Shown: positions 1 through 64,000 of the stretch, one piece after another
Layout: every line of letters begins with the position of its first letter
Position numbering within the stretch: position 1 is the first letter of the stretch
Position numbers and translations under genes: made by a program
The notes under the pieces: model-generated
The model's database searches: none
What the model saw: the letters and a program-made list of their open reading frames with translations, nothing else
What the model was told of the DNA's origin: nothing
DNA from: Mytilus galloprovincialis
Taxonomy: Eukaryota > Mollusca > Bivalvia > Mytilida > Mytilidae
Direction of reading: 5' to 3'
NCBI RefSeq assembly: GCF_965363235.1
Contig: NC_134842.1
Coordinates: 7,963,112-8,027,111, forward strand
Length of the DNA: 64,000 bases

Positions 1-47
1 CCGTACCTTGACCAGTAATGGTTTACTTTTAGAAATTTATAAATTGT

Positions 48-110
48 GATTTGGATGGAGAGTTGTCTCATTGGCACTCATACGACATCTTCATATATCA
101 AAGTAACTAT
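48..110 (+). repeat. Dispersed mussel repeat M1, 3' end fragment
   Basis: Ends in the phrase GTCTCATTGGCACTCATAC followed by a CATCTT tail. The same phrase recurs in this window near 24140-24180, 34325-34385 and, on the other strand, near 30957 and 38479. I call the family M1. It is a short non-coding interspersed sequence; its class (SINE or MITE) cannot be settled from these fragments. Confidence 0.6.
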
Positions 111-540
111 ACTTGGCGTATTTGTATTGTCGCCAAAACGTCTTTGTGTCTAACGAATGAGTGAAAGTTACAATATTACAGGTTGTTTTGCTTTTTACTC
201 TACGATAATTGATGATTGATGAAGCACTATCCATTCCACATATTATCATAAACGAGTATAATCAAGCCATTGCGACCATTTGACAATAAAGCAAACACTT
301 CAGTAAACCAGTATCACAGAATTATCCACAGTAAAGAAGCTGAAACGTGACCATGGAACATCTACAAGTATAAAACAAAATCAACACTGTCGATGTGAGC
401 TCGAGCCAAGGCTCCCTGTTGAAGCCCGTACTGTGACCTACAATGGTCACTTAAACATACTTATAGCAAGCAAGTGGCTCATTTAGTTTTAATACTTGAT
501 TTATTAAAACATTCAACATAGATACCACTACTATAATTTC

Positions 541-700
541 TGTACGTCAGGCGCGCGCGTTTCGTCTAGAAATGACTCTTCAGTGACGATTGAATTAAAA
601 AAGTACAAAATTCCAAATAATGTTCGACGATGGAGAGCATTAGAGCATTTAGGATTTTACTTTTTTCTATATTTTGATTTTGAATGTCGTTCTGTGATTT
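541..700 (+). repeat. Dispersed repeat M2 fragment
   Basis: Contains GCGCGCGTTTCGTCTAG, a 'cttcagtgacga' phrase, then 'aagtacaaaattcc' and 'agagcatt'. Longer relatives lie at 6640-6960 and 17580-17960 (+) and 29075-29275 and 51880-51990 (-). No coding potential seen. The rest of 1-1549 shows no gene. Confidence 0.55.
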
Positions 701-1549
701 TCTTAAATTAACTCAACAATATTGACGCCTAATGACAATTTACATGGAGAACACACTTTTTTCAACAATAATGTTCATTATTGTGTACATTTGGTATAAT
801 ATTTATTCATTTAAAGATTGGTTGCACAATGTATGTCGTGCGAATCAACACTTGATACTGACAGAGATTTTTCGAATGTTTTAAAGTAGTCACCTTGCTT
901 ATTCATAAACTAACTATTGTATCTTACTCGATCAATGGTTAATCATAACGATTTTGGTGAAGATAAGTCATTAATTGTTTTAAAAATCAATCAGTATTTA
1001 AGTGGCACCTTTTATCCTTGATACGTCAGCCTTGTTTTCCGAAATTTTTTATTATTCTCTTATTTTATCTTATGATACATTTGATTTAACCTTAATGTTA
1101 AACATCCTATTTTATAAATTTATCAGACCTAAACGATGGCTTTACAAATTGGAGTTTAAGCTAGCTATAATACCAGAATTAGCCCACCGTTTTCTTCGGA
1201 ATAAAATATCTGTAACAAAATCAAGAATCTAAAATTTGATTTACACGTTCCTTTGATTGATAACATTATTTTGTATTTTTAATTGACTTCCCCTTTTTGA
1301 GTTTACGTCACAGTTTTGTATTTTTAATCAATCTAACTCTGTTTTAAATATGGTCTCCTAGGCTACATCACAAATTTATTTCATTCATAAACATTTAGCA
1401 AACTTATGCTGATTAAACTATACATGCATGTTAACACTTACTTCGGGTAAAGACAATTTTAATTCTGGCTAATTAAGTACTCTTCAATAAAAACGAATAG
1501 AACATATCTTAGTTCAGAGCATATATAGAATTAAATATGCCCGATATTT

Positions 1550-1702
1550 AAGGAATGACTGTAATATTTTTTCTGTCTATTCGAAATAACATAAAAAATT
1601 TGGTGCACACTGAATAACGCGCGTAGCGGGTTATTAAACAGTGTGCACCACATATTTTATGTTATTTCGAATAGACAGAAAAAATATTACAGTCATTTCT
1701 TA
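1550..1702. repeat. Near-perfect inverted repeat (foldback hairpin)
   Basis: Two arms of about 60-65 bp are reverse complements with only a few mismatches. They start with AATGACTGTAATATTTTTTC and converge on TGGTGCACACTG, with a short centre containing the small palindrome ACGCGCG. This is the structure of a foldback MITE or of a terminal hairpin of one. No coding sequence is present. Confidence 0.8.
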
Positions 1703-1756
1703 TAATTTAATTCCAAATTCCATTTTAAACCGTAGAAAACCATGAAAAAACGTTGA

Positions 1757-1854
1757 TGACGTCACGGTCACATGACTAAATTTTGTCTATGGGCTAATAA
1801 CAAAATAACGTCAGCCAATCAGAAGACGCGTTGCATCCTAAATTAATTATAAAA
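1757..1854 (+). promoter_or_regulatory. CRE, CCAAT and TATA motif cluster
   Basis: The full CRE octamer TGACGTCA (1757-1764), an AGCCAATCAG CCAAT box (CCAAT at 1815-1819) and TATAAAA (1848-1854) follow each other with spacing like that of a Pol II promoter. No open reading frame worth calling lies downstream. The cluster sits directly after the 1550-1702 hairpin, so it may belong to that mobile element and not to a host gene. Confidence 0.3.
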
Positions 1855-4068
1855 CAATGGCAATTCATTTTTGATATTTTTAAAAGTTCTATTAAGTAAC
1901 TGGATTTGTTATTTATCATATTGTGAGTGTAGAATAACTGCACGAAAGACGTCGACTTTCAGTTTGCATAATTCAATATTAATGCATTTTAATAACATTG
2001 ATCAAACAGAACATGCTTACGAAAAATGAAATACTTTAGTGTTCACTGATAAAATTATTGAATGAAATATTTTATCAACTGACTCACTGTTTAATATCTA
2101 ATTATTTGTTTATTTTTATCGTATTTCGTAACATCTTTATCTTTGTGTCCTAAATTTAGAAACAAAAATCGATATTAAACAATGTCAAAATATTGTATGT
2201 TCTTTAGATACTGATTTAATTTTAAAGTTTTTCAATACATATATATGCCAACTGAAAAATGTCCCCTAGGTACGTGTATACATTAAAAAGTTACACAAAA
2301 TAGATTGAGGTTTTGTTTACTATAAAACATCAAGCTATTACAAACAATATGTAGTAAGAGAATCTATTTATTGTTATACACAAATCCTTGTGTTTGAATG
2401 AATGCAAATTTTAAGAAAAGATGATATGCAAATGTTAAGTGTAACATATTAAACATTACCAAATATCAAGAGGATTTGATTTGTATTTTTTGATAAAATG
2501 CAACATGTTTTAAGAATAGAATGCATGTATTCACCCAAAAAAAAGATTGAATGAAATTCGAAAAATAAGACAAAATATCAACCGTATCGGTAAAACAAAT
2601 GGTATAAGATATCAAGAAGCCTTGATTTGTGGGTACTGTAAAAAAAATGAAAGATATAAACAAAAGAGGGCGATCAAACGTAGATATGGGACGCATACAT
2701 AAATCATGATGACCTACTGAAGAAGTTAGGAAACTATTGACAAATATTTTATCGTTAATGGTGATTCGTAGATTTGCAATAAAATATATAGGTAAAAATA
2801 AACAAAGTATTTACAAGTTGTAGAACCATGTTTATTCTTATTTTGAAATAGATAAATAATAAGTAATTACTTCTTCTATTTGGTAGTTTTACATAATAAT
2901 ATCTAAGTAGCGTAAGATGTATTTATAACTAATTATCAGGTTACATTAACCATGTTAACACTTATCAATGTAATCTACCTCGCACGTTTAACTGTAGCTT
3001 ATGGAAAGGATATCCCATTATACCAAGTATTCAAAGAGGAAGTAAATAAGCACTAAGCACAAATAACCATTTAGTGGTGTAATCGCAAACCATTGTAAAC
3101 ATAACATAGAGGACAGATTTTTAGATAAGGTAAGTCTTCCCAACCATCTTAGTAATATACATCATCATACAAGTTGAAATAATGTATTGTATATGTGAAA
3201 TAGTTTGATTTAAATTGATGTTCCACACTATCTAAAAACAAAATGACATGTTGAATTCTGAAAACGAAACTACTACAGTATATTCAACATTGTATTCTCG
3301 AATAGACTTTCATTTCGTTATGTGCGCTTTATATATCAATAATAACTTATCAACACATTTGGATTCGTATAACAGTAGTTTTCGATTTCTCTTTTTTCAT
3401 CATTTTTAAAAACAGCCTTGTATAAATTAATGAAATTAATTAATTAAAAAATGTCAACTTATTAGATAAAAATGTGTTGGGCCTATAAAGATAAATCTGG
3501 ATTTGTTTTATCTACGCAGCGACCATGGCATTTTTAGATTCAAGCGTAATTCAAATTCTTCAAACGAAAAAGGAATTCAAATCGATATTTTTTTCACATA
3601 AAAAAATCTAATGGGGTCTGTTTTTGAAAGTAAGCTGTGTGAAAACTTTCTAATCTGATGTGTAAAGAAACAATGCGTTTTGATCTGGAACTGCTGGAAT
3701 GGAAACAGTACAAAATGCAACTATAATTTCAATCGTAAGGCAAAAACCTGCTATAGCCGTTTTGGTGACATATAGTCAGATAAAATAGCTAAACAAAGGC
3801 GCATGGCAAATCGACTTCAATGTATTAAGATAAAAAAAAAAAAAACATGCACACTAATATAAATCAGGCCTGGAACAAATATCTTTAAAACAGAAATGAA
3901 AATGTTCACTCGCAAATCATGCATTCAAAAAAATATTATTAAAGTCATTTTGGATTTTCTAAACACAAAAAGGCAAAATGGTTTTTGTATACGAAATAAC
4001 AGACTCTGTTGATTCAAGTGAAAAATTAACGGCACCTTATATAATTAAAAACCAATTGTTCAGATAAC
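1855..4068. other. AT-rich stretch, nothing recognised
   Basis: No splice-supported exon, RNA gene or element end was found. The longest open frames are under 80 codons and have the composition of random AT-rich DNA. Confidence 0.5.
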
Positions 4069-4976
4069 AATTGAAGGTCTTTCCATTAGTTAATATCTAT
4101 TTTGATATTAAAATATAAAAAATCAGTCTAAAATGTCAGTTCATATGGCTTTATGATGTATAAATATGAATTTAAAGCAAAGGTCAAAATCTAGAACGTC
4201 AAATTAATCTATGACATTGACCTCAATTTCAAGGTAACAAACTGAGGATCTCAAATCAAAAGACCCTAGGTCTCTAATATGTATGGTTAATAAGTTATAT
4301 CACTTTACCCATAATTTAAGATATGATAGGGGTGAAAACTCCCATTCATTACTTACGCACCCTTTCAACTAAAATTATTTAGTTACCACATGTCGCAACT
4401 AACAATTTATACAAAATAATTTGTCGATATCTTAAAAGGTTAATAAAAATGAGTGAAAATAAGACAAATTCAAAAATTGGAATATGATCTTGACCTTTGA
4501 CCTTGACCTAATTTTCATTTTTTTGGACCAAGGACCTCAAATCAAAAGATCCTAGGTCTCTATCACTTATGGTGTTCTAGTTTAAAATACATTTCAAAAT
4601 TTCAAATACAAAAGGGGAAATAACTCTCATATGGAGCCTTCATATTGCTTCGGTCGAAATTGGACAAATCATGCGAAGGATATAACGAGCAATTTTATGA
4701 AATAAATTTGTCGTAATCTTTTACGGTTGCGAAGGAGTCGTGGACACAAAGAAAACAGTGTTTGAAGAGATCACTCCTACAAAGAAAAGTATTCGGTTAC
4801 GCAGGGTAAATTTCAAAAGCGCATAAACTGTTCAATATCATATACCAAATATCTAAGCGACATATTGCGAAACAAGCATTTATCGCAAGAACAAAATTAG
4901 GCGGAAGAAAAAAAAAATAATCAGAAGAAAAACATTAGGTCTTTCCACAGAAAAGTGGAAAGACCTAATTAATAAA
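4069..4976. repeat. Dispersed element bounded by GGTCTTTCC ends
   Basis: The left end reads AAGGTCTTTCCATTAG. The right end is a perfect 15-bp-arm hairpin (about 4939-4975) in which ATTAGGTCTTTCCAC is followed by a 6-nt loop and its complement. Inside are two diverged copies of a segment with 'tgaccttgacc', 'ctcaaatcaaaaga' and 'cctaggtctct' (about 4195-4275 and 4488-4565). This looks like a non-autonomous element with internal duplications; no transposase is visible. Confidence 0.5.
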
Positions 4977-5784
4977 GCCTTATCTGACAATTGTGATTCA
5001 ATAAGATCATACAAAATAGCAAAATCGTTGATGTACAAAATACATAACAATTTAGTTTAGGCGGATACTCGTGATTTCTCTCAATATGACCTATCGTTTA
5101 CTGCATATATATGTGTCTCTGTTATGCTTATGGTATCATCCGTTTCCTTGTGATTTTTGTCCAACTCATCTGCTACTTGGTATACATATTCAATGCCTTT
5201 AGAGTCCTGCGTAATGGCAAATGCTATTTTTTCATACCTCGGAGATTTTCTCTGCCCCTTCTACATAAATAAAATATTACTTTACAGTTTACCGCGCTTT
5301 TTGCATGTAAACATCAAAAAAGATTAAGACATCCGAGTGACCCGATGATATAGACTGTACGTGAAACTTCACGGCAAAACTTCCAGTAATAAAAATGTCG
5401 GATTCCACATTAAAAATAGTCTTGCATTTTGCGAAGGTCTTGATTATACAGTGCAAACACAATGAAAAGGTAGAACAGTAGTTGATTTTATTTAAGATAA
5501 TTGAAAAACGTCATCTTGGATGAATGCAGTTGGTAGTTTAAAAATTGACGACAAAAAACACGATGCAAATTTTTCATGACGGAGACTATAGTGCGGAACC
5601 AATCCTATTTGTTTTGTTTATTTATCGTTAAGTGACATCAAACTTTAAAGGGAGTTAACTCGTGATCATTGAGGTGCGACAAGGGTTATTGACTGGCAAA
5701 TAATAGGGTTGTTCGATAGAGGCTTCAATATGTCGAGGTTATTGCTGCCAATTTTCGGAAAACTATGACATGTGATTATATATT
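4977..5784. other. Intergenic, nothing recognised
   Basis: No gene, RNA or clear repeat was seen upstream of the copy 1 promoter region. Confidence 0.4.
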
Positions 5785-5830
5785 AGCCAATCAAATAGCT
5801 TCTATATAATAAAAGGTATAGTTATAAAAG
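5785..5830 (+). promoter_or_regulatory. Candidate core promoter of LDLa gene copy 1
   Basis: A CCAAT motif within AGCCAATCAA (5785-5794) is followed by TATATAA (5803-5809) and a consensus TATAAAAG (5823-5830). The TATAAAAG box would place a transcription start near 5855, about 90 nt before the chosen ATG at 5947. This is inferred from motif and position only. Confidence 0.35.
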
Positions 5831-5946
5831 GTATTTCACGTTTTACTGGTTTCCGATGTCTTACACAAATTTTTCTCTTTATTATCAAATATGTAACATA
5901 TTTTAGGTAGATCTCAGATAAAAATGTTATTGAAATTTATTTTCAG

Positions 5947-6012
5947 ATGAAAAGCAGAACTAGTGTAGGGCTCCTTTTATTAGTTTTTGTCTTCATAGCG
6001 AATAATAATAAC
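5947..6012 (+). CDS. Copy 1 exon 1: signal peptide
   Basis: Begins at the first ATG that opens a hydrophobic leader: basic start MKSRT, then a Gly-Leu-Leu-Leu-Leu-Val-Phe-Val-Phe-Ile-Ala core, then four Asn. It ends at donor gtaagt in phase 0. Twenty-two codons. A short upstream ORF (5924-5950) ends across this ATG. Confidence 0.75.
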
Positions 6013-9000
6013 GTAAGTATTTACATGTAACTTAAAGTGACAGCAGTTTCAATGAATTTCAGGAACGATTTATTAAAGCTTACCCTTGACAATGCTTGAT
6101 CAGGAAATACTATTTACATTAAAATTATTTTTCTTTTCTTTTTCCAGAGTGGACTATGATTAACTAATTAACATAGTTTGTTTTTTATACGACTAAAATA
6201 TTTTCCGGCCGTATAATGGTGTCATCGTTGTAACCGTCCGATATTTGATTTCCAGATAATAAATTGCAAATAAGTAAATGGAATTCTTTGACATTTAACA
6301 GTACGGTGTCATACCGCAATAGAAAAGTTCGCTATGAAATTGTACAACGAGATTTCATATTGCAACAGGAAAGTATGAATTGATTCATGATATCAAAATA
6401 ATCATTTATATGACTCAATCATACGATATTTACGATAGATATTTAGCTTATCTGCAAAAATTCCATCATCATGCCTTGTATATTCTGTACTGTCATACAA
6501 CTCTAGATTCCACTAACGAGGAAAGGTAAGATTAGGCCACCGAAAACTCAATTATTAATTCATTTTATGTGACCAAGTGTAATTTTATTACAGGTTTTTT
6601 TCAGAACATACATTATGTATTATTACGTCTTTACAAGTACCTAGATAGTTATCAAAGGTACCAAGATTATAATGTAATACGTCAGACGCGCGTGTCGTCT
6701 ACATAAGACTCATCAGTGACAATCAGGTCAAAATAGTTGTAAAGCCAAACAAGTACAAAGTTGAAGAGCATTGAGGACCAAAAATTCTAAAAAGTTGTGT
6801 CAAATACGACTAAGGCAATCTATTTCTAGGATAAGAAAATCCTTAGTTTTTCGAAAAAATTAAGTTTTGACACCGAGAAATTTATGAAAATGACAATTTA
6901 ATTGATATTCATGTCAACACCGAATTGCCGACTACTGGGCTAGAACCTGTATCCGTCTGTTACCGATACATCATTAGTGGTGCTATAAACCAAATATTTT
7001 TTCAACATAAGTATTCTATCGTAATTCGTTTTGTGACAATGAGCACTTTTTCTGTATTTCAAATTAATTTGTTAGTACATGACTGTATATTTGAAATTCC
7101 ACAAGAAATTCAAGTTAGTTACAAATGTAAACGTTCACGAAACCTAAACACTTCTTAATGGAAATTGTATCAATCGTTTTTCCCGGTCTAGATTGTGAAT
7201 GCCTGTAAAATATATGAGTTCGAATGCACAGATGGAAGTTGTATCAATTCAACATTGAAATGCAATTACGATTTTGACTGTCCAGATCGCCACGATGAGG
7301 TTAATTGTGAGTATATTGTACATGTAAAGGAAACAATTATAGGCCATTGTTATATTATAGTTGTTTCTGTGTGTGCTTCATTGTAGTGTTTCTGTTGTGC
7401 CGTTGTTCTCCTCTTATATTTGATGTGTTTCCTTCAGTTTTAGATTGTAACCAGGATTTTCTTTTTCTCAATCGATTTATGAATTTCGAACAGCGATATA
7501 CTACTGTTCCCTTATTTATAGGTTACAACAATTCATTTATGTTCAAATGTCATGTCTTTTTTATTAACAACAAACAGATTAAAATCAAGTTTATCGAAAT
7601 GGTAATCATCTCAAGTTTTTATTATTTTCCTCTCAATCTGCCAATGTATCTATGCTTTCTAATTGTATTTCACGTATTGAATTTGAAAAAAAGGAGTTTG
7701 TTATTTATGCAAAGGGACGAGAAAATATTTCAAAAAATCTCTGTTCACTGTTCATTGGATTGCATGTTTTGTAGATTTTTTGATAAAAAGGGATGGCTTT
7801 TGTTGACATTATAAAACAATTTACTTGTTTACTGCAACAATTTATTTGAATAAAACATAGGTTAGAAGTGTTTTAAAATCAAGATGATATGTGCCAAATA
7901 AATGATTTATATTTATCAATTAAATCGAACAAGGAAACAGTCTTACAATGGTTTAATGTTCACGTTTATTATTATTATTTACCTATGTTATATAGGTACA
8001 TATATTCAGCCATGCCCTGAAGGAAACTATAGATGTGCAACAGGCGAATGTGTTAACAATAAAACCGAATGTCCAATAATGACATCATTAGTATCGTTAT
8101 CTTCTACCATTGCTGTCGATATTCAATCTTCCTTTGTGTCACCAACTACTAGTTCAAAGATGATATCAGCCACCAGTCATCCAAATACGTATACATTACT
8201 GAGTTCTGGTTTATCGTCAACAGTAATACATCATTTACAGTCATCATCTGCTTTTATATCATCAACAATTTCAATAGAACCAACAACAATGCATCATTCA
8301 TATCAGACCTCTTTTATACAAACAACACCAACGTATCCCGTAAAGACACCTAGGTCTCCAACAGACGATCAAAAACCCGATGAGGAAAGTAATAAGTTAT
8401 TATGTAAGTTCTTTATTCTCTTGATAACGAACAGAAACATGGAATTTTAAATGAATCAAAGTAAGGGTTGAAAATTGTTACCTCCTCAATTTAAGTATTT
8501 CAAATTTCAGAATAATGCAAAGATTTGTTCTAACATGTTTAAACCATCGATATTTTATATAAACTTTTGTAATTGTACATATTGATAGTTTCTTAAGAAA
8601 ATGATTTAATCAAACTGAAGCCTTATTTGTTATTTTTTATATGATGTTATGTAAATACGTATAAAAAATATATAACTGTAAATTTTTTCTTAAATAAAAT
8701 GGCCGTATGTATGGCGTCAGAATAAGAATTGTAATCACTATTCATACAAGCTCAGGCCCCACAGAAACAACCTCTGATATACAGGTTTGTAAAAATAAAT
8801 CTGAAGCGTTTAAAGTTTGCATGTTTATAGAGTTTGTATCGGAGAGCAATTAAATCGTTAAGAAGATGTCTCCACCAAATATACAAACTAGTATATATTT
8901 GTTTAGGGGCCAGCTGAAGGACGCCTCTGGGTGCGAGAATTTCTCGTTGCATTGAAGACCTGTTGATGACCTTCTGTTGTTGTCTGCTCTATGGTCGGGT

Positions 9001-12000
9001 TGTTGTCACTTTGGCACATTCCCCATTTCCATTCTCAATTTAAAATATAAGATGTGTGGCGTACAATTCGAGACATTATAATATTGTTCAAAAGCAAAAC
9101 GTCATATTCTAGATTATTTTTTGATTTTTTATTGATATTTTTATAATAAATATTTTGCTTTTCAGATTTATTATTTCTCTTAGTTTTATTGGTTCCATTG
9201 ATTGTCTTGGTCGGATGGAGATATAGAATGAACATGAGGTAAATAAATTGATCTCATAAGATATTTTCCTTTGGTTTTGCCATATTATTAACCAGTAGTA
9301 CCGGAATAATTCGTATATATTGTTTTTGGAAGTTAAAATATTAAACAGACCTTTAAGTTTAGCACATGAAATTATCAAAACAAAATAATATACATGTATT
9401 AGACAATAACACAAAAAGAGCGGGTATATACCAAAAGCAATACAATAATTAAGAAAAGATTAGTCATAATAAAAAGTAGTAAAAGGAGTTCTCAGAACAA
9501 TATAAATGAAATATTCAAAAGAGAAAAATGATGAAAATAAAAACAATAATTACACAACCTATAACCAGGTAAATTAAGTGAAAATCAAAAGCATTAACTC
9601 AGCCGAATTCAAAATATAGATGAAAAACCACAGCCGATTTGCACAACCTAATTTTAAAAAAGAAAAACAATAGGCATTTTAGATACGTTACATTGTGAAT
9701 ATATACAGTCGCCTTCTTAACATATATATACATGATATACTAGCAAAAGGTATTAGATGTGCATCATAAAAAAAACTGCTGAAAGTGCATCATATAAAAA
9801 CTGCAGAAAGTTAAATTTAATGTTCTAAGTTATAATGCGTCAAATATTTTAATATTGATTTTTTGGACAGTATTTGGGATATTAATCTCCCTCCGATGAT
9901 AATAAAATTTAGGAAAACCCATATTAACAACAAAAACCAATTGTATTGTATGTTTTCTATCAAAATGAAACTCTTTAATTGCAGTGTGGAATACACAAAT
10001 ACCCATTTTGTTAAAACCAGAGTGTTGTAACGTAACTGCACTTTAATAACTAACATCACTTGTGTATATAGATTTAATGATTATACAACTCGTCTAAACA
10101 TCAACCCAGCAATGTTAGATCTGTAAATTTGCTTTCGCAAATTTTAGGTTCTTCCCTCGCCGGGATTCGAACCCATGCTACTGTGATATCGTGACACCAA
10201 ATCGCCTGCACTGCAGCCGTCCCGCTAGACCACACGACCACCTGGGCTCTCAAAAAAAAGAGCTTTCGCTGGCCATGTGTTACCTTTCCATGTCAGTTTT
10301 AATCTAGCGGCGTACTACAGTACATGATATATAAGGCATGAAGATGTTATTGTTACAGATCAGTTAAATTATCTATAGTAAAGGATCCTACAAATTAATG
10401 TAAGATACAGTCACAGAAAATAATTATATTCATAAGTACGTCTGAGTCAATGGCAACCCTACAACAGAGGTATCCATCGGATCGCCATCAATGATGGTGA
10501 TACATGGCTGTGTACATAATGTATATACAACTCGTCTAAACATCAACCCAACAATGTTAGATCTGTAAATTTGCTTTCGCAAATTTTTGGTTCTTCCCTC
10601 GCCGGGATTCGAACATATGCTACTGTGATATCGTGACACCAAATCGCCTGCACTGCAGCCGTCCCGCTAGACCACACGACCACCTGGGCTCTAAAAAAAA
10701 GAGCTTTCGCTGGCCATGTGTTACCTTTCCACGTCAGTTTTAATCTAGCGGCGTACTACAGTACATGATATATAAGGCATGAAGATGTTATTGTTACAGA
10801 TCAGCTAAATTATCTATAGTAAAGGATCCTACAAATTAATGTAAGATACAGTCACAGAAAATAATTATATTCATAAGTACGTCTGAGTCAATGACAACCC
10901 TACAACAGAGGTATCCATCGGATCGCCATCAATGATGGTGATACATGGCTGTGTACATAATGTATATACAACTCGTCTAAACATCAACCCAACAATGTTA
11001 GATCTGTAAATTTGCTTTCGCAAATTTTTGGTTCTTCCCTCGCCGGGATTCGAACCCATGCTACTGTGATATCGTGACACCAAATCGCCTGCACTGCAGC
11101 CGTCCCGCTAGACCACACGACCACCTGGGCTCTCAAAAAATAAGAGCTTTCGCTGGCCATGTGTTACCTTTCCACGTCAGTTTTAATCTAGCGGCGTACT
11201 ACAGTACATGATATATAAGGCATGAAGATGTTATTGTTACATATCAGCTAAATTATCTATAGTAAAGGATCCTACAAATTAATGTAAGATACAGTCATAG
11301 AAAATAATTATATTCATAAGTACGTCTGAGTCAGTGACAACCCTACAACAGATGTATCCATCGGATCGCCATCAATGATGGTGATACATGGCTGTGTACA
11401 TAATGTATATTCAACTCGTCTAAACATCAACCCAACAATGTTAGATCTGTAAATTTGCTTTCGCAAATTTTTGGTTCTTCCCTCGCCGGGATTCGAACAT
11501 ATGCTACTGTGATATCGTGACACCAAATCGCCTGCACTGCAGCCGTCCCGCTAGACCACACGACCACCTGGGCTCTCAAAAAAAAGAGCTTTCGCTGGCC
11601 ATGTGTTACCTTTCCACGTCAGTTTTAATCTAGCGGCGTACTACAGTACATGATATATAAGCCATGAAGATGTTATTGTTACAGATCAGCTAAATTATCT
11701 ATAGTAAAGGATCCTACAAATTAATGTAAGATACAGTCACAGAAAATAATTATATTCATAAGTACGTCTGAGTCAATGACAACCCTACAACAGAGGTATC
11801 CATCGGATCGCCATCAATGATGGTGATACATGGCTGTGTACATAATGTATGTACAACTCGTCTAAACATCAACCCAACAATGTTAGATCTGTAAATTTGC
11901 TTTCGCAAATTTTTGGTTTTTCCCTCGCCGGGATTCGAACCCATGCTACTGTGATATCGTGACACCAAATCGCCTGCACTGCAGCCGTCCCGCTAGACCA

Positions 12001-15000
12001 CACGACCACCTGGGCTCTCAAAAAATAAGAGCTTTCGCTGGCCATGTGTTACCTTTCCACGTCAGTTTTAATCTAGCGGCGTACTACAGTACATGATATA
12101 TTAGGCATGAAGATGTTATTGTTACATATCAGCTAAATTATCTATAGTAAAGGATCCTACAAATTAATGTAAGATACAGTCATAGAAAATAATTATATTC
12201 ATAAGTACGTCTGAGTCAGTGACAACCCTACAACAGATGTATCCATCGTATCGCCATCAATGATGGTGATACATGGCTGTGTACATAATGTATATACAAC
12301 TCGTCTAAACATTAACCCAACAATTTTAGATCTGTAAATTTGCTTTCGCAAATTTTTGGTTCTTCCCTCGCCGGGATTCGAACCCATGCTACTGTGATAT
12401 CGTGACACCAAATCGCCTGCACTGCAGCCGTCCCGCTAGACCACACGACCACCTGGGCTCTCAAAAAATAAGAGCTTTCGCTGGCCATGTGTTACCTTTC
12501 CACGTCAGTTTTAATCTAGCGGCGTACTACAGTACATGATATATAAGGCATGAAGATGTTATTGTTACATATCAGCTAAATTATCTATAGTAAAGGATCC
12601 TACAAATTAATGTAAGATACAGTCATAGAAAATAATTATATTCATAAGTACGTCTGAGTCAGTGACAACCCTACAACAGATGTATCCATCGGATCGCCAT
12701 CAATGATGGTGATACATGGCTGTGTACATAATGTATATTCAACTCGTCTAAACATCAACCCAACAATGTTAGATCTGTAGATTTGCTTTCGCAAATTTTT
12801 GGTTCTTCCCTCGCCGGGATTCGAACATATGCTACTGTGATATCGTGACACCAAATCGCCTGCACTGCAGCCGTCCCGCTAGACCACACGACCACCTGGG
12901 CTCTCAAAAAAAAGAGCTTTCGCTGGCCATGTGTTACCTTTCCACGTCAGTTTTAATCTAGCGGCGTACTACAGTACATGATATATAAGGCATGAAGATG
13001 TTATTGTTACAGATCAGCTAAATTATCTATAGTAAAGGATCCTACAAATTAATGTAAGATACAGTCACAGAAAATAATTATATTCATAAGTACGTCTGAG
13101 TCAATGACAACCCTACAACAGAGGTATCCATCGGATCGCCATCAATGATGGTGATACATGGCTGTGTACATAATGTATGTACAACTCGTCTAAACATCAA
13201 CCCAACAATATTAGATCTGTAAATTTGCTTTCGCAAATTTTTGGTTTTTCCCTCGCCGGGATTCGAACCCATGCTACTGTGATATCGTGACACCAAATCG
13301 CCTGCACTGCAGCCGTCCCGCTAGACCACACGACCACCTGGGCTCTCAAAAAATAAGAGCTTTCGCTGGCCATGTGTTACCTTTCCACGTCAGTTTTAAT
13401 CTAGCGGCGTACTACAGTACATGATATATAAGGCATGAAGATGTTATTGTTACATATCAGCTAAATTATCTATAGTAAAGGATCCTACAAATTAATGTAA
13501 GATACAGTCATAGAAAATAATTATATTCATAAGTACGTCTGAGTCAGTGACAACCCTACAACAGATGTATCCATCGTATCGCCATCAATGATGGTGATAC
13601 ATGGCTGTGTACATAATGTATATACAACTCGTCTAAACATTAACCCAACAATGTTAGATCTGTAAATTTGCTTTCGCAAATTTTTGGTTCTTCCCTCGCC
13701 GGGATTCGAACCCATGCTACTGTGATATCGTGAAACCAAATCGCCTGCACTGCAGCCGTCTAGATTATATATCTTTTTTTTCCTTCATATTTTAACCTGA
13801 TAGTAATTTTTCTTTTTTGGTATCTTAGAGTCCTTAATTAGCGTATCAAGCATTTTCCAAGCATGACCTTACATTTTGTTTATGTGAAGTTTAAATGTAA
13901 TTGAGCATGTAAAGATAAGTTTCAATCGAAACGGAAATAAAAAAGTAAAAAAAAAAACACACAAAATATTGTAATATAAAGAGATGTTCTGTATTAGAAC
14001 CAATATATTTTTACAAATGTATTTATCTTTTTTTGTCTAGAAGCATGATCTACAGAGTAACAAGGAGGGGGAATCATTACCATGATGCTTCGAGGAATAG
14101 GTATGCTGTATGATTCATTATTTTTTTTATAACGGATACCATTAAAATATCTTTATTTATGTTCTGAACAACTGTAAAACGTCCGTAGGGGATACGTATG
14201 TAATTTACCTTCCATGTTTTTTTTTTTTTTTTTTTGTATTGTGGTATCCATAATTAAACTGTATAATTGCCAGTGTGAAATATCTGTTGCATCTTTTAGA
14301 AATGCCTTTATTATCATCTGACAGTTTCATACTATGTCAATCAATACTGTTCTACCATGCCTTTTTTTTCTCCCAAAAATAATATCTTTATTGCACTTTT
14401 CTTTGCTGTTTTGACAAATTACTCAACCTACAGCAGTTGATTCCTTGTGAATTAGTCACTGGATAACCAGGGAATTTATTTAGTGAATTCATATCTATAG
14501 GTAGTTTGTTCTACCATATCAATCAATCAATATATACAGGCAAAGACAGAAGCATGACTTTGTTAATTCTTATTCTTCATTAATTTGTTTGGCTTAATTC
14601 TATTTTAACTGCTGACTTAACGTGAAACGTGATTTATCAAAAGATTGAAATAGTTGTACAAAATACTGGAGGCCGTTAGATGTCAGACAGATATTTCATT
14701 AGATCGACCAAATTATGATGGTGTCCGTAAAACTTTCGAAGGTTGAATTCGACTTTATCACTGAGAACATTAGTTCAATAGAGAACTTTTAAACAACAAT
14801 CCTATATCATGGAATTCATAATAGGAATAAAAACTCTTGAATTTCATATCACCTTTTGGAAATATATACCATACATGTATGCAGACGCTGCTGAAATGTT
14901 TCTACATAGAAATTGAATGATCACAGACGGAAACTGAACACATCTTTTTGTCGTAAAATGTGTTCTTGCAGTTTGTACGTAAATTGTCTTCAGTCAAAAA

Positions 15001-15227
15001 AGTATATAACAGAGTATGTATTTATGAAATCAAAGAGTATAAGTAACATAAACGAAACTGTCTTGTTGTATGACTATTTCAAATTGATGTTTTTGACGGA
15101 TGTGCATGTAAATTCTAACGTTGTTTTGTTTTGTTTTTTTTTTTTGCAGAGAGATGCATTAGGGAGTAAGATAAAATATGAGAAAAATCATTTCCCTGAA
15201 TCAACAATAGTCCAACAGACCAGTTAA
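5947..15227 (+). CDS. LDLa-stalk-transmembrane protein, copy 1 (six exons)
   Basis: Predicted type I membrane protein of about 265 residues, from exons 5947-6012, 7192-7306, 7996-8403, 9166-9238, 14041-14100 and 15152-15227. Every junction has GT..AG and the phases (0,1,1,2,2) join without a break. Domains: signal peptide (1-22); LDLa module (27-61) with six Cys and the acidic ligand region ending D-E-V-N-C; a second, half LDLa with four Cys (67-86); a Ser/Thr-rich, mucin-like stalk (about 87-195); a transmembrane helix (197-212); and a basic cytoplasmic tail. LDLa modules bind Ca and protein ligands, so a cell-surface recognition role is inferred; the ligand is unknown. Copy 2, 8 kb downstream, shares the first four exons. 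The last acceptor is ambiguous (see exon 6). The family is not one I can name beyond its domains. Confidence 0.75.
6640..6960 (+). repeat. Dispersed repeat M2 in intron 1 of copy 1
   Basis: Shares with 17580-17960 the order 'ggtacca', 'gattataatg', GACGCGCG, 'cgtctacataaga', 'catcagtgac', 'gtacaaagttgaagagcatt' and a 'ctactgggctag' end. Non-coding. Confidence 0.7.
7192..7306 (+). CDS. Copy 1 exon 2: LDLa module
   Basis: The acceptor is ggtctag and the donor gtgagt; 115 nt, phases 0 to 1, exactly the length and phases of copy 2 exon 2. It encodes ACKIYEFECTDGSC, then LKCNYDFDC and PDRHDEVN, with the sixth Cys split across the junction. Cys spacing and the acidic cluster fit a functional Ca-binding LDLa repeat. 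Confidence 0.85.
7340..7530 (+). repeat. Dispersed repeat M3 in intron 2 of copy 1
   Basis: Carries 'ccattgttatattatag', 'gtttctgtgtgtg', 'gttctcctctta', 'tttgatgtgtttcc' and GAACAGCGATATACTAC. Relatives lie at 29290-29640, 33700-33845, 49490-49835 (+) and 56600-56715 (-). An open frame runs across it but is repeat sequence. Confidence 0.7.
7996..8403 (+). CDS. Copy 1 exon 3: half-LDLa plus Ser/Thr-rich stalk
   Basis: The exon supplies GT to complete the split Cys codon, then encodes PCPEGNYRCATGECVNNK, the N-terminal four-Cys half of an LDLa repeat without its Ca-binding half. About 110 residues rich in Ser, Thr, Pro and His follow, typical of an O-glycosylated stalk. It ends PDEESNKLL at donor gtaagt (phase 1). 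Confidence 0.8.
8880..9045 (+). repeat. Dispersed repeat M4 in intron 3 of copy 1
   Basis: Shows 'ggggccagctgaaggacgcc', 'cattgaagacctgttg', 'tatggtcgggttgttgtc' and 'cattccccatttccattctc'. Longer copies occur at 39030-39490, 45590-45945 and 50590-50985. Non-coding. Confidence 0.7.
9166..9238 (+). CDS. Copy 1 exon 4: transmembrane helix
   Basis: After acceptor gcttttcag it encodes YLLFLLVLLVPLIVLVGW followed by the basic stop-transfer RYRMNM, ending at donor gtaaat (phase 2). Copy 2 exon 4 encodes the matching YFLFLVLLIPIGITIYF, which supports both as real exons. Confidence 0.8.
9239..10083. other. Intron 4 left part, nothing recognised
   Basis: AT-rich intron sequence with short poly-A tracts. 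No element ends or RNA gene seen before the satellite array starts. Confidence 0.4.
10084..10250 (-). ncRNA. tRNA-derived SINE-like monomer (representative)
   Basis: Read on the minus strand it starts GCCCAGGTGGTC, has an A box TGGTCTAGCGGG and a perfect B box GGTTCGAATCC, then 'gcgaaagcaaattta' and ends GACGAGTTGTATA. The D-arm stem GTC/GAC and the T-arm stem GGG/CCC can pair, but the acceptor strands cannot, so it is not a working tRNA. A separate copy at 54.56 kb begins at the same base after a long (TA)n run. This suggests that TA-rich sequence is the 3' tail of the SINE and that 10084 is its true end. Confidence 0.6.
10084..13760 (-). repeat. tRNA-derived satellite, ~443-bp units, trimeric higher-order repeat
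   Basis: Nine tRNA-like heads recur at steps of 441-443 bp (about 10147, 10589, 11030, 11473, 11916, 12358, 12801, 13243 and 13686), so the array holds eight full units plus a cut ninth. Unit-specific variants recur every third unit over the last six: a head with GAACATATG, a unit with 'tttttccctcg', and a unit with 'ccatcgtatcgcc'. This gives a 1328-bp higher-order repeat whose two copies differ at only a few bases. The array lies in intron 4 of copy 1. Each unit shows a 70-codon open frame on the minus strand that crosses the tRNA-like head and is probably not protein-coding. Confidence 0.9.
14041..14100 (+). CDS. Copy 1 exon 5: basic cytoplasmic tail
   Basis: The acceptor follows a strong pyrimidine tract (tttttttgtctag) and the donor is gtatgc. 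The 60 nt encode SMIYRVTRRGNHYHDASRN, a basic, His-rich tail, in phases 2 to 2. There is no counterpart in copy 2, whose tail ends in exon 4. Confidence 0.55.
15152..15227 (+). CDS. Copy 1 exon 6: C-terminal tail and stop
   Basis: The chosen acceptor AG is at 15150-15151. It continues the frame as DALGSKIKYEKNHFP and ends in STIVQQTS with stop TAA (15225-15227). The AG two bases upstream (15148-15149), a better CAG acceptor after the T-tract, would instead give only REMH before a stop. The longer reading is preferred because it continues open, but the choice is unproven. Confidence 0.4.
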
Positions 15228-15823
15228 ACAAATACTTGCAATTGAACTCACCCTCTGTAAAGCATTTATCCAAGGGCATACTATACAGTTACAGTGAAGG
15301 CTATGACGTTGCCAACGTAAATGATGTTTTTCACCGCGTCAAAATTGAAATATCGGGTTAAGATGCTGGATTTTATCATTCGGATGATTTAACTGGTAAA
15401 CGGGACGCCTCTTTTTAAAAATGACACTTTGCTTGATACTGTATGAGGATTGTTAATGGCTAATTCAGCGAAAAAATTATATATGGTTTTTTTTTAAAGA
15501 AAATTATACAGAAAAAAATGTTGTTCTTTCACTAAAATCTTGAGCATGTGACAACAAAATGGATATTTCGAAATATTGGTACACACATTAATGCACAGTT
15601 ATGTGCTCCTAAAATAGATTCTGATCCAGCCGAGTTATGAGGAGGAAAGATTAAAAAGGACACTCCAAAAGTTTTATGGGCACCATCACGAATCCATACT
15701 ATGTGTCTGTGTCTAAACATACATTTTTACCACGTCTTTGATTTTGATTTACCCTGTCCGTGGTCTGGTCAGTTAAGTATCGAATGTGACCAATTTCCGA
15801 ATATGACTGTTTTGTAGGGTATA
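15228..15823. other. Downstream of copy 1, nothing recognised
   Basis: Contains the 3' flank of the gene. I see no convincing polyadenylation signal close to the stop and no other feature. Confidence 0.35.
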
Positions 15824-16655
15824 TTCTGAGCCAAAAAAGTTTAGCAACACTTTTATTTTAATTTTTTTTTTTTGTGTTTCTGCAGAAAAAAAATATTCAA
15901 ACATCATTGATATAATCCTTAGTTTTACCTGTAATTTAAAACAGACGTACTTTTTTCCTGGTGATTGATTTCGCGCCATTTCAACTTTGCACGTGTAATT
16001 GACGTTTTACCTTCTGTACCTGTACTTTTAAATTGATAGTAAAACTTTCTTTTTCACTGACGTTCAGAAACATGCCATTGATAGGAAAAACACATACACC
16101 TTTGAAAAAATTGCATGGCGTCAACCAGGGATACCCGAAAATGACCGTCAGAAAGGTCTTGGACTGGTTGATGTCGGAATGAGTTTTGCTGACAGCGTGG
16201 ATCGATTTAATGTGCATACGGCTATAGTTTAGAGAATAACAAACAGATATCGACAAATTGCAACTGCACAGGATAGGTCGATATCCCGTAGACCAAAAAA
16301 ACTATCGCCAAAGTAGGAGCGATACCTTTGCTTTTCATCAACACGTGACAAGTTTTTTTCGGCCACAAAAGTAGTGGATTGACTAAGGGCAGCTGCTGGT
16401 GTGCCTGCCAATCCTTCTTTGGTGCACTAAGGGCATGGCTGAGAAAATGATTTTGAATAACAGTATATTCATTTCCGCATTTTTACCCTCCCGCGCTCCA
16501 TACAAAGAAAATTCTAATGAATGTGAGTGATAAACACCCATATTGCTTCTGACATGTAATACTTCCAGTTTTTTATTATTAAAATTATATGTTGTTATGA
16601 TTTTGTAATAAAATAAAATTTCATATTTTTGTTGCTAAACTTTTTTGGCTCAGTA
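15824..16655 (+). mobile_element. Tc1/mariner relic, 832 bp, non-autonomous
   Basis: Terminal inverted repeats match over about 27 bp: CTGAGCCAAAAAAGTTTAGC at the left, its complement at the right, each flanked by TA as expected for Tc1/mariner target duplication. Only the N-terminal part of a transposase gene remains inside, and the DDE catalytic region is deleted. It cannot move on its own. Confidence 0.85.
16126..16437 (+). pseudogene. Tc1 transposase N-terminal fragment
   Basis: The + strand reads NDRQKGLGLVDVGMSFADS, then VDRFNVHTAIV, RITNRYRQIATAQDRS and RRPKKLSPK, then LRAAAGVPANPS. This matches the paired-like helix-turn-helix DNA-binding region of Tc1 transposases, including the GRPRK-like linker (here RRPKK). 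In-frame stops lie at 16230-16232, 16314-16316 and 16380-16382. No catalytic D, D or E follows before the right inverted repeat. Confidence 0.8.
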
Positions 16656-17579
16656 TACATTTGCATCGCTATTAGTTTTGTATTGTATTTCTATCACGTA
16701 ATGTTGTGATTGCAGCGTTGTTTTTAACATTGCTATATTAACAGGATGTTGTGCTAGCAATAAAACCAGGTTCAATCCACAATATTTTTTTTCTTAAAAT
16801 GGCCTGTACCAAGTCAAAAATACAAATAGCTTAATCGATTACTTTCTACTGAACAACGGTAAACTACTTTTGCCTTAATGTACAGCAGATATTCCTGACG
16901 CGTTGACGAATAACCGTTCGTGTTTTTTATTCGAAATTAAGAAAAATGAAATGTACTAGTCCAAGAAACTGAAATGTTAGAACATGTCTGAAATTTTGAC
17001 TCCATTTGTTTCTAAAAATAGCATATGAAGGTAAATGATTGTAACATATTTCAATCGACTACATGTAGGTTCAAAAAAGCTTGTAGGCAAACTTTTGTCT
17101 ACAATTCACCGCGGGATCAAAACTGTATCGTATGCCTTTGAAATACAATTATTTATATACTTGATAAATAGTTCATCAGGGCTTATTTTTATATGTTTTA
17201 TACATTATTTATTTAAAATAAAATGTATTATATCTATATCTGTTTTTTTGCATATCAAGAATAAATTGTTTTTTAACAAAATAACCATTGATGTTGTCTT
17301 TAATGAGATATCATATCTTTGTGTTACTAGCTTAAACTGAATGTAGTGTCTGTTATATATTCAACATTTCTAATATTGATCATAAGCTATATTAATGACA
17401 ACTAAAGCCACGTTTTATTTGACCAAACTTAAGTTGTACCATTTAATACGGTAAATAAGACCGTTAACAATAACACTCGATTAACAACATGGTTCATACA
17501 GGAAGTCGAAGTGTAACTAATCCAGATTTACCGTTTGTTTAAAAATATTTCTGTAATAAAGAGCGGAATCTGTTCATCA

Positions 17580-17960
17580 AAATAGTTATAAAAGGTACCA
17601 GGATTATAATGCAGTACGCCAGACGCGCGTTTCGTCTACATAAGACACATCAGTGACGCTCATATCGAAATTTTATAAATCCAAACAAGTACAAAGTTGA
17701 AGAGCATTGAGGATCCAAAATTCAAAAAAAAAAAAATGTGCCCAATACGGCTAAGGTAATCTATATATGCCTGGAATAGGAAAATCTTGAGTTTTTCGAA
17801 AAATGCAAAGCTTTGTAAACAGGAAATTTATAAAAAAAAAAATGACCACATTATTGTAATTCATGTAAACACCGAAATGTTGACTACTGGGCTAGTGATA
17901 CCCTCGGGGACGAAACGTCTCCCAGCAGTGGCATCGACTAGGGCAATATATATTATGAAA
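17580..17960 (+). repeat. Dispersed repeat M2, long copy
   Basis: The most complete copy here: 'ggtaccaggattataatg', CAGACGCGCGTTTCGTC, 'catcagtgacgctcat', 'caaagttgaagagcattgag', then 'actgggctagtgatacc', 'ctcggggacgaaacgtct' and 'agcagtggcatcgac'. The order is the same as in the shorter copies. Confidence 0.75.
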
Positions 17961-18129
17961 TGGTTAAAATGTTTCAACGAACTTTCTTTTAAATCTCGGT
18001 TGGTGAATAAAGGTATCATAAAAACAACAATGTTTCAAGTCGATTATGCAAAACTGACTTCTCGTAAATTTCTGATTATTTTTAATGTGGTCCTTTTTAT
18101 CATATAGTTATTTGAGTATTTAGATCTTA

Positions 18130-18510
18130 TAGAATGTAGTTTTAGAATTAAAAATGTGGTTGTTAAATTTGATAGATGTTTTTTGTTCTTCTTTGTTAAA
18201 TATTTGTTTGTTTTGAGATTGTGCTTACTGGTGTAGCCATATAATGACAATGTTACCTATCATGTCTGTTTTGTTCAAGCATTCTTATAAACTAATGGCT
18301 TTTGATGCGACTGTCATACAAGTGAGAGGTTTAGCGCTATGAAACCAGGTTCAATCCACAATTTTTTATATTAGAAAATGCCTGTACCAAATCAGGAATA
18401 TGACAGTTGTTGACCATTCCTTTGATGTGTTTTATCATTTGATATTGTCATTTGATTAGGGACTTTTCGTTTTGAATTTCCTCTGAGTTCAGTATTTTTA
18501 TTATTTTACT
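18130..18510 (+). repeat. Dispersed repeat M5
   Basis: Contains 'gtttagcgctatgaaacc', 'aggttcaatccaca', 'aatgcctgtaccaaatcagg', 'aatatgacagttgttg' and 'cctctgagttcagta'. A related 'aaaaccaggttcaatccac' phrase starts the M3 family (16755, 29390, 49590), so M3 and M5 may share a source. Non-coding. Confidence 0.55.
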
Positions 18511-18739
18511 TTTAATACATGTACAAACTGACTTTAAAATGTTTTAGTTTGAGCGTTTCTCTAAAATTATGAAAATTTTCATATTGACAACGCAATAAAT
18601 AAATAGTTTCATTTGTTATCTATTTGAGTAGTCCTTTAATCAAATATTATTAAGTTTTGAAATTACGCACATAATCAAAATTTAACAAAGATCAGATATC
18701 GTTTATATTCTCATGACGACAGGTATGGACAGTTCAAAT

Positions 18740-19905
18740 AAGAACAAAGAAACAAAAAAAGACATAGCTTCAAAGCACATTAGCAAATATAAAAGACAAG
18801 AATACAAAAATATGCAATAACACAATGATAGGATATATAAGTTTCCAGACCATATCAGTCTTTGGACCTTATACGTATACTCGTACGGTCGAACCTTACG
18901 CGTAGGGTTGGACCGTATGAGTATACTCGTACGGTCTAGTACGAGCTTGACCATATACATGTATTTGGACCATATGGGGTAATTTTAGAATACACATTTA
19001 TGAGAATATTGAATTGTGTTTTAAAATTAATATTAATACAATAAGATGAATAAAGTGAAGGAGCGAACATTCAATCAATAAAAATTTAATATTCATTTAT
19101 TTGTCTATCTGAATCCAATTAAGCTCTATCGCCCAAGGAGCCCATGACGCTTGCAATATGCAATGTCAGTTTTTTTTTTACGTTTACATGTTTTTTTCAT
19201 GCATGTTTCTTTCCATTTGCAGTTTTCAATTGCAAATTTCTATATATTCTAAAAAAAATATTTCCATATTATGTATAAACTTCTAATAACTAGAACTTCA
19301 ATGAGCATAATGCAATGTTTGACAGTGATATACTGTATTTACTGACATGCTGAATACATGAGATGAACAGATTAAATTAACGTGACTTTTTAAACCATTA
19401 AAATATTCAGTTTTTTTCAATTACAATTGAACATTTTATATCAACTCGAGATTTCAGTTTTGTTGCACTATAGGTTAATATATAATGAACTTGGTCAACT
19501 TTTTAAACTATGGCAGATAGTACGCGTCCAGTACGACCGTATGCATCATTTGAAAAAGTAAGCATATGGTCCAGACCGTACGCGTACGGTCTAAATACTC
19601 ATATGGTTTGGAACATAAGTACAGTGTCACGTCATATGTAACAGAGAAACACAAAAAGCAATAAAAACAAAGTACATTAGCAAAAAAAAAAAGACAAGAA
19701 TACAAATTTTAACCATAGCACAATACCACAATGACGGAAAGTTTAAGTACGGAGCAACGTCATATGTAACAAAGAAACACAACGAGGCTCATAGACAAAG
19801 CACATAAGCCAAAATTAAAGACATGAATAGACAAATTTACCATAGCGCAGTTAACACAATAACGGGATGTATAAGTACAGAGCCACGTCAAATGTATATC
19901 ACAAA
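18740..19905. repeat. ~125-bp tandem units flanking palindromic TACG motifs
   Basis: Units carrying 'aacaaagaaacac', 'aaagcacat', 'gacaagaatacaaa', 'cacaat' and 'aagtacagagccacgtca' occur at about 18740-18850, 19615-19740, 19740-19865 and 19865-19905. Between them lie segments with repeated CGTACGGTC and 'ggaccatatg' motifs, including a perfect 20-bp palindrome at 19573-19592. No coding sequence. Confidence 0.55.
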
Positions 19906-22900
19906 AGTAGACTAAACATCAAAGTAATTTTCAAAAAGACAACTTAAAAAACACTATAATTCGTTATGAAGATGATAAACAACGTTAGTACACAGAATCT
20001 ATAAATAACGGTAACAGTAATTCAACAGCGGTTAAATTAATTGTCACATGAATATGGATTCAATCATGTCAAAACATTGATTTGCAAGTAAATTATTCAA
20101 CAGAAATGTATCTTATTTTACTTTCCCATCCTTAAACCAAACTTGCTGCTTAAGGCGAATTATATTACCACTATGTCACTTCCATGCATATGGCCATAAA
20201 TTTTAAACGATTTAACAAACAACAACAAAAAATATTTGATTTTTTATTTCTCGTAGCAAAATCATTTTATGTTAGCAAACAAAAAAAACATTGTTTTCTT
20301 TTAAATTTAAGTGTGTAATCTCAATAGCTAGTCAACTAAAACATTGATTTTTCTGTCTTAAAATAGATTTTCCAAAATTGTATGTTTACAATAAATTCTG
20401 TATATCTTTCAATCGTTCTAATTATAACCATTGATAACTTTTCACAAACTTTTCTTCGTATATTGACATTTTACGAAATTTAGAATTGATTTGCACCTAT
20501 TGGTGTTACATGTGAACGATAACTACATTTTATTTAATAACGGAATATCAGTTATATATGAAGAGTATTACTTAACTCATTGAAGGGTCAAATAATGGAT
20601 ATTATTTTTATTGATATGACATGATTTAACGTACATTTAATGGTATAAATGCTATGTTATTGCATTGTTATGTTGTTTGCCATTAAAACGAAGGAATTTC
20701 TCTATTCTATTTGACACTTTCACGAGTTGAATTATGGTTGTATCAAACTATATCTATCTGCATATTATCGACTGTAGATTGATCATTTTGAAATATTGAA
20801 TGTATTATAAATAACATTTTTGATAAAGGGTAGGAAGATCTGATTCGCTTCTTGAAGTTAAAGATACTGCATGATCAATAGTGTTCGAAAAGAGAAATGC
20901 CAAGATATATTCAACAGTATGAAGAATGCAACATCTTTAAATTCGTTGCACTATTAGGTGAATTTTGTCATGACGACAATTACTAGGCAAAGCAATAACC
21001 GCAATTTTTATTTTGAGTTATCAAGTATTTTACAAGTGATCAAGATAATTGTGTATACTGAGCGACACATGATTTATACATCGACGAAGACATTACAAGT
21101 ATGCAACCTCTTCACCAGGGCAATACTGAATAGCTGTTGTAGAGAATAATAGTCTTTTCATACATACAGATACATGTCCAAGTGTAAGCAACACCATCAA
21201 GAAAATAAATACTGAACGAAAATTCACATAAACTCAGCATCGATACCAGGAGTGCAATCTCCGAAAGGTGTCACACTTAATTATGTATTAATTAAGTATT
21301 TTCTAGTACATTTGTTGTTAGCTCTTACATCTCCTAAATGCAATCATGCATTTCAGAAAAAAACTAATCTTCACCTCCTGTTATCTTTAGAACAATTGCT
21401 AACAAAAGCAGTTATGCCCTTGAAATAATAATAATTGACAATTATCACAAAGAACAATTATTAAACATTCTATTCTAGTTTTGGACGGTTCAAATTTAGT
21501 AATCGATTACGACAGTTCTAACTTAGAACAAACCTTGACAGTTCCATTTAAGAACTGTTGGCCAACGTTCATCCATGATACATTTGGGCGGTTTGAAAAT
21601 AGAAGTTTGAACATTTTTATGCAACCATTCCGTAACGTTAATAACGTCTGGTATTGTTCTTTATGAACTTCTATTTTCTGAACCCCCTTTTTTATTATTG
21701 TTTGTTTCAATGTTTTCGAGAACATTTTGTTTAATTGTGTACCTGACAGTACTTTCCAATGACAGTTGACACAGATTAGGATAGTTTTTTTTATATTTTT
21801 TTTTGCAACAATAATTTTGTCCTTTCGCGCCAGAAGTTATTTTCATTCCATTTTTTTTTATATCTAAGCTCTTATGAACATATAACATCCATCATAAGCC
21901 TTAAGCCAATATTTTAAATCTGACACCTTAACTGAATGTTAAATGCATAGCACTGTTCTCATATTTATAAACAAAATATGTGTGTATATGTTTATGACAA
22001 ACAGCCAGATGACACACATAAACAAATAGAATTAAGTATTGTTTATATCAGCCTCATTTCCAGTGTACCTGATTTCACTTTTAGACTTTTAAGAAAAGGT
22101 GTCTCTATTGAAACTTATAACTCGTCTTTTTTATTGAATGTATTTAGGGAGCAACAAACAGTCTTCAACATAAGATAGAAGACTTAACAATACGCCAAGC
22201 ACTAAAAGAGGGGCGACAGCTACATCAGGGATATTCAAACACTTGGATAAAAAATAAACTGTCAACGCCATGGCTAAAAAGAAAAAACAAACAAACAGAC
22301 AGAAAAAAACATTAGTCAACAAGACACAACATAACACACTAAAACATAGCTACACAAACCCCACCACAAAAATTGGGGGGGGGGGGGGGGATATCAGGTG
22401 CTCTGGAGGAAGAGTAAGCAGATCCTGCTCCATATGTGGCTCTCGTCGTTTCAATCACTCAGAGTCTAGTAGTTGTGATTAAATTAGAGACAAAAATATG
22501 AGGAAGAAAACGGGACTTAATTTAAAATTTTAAAACAAGCCTAAAGATATGGTTAAAAACAATCAGTGAACTAATCCAGATTTTGAACAGACTTATAAAT
22601 ATGTATAATGCTTAAACTGGTACATGTATATATATTAATCTCTGACCCGTCATCTGTATATATATTTAATTTAAATAATGACAGATAACTAACCGTGTAT
22701 ACGACATTTAAATTTTAATCATTATATTTACTAACAAAGAAGAACATTCTAGCCATGAATACATCAAATTGGGTTTTCCTATTTTGATATTATCTGTGTT
22801 GGTTTAAACATATTGATTGGAATATAATGAACCGACCTACATTTGGTGTTTAGTTCGTGATAAACGTACATTGTTATGAGATAGAAGGAACTATAAACAC

Positions 22901-23240
22901 ATTATTTAACTCAGGTTAAGTTATTTGATATAACTGAATATTTTTTTGTAACTGTATATCTAACACATTAAGACCTCAAACTTACACTTTTGTACATCCG
23001 ATTTGTAGTTTAACAAGTATTTTTTCCCCGCTTTTAAACCCAGATTTTGTTAAAAGAAAAGTTCCGCTTAAGAATGAATACAACTGTTTGTACATTTTCT
23101 AAATACTTTTGTATACGCGAGAAGAAAATGCGTTCAACATATTTACTTTATGAAATCTATCTAAAAATACGATGAATGAATTGACTATCTTTACATGTGT
23201 TTTTTAGGTGTAACTTAGTACCATTACCGGTGAGTGTTGT
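19906..23240. other. Spacer between copies 1 and 2, no gene recognised
   Basis: AT-rich. The only marked feature is a run of 16 G (22375-22390) followed by 'atatcaggtgctctggagg'. Open frames of 60-75 codons near 21481 and 21978 have no splice or similarity support. Confidence 0.45.
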
Positions 23241-23263
23241 TATATAAGACTACAAAGATCATA

Positions 23264-23320
23264 ATGAAAACCACCATATTCCAGTGTACATTATTTGTAA
23301 TAGCTGCAGTTCATATATCT
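23264..23320 (+). CDS. Copy 2 exon 1: signal peptide
   Basis: MKTTIFQCTLFVIAAVHIS: basic start, hydrophobic core, small residues near the end; donor gttagt in phase 0. It corresponds to copy 1 exon 1 in position and phase but has little sequence identity. Confidence 0.6.
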
Positions 23321-23977
23321 GTTAGTACTTAATGTAGAAATACGTAAAATATTTTTTTTTAAATACGCATTCCCGAAATTTTAAAATATTTAGAATGGTT
23401 AGACAAATTTGATCATACATTTTTACATGTATAAAAAGTAAAAAAAAAACAAAAATACCACATCAAACGTCTGGCATGATCCTGACATGGTACAGTCATA
23501 TTCTTAGGTTTAAAAAAAAAAAAGTGGATTAAATCTGGTTTTATAACTAGCTAAATATCATACTGGTGTGACAGTTGCATAAACCCCAAGTATTCTATAA
23601 AGTGGTTAACTTCCTTATTTAGCACAATCTGGAAACATAAAGCCTCTACTTATTAAATCAAAACTTAAATCTGCTGTATAGTTTTTAATTGTAAAAAAAG
23701 AGTTACCAAAGCATACATACACATGAAGTTTGATTGCTCCCCTCTTTATGTCTCTGCAACATAAATTACAATAATTGATAATAGAATTACCAAAGCATGC
23801 ATACACCTGAGTTTTGATTGCTCCCCTTTTTAAATATGCTACATAGTTTACAATTGATAAAAAGAGTTACCAAAGCATACATACACATGAATTATGATTG
23901 CTCCCCTCTTTAATAGTTATCAAAGTTCCTTAAGTCTGATAGATAGTTTACAATTGATAAATAGAGTTACCAAAGCA

Positions 23978-24182
23978 TAGTACTATTTTTTTTATATAAA
24001 TAAAGCCGCTACTTTTCTCGTTGTCATTGTCATATCGGGGCCTTTTATAGCTGACTATGCGGTATGGGCTTTTCTCATTGTTAAAGGTCGTACGGTGACC
24101 TATAGTTGTTAACGTCTGTGTCATTATGGTCTCTTGTTGACAGTTGTCTCATTGGCAATCATACCACATCTTCTTTTTTATA
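23978..24182 (+). repeat. M1 repeat inserted in the minisatellite
   Basis: Breaks a minisatellite unit between 'accaaagcata' and 'tacacatgag'. It contains 'gccttttatagctgactatg', 'aaaggtcgtacggtgacc' and the M1 end GTCTCATTGGCAATCATACC. This is the fullest M1 copy in the window. Confidence 0.75.
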
Positions 24183-24520
24183 TACACATGAGTTTTTTTG
24201 CTTCCCTCTTCAAGTCTGCTACATAGTTTATAATTAATAAATAGAGTTACCAAAGCATATATACACATGGGTTTTGATAGCTTCCCTCTTTAAGTCTGCT
24301 ACATAGTTTATAATTGATAAATACCAAATGTAGAGTTACCAAAGCATATATACACATGAGTTTTAATTGCTCCCCTCTTTAAGTCTGCTACATAGTTTAC
24401 AATTGATAAATAGAGTTACCAAAGCATATATACACATGGGTTTTGATAGCTTCCCTCTTTAAGTCTGCTACATAGTTTTATAATTGATAAATACCAAATG
24501 TAGAGTTACCAAAGCATATA

Positions 24521-25007
24521 TCGTCGCTGTTATGCAAAAACCTCGTATCTAAGGTTTTGATAATTTTACACCAGGCAGTAAAAACTGAAATCTTTTTATC
24601 GATTATTTAGAATTAAATATGTATGTTCCACTGTATGCAAAAATATCTGACCTTCTAACCAATCAATTACCAAGACGAGCAAAAATTTCTGCACCTATAT
24701 ATTGTAATTTCAAAGCTTTTCATTATTTCTAAGCTATATTAGAACCTAAAATTGATAAAACTGTACCTGTTATAATGTCAGCTGCCGTGACATGTGTTTT
24801 TCTTTTGAGATACGATATTTTCGCACAACAAAATGTGTCATCAATCCGACTACACTTTTTCGTCACATGTCAGAATTCGGGTTAATGATTGGTTAGAAGA
24901 TCAGATATTTTCGCATACAGTGGAAGATACATATTTAAATTCTAATTAATCGATAAAAAGATTTCCGCAAAAAATTGAGATACGAGATTTTTGCATAACA
25001 GCGACGA
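24521..25007. mobile_element. Foldback MITE, 487 bp, with TA target duplication
   Basis: The ends TCGTCGCTGTTATGCAAAAA and their complement are flanked by TA on each side. Removing the element plus one TA restores the minisatellite phrase 'gcatatatactcat' exactly, as in the intact unit near 25500. The arms run about 150 bp inward (shared 'tctttttatcgatta', 'ttccactgtatgc', 'cttctaaccaatca'). No coding sequence; the class is unassigned, and TA duplication suits a Tc1/mariner-type mobiliser. Confidence 0.9.
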
Positions 25008-26519
25008 TATACTCATAAATTCTGATTGCTCCCCTCTTTAATAGTTATCAAAGGTCTTTAAGTCTGCTACATAGTTTACAATTGATAAAAAGAGTTACCA
25101 AAGCATACATTCAAATGAGTTTTGATTGCTCCCCTCTTTATGTCTGCTTCATAGTTTACAATTGATAAATAGAGTTACCAAAGCATACATAAACATGAGT
25201 TTTAATTGCTCCCCTCTTAAGTTCTGCTACATAATATACAATTGATAAATAGAGATTCCAAAGCATACATACACATGAGTTTTAATTGCTCCCCTCTCTA
25301 AGTCTGTGACATAGTTTACAATTGATAAGTAGAGTTACCAAAGCATACAAACACATGGGTTTTGATGCTCACCTCTATAAGTCTGCTTCATAGTTTATAA
25401 TTGATAAATAGAGTTATAAAAGCATACATACACATGAGTTTTGATTGCTCCCCTTTTAAGTCTGCTTCATTGTTTATAATTGATAAATAGAGTTACCAAA
25501 GCATATATACTCATGAATTTTAATTGCTCCCCTCTTTAATAGTTATCAAAGGTCTTTAAGTCTGCTACATAGTTTACAATTGATAAATAGAGTTACCAAA
25601 GCATACATTCAAATTAGTTTTGATTGCTCCCCTCTTTAAGTCTGCTTCATAGTTTATAATTGATAAATAGAGTTAACAAAGCCTACATACACATGAGTTT
25701 TAATTGCTCCCCTCTTAAGTTCTGCTACATAATATACAATTGATAAATAGAGATTCCAAAGCATACATACACATGAGTTATAATTGCTCCCCTCTCTAAG
25801 TCTGTGACATAGTTTACAATTGATAAATAGAGTTACCAAAGCATACAAACACGTGGGTTTTGATGCTCACCTCTATAAGTCTGCTTCATAGTTAATAATT
25901 GATAAATAGAGTTACCAAAGCATACATTCACATGAGTTTTGATTGCTCCCCTCTTTAAATCTGCTTCATAGTTTATAATTGATTAATAGAGTTACCAAAG
26001 CATACATACACATTAGTTTTGATTGCTCCCCTCTTAAGTTCTGCTACATAATATACAATTGATAAATAGAAATTCGTAAGCATACATACACATGAGTTAT
26101 AATTGCTCCCCTCTCTAAGTCTGCTGTATAGTTTATAATAGATAAATAGAGTTAACAAAGCATACATAAACATGACTTTTATTTGCTCCCTTCGTTGTAT
26201 TTTCTCTCTTTCGTACAATTTGCTATGAAATTATACTAGGACGCCCATATGCATATTTACCGAGGGAGTGTCCGTATTGATAAGTGTATCATAAAGGTGG
26301 AGTTTTAAGAAAACTAATGATTGCATTACATGTATAACTATAACGCTAATAATCTTTATTATTCTTTTAACAATTTGAAATTTAAAAAAAAGCAATTAAG
26401 ATATATTTCAAATGTCAAATTTAATTACCTACAAATTGAATTCACTTCAAAAATACCATTTTCAAACCAATAACTTGTTGGTTATGATTTTCTTGTTTTT
26501 ATTTTTTATTTTTATATAG

Positions 26520-26634
26520 ACAGTTGAGTCATGTAATACAACTGAATTTACTTGTACAAGCGGCGAATGTATTGATTTAGGACTTAGATGTGACAATGAT
26601 TTTAATTGTGGAGATAAAACTGATGAAGAAAACT
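26520..26634 (+). CDS. Copy 2 exon 2: LDLa module
   Basis: Acceptor tttatatag, donor gtaagt, 115 nt, phases 0 to 1. It encodes [27 protein letters not shown] and GDKTDEEN with the last Cys split. All six Cys and the D..DE Ca-binding residues are present. Confidence 0.85.
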
Positions 26635-27792
26635 GTAAGTTTATTGTAGGCTAGGACTGTTATTTTCCAACGTATAGATACTGTGGGGGTGGGGAGTGTG
26701 CAGGACGTTTTTCGGGAAGTCGGAATCGGATGTTATTAAGCTCGGGATTTTTGGATCCGGGAATTCTTTTTTCGAATTTCTTAAAATTCAGGACCTCTGG
26801 ATTTCATGTGTTATAAAGCCGGGATTTCGGGATCAGGACACCTCCAACCCCCTCCCCCTACACTTCATAGAAGGGTTATTATTTTGGATTTTGATTTGTT
26901 AGCATGTCTTTCCTGTTATTGTGGGATCTTTAAAATTCTTCAATAAACACTTGAGTACATGTAATTTAGAGAGAGGAAATCCTAATGACAAACAGGAAAC
27001 TTAACTCACTGCGGTATCCTGAATACGATTTCTCGTCATATATTTTATAACATTATCACCTTCTTATTTAGAAGTATGTGACCTTGCTACACAAATATTA
27101 TCACTTGCATAAAACTCTTTTGCGGTAAATTCAAAAACTTATTTTAAATTGAATGAACCTGTATTTTATGTTGCACAATAAAAGGTCAAAATCTATAAAA
27201 ATAATAATAAATTGGTCAAACAGTGTAATCCCTAGTTCCTATAAATCGATCAAAAATCAACATTTCAATTGTCAACTTGAAACAAAGAAATGTAAATTCT
27301 TAAGATAATCAGTTTTTAATGGGAATAATTCTCAAACGGTAAATGCACACAACCGAACGTGGTCTACTTAAAAATACAAATGAAATATTATTCAAATTTC
27401 AAAAGATTTGAAAAATTTCAGCGTTCGTTAGTAATAGAAAAAACCTTACCAAGACTTTGAATGATGATAGTCAACACATCACATTCGAACTAAGCATTTA
27501 TCAAATGACAAATTACATGGAATTCAAGATTTAAAGGATTTGGTAAAACTGCCAAAACCCTAGAAATACTGTAGTTGTTAAGTCTGCCGTCCAAAACAAT
27601 TTTCCTATTCAAAACGGAATCGTGTTTCTTCTTTCTACCTGTAAGACATATATCCTTCTTAACAAACCCACAACATTTATTTTCAATCCTTATTTTTCTT
27701 TTTCCGAATGCCTTTTTTTATGTGTTTAATTGATACGCCGTTTCACGCGTTTTACTCGATCTATCACAATTTAGTCATCGTTTACATTTTAG
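26635..27792. other. Intron 2 of copy 2
   Basis: Near 26680-26880 is a short segment with 'ggatttttggatccggga', 'ccgggatttcgggatcagg' and a C-rich right end mirroring the G-rich left end, likely a small dispersed element. The remainder shows nothing recognisable. Confidence 0.35.
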
Positions 27793-28152
27793 GTACGGTT
27801 GTACAAATATGTCCCGAAGGGAGGCAAAAATGCGATACTGGATAATGTGTTATAGACATAAATCTATGCTCAACACAAACAACTGTGATAGAATTATCGA
27901 CGTCTATTGTAGAACCATCATCTCAAAGCTTGATATCTCCAACAAACACATTTGAGATACAGTCTAATCCATCTACAATATCTACATATGGTATTCAACT
28001 AACATCTACATATGATATTCAACCAACATCTGTATATGATTTTCAACCAAAATCATCACGTGACATGCCTGATAATTCAGTTATGTATATGACGACTCCA
28101 TCAGTACAATCTGTCAAACCTCCAACTCCTGACAGTAAATTCAAACCCATAT
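27793..28152 (+). CDS. Copy 2 exon 3: half-LDLa with stop, Ser/Thr stalk
   Basis: GT completes the split Cys. Then ICPEGRQKCDTG, a TAA codon (27843-27845), and CVIDINLC, followed by a stalk rich in Ser, Thr, Pro and Gln with repeats around TSTYDIQPTSVYDFQP. Donor gtaagt, phase 1. One base change (G to T) from the copy 1 codon explains the stop. Confidence 0.75.
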
Positions 28153-28509
28153 GTAAGTTGTCTCACTGATACTTAGATGGGAAATTATTGGCACCTTTTG
28201 ATCTATTTTTGATTTAATCTATTTTACATTGCCAGTGCAAATATGTACATGTACGGGAAATTCATAAGTAAACAATATTTTTTGATGTATTAATTATTGT
28301 ATTTGTTTAAATGTTCCAATTTATCATATAATACGAATATATGATAATCCAATTCAGATCGATTATGACGAACACATGATAAGTTGTAACTGACTGTTTA
28401 CTAGAAATCAGTAACTACAATAATGAGTTATGTGATGTTTGTGCTTTAAGTTGATGTTGGTGTGTTTTTGTGTCTAGGACCGTATTATTAAATTGTATAG
28501 TTTGTTCTT

Positions 28510-28635
28510 CTGCAATCTCCGGCGCAGAGATCACATATCCGTTCCGTTCAATACTTTGTAACACTACACTTATAGTAAGTGCAGTATTGCGGAGCATGTA
28601 TCGAACTGATATGAACTCTGCGCCTGAGATGGGTT
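28510..28635. repeat. Imperfect inverted repeat in intron 3 of copy 2
   Basis: The outer ends GGCGCAGAG (28521) and CTCTGCGCC (ends 28624) pair, and the arms continue inward through 'caatact' and 'actta' matches to a centre near 28572. Both strands show short open frames with related sequence, which follows from the palindrome. Confidence 0.5.
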
Positions 28636-29074
28636 CTTCTGTTTCGCTAATACATCATGATTTCTGGTAAACGTGGTAAATTCAGGTTGAAAGCCTACAA
28701 GCATGTTTTAAACTGTCACATTCTGTTTGTATTTGCCTAAAGTCAGGATAGTAGTCGTTGGTTCATGTTTTTCCTCGCAAATGTTTGAGACCGATTTTTA
28801 ACAGCTGATTATACAGTTTTTAGTGGTATGCTTTGGCTCAATTTTGAATTCATTCTTAATTCTATCCTTTTTTTGTAAATTGTTAGAAATTCAAATGTGA
28901 CGTCACTTTGTGCGCCGAACTCTTCGGCTAACTCGACTGTAACTTTTTATGTGCTGGTTTAGGCTGTTTTTATTATGTAATCAATCACCACGTCAGTGTT
29001 GACACATATATCTATTATATAGAAATTTTTATAAATTTACTGTTTGCAAAAGTATGAATTATTCTAAAAAACAA

Positions 29075-29275
29075 GAATGTTCTTATCCCAGGCAGAAAAC
29101 CTTAGCCGTATTAAACACAACTTTTTGTAACTTTTGGTTCTCAATGCTCTTCAACTTTGTACTTTTTTTTGCTTTTGAACTTTTTTATCTGAGTGTCACT
29201 GGTTAGTCTTGTGTTACCGAAACGTGCGTTTGGCGTATTAAATTCTAAACCTGGTACCTTTTGCTAGTATTTGTG
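29075..29275 (-). repeat. Dispersed repeat M2, reverse copy
   Basis: Reads in reverse the M2 order: 'ctcaatgctcttcaactttg', 'gagtgtcactgg', 'cgaaacgtgcgtttggcgta', 'cctggtacctttt'. Confidence 0.7.
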
Positions 29276-29289
29276 TGTTTTTCTGTCTC

Positions 29290-29640
29290 ATATGTTCTTC
29301 CATTTATTTGTATTGTAGTCCTGTCATGTAATATTGTCATTTTAATGTTATATTTAACATTGCCATAAAAGCGGGAGGTCAACCTAGCCACAAAACTAGG
29401 TTCAACCTACCATTTGTTTTTCTTAAAATGTCCTGTACTAAGTCGGGTATATGGTCATTGTTATATTATAGTTAGTTTCTGTGTGTGTTACATTTTAGTG
29501 GTGTGCTTCTGTTATGTCGTAGTTCTCTTTTTTTATGTGTTTTCCACCGTTTTAGTTTGGAACCCGGATTTTATGGAGTTTTTATCTCAATCGATTTATG
29601 AATTCTGAACAGCGGTATACTACCATCGCCATTATTTGAA
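29290..29640 (+). repeat. Dispersed repeat M3, long copy
   Basis: Contains 'ttgtagtcctgtcatgtaa', 'gcgggaggtcaacctagcc', 'acaaaactaggttcaacc', 'gtcctgtactaagtcgg' and GAACAGCGGTATACTACC. The closest relative is 49490-49835. Confidence 0.75.
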
Positions 29641-30956
29641 GGCCGTATGTGAACAAAAATTGCTTATAAACGTCATTTCAATTCGAATCAATATGTAGAA
29701 GTCTCAATGGCACTCACACAACATATCATTAACAGCGGACTCTGTGTCATTTTTAGATATATAATAAAGGGTATTAAATTGTTATTATAATGTTGCATGT
29801 AACGTTTATACATTTTTTTATAGGGTGAAAATCCTCACTACTCGTTTATTCAATGCGTATGCATGTATTGAAAAGAGCAGTAGCTGTCAAATTCATGTTC
29901 ACTGATTTTAATCAAATTCTCATATTTTATTTATAACAATGTAAAACATTTATAAAATCTATTAAAAGTGTAAAATATTCAATAAACAGGGCACGGGCAT
30001 GAACAGACGTAGCTTCGTTTCGTGTGTAATTTAGTCAAGACGACATCTAATTAATTATCGAGTTAACCTCTAAAATCATCCGATGACCATTTAAATATAA
30101 GCGATAAATAAATATATATATAGATTCAGCAAACTCGTGCTGTTGGATTATTATAGGTCTATTTAATTCATATTATAGATGAAAAATAAATGTTTATCAT
30201 GGTTTTTACCTGTATAAGAATGATATTTTGTGGATCGAATAAGTCAATCAAATGATTTACCTTTGTTTCATTTTAATGTTGACATTCTGTTTCTTTAAAT
30301 AATTTTACACACACAATGCATATGTTATTCTTCTAAAGCTAAGGGGTTGAATTAAAGTTCACATCAATACGGATTCAACTAGCAAGTGAATAATTCATAA
30401 TTAATGTTTTATATTTATATTTTGTCAAAATTGAACCATACTGGCTACTAAAAGCGAATTATTATTTCACTTTTTGCATTTCATTAATGGTTGACTTTTC
30501 TATATATCTCGTAACTAGTGCCCCTTTAATTCTGATATCTGTAAGAAATTGATATAAATTGTAAACAATCATTCACAACTTCTATACATCCTTCACTATG
30601 AAATATCCAGCTTGAGTTTACTGAACTAGGTACATTCAGCAAAGTTCGGACGCATGAAATGTATAACTTGTTGTTTTCATATTTTACAGCACTTGGTCGA
30701 TGCCTCTGCTGGCTTATCTTGTGGAGTGTTGTCTAATTGGCAATCATACTACATAAATTTGTTTTACATCATATATTGGCATTTTTTAAGGTTTTTTCGG
30801 TTTACAGCTCTTCAACTGTTTAGGTTTGTATCCATCTCTGGTTTTCAAATATTTGACTTTGAAGGTTCCTTATGAAGGTCAATATAAAATCCGCATCAAA
30901 CGCATGAACTTTAAAGTGTGTTGTTTTAATTTATTATTTTGATTGGGTGCGATAGA

Positions 30957-31115
30957 TATACAAAAAAGAAGATGTGGTAGGATTGCCAATGAGACAACTG
31001 TCCACAAGAGACCAAAAATGACACAGACATTAACAACTATAGGTCACCGTACGGCCTTCAACAATGAGCAAAGCCCATACCGCATAGTCAGCTATAAAAG
31101 GCTGTTTCATACCAC
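30957..31115 (-). repeat. Dispersed repeat M1, reverse copy
   Basis: Begins 'aagaagatgtggtaggattg', then 'ccaatgagacaactgtcc', 'aactataggtcaccgtacgg' and ends 'gcatagtcagctataaaagg', the reverse complement of the M1 copy at 23978-24182. Confidence 0.8.
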
Positions 31116-31366
31116 TCGCGTTTAACTAAAACTAGATACCGCACACTCGATTTTTTCTCTTGACATATTTTGTTGTTGATAGATTCGTGTCCCGTCACTC
31201 TCTTCAAATGAAACTGATTGCTTTATGTGTAAGTGTTAAAGACCCCAATGAAATCGTTGGTGGTAATATTCCACGTAATCAAGGCTTGATGTAGTAGTGT
31301 TATGATTCAATATTTGCTATGCACATTAGCAGTTTGTGTTATCAAACTAACTTTTTATCCTTTCAG

Positions 31367-31440
31367 ACTTTTTATTCTTGGTTTTATTGATTCCAATTGG
31401 TATCACGATATATTTCATATGTAGAGATATCAGGAATTGA
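31367..31440 (+). CDS. Copy 2 exon 4: transmembrane helix and stop
   Basis: Acceptor tcctttcag. Encodes YFLFLVLLIPIGITIYFI then CRDIRN and TGA (31438-31440). It aligns with copy 1 exon 4 but ends with a short six-residue tail and no further donor. Confidence 0.75.
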
Positions 31441-32448
31441 AATGATAAAACCCAGGCACCCGACAAGGTATTTATGCTACTTAGCCAAAAAAAATCATTG
31501 ATTGCTGGTTATATGAATCAGTTGAGAAATAGAATTGAAGGCTGAAACAAGATGTATTAAATGAAAACAAATTATTTGATATAAAGTAAATGAATGCTTC
31601 GTGTCAATTATCAACCTTGGACAATCTAACGCTTTATGTATTATTTTTCGTTTCAATTCTTTTACTTTGACATCACTATTTCACTTCTTGTCTGGAGAAC
31701 AGTCCACTAGAAGGTGTATAACACTATACTTTCCAAATTCCCATACTATAAGATTGATTGTTTTGAATTTTTGTTTAACATTTCTTACATAAAGGAAAGA
31801 AAAATAGTATCAATTTTTATAAGAAAAATGAAATAAGTAATTGTCATTTTATCAATAACAACAATTAACATTGTATTCTTTTTATAGTTTCAGATGAGAA
31901 ACATGACGTAAGGAAAGTTATCCCATGTTTATTCATCATAATTTTAAATCTAGACCACAGTTCCTTTATGCATGTAGTGGCGACATTCATTTTACATGCT
32001 CTATTTACATTTCTACTCAATTTCAGTCTGACTTTATTTTAGAACTATTCATATTGAATGAATGTTATATAAACTTATCCCGATTTCAAATTAGAACAAT
32101 TTACTGAATAACATTATATTTGCATAACATAGTGGAATAATGAATAATAGCGAAAAGGGAAAAAAACGAGAAGAAGACAACACTACAACTTAAAAGAACA
32201 AACACCGAACAACCTAAACCCTACCAAAGAAATACGGGGATGATCGGAGTCGCCCAGTTAAGGATCAACAGATAATGCACCCACATGCGAAGCTCTTCGT
32301 ATTTCTCATGTAAGAACACAACCGGTGATAAGTTCAATTCGTAGGGTTACTTTCGAAGACATTTGGACGGGATTCAGATACCAACAAATGTAACATATCC
32401 GATTTAAACGAATATTCAATGACATCATTCAAAAATGTCATATTTTTA
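31441..32448. other. Spacer after copy 2, nothing recognised
   Basis: AT-rich sequence without recognisable exon, RNA or element. Confidence 0.4.
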
Positions 32449-32502
32449 CTCGTGGTATGCAAATAATATGACAAGTGGTAATATTATTTGGCATACCACG
32501 AG
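32449..32502. repeat. Inverted repeat with 22-bp arms
   Basis: CTCGTGGTATGC and AAATAATAT on the left pair with their complements on the right around a loop of about 9 nt. Weaker pairing of 'aaaatgt' extends the arms outward. Possibly a small foldback element. Confidence 0.65.
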
Positions 32503-33699
32503 ATCTATCACATTTTAATTTCATAACACATTGTACATTATGCTGACATATATTCTTGTATTAAGTTTGAACACACATTTGGACAACGTTGTATATCATA
32601 TACGATATGTAAATGGAATCTTAAAATGAAATTAAATGATTTTGCTTCTTTTGTCTTTTTGTATTTGACAAATGTCTAATGGAATATAAAACATATATTC
32701 TTCGATTGATTATTTTATTCTTCTAAAAGCGAAATATTTTAAAAATATATAAATGCATTGAGGGGTACATTGAAGTTTGTTCCAACTGTTCTTTAGTTTT
32801 GCAATGGTCCGATTCTACAAAGACAATAAGAGTTTAACCTCGATGTCTGGTAAGGTAATGTTTTTCGTTATAATGTCTGTAGTTTTGTTATTATCTATAT
32901 GTATTCTGTTTTTATCCCCTCTTGCATTGGTTATGACATATATCTTTACAAGTGTTCAGCGTCTAAAAACATTTATATGAATTACATTATTGCTACTGAA
33001 CATTATCTCAAACATAAACCCTTCCAAACAGTTTAGATTTATAACTTCAAAACCCCTTTTACAAGAATACAAAAAAGAGCCGTTGTCAATCGTAGACTGC
33101 TTCAAAACAAGGCTTTTACCAATTTAAATTATGGTAAGTGTAAAGAGAAATATCGATATTTTAAGATATATCTAGTGATTAATAATAAATGATATCCAAA
33201 GTATTTATCTTAACAACCCATTAATGTTCTTTATAAATTTGAACAAGATTACACACATTATGCACATATAAATTTCCTCTTTCCGCTAGCTCTCCATTGA
33301 CAATAAAAAAAAATGAATGTCGCTCTCGGTCCGGTGACACAGTTATCGTCCCTTGATTTTTGTTGTGCCACGAGTAAAGTTCATAGTATTGACAATGTGT
33401 AACTTGGCATTTTTTTTTTATATCTTTTCCAAATGTATTTCTTCATATTTTATGCTTCAAATAGCAAGTAAAGGGATGACATTACACTGTTTAAGTCATG
33501 AATTTTAAAGTAAAGTAGATATTTTGTCCAGCTAAAAAGGTTAAAAATTAACAGTTTGGCAGCTGTCAAAAAAAATTTCAAGACTTCCCTTAACATAAAA
33601 TTTTCCATTTTTTTAGTTAGAGCCGATGAAGTTTTCAATAATTTTTATGTAATTTGTCCCAAAAGTAGTGCAAAGCTGTAAAAATGTTATTGAGGTGGG

Positions 33700-33845
33700 A
33701 CAAGACAACAGCGTTGCATTTTAGTGTTTCTGATGTGTCGGTGTTCTCCTCTTATATTTGATGTGATTCCCTCAGTTTTATTTTGTAACTCGGATTTTGT
33801 TTTATTTCTCGATTTATGAATTTTTAACAGCGGTATACTACGTTT
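33700..33845 (+). repeat. Dispersed repeat M3 fragment
   Basis: Carries 'gtgtcggtgttctcctctta', 'tatttgatgtgattccctca' and AACAGCGGTATACTACG. Confidence 0.65.
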
Positions 33846-34324
33846 GTAAAAGTTATTAAGACTCGAATATTTAATACATCGTATAAATATTTTAAATATC
33901 TAGAAGGAAGTGTACACCATTATTTCGCATAAATTATTTTAATAAAAGTTTGTTTATAGTATACATTGCAATAAAGTGACCGGGATCTTCTCAAAGATGG
34001 ATATTATATCCCTTGTATTGCGTAACTGTTATACTATATGTGGATTTACATGATTTATATCCGGTAACGATAGAAAATGATTTATGTATTACGTTTTTCA
34101 ACTTTCAAATAATAATATTTGAATTAATCAAATTATAATAGCTTGCATATTTAACATTTTGCATTGTTCCAACAATCAAACAGACGGGTACAATGAGATA
34201 ACGATTACATTCTGAGGTCTTCGTGAGAGATCAATATTACAATCGCATTTTGTTGTATTTCAACTTCTTGGACAGATGTGCGTTGATATATATGATGTTG
34301 ATAGGATGGTTTCTGCTACCATAG

Positions 34325-34385
34325 CTTGTTTAATGGAGAGTTGTCTCGTTGGTACTCATACCGCATCTTCTTATATCTATAAACA
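34325..34385 (+). repeat. Dispersed repeat M1 fragment
   Basis: 'atggagagttgtctcgttgg' followed by 'tactcataccgcatcttc'. Confidence 0.6.
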
Positions 34386-34839
34386 GAAACAGTAATAATC
34401 TTAAAGACAAATAAAAGACTACTATTACACGTTATCAAGATGATAACCAACGTCACTACCCTTAATCTATACTTCAAGAACATCGTGTATTAGTTGTGAT
34501 ATAGAATATTTATCAAAAAGGATTAGGTACTTTCCGATGATGTTTTTATAGAAAAAAAGACAAGACATCATTTGACATACATTGTGTACCCCTGGTTCAT
34601 CAACTTTCTACTCAGACTCAAATGTTTCTGTTATCTTTAAACATTATATTTGAATTAAAAATGTGTATGTATTTAAGTAACCGGACAATATTATCAGTTT
34701 TATTTACCTGTAAATAGTTATTAAAGGTACCAGGTAAATTCATATTAAAAAAGGATAAAAGAATTGTACTATGTCTAGCAACATAACAGGGAATGAATTA
34801 ACTATATTAAGATACATGTACTTGGTCCATTAGAAAAAA

Positions 34840-35400
34840 AACCAGAAAACTGAATAACAGATTCATAGCTTGTGACAGTCACATAAACAACGAGGTGGTG
34901 TTAAATATGGTTGTAGGACCTTAAGGTTTCTTAAGATTGGACAGTGGAGTAGCAATACAATAAAACAACGTAAAAATAGCTGGGAAAAGTTTGCCTCACC
35001 AGAGAGGTACCAAGCAGAAACAGAATTTCTCTGTTGAATGAAAAGTGACAGAAACCATCAATCACAATCAAAGGATTACACGTTCTGGGAAAGGGACAGT
35101 CACTTAAAGAATGTGACGGGGTACAATAGGTTGTAAACGCTGAGATCCTTCCTGAACATGGACAGTTGAGTAATAACATTACATAATAACAAACTGTAAG
35201 CACAAGTTGGAAATTAATTAAATCATCCGTGAACATTTTTAGTTGGGCTACAAAAGTTTTCATTATTTTGTTCGAACATGTTGTGTTTTTGTAATCTGTT
35301 GTGTTGTTAATATAGAGTAAAATTGGTGTTTCCAGAATCCTATTTTTCTGTTATTGATCTTTTGTTAATCCATTAATACAGGTTATAAAAAAGGGGGTTA
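34840..35400. repeat. Best-conserved block of the segmental duplication
   Basis: Shares long phrases with 51070-51640, such as 'cagattcatagcttgtgaca', 'aagcagaaacagaatttct' and 'cctgaacatggacagt'. Unit A has a 110-codon minus-strand open frame (34931-35263); the paired copy is interrupted in the same frame. I therefore do not call a gene. Confidence 0.6.
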
Positions 35401-36205
35401 CACAAAATACATACAAGTAGTGCTACTATTTTGACACAGATTTTTATTCAATACATATTTAATACATATTCAACCTTGTTTACTTTTAACATGTTTTGTT
35501 TGCTAACAAGGAAGAAGTGTCAGTTTAAGTCGAAATTTCATAACGATAAATTTGTAACCTCTCCTTTGTTCTATATATCTGTGTCTACATATTTGTATAA
35601 TAATAGTATATATGTACATCAAAATCTTGTAAGGTAAGAAACAATATGGTATTTATTTTAAAAAGAAATATTTTTTATGATGCTTATGAACATAACAATG
35701 AATAATGTAAGCCAGTGAGTCATATACGCGTTTTTATATTAGATAAATGCGTTTGCAATGTTTCAAGCTCAACATCAGCTTAATCGTTCCTTTCTTTTCC
35801 AAAATTCCCCAAAATGCAATTTCTCTTTACAAGGGTAAGCAATAGCTCCATATAATTTATTTAATGAATTTACCACAGAAAATGTAGGCAGAAGATCGCA
35901 AACATTTCTATTTTTCCTATAATTTCTATTTCATAGGTGAATGTATGTTATTTTAAAAAGACATATTTATTATGAATTATAAATGTAATATTCAATATGT
36001 TTATATAATATAACATTGTAGTCACGCAGACATGAACCAAGTTTAAAAAGTACAGGGTTAAAACAAAATTACATAATAGGTGGCTATCGTATTTCTACCC
36101 TCATGCTTTTTAAATCAATATCCTTTAACAACGTGTATGTGTTGATAGTTTTTGATAAATTTATGATTTACAATACATGAATAATTACACATTTGAACAC
36201 TTTAA

Positions 36206-36703
36206 ATGCATTGAGGGGTATATTGAAGTTTGTTCTAACAGTTCTTTAGTTTTGCAATGGTCCTTTTTTGGTAAATCATTTGAAGAATAGTTGTGTTTGC
36301 ACAATTTTTATAATAGAAATTCAATGTTATAAAGGATAAAATAATACTTTATATATAACGACGAAACACGGTTATAATTATTAGTTTAACTTAACTATGA
36401 ATGCGTTATCTTCATGATCTGGGTGACGTGTTCTCACTGAAAGATTCAAAATGTGATGATACTGATGGCATCGCTCCGATTTAACGTGATAAAAGACAAC
36501 GTAAATTATCTACTTATCGAAGCAACGACTAAAATATGCTGCCATAAGAAACATAAAAGAAAAGCAAGTGGAGGCAAAAATGTGTTTCCAGCCGGAGGCT
36601 CTACATTTCTTCTCTTTACGCTTTTGTGAAACATTTCTGTGTTGTATTTTTTTTTTAATTCAAGTTTCCAATTATCAGTGTATGATTTCTGGTTATGTTA
36701 TTA
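36206..36703. repeat. Start of a second duplication unit
   Basis: The first 60 bp repeat the beginning of unit A ('gaagtttgttctaac', 'gttctttagttttgcaatgg'). The sequence then diverges, and the hairpin-array element begins near 36704. Confidence 0.5.
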
Positions 36704-37460
36704 GACCGTGTATATTTACGCCAAACATTTTTCATTTTAAGCTGAAAAAATTGATTTTGCAAAATACTCTACAAATTTAAAAGTTTATTGGTTTGATAAA
36801 TGTATCAAAAAACTGTTGAATTCACTTCTGAAAAATCATTTTCGTTATGAGATTAGAAATTTGTAATTTTCATGATATTACAATATTTAATTTCACGAGG
36901 ATAATATAAAAAGTAATGATAAGTTTGTCTTTAAAAGATTTCATCTTATCAACAGTTTGAATAAATTAAAACATTTGAATTTGATTGCTTTAGATAAAAA
37001 CAAATTTCAATCTCCTTCCTAAGAACAAAATATTGAAATTGCTTACCTTAAGCACTTTTCAATTTGCCTTAAAAAATTGAAAAATGAAAAATGCTCCAAC
37101 GTGGAGCATTTTTCAATTTGTCTTTCAAAATTGAAAAATGAAAAATGCTCCAACTTCGAGCATTTTTCAATTTGCCATGAAATATTGAACAATGAAAAAT
37201 GCCCCATATTGGTTGAATTTTCATTTTTTAGAAAATTTTCTCAAAATGAAAATGTTTTTGTGTGTAGCATTTTTCAATTTTTGTAATCGTTTGACAAAAT
37301 GAAAAATGTTCTAAAAAGGTTAAAGAAATTGATATAAAAGATATTGAAAAATAGATAATCAAATAATTTTTTCATTCATTGTTAACACTTTAGAAATTTT
37401 GTTTTTATGCTTTAAATATAATACACATGTGTGTATGTGTGAACCCGTAGATGCACATTT
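36704..37460 (+). repeat. Element with 54-bp palindromic tandem repeats, left copy
   Basis: The outer end is 'ccgtgtatatttacgccaaa'. Near 37077-37230 are three units of 54 bp, each an imperfect hairpin of AAAAATGCTCC and GGAGCATTTTT type. An inverted relative with the same outer end and the same 54-bp units lies at 47560-48335. An open frame crosses the repeats here, but in the other copy the same frame has a stop in every unit, so it is not called coding. Confidence 0.75.
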
Positions 37461-38478
37461 ATAACCTAACCCCGAAAAGATAGATGAAGAGCAACGCACC
37501 AGCAATTTTTTTACTGATGTGGCACAGAATATCATGCAATCTTTATTAATATTCTATATGTATCAGTTAAATCAAATAGATATTGGTATGTTGAATTCAT
37601 TGATAAAGATATTTAATTTTACTCTCAAGTTTAGTATTGTTTTAAAAGTTAATAAACATTTAATATAAGATCTGAGCCATTAATGAGTGTTATGATCAAG
37701 GTATAACTATGCCTGATTTGAAAACGAAGTTGAGGTTTTTTAAATGAGTATGCAAAGCTGGTAACAATAACAGAGTGATCTAAGCCCCAACGACAGAAGA
37801 GAGAGTTATTCACAAATGTAAAGTAAAAAAAATGTAAGATGGACTTTTAATAAATTAAAATTTCGTACTTTCATGCACTGGCTACGCGTTTGGTAATATC
37901 CTCGGTGACAACCTAGAAAAGATGTAAAGATAAAAACAACACCTAGGAAAGCTGTTCTTTTCCCAATCTCCATATATTCCTTCCAAATACGGCTTATTTT
38001 GGAAGTCATTTTTTTAACTAGATAACATTAATTTTTTCACTGTTTTTGATTTAATTATTTACTTAAGCTATTCAGATACCAATAGTGCTTTAACATTTGA
38101 CATCCATCGTCTCAGCTGTTCAGAATTACTCGGGTTACTTTTTGGTCCCGCGAGCAGGGTGCTGAATTTTTTTTTTTCTGTTTTTAACTGAAATACATTA
38201 TTTTGGGAAAACTAATCAGGAATGAAGTGGACTAAAGATACGACTGTCGTTAGGAGAAATTTTGAAAACTTAGGTGTATAATTGTTCATGTTGTCTTTTG
38301 TTTTTATATTATGGTTTATTTGGTAAATGTATAGTAAAATAGGTTTGATGTTGTCAAGACTGATATTGCTGATTACTTTGTTCATTTTGAGACAGATTTT
38401 CTATTATTTAGAATGAATGTGAGGTGGCATTTCAGTTATAAATGAACTTCAAATGTGAAGGTAGTTTACGTTTCTTAA
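37461..38478. other. Nothing recognised
   Basis: AT-rich spacer without supported features. Confidence 0.4.
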
Positions 38479-38640
38479 GATATAAGAAGATGTGGCATGA
38501 GTGCCAATAAGACAGCTCGTCTTCTAAGTCACAATTTTTAAGATAAAAACCATTATAGGTCAAAATACGGTCCCTACACAGAGTGTTGGTTCACACCAAA
38601 CAGTAAGCTATAAAGTGTCCCAAAAATGACAAGTGCAAAA
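38479..38640 (-). repeat. Dispersed repeat M1, reverse copy
   Basis: 'aagaagatgtggcatgagtg', 'ccaataagacagctcg', then 'aaccattataggtcaaaata' and 'cagtaagctataaagtg'. Confidence 0.65.
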
Positions 38641-39029
38641 CTATTCAAACGGGAAAAACAACGGTATAATCTATATACAGAACGAGAAATACTTATGAAT
38701 CACATGAACAAACGACAACAAGTAACATTAGAAGATAACAAAACCTTTAAACAGACTTATTAAGAAGGGATATAGTTACTATACTGTTGTCAGGTCATTA
38801 AAGTTTGCATATTTTGGCTTAAATATTGATTCACTTATAGGGTCTTTACATCGGAATTAAACAGATTTATTTAAAAAAAAAACAGTTGTTGGCATGACAC
38901 GGGTTATGTTCTCCTCTTAAATACTTTATGATTGTATAATACTAAACCCCTAACGGGAGTTGCCTGGAATTCCTACGATGAAGACGTAATCGTTCAATCA
39001 GTTTAATTGAGGCTTGGAGCTGTCATGTC

Positions 39030-39490
39030 AGTAACTGCTAGTAGTCTGTTGTTATTTATGTATTATTGTCATTTTGTTTATTCTCTTTTGTTTTCTGACA
39101 GCGGACTCGGAATTCTCTTGATCTGAATTTTACTGTGCGTATGGTTATGCGTTTACTCTTTTACTTTGGCCAGATGTATTGGGGGAGAGATCTCAAAAAC
39201 ATGTTTAACCCTACCGCATTTTTTGCACCTGTCCCAAGTCAGGAGCCTCTGGCCTTTGTAAGTCTTGTATTATTTTTATTTTAATTTTTTTGTGTATAGT
39301 TTGTTTAGTATGACGTCCATTATCACTGAACTAGTATATATATATATTTGTTTAGAGGCAAGCTAAAGGACGCCTCCGGGTGCGGGAGTTTCGCGCTGCA
39401 TTGAAGACCTATTGTTGACCTTATGTTGTTGTCTGTTTTATGGTCGGATTGTTGTCTCTTTAACACATTTCCCATTTCCATTCTCAATTT
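39030..39490 (+). repeat. Dispersed repeat M4, long copy
   Basis: Contains 'gacagcggactcggaattct', 'gtgcgtatggttatgcgttt', 'cctgtcccaagtcaggagcc', 'gtatgacgtccattatcact', 'aggacgcctccgggtgcggg' and the end 'tttcccatttccattctcaa'. The same order occurs at 45590-45945 and 50590-50985. Confidence 0.8.
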
Positions 39491-40249
39491 TAGAAAAGGG
39501 TATTGTCTATATAAAAAATAGAAGGTTCAAAATTATTATGTCTGAAGCTGTCAGGGACAAGATAAAAATTATCAATATTTTGAGTCAGAGATGGGAGATC
39601 TTCCAATGATGCCGCCCCTCCCCCTCCAAAAAAAAGTAAACAACACTAAAATCTTATTCCGACATTACATATGGAATTTTATTTCATTCACGTGAATGAT
39701 GTTTGAGTGACTCGGTATGCGCCTTTTCCTAATTATACATAAATTCCTCTTTTTTTGTTCTCCAGATCCCACCTTTGGTGTCCCCTTTATTTCATTACCC
39801 AATTTTTATAATCCTATATCCAACATCCCCTTTTTGTAACCTCAACATCACCCCTCTCTATATCCCACTTCGAGGGCTACTTGCAAGATTCATTTTTATG
39901 CCCAAAATTATCAGCCTGATATGGAACAGTTTCGTGATCCCTGTAAAAAAAAACAAAAAACTTATGACTTTCTGTTTACATAACGCATATAAAATGGGAG
40001 CGGATGAGCTACAAACAATATAATAGTATAAAAAAGCGGCAACATCGATAAATGTTTTAATAAAATTATTTAAAATTTCTCAAATTACAAGAGTGCACGC
40101 GCTGAAATGTCTCTACTTCTTTACTAATCATTGATATTATGGTGAGGGGGGTCGGAGGGGTCCTGATTCCGAAATCATGGACGTAAAAACATGAAATACA
40201 TTGTAGCGAGGTCCCGAAAAAGGTTCTGCCCACTCCTATGTTGATAGTC
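39491..40249. other. Nothing recognised
   Basis: Includes C-rich patches (39610-39630) and a G-rich patch near 40140-40170; no supported feature. Confidence 0.35.
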
Positions 40250-40289
40250 CTAAATATAAAGCTATCCTACAACGATCACATAAACTTAA

Positions 40290-41510
40290 CATGGTCCAAG
40301 AAAATTAGGCCAAGATCATTTAAACACAACAAGAAATACATGTACTCCTTACAATAAATCACTAAGTATAATTGACCTTTTTCTTATAGTTTCTAAGAAA
40401 CAGACTTAACCGAGAAAACTAAACACACGAACCATGAAATTAAGGTCAAGGATCCGAACCTTGGCAGGCAGAGGTGCACAGCTTACAATTTTTCCATACA
40501 GCAAATATATTTAACATATAATTGCTTATAGTGACACGTTTAGAATTTCCTAAATATTTGACGTAAATAGAAAATCCTAGTTTGTCGTAATTACAGTTGT
40601 CGATTATATATACATGTGGTTGTTTTGTTGGTGTGTTTCGTTTTTGTTAACTCTATCGTCCGTCGGAAAGGAATAACAGTATTTGACAATCAAAATGATC
40701 TAGGCCCGTTTCAGATGACAGAGGGTCCATTCCGGAAAGTTATAAATCAATACACGAGACTGGATACATGAACTTTCACATACTTTATTTTTCCATCTAA
40801 CATGTATATGAACAATCACAGTTCATAAAGCATATTTACAAAACATTAATCATGGCAACATACATTAACCCGCCGCTGCTCGTAGATCGAGAGCGGGGCA
40901 AACCGGTGCGTCACATGGTTCTCTCTATTTCTATCCCCTTTTCGTTTCAAAAGTAACCTTTATAAAATATGATCATAGAAACGTTTTTGACCAATGAAAA
41001 CAGAAAAGGGTTGATGACCATTGTTATCAAAAAGTATTCTCACGACATAATCTTAATCCATAAATATTTCCTAGTAACGCTGAAACGACTAATACATGTC
41101 TTTTATAAAATTATTTGAAAAATAGTTCAAAATCTTGTTTCCTTATAAAACGCATTTCTAGCGTAATAAAAATATTGAAACTAAATTACGCACAAGAAAT
41201 AACTGTTTATGCCAAACACGACACAAAAAGATGAAAATTCTAAAATTCACAATTTCACGCATTTTTACAACATGACAATAGTTTAAGAAAATTAGACCAA
41301 AACTAAAAAAACTGAACACTGAGCAATGAACAGTGAAAATGAGGTCAAGGCTAAATAAAACCTGCTAGACTGACATGCACATCATTAAATATTTCCATAC
41401 ACCAAATAAAGATGACATATTGCATATAGTGTTAGAAAAAAAGACCAAATATAAAAAAAAACTTAACTTTGACCACTGAACCATTAAATTTGATCAAGGT
41501 CTGATAACCA
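40290..41510. repeat. Element with ~150-bp internal repeats
   Basis: Units with 'gaaaattagaccaaa', 'aacactgagcaatgaac', 'aatgaggtcaaggctaaat', 'atttccatacaccaaata' and 'catattgcatatagtg' occur once at 40290-40545 and as a tandem pair about 150 bp apart near 41280-41510. Between them is a segment with a GC-rich patch at 40870-40910. It resembles bivalve elements with core tandem repeats, but the class is not assigned. Confidence 0.5.
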
Positions 41511-41760
41511 CTATCATGCTTGACACATCTATATCATTTCCGCTATTGTTCAATAAAATATCGTCATTCGATCTCGATGGACCAGCAACGCGTTGTGACT
41601 CAGGTTGGATTGGTTGATCCGGCATGTTTACTGGATCAAAATTCGATTCAGAGGCTCCTCTGATTCTACATCTATCCCTACCATCACACCCCCTATTTCT
41701 GGTACATTTTGTTAAAATGCCTGTGTTGTTTTCGAGAGTTCTACGTATTTTAAATGACAA
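41494..41760 (-). CDS. 88-codon open frame, uncertain
   Basis: The hydrophilic translation (RRTLENNTGILTKC, NRGCDGRDRCRIRG, PDQPIQPESQRVAGPSRS) is less AT-biased than its surroundings and looks more protein-like than other open frames here. It overlaps the edge of the 150-bp repeat element, and the adjoining 41780-41950 segment is GC-richer with repeated 'gatcacggt' and 'gatcgcggtg' motifs. It may be a relic of a repeat-encoded protein. I do not recognise it. Confidence 0.2.
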   Translation of the reverse strand: MSFKIRRTLENNTGILTKCTRNRGCDGRDRCRIRGASESNFDPVNMPDQPIQPESQRVAGPSRSNDDILLNNSGNDIDVSSMIVVIRP

Positions 41761-42395
41761 TTAGATGGAATTAAATTGAACAGTATTTATATGGAACATG
41801 ATGTTGACGATATTGACGAGAGCGTAGTTAGATCACGGTATGAAAGTGGAAAGGTCTTAGACTGATCGTTGTTAGAGCGGGAAAACAATGAAAATCCAAA
41901 CCTTCATCCTGCTCGTACCGTGACTCACCTTTTAGATCGCGGTGAGAGTTGTGCAATATTGGTCTAGTGTGATTTGGGCATAAAACATGCTCCTTGTTTC
42001 TTTACCTTTCCTATTGTTCAAAATGAGAAACTGGTTCTCGTCTTGTATTTTTGCTACCATACGAAACCTGCTTTCATCGTGTCAGAATACATTTTTTAAT
42101 AATCGTGAAATATATATCACTTATAGTTCAGTAATTTCATTTATTGTTATTGATCGTAACGCAATCAATAAACATAATCAATACAGAAGAAACGTTGCTA
42201 TCTTACTTTTTCTTAATTTCCCCATTAGCATCATCAATTGATACATGTACATTTATAAAAATTCATATATATGGCACATGAAAATATATAACGCTGCCGC
42301 ACGCTCTCCGTGTATTCATTTACTCTATTCGTGAATGGCGTGCTTTGTAACTGACCTGACGAGTACTAAACTAAGCGTAATTTCATAAAAAAAAA

Positions 42396-42560
42396 AAAGA
42401 TGTGGTATGATTACCAGAGAAACATTTTTTCCCCACCAGACATTAAGTGATAATGAAGTAAGCAAATATAATTCATGGTACAGTCTTCAACATTTAGGAA
42501 AACCAATACCTCAAAGCAAGCTACAAAAGATTTAAAAATGAAAAATTTAAAACAATTCAA
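42396..42560 (-). repeat. Dispersed repeat M1, diverged reverse copy
   Basis: 'aaagatgtggtatgattacc' then 'acattaagtgataatgaag' and 'gcaagctacaaaag'. Diverged, but in the order of the M1 reverse copies. Confidence 0.45.
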
Positions 42561-42829
42561 TTCATTCGAGAAAAAATAATTTTACGGCTCATATATAGAA
42601 CTCTAAGTGATTAAAGATCACGAAACTCGTTTTAGGTGCGCAACCATCCCCTTAACATTGAACAGTGATAAACAGCACTATAAAACATCTTATAAAATCA
42701 GTTGAAAAGACTTGACTCATTAAAAAAATAAATAAATAAAGGGCTACGCTGTAAGCCCATGATACTCCCCTTGTCCTTATGTTTGAAATGAATTTTCTCA
42801 ACGAATATTTTCGAATTACTTTATTAAGG

Positions 42830-43440
42830 TGTTGAGAACCTTTGGTGACTCCATAGTTTAAGTGTCTTTAAAAAGTACATAGTGAGCAGTGGTCGTTACA
42901 TACAAACGTTCACCTAAATTGTTCCAGTCAATGGATGAATTTAATGTGTCAATCAATGACCACAGCCACACTGTTTTGAATTTCATTCTATAAACAATTC
43001 ACTAAAGATTTATAAAATTTTGTAAAAGTTTTTATGAGTGATTGTCCAAACAATGGAGAAAAAAAACTTTTTAAAGCATAAAATTTCATGACACGGAAAC
43101 GTAAAATCTGAAATTTTTCAAAACCGAAAGGGAGCATACGTCAATAGATATAAACCATTCTTCGAAGTTTGATTAAAGTTGATGGAAGCATTTTTTAATT
43201 ATTGTCCGAAAACTGGAAAATCACCCCTTTTTAAGGATAAAATTTCATAACATGGAAACTAAAAATTTTAAATTTATAAAAATCGAAAGGGAGCTTACGT
43301 CAATAGTCAATAATCAATTCAACAAAGTTTCATAAAAGTTGGTGGAAGCGCTTTTTTATTAATTGTCTGAAGTGTGGGCGACGGACGGACGGACAACAGT
43401 ATACCATAATATGTCCCATTTTAGACGGGCGTATAAAAAC
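42830..43440. repeat. Element with ~160-bp internal tandem repeats
   Basis: 'attgtccaaac', 'attgtccgaaa' and 'attgtctgaag' recur at 43041, 43201 and 43362, each preceded by 'gttgatggaagc'-type and followed by 'aaaatttcatgaca', 'cgaaagggagc' and 'acgtcaatag' phrases. The right end has 'gacggacggacggac'. The unit length equals that of a bivalve core repeat reported as BIV160, but identity with it was not tested. Confidence 0.6.
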
Positions 43441-44486
43441 CAAGAAGCAAGTTATTAAAAAGGCTAAACGCATAGTACAGATACAAACGTGCCTGAAGTT
43501 TGTGATGGTATAAAGTTCTAAGCGAATAACAACCTATCAACCATCATGTGTCTGAGTCTACAAAATCAGTCATGCAGTAGAATTGCAATGGATTTTGACA
43601 AAAAAAAAATACGATAATTTTATTATCGACACCTGTTAGGATTATAAATCAATTGTGTATCAAATAGATCGACAGTTAATTTTTATCAATCTTTTTCTGT
43701 AAGTTTGTATTCTCAGCAGAATCTCTATTAAAACTATGGCTTTATAAATCTCTTCATACCTTTTTTCTATTACATCGAAACACGATGATTTGATATAAAC
43801 TGATATGAACAGAAAAAGATGTCGCTTACACGGCAGCGAAATAACAACCCAACTAAACATATAACCTACAGTCTCTTGGGAAGCACTTATATTGTATTTA
43901 ACAGATGACAGGGGTCTCTATACATATATTATGTCAACCTCCGGGTTCAAGTCTCTGTCATGCCATTTGGGAGTAGAAAAGAACACTACCAAGATAATGA
44001 TACATAAGAAAAAAGCGACATGACTCACTAGAAGACGATTTTTACACACACACACACGAAACTTGTACAATGACAAATGATTTATCTATTAAATATTAAC
44101 TTTTTATTGACCTTTCTTTTGACTAGCAAACAAAAATTAAGGCTATTTAAAAGAGATGTTGTAGGTCCCGAATAAAACGCAAAATCCATGACCGATCATG
44201 GTAACAGTCACGAAAGCAGACGGAATGTAGGATGAAAAACTTCAATCAAATAGTTTTGGTGGGAGAGGGTGAGGGGTGTAAAATTGCAGCAAATTTTGTT
44301 TATCCAAAATCGATTTTACATATGTCCATATTTTACAATCAATTTTTCCCAAATCAAGTTAAGAAAAAGTGGGGTGTCAGTGAAAAAAATATGTGAATTA
44401 AGTTTTTTTTTTTATGTCGTCCTTTACTTCTTGGCTTTGTGGAAGCATTGACAATGTGTACTGTCATCATTGCAGCAATTAAAACA
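43441..44486. other. Nothing recognised
   Basis: AT-rich. A short (CA)n lies at 44045-44058. Confidence 0.35.
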
Positions 44487-44771
44487 CTATGTTTTTCCGT
44501 TGGTGCCCCCCTTTTTTGTGGGGAAAATTTGGTTGATTATATAGGTAATCACTGAAGCATGACTGGAGTGCACCCTTTTAAGTTCAGTCAGAGCCACCTT
44601 AAATGAAAAGTCCTGGATCCGCCACTGCTGCTGTCGTAAATGGTGGTAGCGAGGATTAACTGTCTCTAATGCTTTACCAACTCTAGCCTCAGACTCGTTG
44701 ATTCCTTTGCTTGATAAATGGCCTGTCATCATTTTACGACCGCGTATGTGGGTCCAACTTGCAAATAACAC
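44487..44771 (-). pseudogene. Integrase-type transposase fragment cut by a small repeat
   Basis: The minus-strand frame begins GRKMMTGHLSSKGI then EARVGKALETVNPRYHHLR. This resembles the helix-turn-helix segment that precedes the integrase core in a family of transposon-borne proteins common in molluscs and cnidarians. At about 44635 it runs into a dispersed repeat (GGATCCGCCACTG edge, C-rich left end near 44507-44515) that supplies the rest of the open frame. Only this fragment is present, and the parent element class is not certain. Confidence 0.4.
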
Positions 44772-44799
44772 ACACTATGCGCACATCATGTTTTGAATG

Positions 44800-45589
44800 T
44801 AACTACTAGTATATATTCCATGTACATGATGCATATGGTTTGGAATACATTTGTGTCGATCTGTGTCGATCTGGATTTTTTTTTTTTACTTTTTTTTTTT
44901 TATTTCAAAAGAAGATTGTCAATGACTGAGACCATTTTTTGTGTCGACCTATTTGTCCGACAATACTCGTTTTTCTTTCACATATTAAAGATGTAAAATC
45001 ATATTGAATAAAAGGTAATAGAATGTACATAAAACAGAACCTCATGGGAACTGTCTTATGTTTGTTGAAATACTATTCACATAATTATGATATATTCTTT
45101 GCTACATTTGTTTTTCCGGTTAAAGCAAATATATAAGAAGTCATTTATCCTTCGAAATATAAATTTACCACAAATACATGCATGCAAGTTAATTTCATAT
45201 TTTTCTTTATTAGATGATGCTTATTTGATATGTTGCGACAAAGAATTGTGATATTGTAAGCTTGGGAAAACATGTTTGCATTAACAGATTCAAAATATGG
45301 GAAATGCTGTACAATGCAGAAAAATACAAATTTGAAATCAAATACTTATCAGAATAATATAACTTCTACATCCATCCCTCCCCACCCCTATCCATCCGCG
45401 AACCCTGTTCCGTGAGCATGTACAAAAACTGACATAGACAATATCTAATATTCTAATATATTCCCTTCTTTTCTAACATGTTAAGTTTGACACTTTCAGC
45501 CACGATATGGTTAAGATAAATGCTCCTCCATATACTCTGCATCGCCTATTAATTTCATTTTTAGAACAAAAACGGCTTATTGTTTGCGC
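44800..45589. other. Nothing recognised
   Basis: T-rich tracts near 44877-44905; no supported feature. Confidence 0.35.
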
Positions 45590-45945
45590 TAATGCATGTT
45601 TACTTTTCTACATTGGTTAGAGGTATAGGGGGAGGGTTGAGATCTCACAAACATGTTTAACCCCGCCGCATTTTTGCGCCTGTCCCAAGTCAGGAGCCTC
45701 TGGCCTTTGTTAGTCTTGTATTATTTTAATTTTAGTTTCTTGTGTACAATTTGGAAATTAGTATGGCGTTCATGATCACTGGACTAGTATATATTTGTTT
45801 AGGGGCCAGCTGAGGGACGCCTCCGGGTGCGGGAATTTCTCGCTACATTGAAGATCTGTTGGTGACCCTCTGCTGTTGTTTTTTATTTGGTCGGGTTGTT
45901 GTCTCTTTGCCACATTCCCCATTTCCATTCTCAATTTTATGTTTG
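45590..45945 (+). repeat. Dispersed repeat M4
   Basis: 'gcatgtttacttttctacat', 'gccgcatttttgcgcctgtc', 'ccaagtcaggagcctctggc', 'gacgcctccgggtgcgggaa' and 'cattccccatttccattctc', as in the other long M4 copies. Confidence 0.8.
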
Positions 45946-45956
45946 ATTCCTAAAGA

Positions 45957-47231
45957 ATTTGATATCCTGGAGGGGGGGGGGGGCAGGAGGATTTGTTTTT
46001 GATCGGTTATTTATTTTTGTAAACTAAGAGGACAGATTATTCATTTTCTGCACTATTGAAGCAAGATTTTTCATTTTCATTAAAGCAAGGAACTGATTAT
46101 TCATTTTCACCACTATATTTTTGATATTCGAAAACATACAATTTTTAAATGATTTGTTTATTATAACATGTATAAATAATACATATAGTATAGTCAAGTC
46201 ATTATGTACCATTTAATTAGATTAACCATACCCCTCTGGAGAAATGAATATTTTAAATTCCCAACTGCATATACATGTGTTGTATACATACATAGTATTA
46301 AAGTTTAGTTAGAACTAGGCACTTTTTAAAATGTATTGGCAAACATAACGCCGATTGGAGCGATGCACATTTTTTTTTTGACGGGTTTTGAGCCACTGAA
46401 GGCCCAAGAAGCTATAGAACAAATGATGCAAAGTCATGCTTTCTGGGTGTTCCAAAGACCCTTTCATAATCTGAAAATGAAGTTTTGTTTTAATAATTTT
46501 TTGACAATACTTTGGTCTCAAAGCAAAATGAATAAATTCAGTGTAAGACTGAAGTTTCTAGGGACAACATCAAAAGACCAATGTGCATAATAAAGCAAAA
46601 ATGGAAATCACATAGTTAAGTCTGTGGCATCTGTTTTTTTTTAAACTCATGATCAACTTCATAACAAAATTGCTAGATAACAAAAGGAATGCAACACTAA
46701 CAGAATACAGAAGGGCAATCAATGAACACAAGACAAATAAATAAGAAACATTGATCCCGAAAAATCAGTGCTATAAGTCTGAGGGAAAACAGAACTTTCT
46801 GCTTGCAAGGCTGTGAACACAATTTAATATGGAGACAAGCGTTTGGTTTTGAAATTTCCTACATGTAGTTACGGCCCTGTTAAAATAAAAGTGAGGTAAG
46901 GTTTCCTGAGACAATATACCTCAAGTTAAATGAAACCAATTTTCAGACATTTCAAGTATATTTAAATAATATTTATACTTTTGTGATTGAAAAATTTGGG
47001 AAGTGTTTCCCGATTGTTTTGGGGGGAAAAGATGAATTTATGAAGAATCTGGTGCCATCTCATACTTTCGATTAGAACTGCCGAGTTATTTATTTTCTAT
47101 ACATTTCAAGTCAGGTAATTTATTTTCAAACTACCACAGAACAAACCATTTATTTTGTGATTATCAAGGCTGAATTATCTATTTTCAAAATTTTCCTGCA
47201 CCCCCCCCCCCCCCCCCCCAGAATATCAAAT
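45957..47231. mobile_element. 1.27-kb element with G-run/C-run inverted ends
   Basis: The left end is ATTTGATATCCTGGA then 12 G and GCAGGA. The right end is the reverse complement with a run of 19 C (47201-47219) and AGAATATCAAAT. Subterminal regions on both sides repeat 'gattattcattttc'/'tttattttc' motifs. An 84-codon open frame (46336-46590) is not recognised. It looks like a non-autonomous DNA transposon; no clear target duplication was found. Confidence 0.6.
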
Positions 47232-47339
47232 GGTCGTCCCCTTACAACATGTACATGTATATAAACAAATGACTTCTTTCTTCACTTCGAGAGAACTAAA
47301 TTAAAGATTTCAACCCCGACAATTCAAAGAAAGACATGA

Positions 47340-47575
47340 CAAAGAAAAACAAAAGTCAGATATATAGATATATTGATATATACAATGAATGACAGATTGA
47401 TAGATCGAAAGATAGATGAAAACATATAGCTACAAAGACAGCTAGATATATAGATAAATAGAAAGAATGATTTTTTTTGGTGGTCATTATCGTACTTGTC
47501 ATTGTACCATTCTTGTTCGGTATTTGTTGATATCACACATAGTTCACACACATACACACACACACCTTAAAAAGA
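47340..47575. repeat. Degenerate GATA-type and CA microsatellites
   Basis: Interrupted 'gatagata'-like and 'atatagatat' repeats (about 47355-47465), then 'cacacatacacacacacacc' near 47545-47565. Confidence 0.6.
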
Positions 47576-48335
47576 TCTTCAAGATATATTGCGATTAAAA
47601 CTAGAAAAAAGAAAACGGAAATAGTAAAACATTTAATAAAAAGTGTCAACAATTTAAACATTTAAACGCCTATTTTGAAACAAATTACATTTTCGTTCAT
47701 ATTATTACACATTTAAATAATGAACATTTTTCAAATTTGAATATTGCACAGTAAAATGAAACATGAAAAATTGGAGCATTTTTCATTTTTCCATATCAAA
47801 CGTCAAATTGAAAAATGCTCCACGTTGGAGTATTTTTCATTTTTCAATATTTGAAGTCAAATTGAAAAAATGCTCCATGCTTGAGCATTTTTAATTTTTC
47901 AATATTTTAAGTCAAATTGAAAAATGCTCCACGTTAGAGCATTTTTCATTTTTCAATATTGTAAACTAAATTGAAAAATGCTTAAGGTCAGTATTTTCAA
48001 TATTTGCTTTTAAGAATGAAATTGAAATCTGGTTTGTTTTCTAAAGCAAACAAATCCAAATGTTTAAATATATTTAAACTTTTGACAAAATAAAATCATT
48101 TTTAACACAAACTTATTGTTATTTGTTTCAATATCTTCGTAAAATCAAAAATACAATTCCATGAAAATAACAAATTTCAAATCTCATAGAGAAAATGTTT
48201 TTTCGAAAGTGATTTCAATAGATTTTTGTTACAATTTTCAAACCAACTACATTTAAAATTTGCAGAGCAATTTGAAAATTTATTTTTCATTTTAAAATGA
48301 TAAATGTTTGGCGTAAATGTACACGGACGGTTATT
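47576..48335 (-). repeat. Element with 54-bp palindromic repeats, right copy (inverted)
   Basis: Four 54-55-bp units near 47760-47990 pair GAAAAATGCTCC with GGAGCATTTTTC. The outer end, 'ggcgtaaatgtacacgg', is the complement of the left copy's end at 36704, and the region between also aligns in reverse. Confidence 0.75.
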
Positions 48336-49489
48336 GTCTTGTCTACTGCACTGTTGAGAAACTGTCTGTATTCATAGTTTTACATATTCACAATTGATGA
48401 CGGTTGACACTTACAGGTTCTGCAGTTAAACGATTTTAATAATACCGTACACTTAATGCAAGAGGAAAGACATTTGATTATCTACCATTGATTAGAGCAT
48501 GCTTAACAATAATCAATAATCATATTTCAAATTGGCCATCATCTGATTTCATATATAGTGACCGATTTTTCCTAAAAAATATGAGCTTAACCTCGATGTC
48601 TGGTAGCATAATGTTGATACTTTCTAGTTTCATTGTCTGTAATTTTGTTGTTTTCGATTCGACTGCCAGCTTTTTATACCTTCTTGGTCACAAGTGGTCA
48701 GCTTGAAGAAACATTTATATTAACTACATTATTGTTAATGAACTTTACCTTGGTATAATCAGTACACACATATCCTTCTAAACAGTTTTGATTTCAAAAT
48801 CTTATTACCAGAATATAAAGTATACACTCAGGCATTTATTCTACTTAACATATTTAACATTCTGTAGTGTACCAACAATGAAATATATAGGGACACAGTG
48901 ATATAAAGATTACATTCTGAAGTCTTCATGAGAGATTAATTTTGCTATCACATTTTGTTATATGTCAATCTCAAGGACAAACGTGCGTTAATATCCATGA
49001 TATTGTGAGGAATAAAAGATAAAAAAAAGTTATGTGTAATAACAAAAATGAAAAGATATTACTTCACACTACTTTCCTTTACCGATTTAGTTACTTGCAT
49101 ATACTTAAGTTCAATTTGAAAACAAAATAAGGGGTAAATGTTTGCAAACGAACAAGATATCACGGTGTATTCCTTTGTTTAACCTTATTTGTTCCAGGGA
49201 GTAATATAAATTGACTTTTCGATCATGTGTCAATGTTTTGTTCATGCAATGAATGTTCCAAAATAAAAAAAAAATCTTGGTAATGAAATATTAATTCTAT
49301 AATATAGGACATATTTTTTACAATTTGCAAAAAGTTTAAAATAAAACAAAATTGATCCATTATGTCTGTTGAAGTTATTTGGATTCATATGTTTAATACA
49401 TTGTTTAAGGTGGTATGGGAGTCTTAAATAAAAAAGATAGAATTTTCTCATACTTTGCCAAAATGTAGTATCTATTGATATACGTTCAT

Positions 49490-49835
49490 TTTCCCATTTA
49501 TCTTTTTATTTATTGTAAACCTGTCGTGTTATGTTGTCATTTAAATATCATTATTAACACTGCAATTCAAGCGGGAGGTTTCGCATGCCACAAAACCAGG
49601 TTCAACCCACCATTTTTTTCATAAAATGTCCAGTACCAAGTCAGGAAAATGGCCATTGATACTTTATAGTTCGTTTCTGTGTGTGTTACATTAAGGTGTT
49701 GTGTCTCTGTTGTGTCGTAGTTCTCTTATATTTGATACGTTTCCCTCAGTTTGAGTTTGTAACCCGGATTTGTTTTTTTTTCTCTATACATTTATGAATT
49801 TTGAACAGCGGTATACTATTGATGCCTTTATTTAT
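49490..49835 (+). repeat. Dispersed repeat M3, long copy
   Basis: 'attgtaaacctgtcgtgtta', 'gcgggaggtttcgcatgcc', 'acaaaaccaggttcaaccc', 'gtccagtaccaagtcagg' and GAACAGCGGTATACTATTG. Confidence 0.8.
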
Positions 49836-50589
49836 TCAAAAATATAATAAAAATGATAGGTCACGGCGCCTTTTCTTAATCTACAGGTTGTGACACATTT
49901 TGTTTGGATATCGATTATACAGGGGAAAACACTATTTTGTGATTAAAAACTAAATTAAATGAAAATTCATATTAGATATCTGCATTCCTGCATCTAACTT
50001 TGCTAACTTGATAGACAGTATGGACCATAGGTTCTCTGTTTTTTACAATCCAAGATGAAGAAAGACACCCATAGCACCTTTAATATCTAGAGGAAGTTTA
50101 TACTCTTATTTCGTATGAATTATTTCAATATAAGTTTTATATAGTATAAATTTCAATAAAGTAACCGGGATCTTCACATAAATGGATATCATTTCACTTG
50201 TATTTCGTAATTTTAATAATATATGTGGATTTACATGAACTATTCAATAACGATAGAAAATGATTCAATTCTTTAGGTTTTCCAATTTCACTAAATAGTA
50301 TTTGAATTTATCAAAATGATAATGGTTTGCATACTAACGTTGTGCATTGTACCAACAATCAAATATACGGACATAATGAAAAAAAGATTACATTCTGAGG
50401 TCCTCGTAAGAGATCAATATTTCAATCGCATTTTGTCTCATTACAATCCGTCTCTTGAACGAATGTGCGTTGGTATATATGATGTTGTTATGATTCTTTC
50501 TACTTGCATAACTGGTTTAAAATTTATAGTCATGTAATCTTAAAACAATACGTTTAAATTGAAAATTGTATGTCATATTGGTACTAAAG

Positions 50590-50985
50590 AAATCAGACAT
50601 CGGACTAGGACTTCTCTTAAACTGAATTTTAATGTGCGAATTGTTATGCATTTACTTTTTTACATTGATTAGAGGTATAGGGGGAGAGTGGAAATTTCAT
50701 AAACAGTTTAACCCCGCCGCAATTTTGCGCCTGTCCCAAGTCAGGAGTCTCTGGTCTTTGTTAGTCTTGTATGATTTTTCATTTTAGATTCTTGTGCATA
50801 ATTCGGAGTTTAGTATGACGTCCATTATCACTGAACTAGTATACATATTTGTTAAGGGGCCAGCTAAAGGACGCCTCCAGATGCGGGAGTTTCTCGCTAC
50901 ATTGAAGACCCGTGGTTGTCTGCTCTATGGTCGGGTTGTTGTCGCTTTGACACATTCCCCATTACCTTTCTCCATTTTTTTATTA
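50590..50985 (+). repeat. Dispersed repeat M4, long copy
   Basis: Same order of phrases as 39030-39490: 'gtgcgaattgttatgcattt', 'cctgtcccaagtcaggagtc', 'ggggccagctaaaggacgcc', 'cattgaagacccgtgg' and 'tatggtcgggttgttgtcg'. Confidence 0.8.
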
Positions 50986-51879
50986 TCATTTTTATTTACC
51001 CGGAATTCATATTCAGGAATATTTACAGAATTGTACTAGGTATAAATTGCAACATCTAGTAAAAACATTATAGTGGTCAATCGAAACCAGAAAAATGAAT
51101 TACAGATTCATAGCTTGTGACAGTCACATGAAAACTGTTGTGGTATTAAACATGGTTGTCAGATCTTCTGGATTCCTTAACACTGGACAGTGGAGTAACA
51201 ACAGATGGAAAGAGGTTGTCTCACCAGATAAGAACTAAGCAGAAACAGAATTTCTATGTTAAATGAAGAGTGACAGACATTTATCGATGACAATCAACGA
51301 ATTACAAATTCCAGGGATAGTAAATTCACTTAAAGAGTGTGATGGGGAAATCACAATTTTAAGCGCTGAACCCTCCCTGAACATGGACAGTGTAGTAACA
51401 ACGTTACATAATAACCAACTGTAAGCATACGTAAGGAATAGATTGAATCATCAGGTTGCAGCCGATGTGAACATTTTAAGTTGGGCTATAGTTTTCATAG
51501 TTTTGTTTGAACATATTTTTTGTTTTATTACGTTGTGTTGTTCTTATAGGGAATTGTGGCTTTCACTAAACTTATTTTATCTTTTTCTAAGTATCTTTTG
51601 TTAATCCGCTATAAAGGTAAAAAAAAAGGGGGGGGGGTCAACAATAAATAACAGTAACGAAGTGTTTGTCATACTTTCATTTGTAATGGTGTTTTTTTTC
51701 TAAAATATTTGGCAAAATTCACCATAGATAGAAATTGATGTTGATGATAGATCTTTGACATTCATTTACCGCTGTGTTCAGATATTGGCGATTTAGATAT
51801 ATATTGATTTGATATTGTATAGACACTTGTCCAATGTCCACGACTGTCTGCTGACTTCTAGAAGTCTTTTGAGTTTTGT

Positions 51880-51990
51880 ACATCGTTTTATTACTATCCT
51901 ATTTATTTTGATTCGAGCGTCACTGATGAGTCTTTTGTAGACGAAACGCGCGTCTGGTGCAAATATTAAATTTTAATCCTGGTATCTGTG
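51880..51990 (-). repeat. Dispersed repeat M2, reverse copy
   Basis: 'gagcgtcactgatgagtctt', 'tgtagacgaaacgcgcgtct' and 'ttttaatcctggtatctg'. Confidence 0.75.
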
Positions 51991-53600
51991 ATGAGTTTAT
52001 TGACGTTTATCACACATCTTTTTCAATGCATTTTAAATCTTTAAAATTACAATTTCGAAATTATAAATAAAGTTAAAGGATCAAAATATTTAGGTCATCA
52101 AACTTTTTCAAATGCTTTCAGGAAAGAATTCGATGATTTGAAATAAACATTTTAGTTGAATACACGACTTATTATGTTTAGAGGTTACTTCATCTTTGTC
52201 ACGATTGTGTTATTTGGGTCAATACAATCCTACGTTATCAAAATAAATTCAAAATGAAATAATTTGCATTCCAGTTTGAGGTTTTAATAATATATTCTTT
52301 TCAGTTCTTAAACAGTCACTTCGTTGTTGAGCCTTCACACAATTTGTAATAAACTGAAGTAATCTATGAATCACTTATTTATGTTTTTTTAATCTTCGTG
52401 AACATGGTGATTGATCTGTTAGGTTGATAGATGTACTTACAAAGGTTAAAGTCACTACAGAGGCGTGCTGTAGAAAGAAAGAAAAAATATCAATACCATA
52501 TTATCTTTATTTCTAAAATTCGGGTTTCTCTCGCGAAATAAATGTTTTACCTGAGTGTTCATCTATTATAAAAGCATAAACCAATATATTGCCAAAACGT
52601 GTATTTTGATAAACATGCGTAAAGCGATTCGAAGAGAGAAACACCGTATAATATAATATACAAATATAACAAATTGTGCAGTGATATTGGACATATAGTT
52701 AATTCTAATAATATGATGAAATTTACCGATAACTCTTCATTAATACCAGCTCTGCTATGTTAAAGGGTAGGTTACCATACAATAACGACGGTACAGTTAG
52801 GAAATCACCAAATGAATTTCTAGAGAATTTCATTTACTTTTTCGAAGTTTAACTTTTCGAAACAAAACCTAATCGACCTCTTCTAATTCTGCGAATAGAG
52901 CTATTATATCTGATTCAAAGTAGTTAGCATTAGTGTTTTCTAAAAATACCCATCGCTGATTATATTACAACAGTTCTATATTTAATAAAATCCATTACAC
53001 ATTATTTCAAACCAGGTAGTATAGTGTCAATTTACGTATAAATTTCATAACGCTAAATTTAAAACCCGGTATATTTTTCATGTATATTTATTTTTACATA
53101 TTTGTATAGCAGTAGTTACGAGGTAAGAAAAACAAATGATTAATAATTTTAAGAAGAACGTTATGTGTATAATGCTGAAAATATTTATTATCTTTATTGT
53201 AACGGGGTAATGTTCGTATCTTCAAAGAGTGGATCCAAACAGACTACACAGTTACCTGTAAATAAATGTATGCAGTATATCATAAACAATGTTATTTTCC
53301 GTGTAATATATATTTTCTACATGTTCTAGGCACATATATTCTAGTTTAAAAGAAATTGTTAATAATATGATTATATGTTATATTCAATTTGTCCATATCA
53401 TGTAACATTGTATTCATACAAACATGAACCAACTTTAAAAATGACAGGTTAAAAACAAAAACAAAAAGCATATTAGGTGGCTATCATATTACTTCCTTCA
53501 CGCAATTTAAATTCCATATCTTTTCACAACAAGTATACGTTCATAGTTTATGAATGATATATTTGTGAATTACATACTTTAAACATTTTAAAATAACTGT

Positions 53601-54229
53601 TGTGTGTTAAAATATTCATTAAACCTATTTATAAACCTGTTTGGTTCACATAGAATACGTTTTTTTTTATTTGGGTGAGTTTCGTTTAACAAGCGAATCA
53701 TATTAAACTTTGATACTTTTAGACATACATTTAACATACAGCCGATAACGTTTTAAGCTTTCACTTTGTCATGTGCATATATTCTATTCTAAATAGTCGA
53801 ACAATGTCACTGTATTTTATATCCGTATATTCTTATTATTAGTAAGATTTGTAATTATTAACGTAACAGAACCCAAATTGAACCCAATTAGCCTTTATTT
53901 AGCAAAATAACTGTAAAAATCTTATAAGTTTTCGTAGAATATTAACAACTTTTATGATTTGACATTATGTCTTTAAAATACCTTATTATATTCACATATT
54001 CACAAATTGTTTACAATATGCATCAACAGATAAGTATTTACTGAACAAATGTAAATCTACATAAGACATTTAAGACATAAGACGTAAGATATTTCATTTC
54101 ACAAAAACCCAGGTTAGTACAACATTTTTTAACAAACAATAAAAATGTTAACATATTTACATTAGAACAACATGGTAAACAAAGGTGCAATAATAGTATA
54201 TATAATTAATACTGATATTTGACAGGAAG
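53601..54229. other. Nothing recognised
   Basis: AT-rich spacer before the MULE. Confidence 0.35.
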
Positions 54230-54502
54230 TACAAATTGGCAGCAGTCCTTTTCCGCCAATTACTGTTTTTCAGGGGTATCATTTGCGCCAAATTCTGTTT
54301 TTCAAATGTATCAATTGCGCCAATATTCGGAACTCATTTGCGCAAAATCTAACTGTACACATATCTATCACAAATATTACTGATTGATATTATATGTATT
54401 CTTATTTTTGGCTTAAAAAGTATCATATGTTCGGAGATATTTCCCCATGAATATGAGCATCGGGAGAGAAATGACTTAAAATGCATTTGACAGTCATGGT
54501 AC

Positions 54503-54504
<2 letters not shown>

Positions 54505-54559
<55 letters not shown>
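54505..54559. repeat. (TA)n microsatellite
   Basis: About 27 uninterrupted AT dinucleotides, directly abutting the start of a SINE-like unit; likely the expanded 3' tail of that minus-strand SINE. Confidence 0.9.
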
Positions 54560-54561
<2 letters not shown>

Positions 54562-55095
54562 ACTCGTCTAAACATCAACCCAACAATGTAAGATCTGTAA
54601 ATTTGCTTTCGCAAATTTTTTGTTCTTCCCTCGCCGGGATTCGAACCCATGCTACTGAGATATCGTGACACCAAATCGCCTGCACTGCAGCCGTCCCGCT
54701 AGACCACACGACCACCTGGGCTTCACAAAAATAAAGCTTCCGGTGGCCGTGTGTTACCTTTTCTCGTCAGTTTTAATCTAGCGGCGTACTACAGTACATG
54801 ATATATAAGGCATGGAGATGTTATTGTTACAGATCAGCTCAATTATCTATAGTAAAGGAACCTACAAATTAATGCAAGATACAGTCACAGAAAATAATTA
54901 TATTTATAAGTACGTCTGAGTCAGTGACAACTCTACAACAGATTTGTCCATCGGATCACCAGCAATGATGGTTATACATGTATGTGTACATAATGTATAT
55001 ACAACTCGTCTAAACATTAACCCAACAATGTTAGATCTGTAAATTTGCTTTCGCAAATTTTTTGTTCTTCCCTTGCCGGGATTCGAACCCATGCA
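54556..55095 (-). repeat. Dimer of the 443-bp tRNA-derived satellite unit inside the MULE
   Basis: Starts at the same base as the intronic array ('tacaactcgtctaaacatc'), contains one full head and spacer, and a second SINE-like unit that stops inside its tRNA-like head at 55095. Differences from the intronic units are scattered (for example GTGGCCGTG and 'cttccggtgg'), so it is an older, independent copy. A second B box at 55076-55090 is intact. Confidence 0.85.
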
Positions 55096-55380
55096 ATATT
55101 GGAAAAGAGAAGAAAATAGAAGCTTTTCCTGATTATGTTTTAGCCACATATGTTGATGACGTAGTGCTTTGTTCCCACCACGTTTATGGGTTTTACTATT
55201 ATTAGGAATCATTATGAATTATTTTATGCATTTCAACCTTCAATGTTTGTGTTTTTGGACCATAAGGTGAAGTTACAAGCTACTACATGCATGAAATTGA
55301 GAAGTATCTATGCAGCAGCAGTAAGAAGAAGATATGTTTCAGAAAAGGAAACATTTTCAAAAGGTTCCAAGTCCGAATAA
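55096..55380 (+). pseudogene. MULE transposase C-terminal remnant
   Basis: The + strand reads KIEAFPDYVLATYVDDVV, then after a break FYAFQPSMFVFLDHKVK, LQATTCMKLRSIYAAAVRRR and YVSEKE. This pattern (ADYVL.TYV, then FY..HPS.FVFLD.L, LQ..TY.K.RS) is what I recall from the C-terminal part of Mutator-like transposases of invertebrates. The segment between the two blocks is deleted, and everything upstream, including the catalytic DDE, is missing. Confidence 0.6.
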
Positions 55381-55518
55381 AGGAGTAGGGAATTCTAATT
55401 GGCGCAATCGTATGTTTAATTTTTTGCGCAAATGATACTATGTAGTTTTAAAACATGTGGCGCAAATGTAGCATTGGAGAAAAGAGTTGTGACGCAAACG
55501 GATCTCTCCCTACAAATT

Positions 55519-56599
55519 ATAGTAACATGTTAAATAACACTTTTGCAAACTTTTGCTGTTCCAGTAAGTGTAAATACATCTGATGTATTCATCAGTTCTT
55601 TAAATTTTAAAACATTTGGGTTATTACATATATTTAAAGGTAAACATTTAGCTGTTACATTATTGAAAAAGGTACATTTGAATAAGTAATGAATCTCATC
55701 ACCAAGTACATTAGCATTACAAAGATTACAATGTCTTTCAGTTCTATCAATATTTTAAAATCTGTCCGTTTACATTAGTATCTTTGATCACAAATTAATA
55801 CAGATAAATGATATGTTAACACTATCATCATGGTGATACTTTCCAATGTGTGTTTTCAATTTTTGTTTATGAATCTGATAGACACCGCGGGTTATATATA
55901 CATCATATATATATACATATGGCCATCATTACTGTAGAAAGAATTATGGTCAAAATTTAACATATTTTTAGTCAAACAGGTTGACGACCAGGCCAAATAT
56001 CGTGCCTTGTCGGAATTTTTGAAAAGTTTAAGTGCCCAGTATACAAATGGGACATTTTCATCGTCCATCTTGATGCTTATACCAAACAACGAGAACTATG
56101 CATTTATAATTATCTAAAATTGGCACTTTCGAGAGAGGTAAGACAGTTGTTTGCCGTGAATTCCAAATTCTTTAAAGAGATGTTCAAAGTTTTTTAAAGA
56201 GATACTTCAAATTATTTAGCCATATTTATTTTTGTTTGGAGCTTTGTCTGACATAAAATCAAGCATATATATGTTCTGAACAGAGTCTAAGCAATAACAA
56301 CATTCTTGAATTCTTGAAAGTGTAAAACAAACTGTGAGCTCATTTCAATTCGTAAATTTTGAACGCGCTATATCCATTCAGATGAGGTGTCCAATATTAG
56401 TTCAACTGGCTCACGTTTTACATTTTTGTTATAAGTGCTAGGAACAAACTTAAACATATACAAAAAATGAAAAATACAGATTGAAAAGAAAAAAAGAATA
56501 ACAAGGTTAAAAAAAGGGAATAAAAAAAGAAAGCCTTATAACAAATTGAATAAAACGAAAATGATCTTAAAGTATACCTTTTTTGAAGATGACTTAAAA
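55519..56599. other. Nothing recognised
   Basis: AT-rich spacer; no supported feature. Confidence 0.35.
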
Positions 56600-56715
56600 T
56601 GTAAATAAAGACAACAGTAGTATACCGCTGTTCGTAAGTCATGAGTTGATCGCGACTAAAACTAATCCGGGTTACAAACTAAACCTGAGGGAATCACATC
56701 AACTATAAGAGAAAA
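56600..56715 (-). repeat. Dispersed repeat M3, reverse fragment
   Basis: 'cagtagtataccgctgttcg' then 'aatccgggttacaaactaaa' and 'cctgagggaatcacatc', the reverse of the M3 end. Confidence 0.7.
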
Positions 56716-56828
56716 TTAAGAAACAAAATAAAGAATTATATATTTTTTTCGCATAAGTGCTTTTAATAGATTAAAGCAAAGTCATATATTTAATGTATCA
56801 AGTATATTCACATGTCTTTTTTTAACAG

Positions 56829-56919
56829 CAATTACAATGAGAAAAGATGCACACTACATGTACAGCTATAACGCCGGTGAAAATTCTTCTCATAATTCTC
56901 ATTACAAAATGTGCAAAAG
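56829..56919 (+). CDS. Possible cytoplasmic-tail exon of an LDLa-family gene
   Basis: A T-rich tract and 'aacag' acceptor precede 91 nt that stay open in one frame (ITMRKDAHYMYSYNAGENSS, then HNSHYKMCK) and end at a plausible donor, gtaatt. The basic, His- and Tyr-containing sequence and phase-2 donor recall copy 1 exon 5 (HYHDASRN), but no transmembrane exon is found upstream and the resemblance is slight. Confidence 0.2.
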
Positions 56920-57389
56920 GTAATTTAATTTCTTATAACGTTGTTTTTTATTAGTTTGCTCTCATTCTTATCTTAGTGAAATATCAAAGTAATACTAACT
57001 CGTTTCTGAATTCATCTGGTATGAATCCAATATTTGAAATTGGATCTTTAGCAGAAGACTATTTTTGACAAGCTTATAGTATACAATGTACTAACACTTA
57101 ATATCAGTTTAAAAGATATTGAAGCTGCAAAATGAAACAACTGAAAAAATATTTTTGGCGGAAAAAAGCAATTTTGATAATTCAGGATCAAAAGGATGAA
57201 TACGTTACTAATACTTCTAAACCATCGAGACGGTTTTACTTATCATATGAAGATGGCAGACATTTTGTTATATGTGAGGATTTTCTCTTTTTGTTACTGC
57301 TCATTTTGTTTCACATTAAGCATGCACTGACTAAATAATTTGTATAGTATTCCTGTACGACCTTTTGTGTCTTGTTTAAGCAATAAATA

Positions 57390-57830
57390 TATTTATCCTG
57401 ATTTAGAGTAATTTCTCGCAATTTGATTGGCTGATATTGTCCCAATAAATTACAGTACAATTTTTATCACGTCAATTGAAATTATCTCTCTTATTTATTA
57501 CGTCAATTGGAATTATCTCCCTTAAACCATTGACCTGATAAAAACAAATTAAAAAATTGAGTTGCTTTATAGTCATAATATTTTTAATTTTTCAGTTTTA
57601 GATTAAATATCTGAAGTATAATATTGATATTGTCCCAAAATTGAATTTGAATATAATAATATGAAATATAACAAAATCAGGATAAATTCGTTACACAGTG
57701 TTCAATTGTCCTAAAACGGAATTTATCGGGTCAATACAATTCATAACGGGTTTGGCTTCGCCTCACCCGATATGAATTTTATTGACCCGATAAATTCTCG
57801 TATTAGGACAATTGCACACTGTGTAACTAA
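57390..57830. repeat. Nested inverted repeats (foldback element)
   Basis: An inner hairpin at 57690-57827 has arms of about 60 bp (GTTACACAGTG, 'caattgtccta', 'tttatcgggtcaata') around a small GC-rich loop. Outside it, TTTATCCTGATTT (57391) pairs with AAAATCAGGATAAA (57672). A 'ttgattggctg' (CCAAT-type) motif is at 57421. Non-coding. Confidence 0.7.
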
Positions 57831-58172
57831 TAATATCCATATAGTTTGTAGTTTGTAATAAAATTAACGCTACCAATTTTCTTGCACCAGATGCGCATTT
57901 CGACAATACATGTCTCTTCAGTGACTTACATCTTTTCTGCTATATATTAACAATATCTAGTGAAAAGGCAATTTGGTTTTTATTTCAATGTTTAGGTACT
58001 GTATATTTCACAGTAAAACTAATAAGGTATAATATTTTGACTGTTTTTTTTTAGTGGGAAATCTATTTACCACCAACAAGCTTACAAATGACAATACATG
58101 ATTTGGTCTTTTTGTTTCTTTTATTTATATACTACAGGACCTGACATTACTTTGATGTCAATTGATTTTTAA

Positions 58173-58272
58173 ATGTCGTTTTCTTTTAGTTCGTCTTCAT
58201 TTTCTTTCATATTAATAGTGTCTTCATTGACTACGGAAACCACAACATCTTCATTGCCTGCAGGGACAACAA
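58173..58272 (+). CDS. Copy 3, Thr/Ser-rich exon (start or stalk)
   Basis: Encodes MSFSFSSSSFSFILIVSSL then TTETTTSSLPAGTT and ends at donor gtaagc in phase 1; its last base joins GA of the LDLa exon to make Arg without a frame break. A stop codon lies just upstream in frame. It is therefore either the first exon, with FSFILIVSSL as a weak signal peptide, or an internal stalk exon beginning after 'ttttag' at about 58188. The phase differs from copies 1 and 2. Confidence 0.45.
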
Positions 58273-59057
58273 GTAAGCATTTTAGTAATGTTATAATGAT
58301 ATTTTATTCGATTGGTTCAATTCCCGTTTGGGATGAAAATTTCAGGAACTCAATTTTTGGCTCTCCCTTGACACCATTGGCGAGTATTGCATTGAGGATA
58401 CGATGGTAGTCCGTCAGAAGGGGACGATAAATGACTGACCCGTGTTAAGAGAGAGCCATATTTCTTGTACGTAAAAGACAACCTTGTAGATTTCGAAAAA
58501 GAGCAGGCTAATGCCGCTACAAGGCAGCACTCGCATCCGCAAAGTGAAAAGGGATTAATATAAGTTGAAAAACTTGTTTCCCAATCCACTATAAAAAAAG
58601 ATGTTTTAACTAAAGTAATGATATTATATTGTAATTATATATCTTGAGAGTAACTCCTATTTTTTTCGTGAATCCTTTTTCTTTATGTGTATCGTAAATA
58701 TAATTATCATTTTCCCTTTTGATTCCGTGCACAATTGTGTGATATCTGGAATAATAGCTAGCATATTTCAAGTTTCAAGTAATTACGATTAAGACCTAGA
58801 AATGTACATATATCTACATCTTCTCAACAACACATTTTATATTACTACAGACCTTAAATGACCTTCAGATAAAATTTCATTTGTTGTTATTGTGTCCTTT
58901 ATTTCTTTATCGTAACTATCGATACAGTTTTGTAATATATGAAATTATTTAAAAAGTAACTTAGACAATGGTGTATAACTTTTACATATGTGAAAGCAAA
59001 ATTCATCTCTATCATTATCATGTTTGTCTTTTCTAGATTTTTTTTAAATTCTTGTAG

Positions 59058-59180
59058 GACAGTCGTGTTCTACAATTGAGCATCAATGTATCATAGGCGG
59101 AAATTGTATAGACATAGAGTTAAGATGTAACAATGACAAGGATTGCCCACACAAAGATGATTTGTCTGATGAAACCGGTT
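59058..59180 (+). CDS. Copy 3, LDLa module exon
   Basis: Acceptor cttgtag, donor gtaagt, 123 nt, symmetric phase 1-1, the usual phase of shuffled LDLa exons. Encodes QSCSTIEHQC, IIGGNCIDIELRCNNDKDC and PHKDDLSDETG plus a split final Cys: six Cys and a strong acidic Ca site. No following exon is found; LINE and other element sequence starts within 250 bp, so the gene is truncated or its intron is filled with insertions. Confidence 0.8.
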
Positions 59181-59429
59181 GTAAGTAATATATTCAACTT
59201 ATATTTAAAATATGAATATCCAAATGATGATACTCTCGTTACCATAATTGTCAGACGGAGAAAATATAAAAAATATAACAACACAAATTAAAGTCGGCTC
59301 AATATAATTTCGTCTGGTGTCATCTTTGAACAAGGGATGTGCACTTACTGTTTACCCAATCAAAAAAAAAAATTCAAATCTTTCTACTGAAGGGCAAGTC
59401 GATCTTGTGTGTCCTAATATTTGACAGCA

Positions 59430-59938
59430 AAGGGGAGAAATGATGAGATTTTAACGGATCAAAGTGATATATAATGTAATATTAAAGAGTACTATAAAAA
59501 GTTATACTCGACGCACAGCCTGATAAAACATCAAGTGATCAATATATATTTGAGACAAAACTAGAGAATGAAATGGATGAAAATGATAAATCACTCTGCG
59601 ATGGGGATATTACATTAGAAGAATGCTCAGATGCTATTTATAAAATGAAACTTAATAAATCTCCTGGATTAGACGTTCTAACATTTGAATTTTATAGAAA
59701 ATTTTGGGATAAATTAAAGTTCATAGTAGTTAATATTCTTAATAGTGGATATAAAGATCAAACACTTACATATTCACAGCGTACAAGTGTATTAACGCTA
59801 TTATTTAAAAAAGGTGATCCATTGTCACTAACTAATTACCGTCCTATTTCTCTTTTAAATATAGACAGGCAACTTCTATCGTACGCTCAAGCACAACGAT
59901 TGAAAAAAATCTTATCAAAACTTGTTAAAGACCAAATA
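59430..59938 (+). mobile_element. LINE reverse-transcriptase fragment (L1/Tx1-like)
   Basis: Reads EILTDQSDI, a frame change, DGDITLEECSDAIYKMKLNK, SPGLDVLTFEFYRKFWDKL, SVLTLLFKKGDPLSLTNYR and PISLLNIDRQLLSYAQAQRL. These are the blocks before the catalytic YADD of non-LTR retrotransposons of the L1/Tx1 type. There is one stop and one frame change near 59470-59520. It ends at KLVKDQ, where the inverted composite begins; the catalytic block and 3' end are missing. Confidence 0.8.
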
Positions 59939-60035
59939 GTCCGGCGGCTACAAGCATATTTCAGACGAATTGTGCACATCTTCCTCAACTATTACTCTTT
60001 TATTTCAGATAGGGAGGCATTTGAAAAAAATGTCT

Positions 60036-60580
60036 CACTTCCGGTAAAATCCAAAATGGCGGACTTCATACTTAAATCAGCCCAATATCAAAGACTAGTA
60101 TTTGAAAAGGTGTTATTAGCATGGTACAACCATAATATTTGGTACAAATCTTTGTTTTGTACTACTTTTGGATATCTTATATTGTTTAGATGTCTGCAAA
60201 AATCCTACTTCCGGTAAATTCCAACATGGCGGACATTGTACTAAAATAAGCTTATTTTTTAGGGAGGGTAATTGAAATGTGTTTACACGTATTGCTACTA
60301 TCATTACATTGTGCAGGAACATTTCTTTGGTGCTTCTAATGGATACAATGTATAAAAAATCTGTCTTTAAGACCCCTACTTCCGGAAATATTCAAAATGG
60401 CGGACATAGAAATATCAATTCATTAATTAAATATTCAACTTTTTTTCAAAATGTAAAGAAAATGTTGTTTTTTGTGCTGGTCATTAATACTTTGGCTTTT
60501 AGTTATCCTCAAAACCTCTAATTCTATTCTGTTGTAAATGTTTAAATACAAAGTTGACACTTCCGGTAAAAAATATGGCG
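60036..60580 (+). promoter_or_regulatory. Array of ETS-like plus YY1-like motif pairs (left arm)
   Basis: ACTTCCGGT (ETS-type core, reverse ACCGGAAGT) is followed within about 7-12 bp by AAAATGGCGG-type (YY1-type) sequence four times: 60036/60053, 60206/60222, 60378/60394 and 60557/60570. The steps are about 170-180 bp. Three mirrored ETS-type sites lie in the right arm (63557, 63723, 63915), two with an adjacent CCGCCAT. Binding is inferred from vertebrate consensus sites only. Confidence 0.45.
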
Positions 60581-60699
60581 TAAATTTCAAAGATGAGTAC
60601 TCAATCAATTTCTTCGATGTAGAGTTTTGGATAGATTGATTAAAAAAAAAATCAGTATAATACTAAAACATTTTTAAAATAACTTCTTTTTGGCCAAAA

Positions 60700-61560
60700 A
60701 TTCATGTTTATTCACAGTCCCTACCACATGCACACAAAGCAGTGCACTGGAGACCCGATTTTCCACATTAACAACGACCGAGACATCATTTCTTACATCC
60801 ACAATGTACAAGCTTTTGACAAAATGATGAGACCTCAATGAGAGTTTTTTAAAGGGGATCTTCTTTGTACCTTCGCCATCCATTAGCGCCTGGACTGGGT
60901 AGCATAAGAGCCAATCCATTGCTCGTCCCCCTGAACACCTTCCCTAGTATATTGCACGTTTTACATGCTGGAAAAGAGAAGACCAAGTTGAGGAAATAGC
61001 CTCAATTAGCCTTCCCTTTTGTGCAAATAGTTATTTTCTTGCTTCGTTAACCATGTTAGCCCCATCTGATAAGTTTGTGCGATCTTACAGTAAAACCCCG
61101 GTAATTTCGGTTTATCAATCATCATTCTTTATGTTGAAGTCACATCTTCAAATGCAATCAATGACTCCCACGCAGTCTTTTTTTCTTTCCAAGCAAAGAG
61201 AGAACCGTATCACAACCGATAAAGGCATTGCTCACAATGAGTGTGTGTGATCACTTATTGCCTAGTACATTTGAAAAACCATTGATAGATAGTAATCCAA
61301 CGTGTTTTGCCTTCCCAAACATAATCCATAGTTCGTCTACCCCTATGTCACGGAATAGCGACACAGTAATGACAGCATCATCAGTAACGACTGTTCGAAT
61401 CATGACTCGTTTAAGTTCGTGTTTCACTGCATCAGAAACATGCACCATGATTCTAGTGTCAGCCTCTTAATGTGAACATGGTGCTAAATTTGAAATACAT
61501 CACGTGGTGGATAACACTGAAAATCCTGAGCATTTGTTGCTACAACTACTATACTCATCA
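60700..61560 (-). pseudogene. Unclassified repeat ORF, unit A
   Basis: The minus strand keeps readable blocks: MVHVSDAVKHELKRVMIRTV, then VSLFRDIGVDELWIMFGK, then a GCDTV-like and KTAW-like stretch. This block order is one I recall from long uncharacterised proteins repeated in mollusc and cnidarian genomes, ending in a Cys-rich C terminus. The function is unknown to me. The copy is degraded. Confidence 0.5.
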
Positions 61561-61739
61561 AAAATTGCATCCACTCTTGTTACAGTTTCAAGGTATTTTA
61601 TTAAGGTAAGGACATAATAATCAGCATACTCGTTAGGAAACACCTTGAAACTGTAACAATAGTGGGCGTAGTCTTGGATGCGTACATAGACAATACTGGT
61701 AGTTTGAAGGCTGCTAGAAGAAGCAAGAGCTACATTTAG

Positions 61740-62510
61740 GGAAAAGAGAATACACACACGAATCCAGGGTCAAAACAAATTCCTCAAAATTGGCAAAGTG
61801 TTCTGAGAGATGACGACAATAAGAAAGAAATTTTTAGTTTTCATTCACAGCAGCTTGCTCAATAAAATTTTGAGGAAAATTAAGGTAGTTGTAGCAACAA
61901 ATGCTCAGGATGTTCAGTGTTATCCACCACTTGATGATGTTTCAAGTTTAGCACCATCGAACAGTCGATACGGATGTCATTGCGGTGTCGCTATTCCGTG
62001 ACATAGGGGCAGACGAACTTTGGTTTGCATTTGGAAGTGGCGAAAACTTTAGATATATATCTATACATGACCTTTCAAATGCACTAGGCATTGAGAGATT
62101 ACACGTTTGCTGGAAAAGGAACTGCGTTAGTGACATGGATGGCGTTTGAAGATGCGACTTAAGCATTTAGAATGAGTACAAAGCAAGAAAACATGCGTTT
62201 TTGGGAGAGGAAAGACTTATTGAGGCTATTCCCACAACTCGGTCTAGTCTTTTTCAGCATGTAAAGCGTGCAATATACCATTGCGGCTATGAATGAGAAA
62301 CAAGCTTGGAATTGGTTCCTATGCTAACTAGTCCAGACGCTTATGAATGGCGAAGGAAAAAATATGATCCATGGGAACCCTTTTGAACTCTTAGTGAGGC
62401 CTTTTCATCTTATCAGGAGCTTGTACATTATGGATGTAAGAAACAATACCAGTCCTTGTAAATGTGGAAAATTAGCTCTCCGATTGTGAATAAACATATT
62501 TTTGAGGGCT
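61740..62510 (+). pseudogene. Unclassified repeat ORF, unit B
   Basis: Direct-strand copy of the same coding region, starting further upstream (IQGQNKF, VVVATNAQDVQCYPP, DDVSSLAPS) and continuing through a short form of the central block to a LTSPDAYEW-like stretch. Degraded, and internally shorter than A and C. Confidence 0.45.
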
Positions 62511-62589
62511 AACGAGTATGCTGATTGGGTATAATGTCCTTACCTCAATAAAATACCTTAAACTGTAACACAAGTGGATGAATTCTCGA

Positions 62590-63410
62590 ATGCGTATGGT
62601 AGTTGAAGCAACAAATATTCAGGATATTCTATCTTGTCCACCACGTTATGGATTTCAAGTTTAGCACTATGTTCACATTAAACGGCAGACACTAGAATCA
62701 TGGTGCATGTGTCTGATGCAGTGAAACACGAACTTAAACGAGTCATGATTCGAACAGTCGTTACTGATGATGCTGTCATTACTGTTTCGCTATTCCGTGA
62801 CATAGGGGTAGAGGAAGTTATGGATTGTGTTTGGAAGGGCAAAAAACTTTGAATTATTATCTATCAATGACCTTTCAAATGCACTAGGCAATGAGTGATC
62901 CAGACACTTATTGTGATCCATGCCTTTACCAGTTGTGATACAGTTCTATCTTTGCTTGAAAAGAAAAAAGACTGCGTGTGAGACATTGATGGCATTTGAA
63001 AATGTGACTTTAACATAAAGAATGATGATTGATCAACCGGGGTTTTGCTATAAGATCGCACCACAAATTTAACAGATTGGGTTAACATGGTTAACTAAGC
63101 AAGAAAATAACTATTTGCGCAAAGGGAAGGCTAATTGAGGCTATTCTCTGAACTTGATGTAGTCTTTTCCAGCATGTAAAACGTGCAATATACTAAGGCA
63201 GGTATTTAGGGGGACGAGCTTGGAATTGGCTCTTATGCTACCCAGTCCAGGCGCTAATGGAATGCGAAGAGACAAATAGGATCCCTTTAAAAAAAATCTT
63301 TTTGAGGCCTCATCATTTTGTCAGAAGCTTGTACATGTGGATGTAAGAAAGGATGATGTAAAAAATCGTGTCTCCCGTAGACTGTCTTGTGTGCATGAGG
63401 AAGTGATCGT
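62590..63410 (+). pseudogene. Unclassified repeat ORF, unit C
   Basis: The plus-strand copy is the mirror of unit A over almost its whole length ('gtgtctgatgcagtgaaaca', 'gctattccgtgacatagggg', 'gcatgtaaaacgtgcaatat'). It is degraded. Together with A it forms the inner part of the inverted composite. Confidence 0.5.
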
Positions 63411-63419
63411 GAATGAACA

Positions 63420-64000
63420 TGTCTTTTTGGCCGAATTGTAGTAGCAGTTTTAAAAATGTTTTAGTACTTAAGTAATTTTATTTTGTTTTAATCAATCTAT
63501 CCAATACTCTAAACCGAAGACTCATCTTTGAAATTTTCGCCAGATTGGTTTTTTGTACCGGAAGTGATGACTTTGTATTTTAACATTTACAGTAGAATAG
63601 AATAAGTGGTTTTGAGGATAACTTAAAGCCAGCACAATAAAAAACATTTTCTTTACATTTTGAAAAAAGTTGAATATATAAAAAAAGAAATTGATATTTC
63701 TATGTCCGCCATTTTGGATATAACCGGAAGTAAGGGTCTTAAAGACAGATTTTTTATACATTGTATCCATGAGAAGCACCAACGATATGTTTCCTGCACA
63801 ATGTAATGATAGTGGCAATACGTTTAAACACATTTCAATTACCCTCCCTAAAAAATAAGCTTATTTTAGTATTTTGAAATGTTGAAATTTGAAATTTCCG
63901 CCATGTTGGAATTTACCGGAAGTAGGATTTTTGCAGACATCTAAACAATATAATATATCCAAAAGTAGTACAAAACAAAGTTTTGTACCAAATATTATGG
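63420..64000 (-). repeat. Right inverted arm, cut by window end
   Basis: The reverse complement matches the left arm in order: 'cttaaagacagattttttat', 'acattgtatccatgagaagc', 'ttaccctccctaaaaaataa' and 'ttttgcagacatctaaacaa'. It continues to the last base of the window. Confidence 0.85.

Follow-up and report, generated by a model that had tools for sequence, protein, structure and literature searches.

The 441-bp repeat that forms a tandem array in the window (the whole 64,000-nucleotide stretch of Mytilus galloprovincialis DNA that was analysed) is a dispersed retroposon rather than the resident satellite that a first-pass annotation had described: its copies are 5'-truncated, have preferred 3' ends at (TA)n and often stand in tandem. 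The genome holds at least 209 matches to one unit; among the matches listed, identity is 97 to 100%, over 13 contigs. We consider it reasonably probable that Penelope-like elements (PLEs) mobilise the unit, a SINE-like and non-autonomous retroposon, with a Pol III transcript from A and B boxes, a circular or multimeric template, arrays laid down in one event, and exchange acting later. A narrower version, which we hold only tentatively, would make it a SINE-like parasite of PLEs that uses ribozyme-free circular RNA, inserts whole arrays at a time, and carries AGAC as the template signal of PLE priming.

The copies are variable at the 5' end and nearly fixed at the 3' end. There are two preferred 3' sites, A and B, each abutting (TA)n. 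They lie 10 and 11 nt past the starts of AGAC tetramers, of which the unit contains only two, at 85 and 432. Site A is where 74 of 98 non-edge pieces (56 sources) terminate, and site B accounts for another 10. The 5' ends fall within a stable hairpin at 381 to 408 of the unit in 17 of 74 cases (p 3e-6), or 10 of 54 when one end is taken per locus (p 0.002). Two other signatures were rejected as proof. The presumed Pol III start showed no significant enrichment of 5' ends (8 of 54, p 0.06), and target-site duplications, scored for 61 copies against shuffled flanks, were not in excess (mean 1.64 versus 1.95, a level reached by 377 of 500 shuffles). Such duplications are masked by the (TA)n flanks; good single cases are L006, with at least 13 bp, and the window array, with 7 bp. 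The window also contains a separate second insertion of the element, 1.2 units on the minus strand at 54560 to 55094, with a 55-bp (AT) run at its 3' end (54505 to 54559); the window has four alternating TA runs of at least 10 bp, and this one is the longest.

The element shares its 3' end and its target with some PLE lineages of this genome, which has at least 147 GIY-YIG matches, in frames of up to 911 aa. When four PLE 3' ends were fetched blind, three passed directly into a TA run of at least 13 bp; as a control, 20 of 1270 sliding 500-bp segments taken across the window contained such a run. The fourth, L091, parts from the related L090 where a short TATATA stands, and reaches (TA)n, and then the element, 32 bp onward. 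Four of the six PLE ends compared carry AGAC, at -9 or -6; they represent only two of the four lineages, and AGAC is missing from the ends of the other two (P88; P90 with P91). Moreover, a PLE 3' end lies at the array boundary in 7 of 60 sources, one of which (L050) itself supplied a query, and 2 of the 71 exact P50-type PLE ends are joined tail-to-tail to site-A ends. A common preference for (TA)n could by itself bring PLE and element ends together. Adjacent GIY-YIG pairs are head-to-head in 19 of 23 cases, if the domain is C-terminal, and head-to-head arrays of the element occur at L032, L054 and L060. The inverted arms at L054 share aged variants, so this palindrome may be a later rearrangement.

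The window array extends from 10086, its 3' end, to 13760, its 5'-truncated end, with the sense strand being minus. It comprises 8.3 units of 441 to 443 bp (TRF: 10075 to 13760, 8.3 copies, 97% matches), starting at 10086, 10528, 10969, 11412, 11854, 12297, 12740, 13182 and 13625, the last being the 136-bp 5'-truncated leading unit (13625 to 13760, minus strand). The tandem array of the first-pass annotation is thus borne out, as is its 1328-bp period in units 3 to 8: on the minus strand, the three-unit blocks at 10969 to 12296 (units 3 to 5) and 12297 to 13624 (units 6 to 8) differ by six mismatches and no gaps. Neighbouring units do differ more, as had been claimed, with 6 to 11 mismatches and 0 to 2 gap positions in the seven adjacent pairs of units 1 to 8, versus 2, 2 and 2 differences in the three lag-3 pairs within units 3 to 8. 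However, the peak at a spacing of three holds only inside those units. Units 1 and 2 do not follow the register, their lag-3 pairs showing 9 differences in one case and 9 with 2 gaps in the other; several lag-2 pairs are similar too, at 2, 4 and 5 mismatches; and in a permutation test of the eight-unit order the lag-3 minimum was unremarkable (mean 5.0 versus 7.6 overall, p 0.26). The window trimer is therefore a single three-unit duplication, with a partial third copy at most, and its description as a higher-order repeat of the alpha-satellite type was too strong, since there are two block copies and the periodicity spans only part of the array. The duplication is probably later than the insertion and local, by unequal exchange; the earlier proposal of exchange by blocks of units fits, as the window variants at most of the trimer's variable sites are absent from 162 units of other loci. 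The unit types are not wholly private to the window, because one type-A marker occurs six times in the genome, three of them in the window array.

For the founder and order tests, a unit had to align over at least 420 positions; shorter ones were dropped, ten positions around the T run were masked, and 39 sources supplied the 171 units, which fall into 45 groups. Of the eight arrays given the lag permutation (the window array among them), three carry a larger block: L054 at lag 5 (p 0.002), L037+L065 at lag 12 (p 0.0008), and L062 at lag 8 (p 0.010), p values being uncorrected for eight tests. No block signal was found in L061 (p 0.63), L038 (0.32), L036 (0.35) or L045 (0.78). Elsewhere in the genome there is an older trimer array, with a period of about 1305 bp and five exact junctions at 1304 to 1307 bp. 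Six array-specific variants were found in 4 of the 17 groups of at least three units (chance 1e-7 to 1e-14), and the other 13 groups have no array-specific majority variant by a 75% rule; overall, differences within and between arrays are close, 5.9 versus 6.9. Relations are near-star in L035, L036, L037, L038, L061 and L065 (ratio 0.93 to 1.0), with lower ratios in L045 and L057 (0.90), L054 (0.87), L062 (0.85), L034 (0.78) and the window array (0.76). Together, we count the array-specific variants and the near-star relations in favour of one template per array. Several of the star-like arrays would be better fitted by copying one monomer template repeatedly during insertion than by the rolling-circle growth by trimers that had been suggested earlier. 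Arrays of 24 units require high processivity or growth after insertion.

The same arrays bear on an alternative in which an ordinary SINE was mobilised by a LINE and its arrays grew afterwards through unequal crossing-over, the usual route to SINE-derived satellites. Target-primed retroposition in general yields copies that are truncated at the 5' end and constant at the 3' end, and duplicated blocks of 3, 5, 8 and 12 units demonstrate that exchange takes place. SINE-derived satellites are also described from squamates (PMC10702118). Against this, L036 and L038 show little hierarchy and no lag effect, and the rule of AGAC followed by (TA)n is common to two PLE lineages, in a comparison confined to PLE ends. 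Moreover, a truncated copy in tandem with another, accompanied by inverted copies, is a structure described for PLEs (PMC8969392). We regard the LINE explanation as unlikely.

Genome-wide counts of exact ends at (TA)n bear on a DNA route, in which extrachromosomal repeat circles, rolling-circle replication and microhomology capture at (TA)n breaks would produce tandem arrays with (TA)n junctions and with founder variants peculiar to each array. There are 1164 exact site-A ends and 464 exact site-B ends, with none for the reversed-pattern controls. The unit provides a built-in control as well: its longest alternating TA run, TTATATAT at 194, has no AGAC before it and accounts for a single end. 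These counts led us to reject microhomology capture and, together with one nearly fixed and one variable end, they make the DNA route very improbable.

The unit has exact A-box (TGGTCTAGCGG, at 295) and B-box (GGTTCGAATCCC, at 354) strings, which match the box consensus and form a candidate Pol III promoter. The tRNA origin proposed in the first-pass annotation is not established: ARAGORN called no tRNA genes (weak calls only under relaxed settings) and Rfam gave no hit to tRNA at E 10 or below. The array has no reading frame over 100 aa. The first-pass annotation also placed it inside a gene intron, a putative location: three window ORFs had no Pfam match at E 0.01. Hammerheads occur in this genome (at least 29 of at least 37 matches lie above the cut-off); no direct repeat was found within 901 bp at hammerhead locus L087. 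A retrozyme proper, in which a self-cleaving ribozyme in the unit makes the circles, would agree with those hammerheads and with the mussel retrozymes outlined in PMC7229834, repeats of about 350 to 390 bp made into circular RNA, but it is the least probable explanation, a hammerhead in the unit being rejected because neither strand has a CTGANGA core and the Rfam search of 9900 to 13900 yielded no ribozyme at E 10 or below.

Mobilisation by PLEs thus remains our preferred reading, with the circular template and the PLE enzyme inferred from sequence rather than observed. The A and B boxes would drive Pol III transcription of the unit, giving an RNA that may be circular or consist of joined units. 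The reverse transcriptase of PLEs is a relative of telomerase. It might prime at nicked (TA)n near AGAC and copy several laps of the template before stopping, which would leave a 5'-truncated tandem array from one event. Unequal exchange within aged arrays could later duplicate blocks of units, the window trimer presumably being one such block.

If the reading with PLEs and circular RNA is true, dispersed satellites of this kind are products of retrotransposition, which suggests a route by which satellites spread as ready-made arrays. Each unit supplies two 3' ends together with its own negative control, and these implicate PLEs as well as a short template signal open to direct testing. A literature search of titles and abstract openings found no description of a PLE-mobilised SINE or of this repeat.

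The element resembles several known systems in part. As in alpha-satellite higher-order repeats, blocks of n units are more alike than adjacent units, whereas the window has two block copies and the pattern is not array-wide. Squamate SINE-derived satellites are likewise SINE-like tandem arrays, with di- and trimeric patterns noted in one snake and certain further species (PMC10702118), and the limpet PcH-sat is presented as a satellite with a Nin-SINE segment (PMC11121367). Those SINE-derived satellites are described as subtelomeric or pericentromeric, while the arrays here are dispersed and have retroposon ends. With tRNA-type SINEs the element shares exact A and B boxes, short dispersed copies and a variable 5' end; it differs in going unrecognised as a tRNA by ARAGORN or Rfam, in a 3' end internal to a unit that continues beyond it in arrays, and in frequent tandem insertion. 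The metazoan non-LTR retrozymes, such as those of Mytilus, use the circular RNA template (PMC7229834 and PMC7761336) that we propose for this element, but they are characterised by a type I hammerhead, and none was found in this unit. The review (PMC7761336) calls retrozymes promoterless, in contrast to a unit with A and B boxes, and states that animal retrozyme repeats show no motif pointing to an autonomous partner, so that the partner enzyme is not deducible from them; here, one can be proposed from the 3' ends. Finally, the element differs from PLEs in being 441 bp long, in lacking a long reading frame and in having A and B boxes, but it shares with them 5' truncation, tandem partial copies and inverted copies, as set out in PMC8969392, and with the PLEs of this genome a 3' end at (TA)n, to which AGAC is added in two of the four lineages.

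The 441-bp repeat unit is a mobile element. In the window, 8.3 units of 441 to 443 bp stand head-to-tail at 10086-13760. The sense strand of this array is the minus strand, to judge from two strings that follow the A/B box consensus: TGGTCTAGCGG at unit position 295 (A box) and GGTTCGAATCCC at 354 (B box). The element has inserted a second time at 54560-55094, as 1.2 units that immediately follow an AT run of 55 bp. The plus strand at 6429-6556 matches unit positions 146-273 at 77%, and on this resemblance is perhaps an old or related element. A single-unit query returned at least 209 matches in the genome, those listed being on 13 contigs. Copies were then read from two samples: 38 stretches selected because they were highly identical, including one overlapping pair, and 20 that were the first places of the exact 3'-end pattern on contig C1, a choice that by its nature favors site A. 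Of the 98 non-edge pieces (56 sources), 74 have their 3' end at unit position 439-441 (site A), 10 at the second preferred end (site B), and 14 at other positions. The 5' end varies from copy to copy. A TA run of at least 6 occurs within the next 12 nt in 69 of the 74 pieces ending at 439-441; the run past the 3' end has a median of 20 nt (at least 10 nt in 63/74), and a TA run of at least 6 stands directly at the 5' end in 28/74. Genome-wide there are 1164 exact ends at site A, 464 at site B, and 2122 exact internal junctions, and the reversed-pattern controls for ends and junctions gave 0 in the genome. At internal junctions the sequence is TATATACATTATG; the long (TA)n therefore belongs to the target or was added, and is no part of the unit. 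Target-site duplications showed no excess in 61 copies compared with shuffled flanks, single cases being found at L006 (at least 13 bp) and in the window (7 bp), and 5' ends were not significantly more frequent at the position where Pol III is presumed to start.

The unit has two copies of the motif AGAC (positions 85 and 432), 10 and 11 nt ahead of its two 3' ends. The unit's longest alternating TA stretch, TTATATAT at 194, has no AGAC ahead of it and yields one exact end in the genome; therefore, TA homology alone does not select the 3' end. In six 3' ends of Penelope-like elements (PLEs), AGAC lies at -9 in three, at -6 in one, and is absent from two. Because these ends are partly related (P50 to the L057 copy, P89 to the L039 copy, and P90 to P91), this amounts to two of four PLE lineages.

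PLEs are the likely source of the enzyme moving the element, to judge from the sequences at their 3' ends, a comparison that took in PLE ends only. The genome carries PLE-like genes, with at least 147 GIY-YIG matches and frames up to 911 aa. In L050, a PLE fragment lies tail-to-tail with an element array across one (TA)n, the fragment's own end reading CTTAGACACTTA(TA)n. Four further PLE 3' ends were picked blind. Those of L088, L089, and L090 pass directly into TA runs no shorter than 13 bp; runs of this length occur in only 20 of 1270 sliding 500-bp control stretches of the window. The fourth, L091, is related to L090 but parts from it behind a short TATATA; (TA)n and an inverted element lie 32 bp beyond that point. 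When five 3' regions of PLEs were compared by BLAST with 60 sources, a PLE 3' end lay at the boundary of an array in L008, L037, L039, L043, L050, L057, and L083, a count in which L050 also supplied a query and L008 has about 117 bp of TA between PLE end and array. L043 contains an additional, internal PLE match; its PLE end meets a truncated element almost without an intervening TA run, possibly the joint expected from template switching, insertion at that place also being possible. Exact P50-type ends number 71 in the genome, two of them tail-to-tail with a site-A end. The PLE end at L050:1358-1390, with an inverted copy near 565-600, carries CCGATGAAGC...GCGAAATA, by eye like a minimal hammerhead core; Rfam gave no listing for it up to E 1. 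An open frame at 59573-60217 of the window resembles by eye a LINE reverse transcriptase fragment and had no Pfam match at E 0.01.

PLEs are described, in one published account (PMC8969392), as 5'-truncated, tandem, and accompanied by inverted copies. Neighboring GIY-YIG pairs within 8 kb are minus-plus in 19 of 23 cases, a head-to-head order provided that the domain lies at the C terminus, as in L050. The element arrays of L032, L054, and L060 have the same head-to-head form. In L054, aged variants are common to both arms, so the palindrome may be secondary. At L039:2109-2182 (C5:41555188-41558625), about 73 bp of telomere-type (CCCTAA)n separates two head-to-head element arms; three consecutive exact copies of this type were found nowhere else in the 353 kb examined (overlaps included). 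Sealing of this junction by telomerase or a PLE enzyme is conceivable.

Arrays may arise when many copies of one template are laid down together at insertion and then age, which fits the founder variants, the higher star ratios, and L036. Six array-specific variants occur in four of 17 groups of at least three units (L035, L045, L057, and L061), one in 5/6 units and the rest in all units, with a chance of 1e-7 to 1e-14 assuming independent draw of units from the family; the other 13 groups have no such variant by a 75% rule. The star ratio, pairwise differences divided by double the distance of units from the majority sequence of their array, is 0.93-1.0 in L035, L036, L037, L038, L061, and L065 (L037 and L065 being one array), and lower in L045 and L057 (0.90), L054 (0.87), L062 (0.85), L034 (0.78), and the window (0.76). 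Eight of 13 units of L036 are identical at the positions compared. Overall, differences within arrays (5.9) are not far below those between arrays (6.9). Alternatively, the arrays could have come from a homogeneous source array through a multimeric transcript, or from a fast burst of unequal exchange. The 5' ends cluster within a stable hairpin at unit 381-408, as would be expected of reverse transcriptase stops.

The first-pass annotation read the window array as a trimeric higher-order repeat, and this is so only in part. Units 3-5 and units 6-8 form two 1328-bp blocks with 6 mismatches and 0 gaps. However, the eight full units, read in the sense direction, run C A B C A B A A' by type (our labels), the register of three being lost in the last two, and the lag-3 minimum (units compared three places apart) is not unusual against shuffled unit order (p 0.26). 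We infer that a dimer was duplicated first (differences 3-5) and a block of three units afterward (2 differences per unit). At most of the array's variable sites, the window variants are not present in 162 units of other loci. Of the six genomic copies of a two-base type A marker, three are in the window array, so type A is not wholly private to it. By a unit-order test, three of seven other arrays have block structure (L054, 5 units; L037+L065, 12 units; L062, 8 units), and L061, L038, L036, and L045 have none. The family also has an older array, at C1:27752817-27758073, in which five exact unit junctions are 1304-1307 bp apart; the one period read, within the 1401 bp of L086, is a trimer of about 1305 bp (441 + 441 + 425 bp), its full units 93% and its shortened unit 90% identical to the family unit. 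Elsewhere in the window, an 80-bp repeat forms several arrays at 23665-26190, which also have longer periods, near 160, 319, and 498 bp, and 37051-37206 and 47774-47982 hold 54-bp tandem repeats whose unit is nearly palindromic by eye.

The element would work much like a retrozyme, but no hammerhead, the defining feature of that group, was found in its unit, so it is not classed there; hammerheads are present elsewhere in the genome. With SINEs it shares the A and B promoter boxes, but no recognizable tRNA was found in it. We classify the element as a putatively PLE-dependent, tandem-inserting, SINE-like retroposon.
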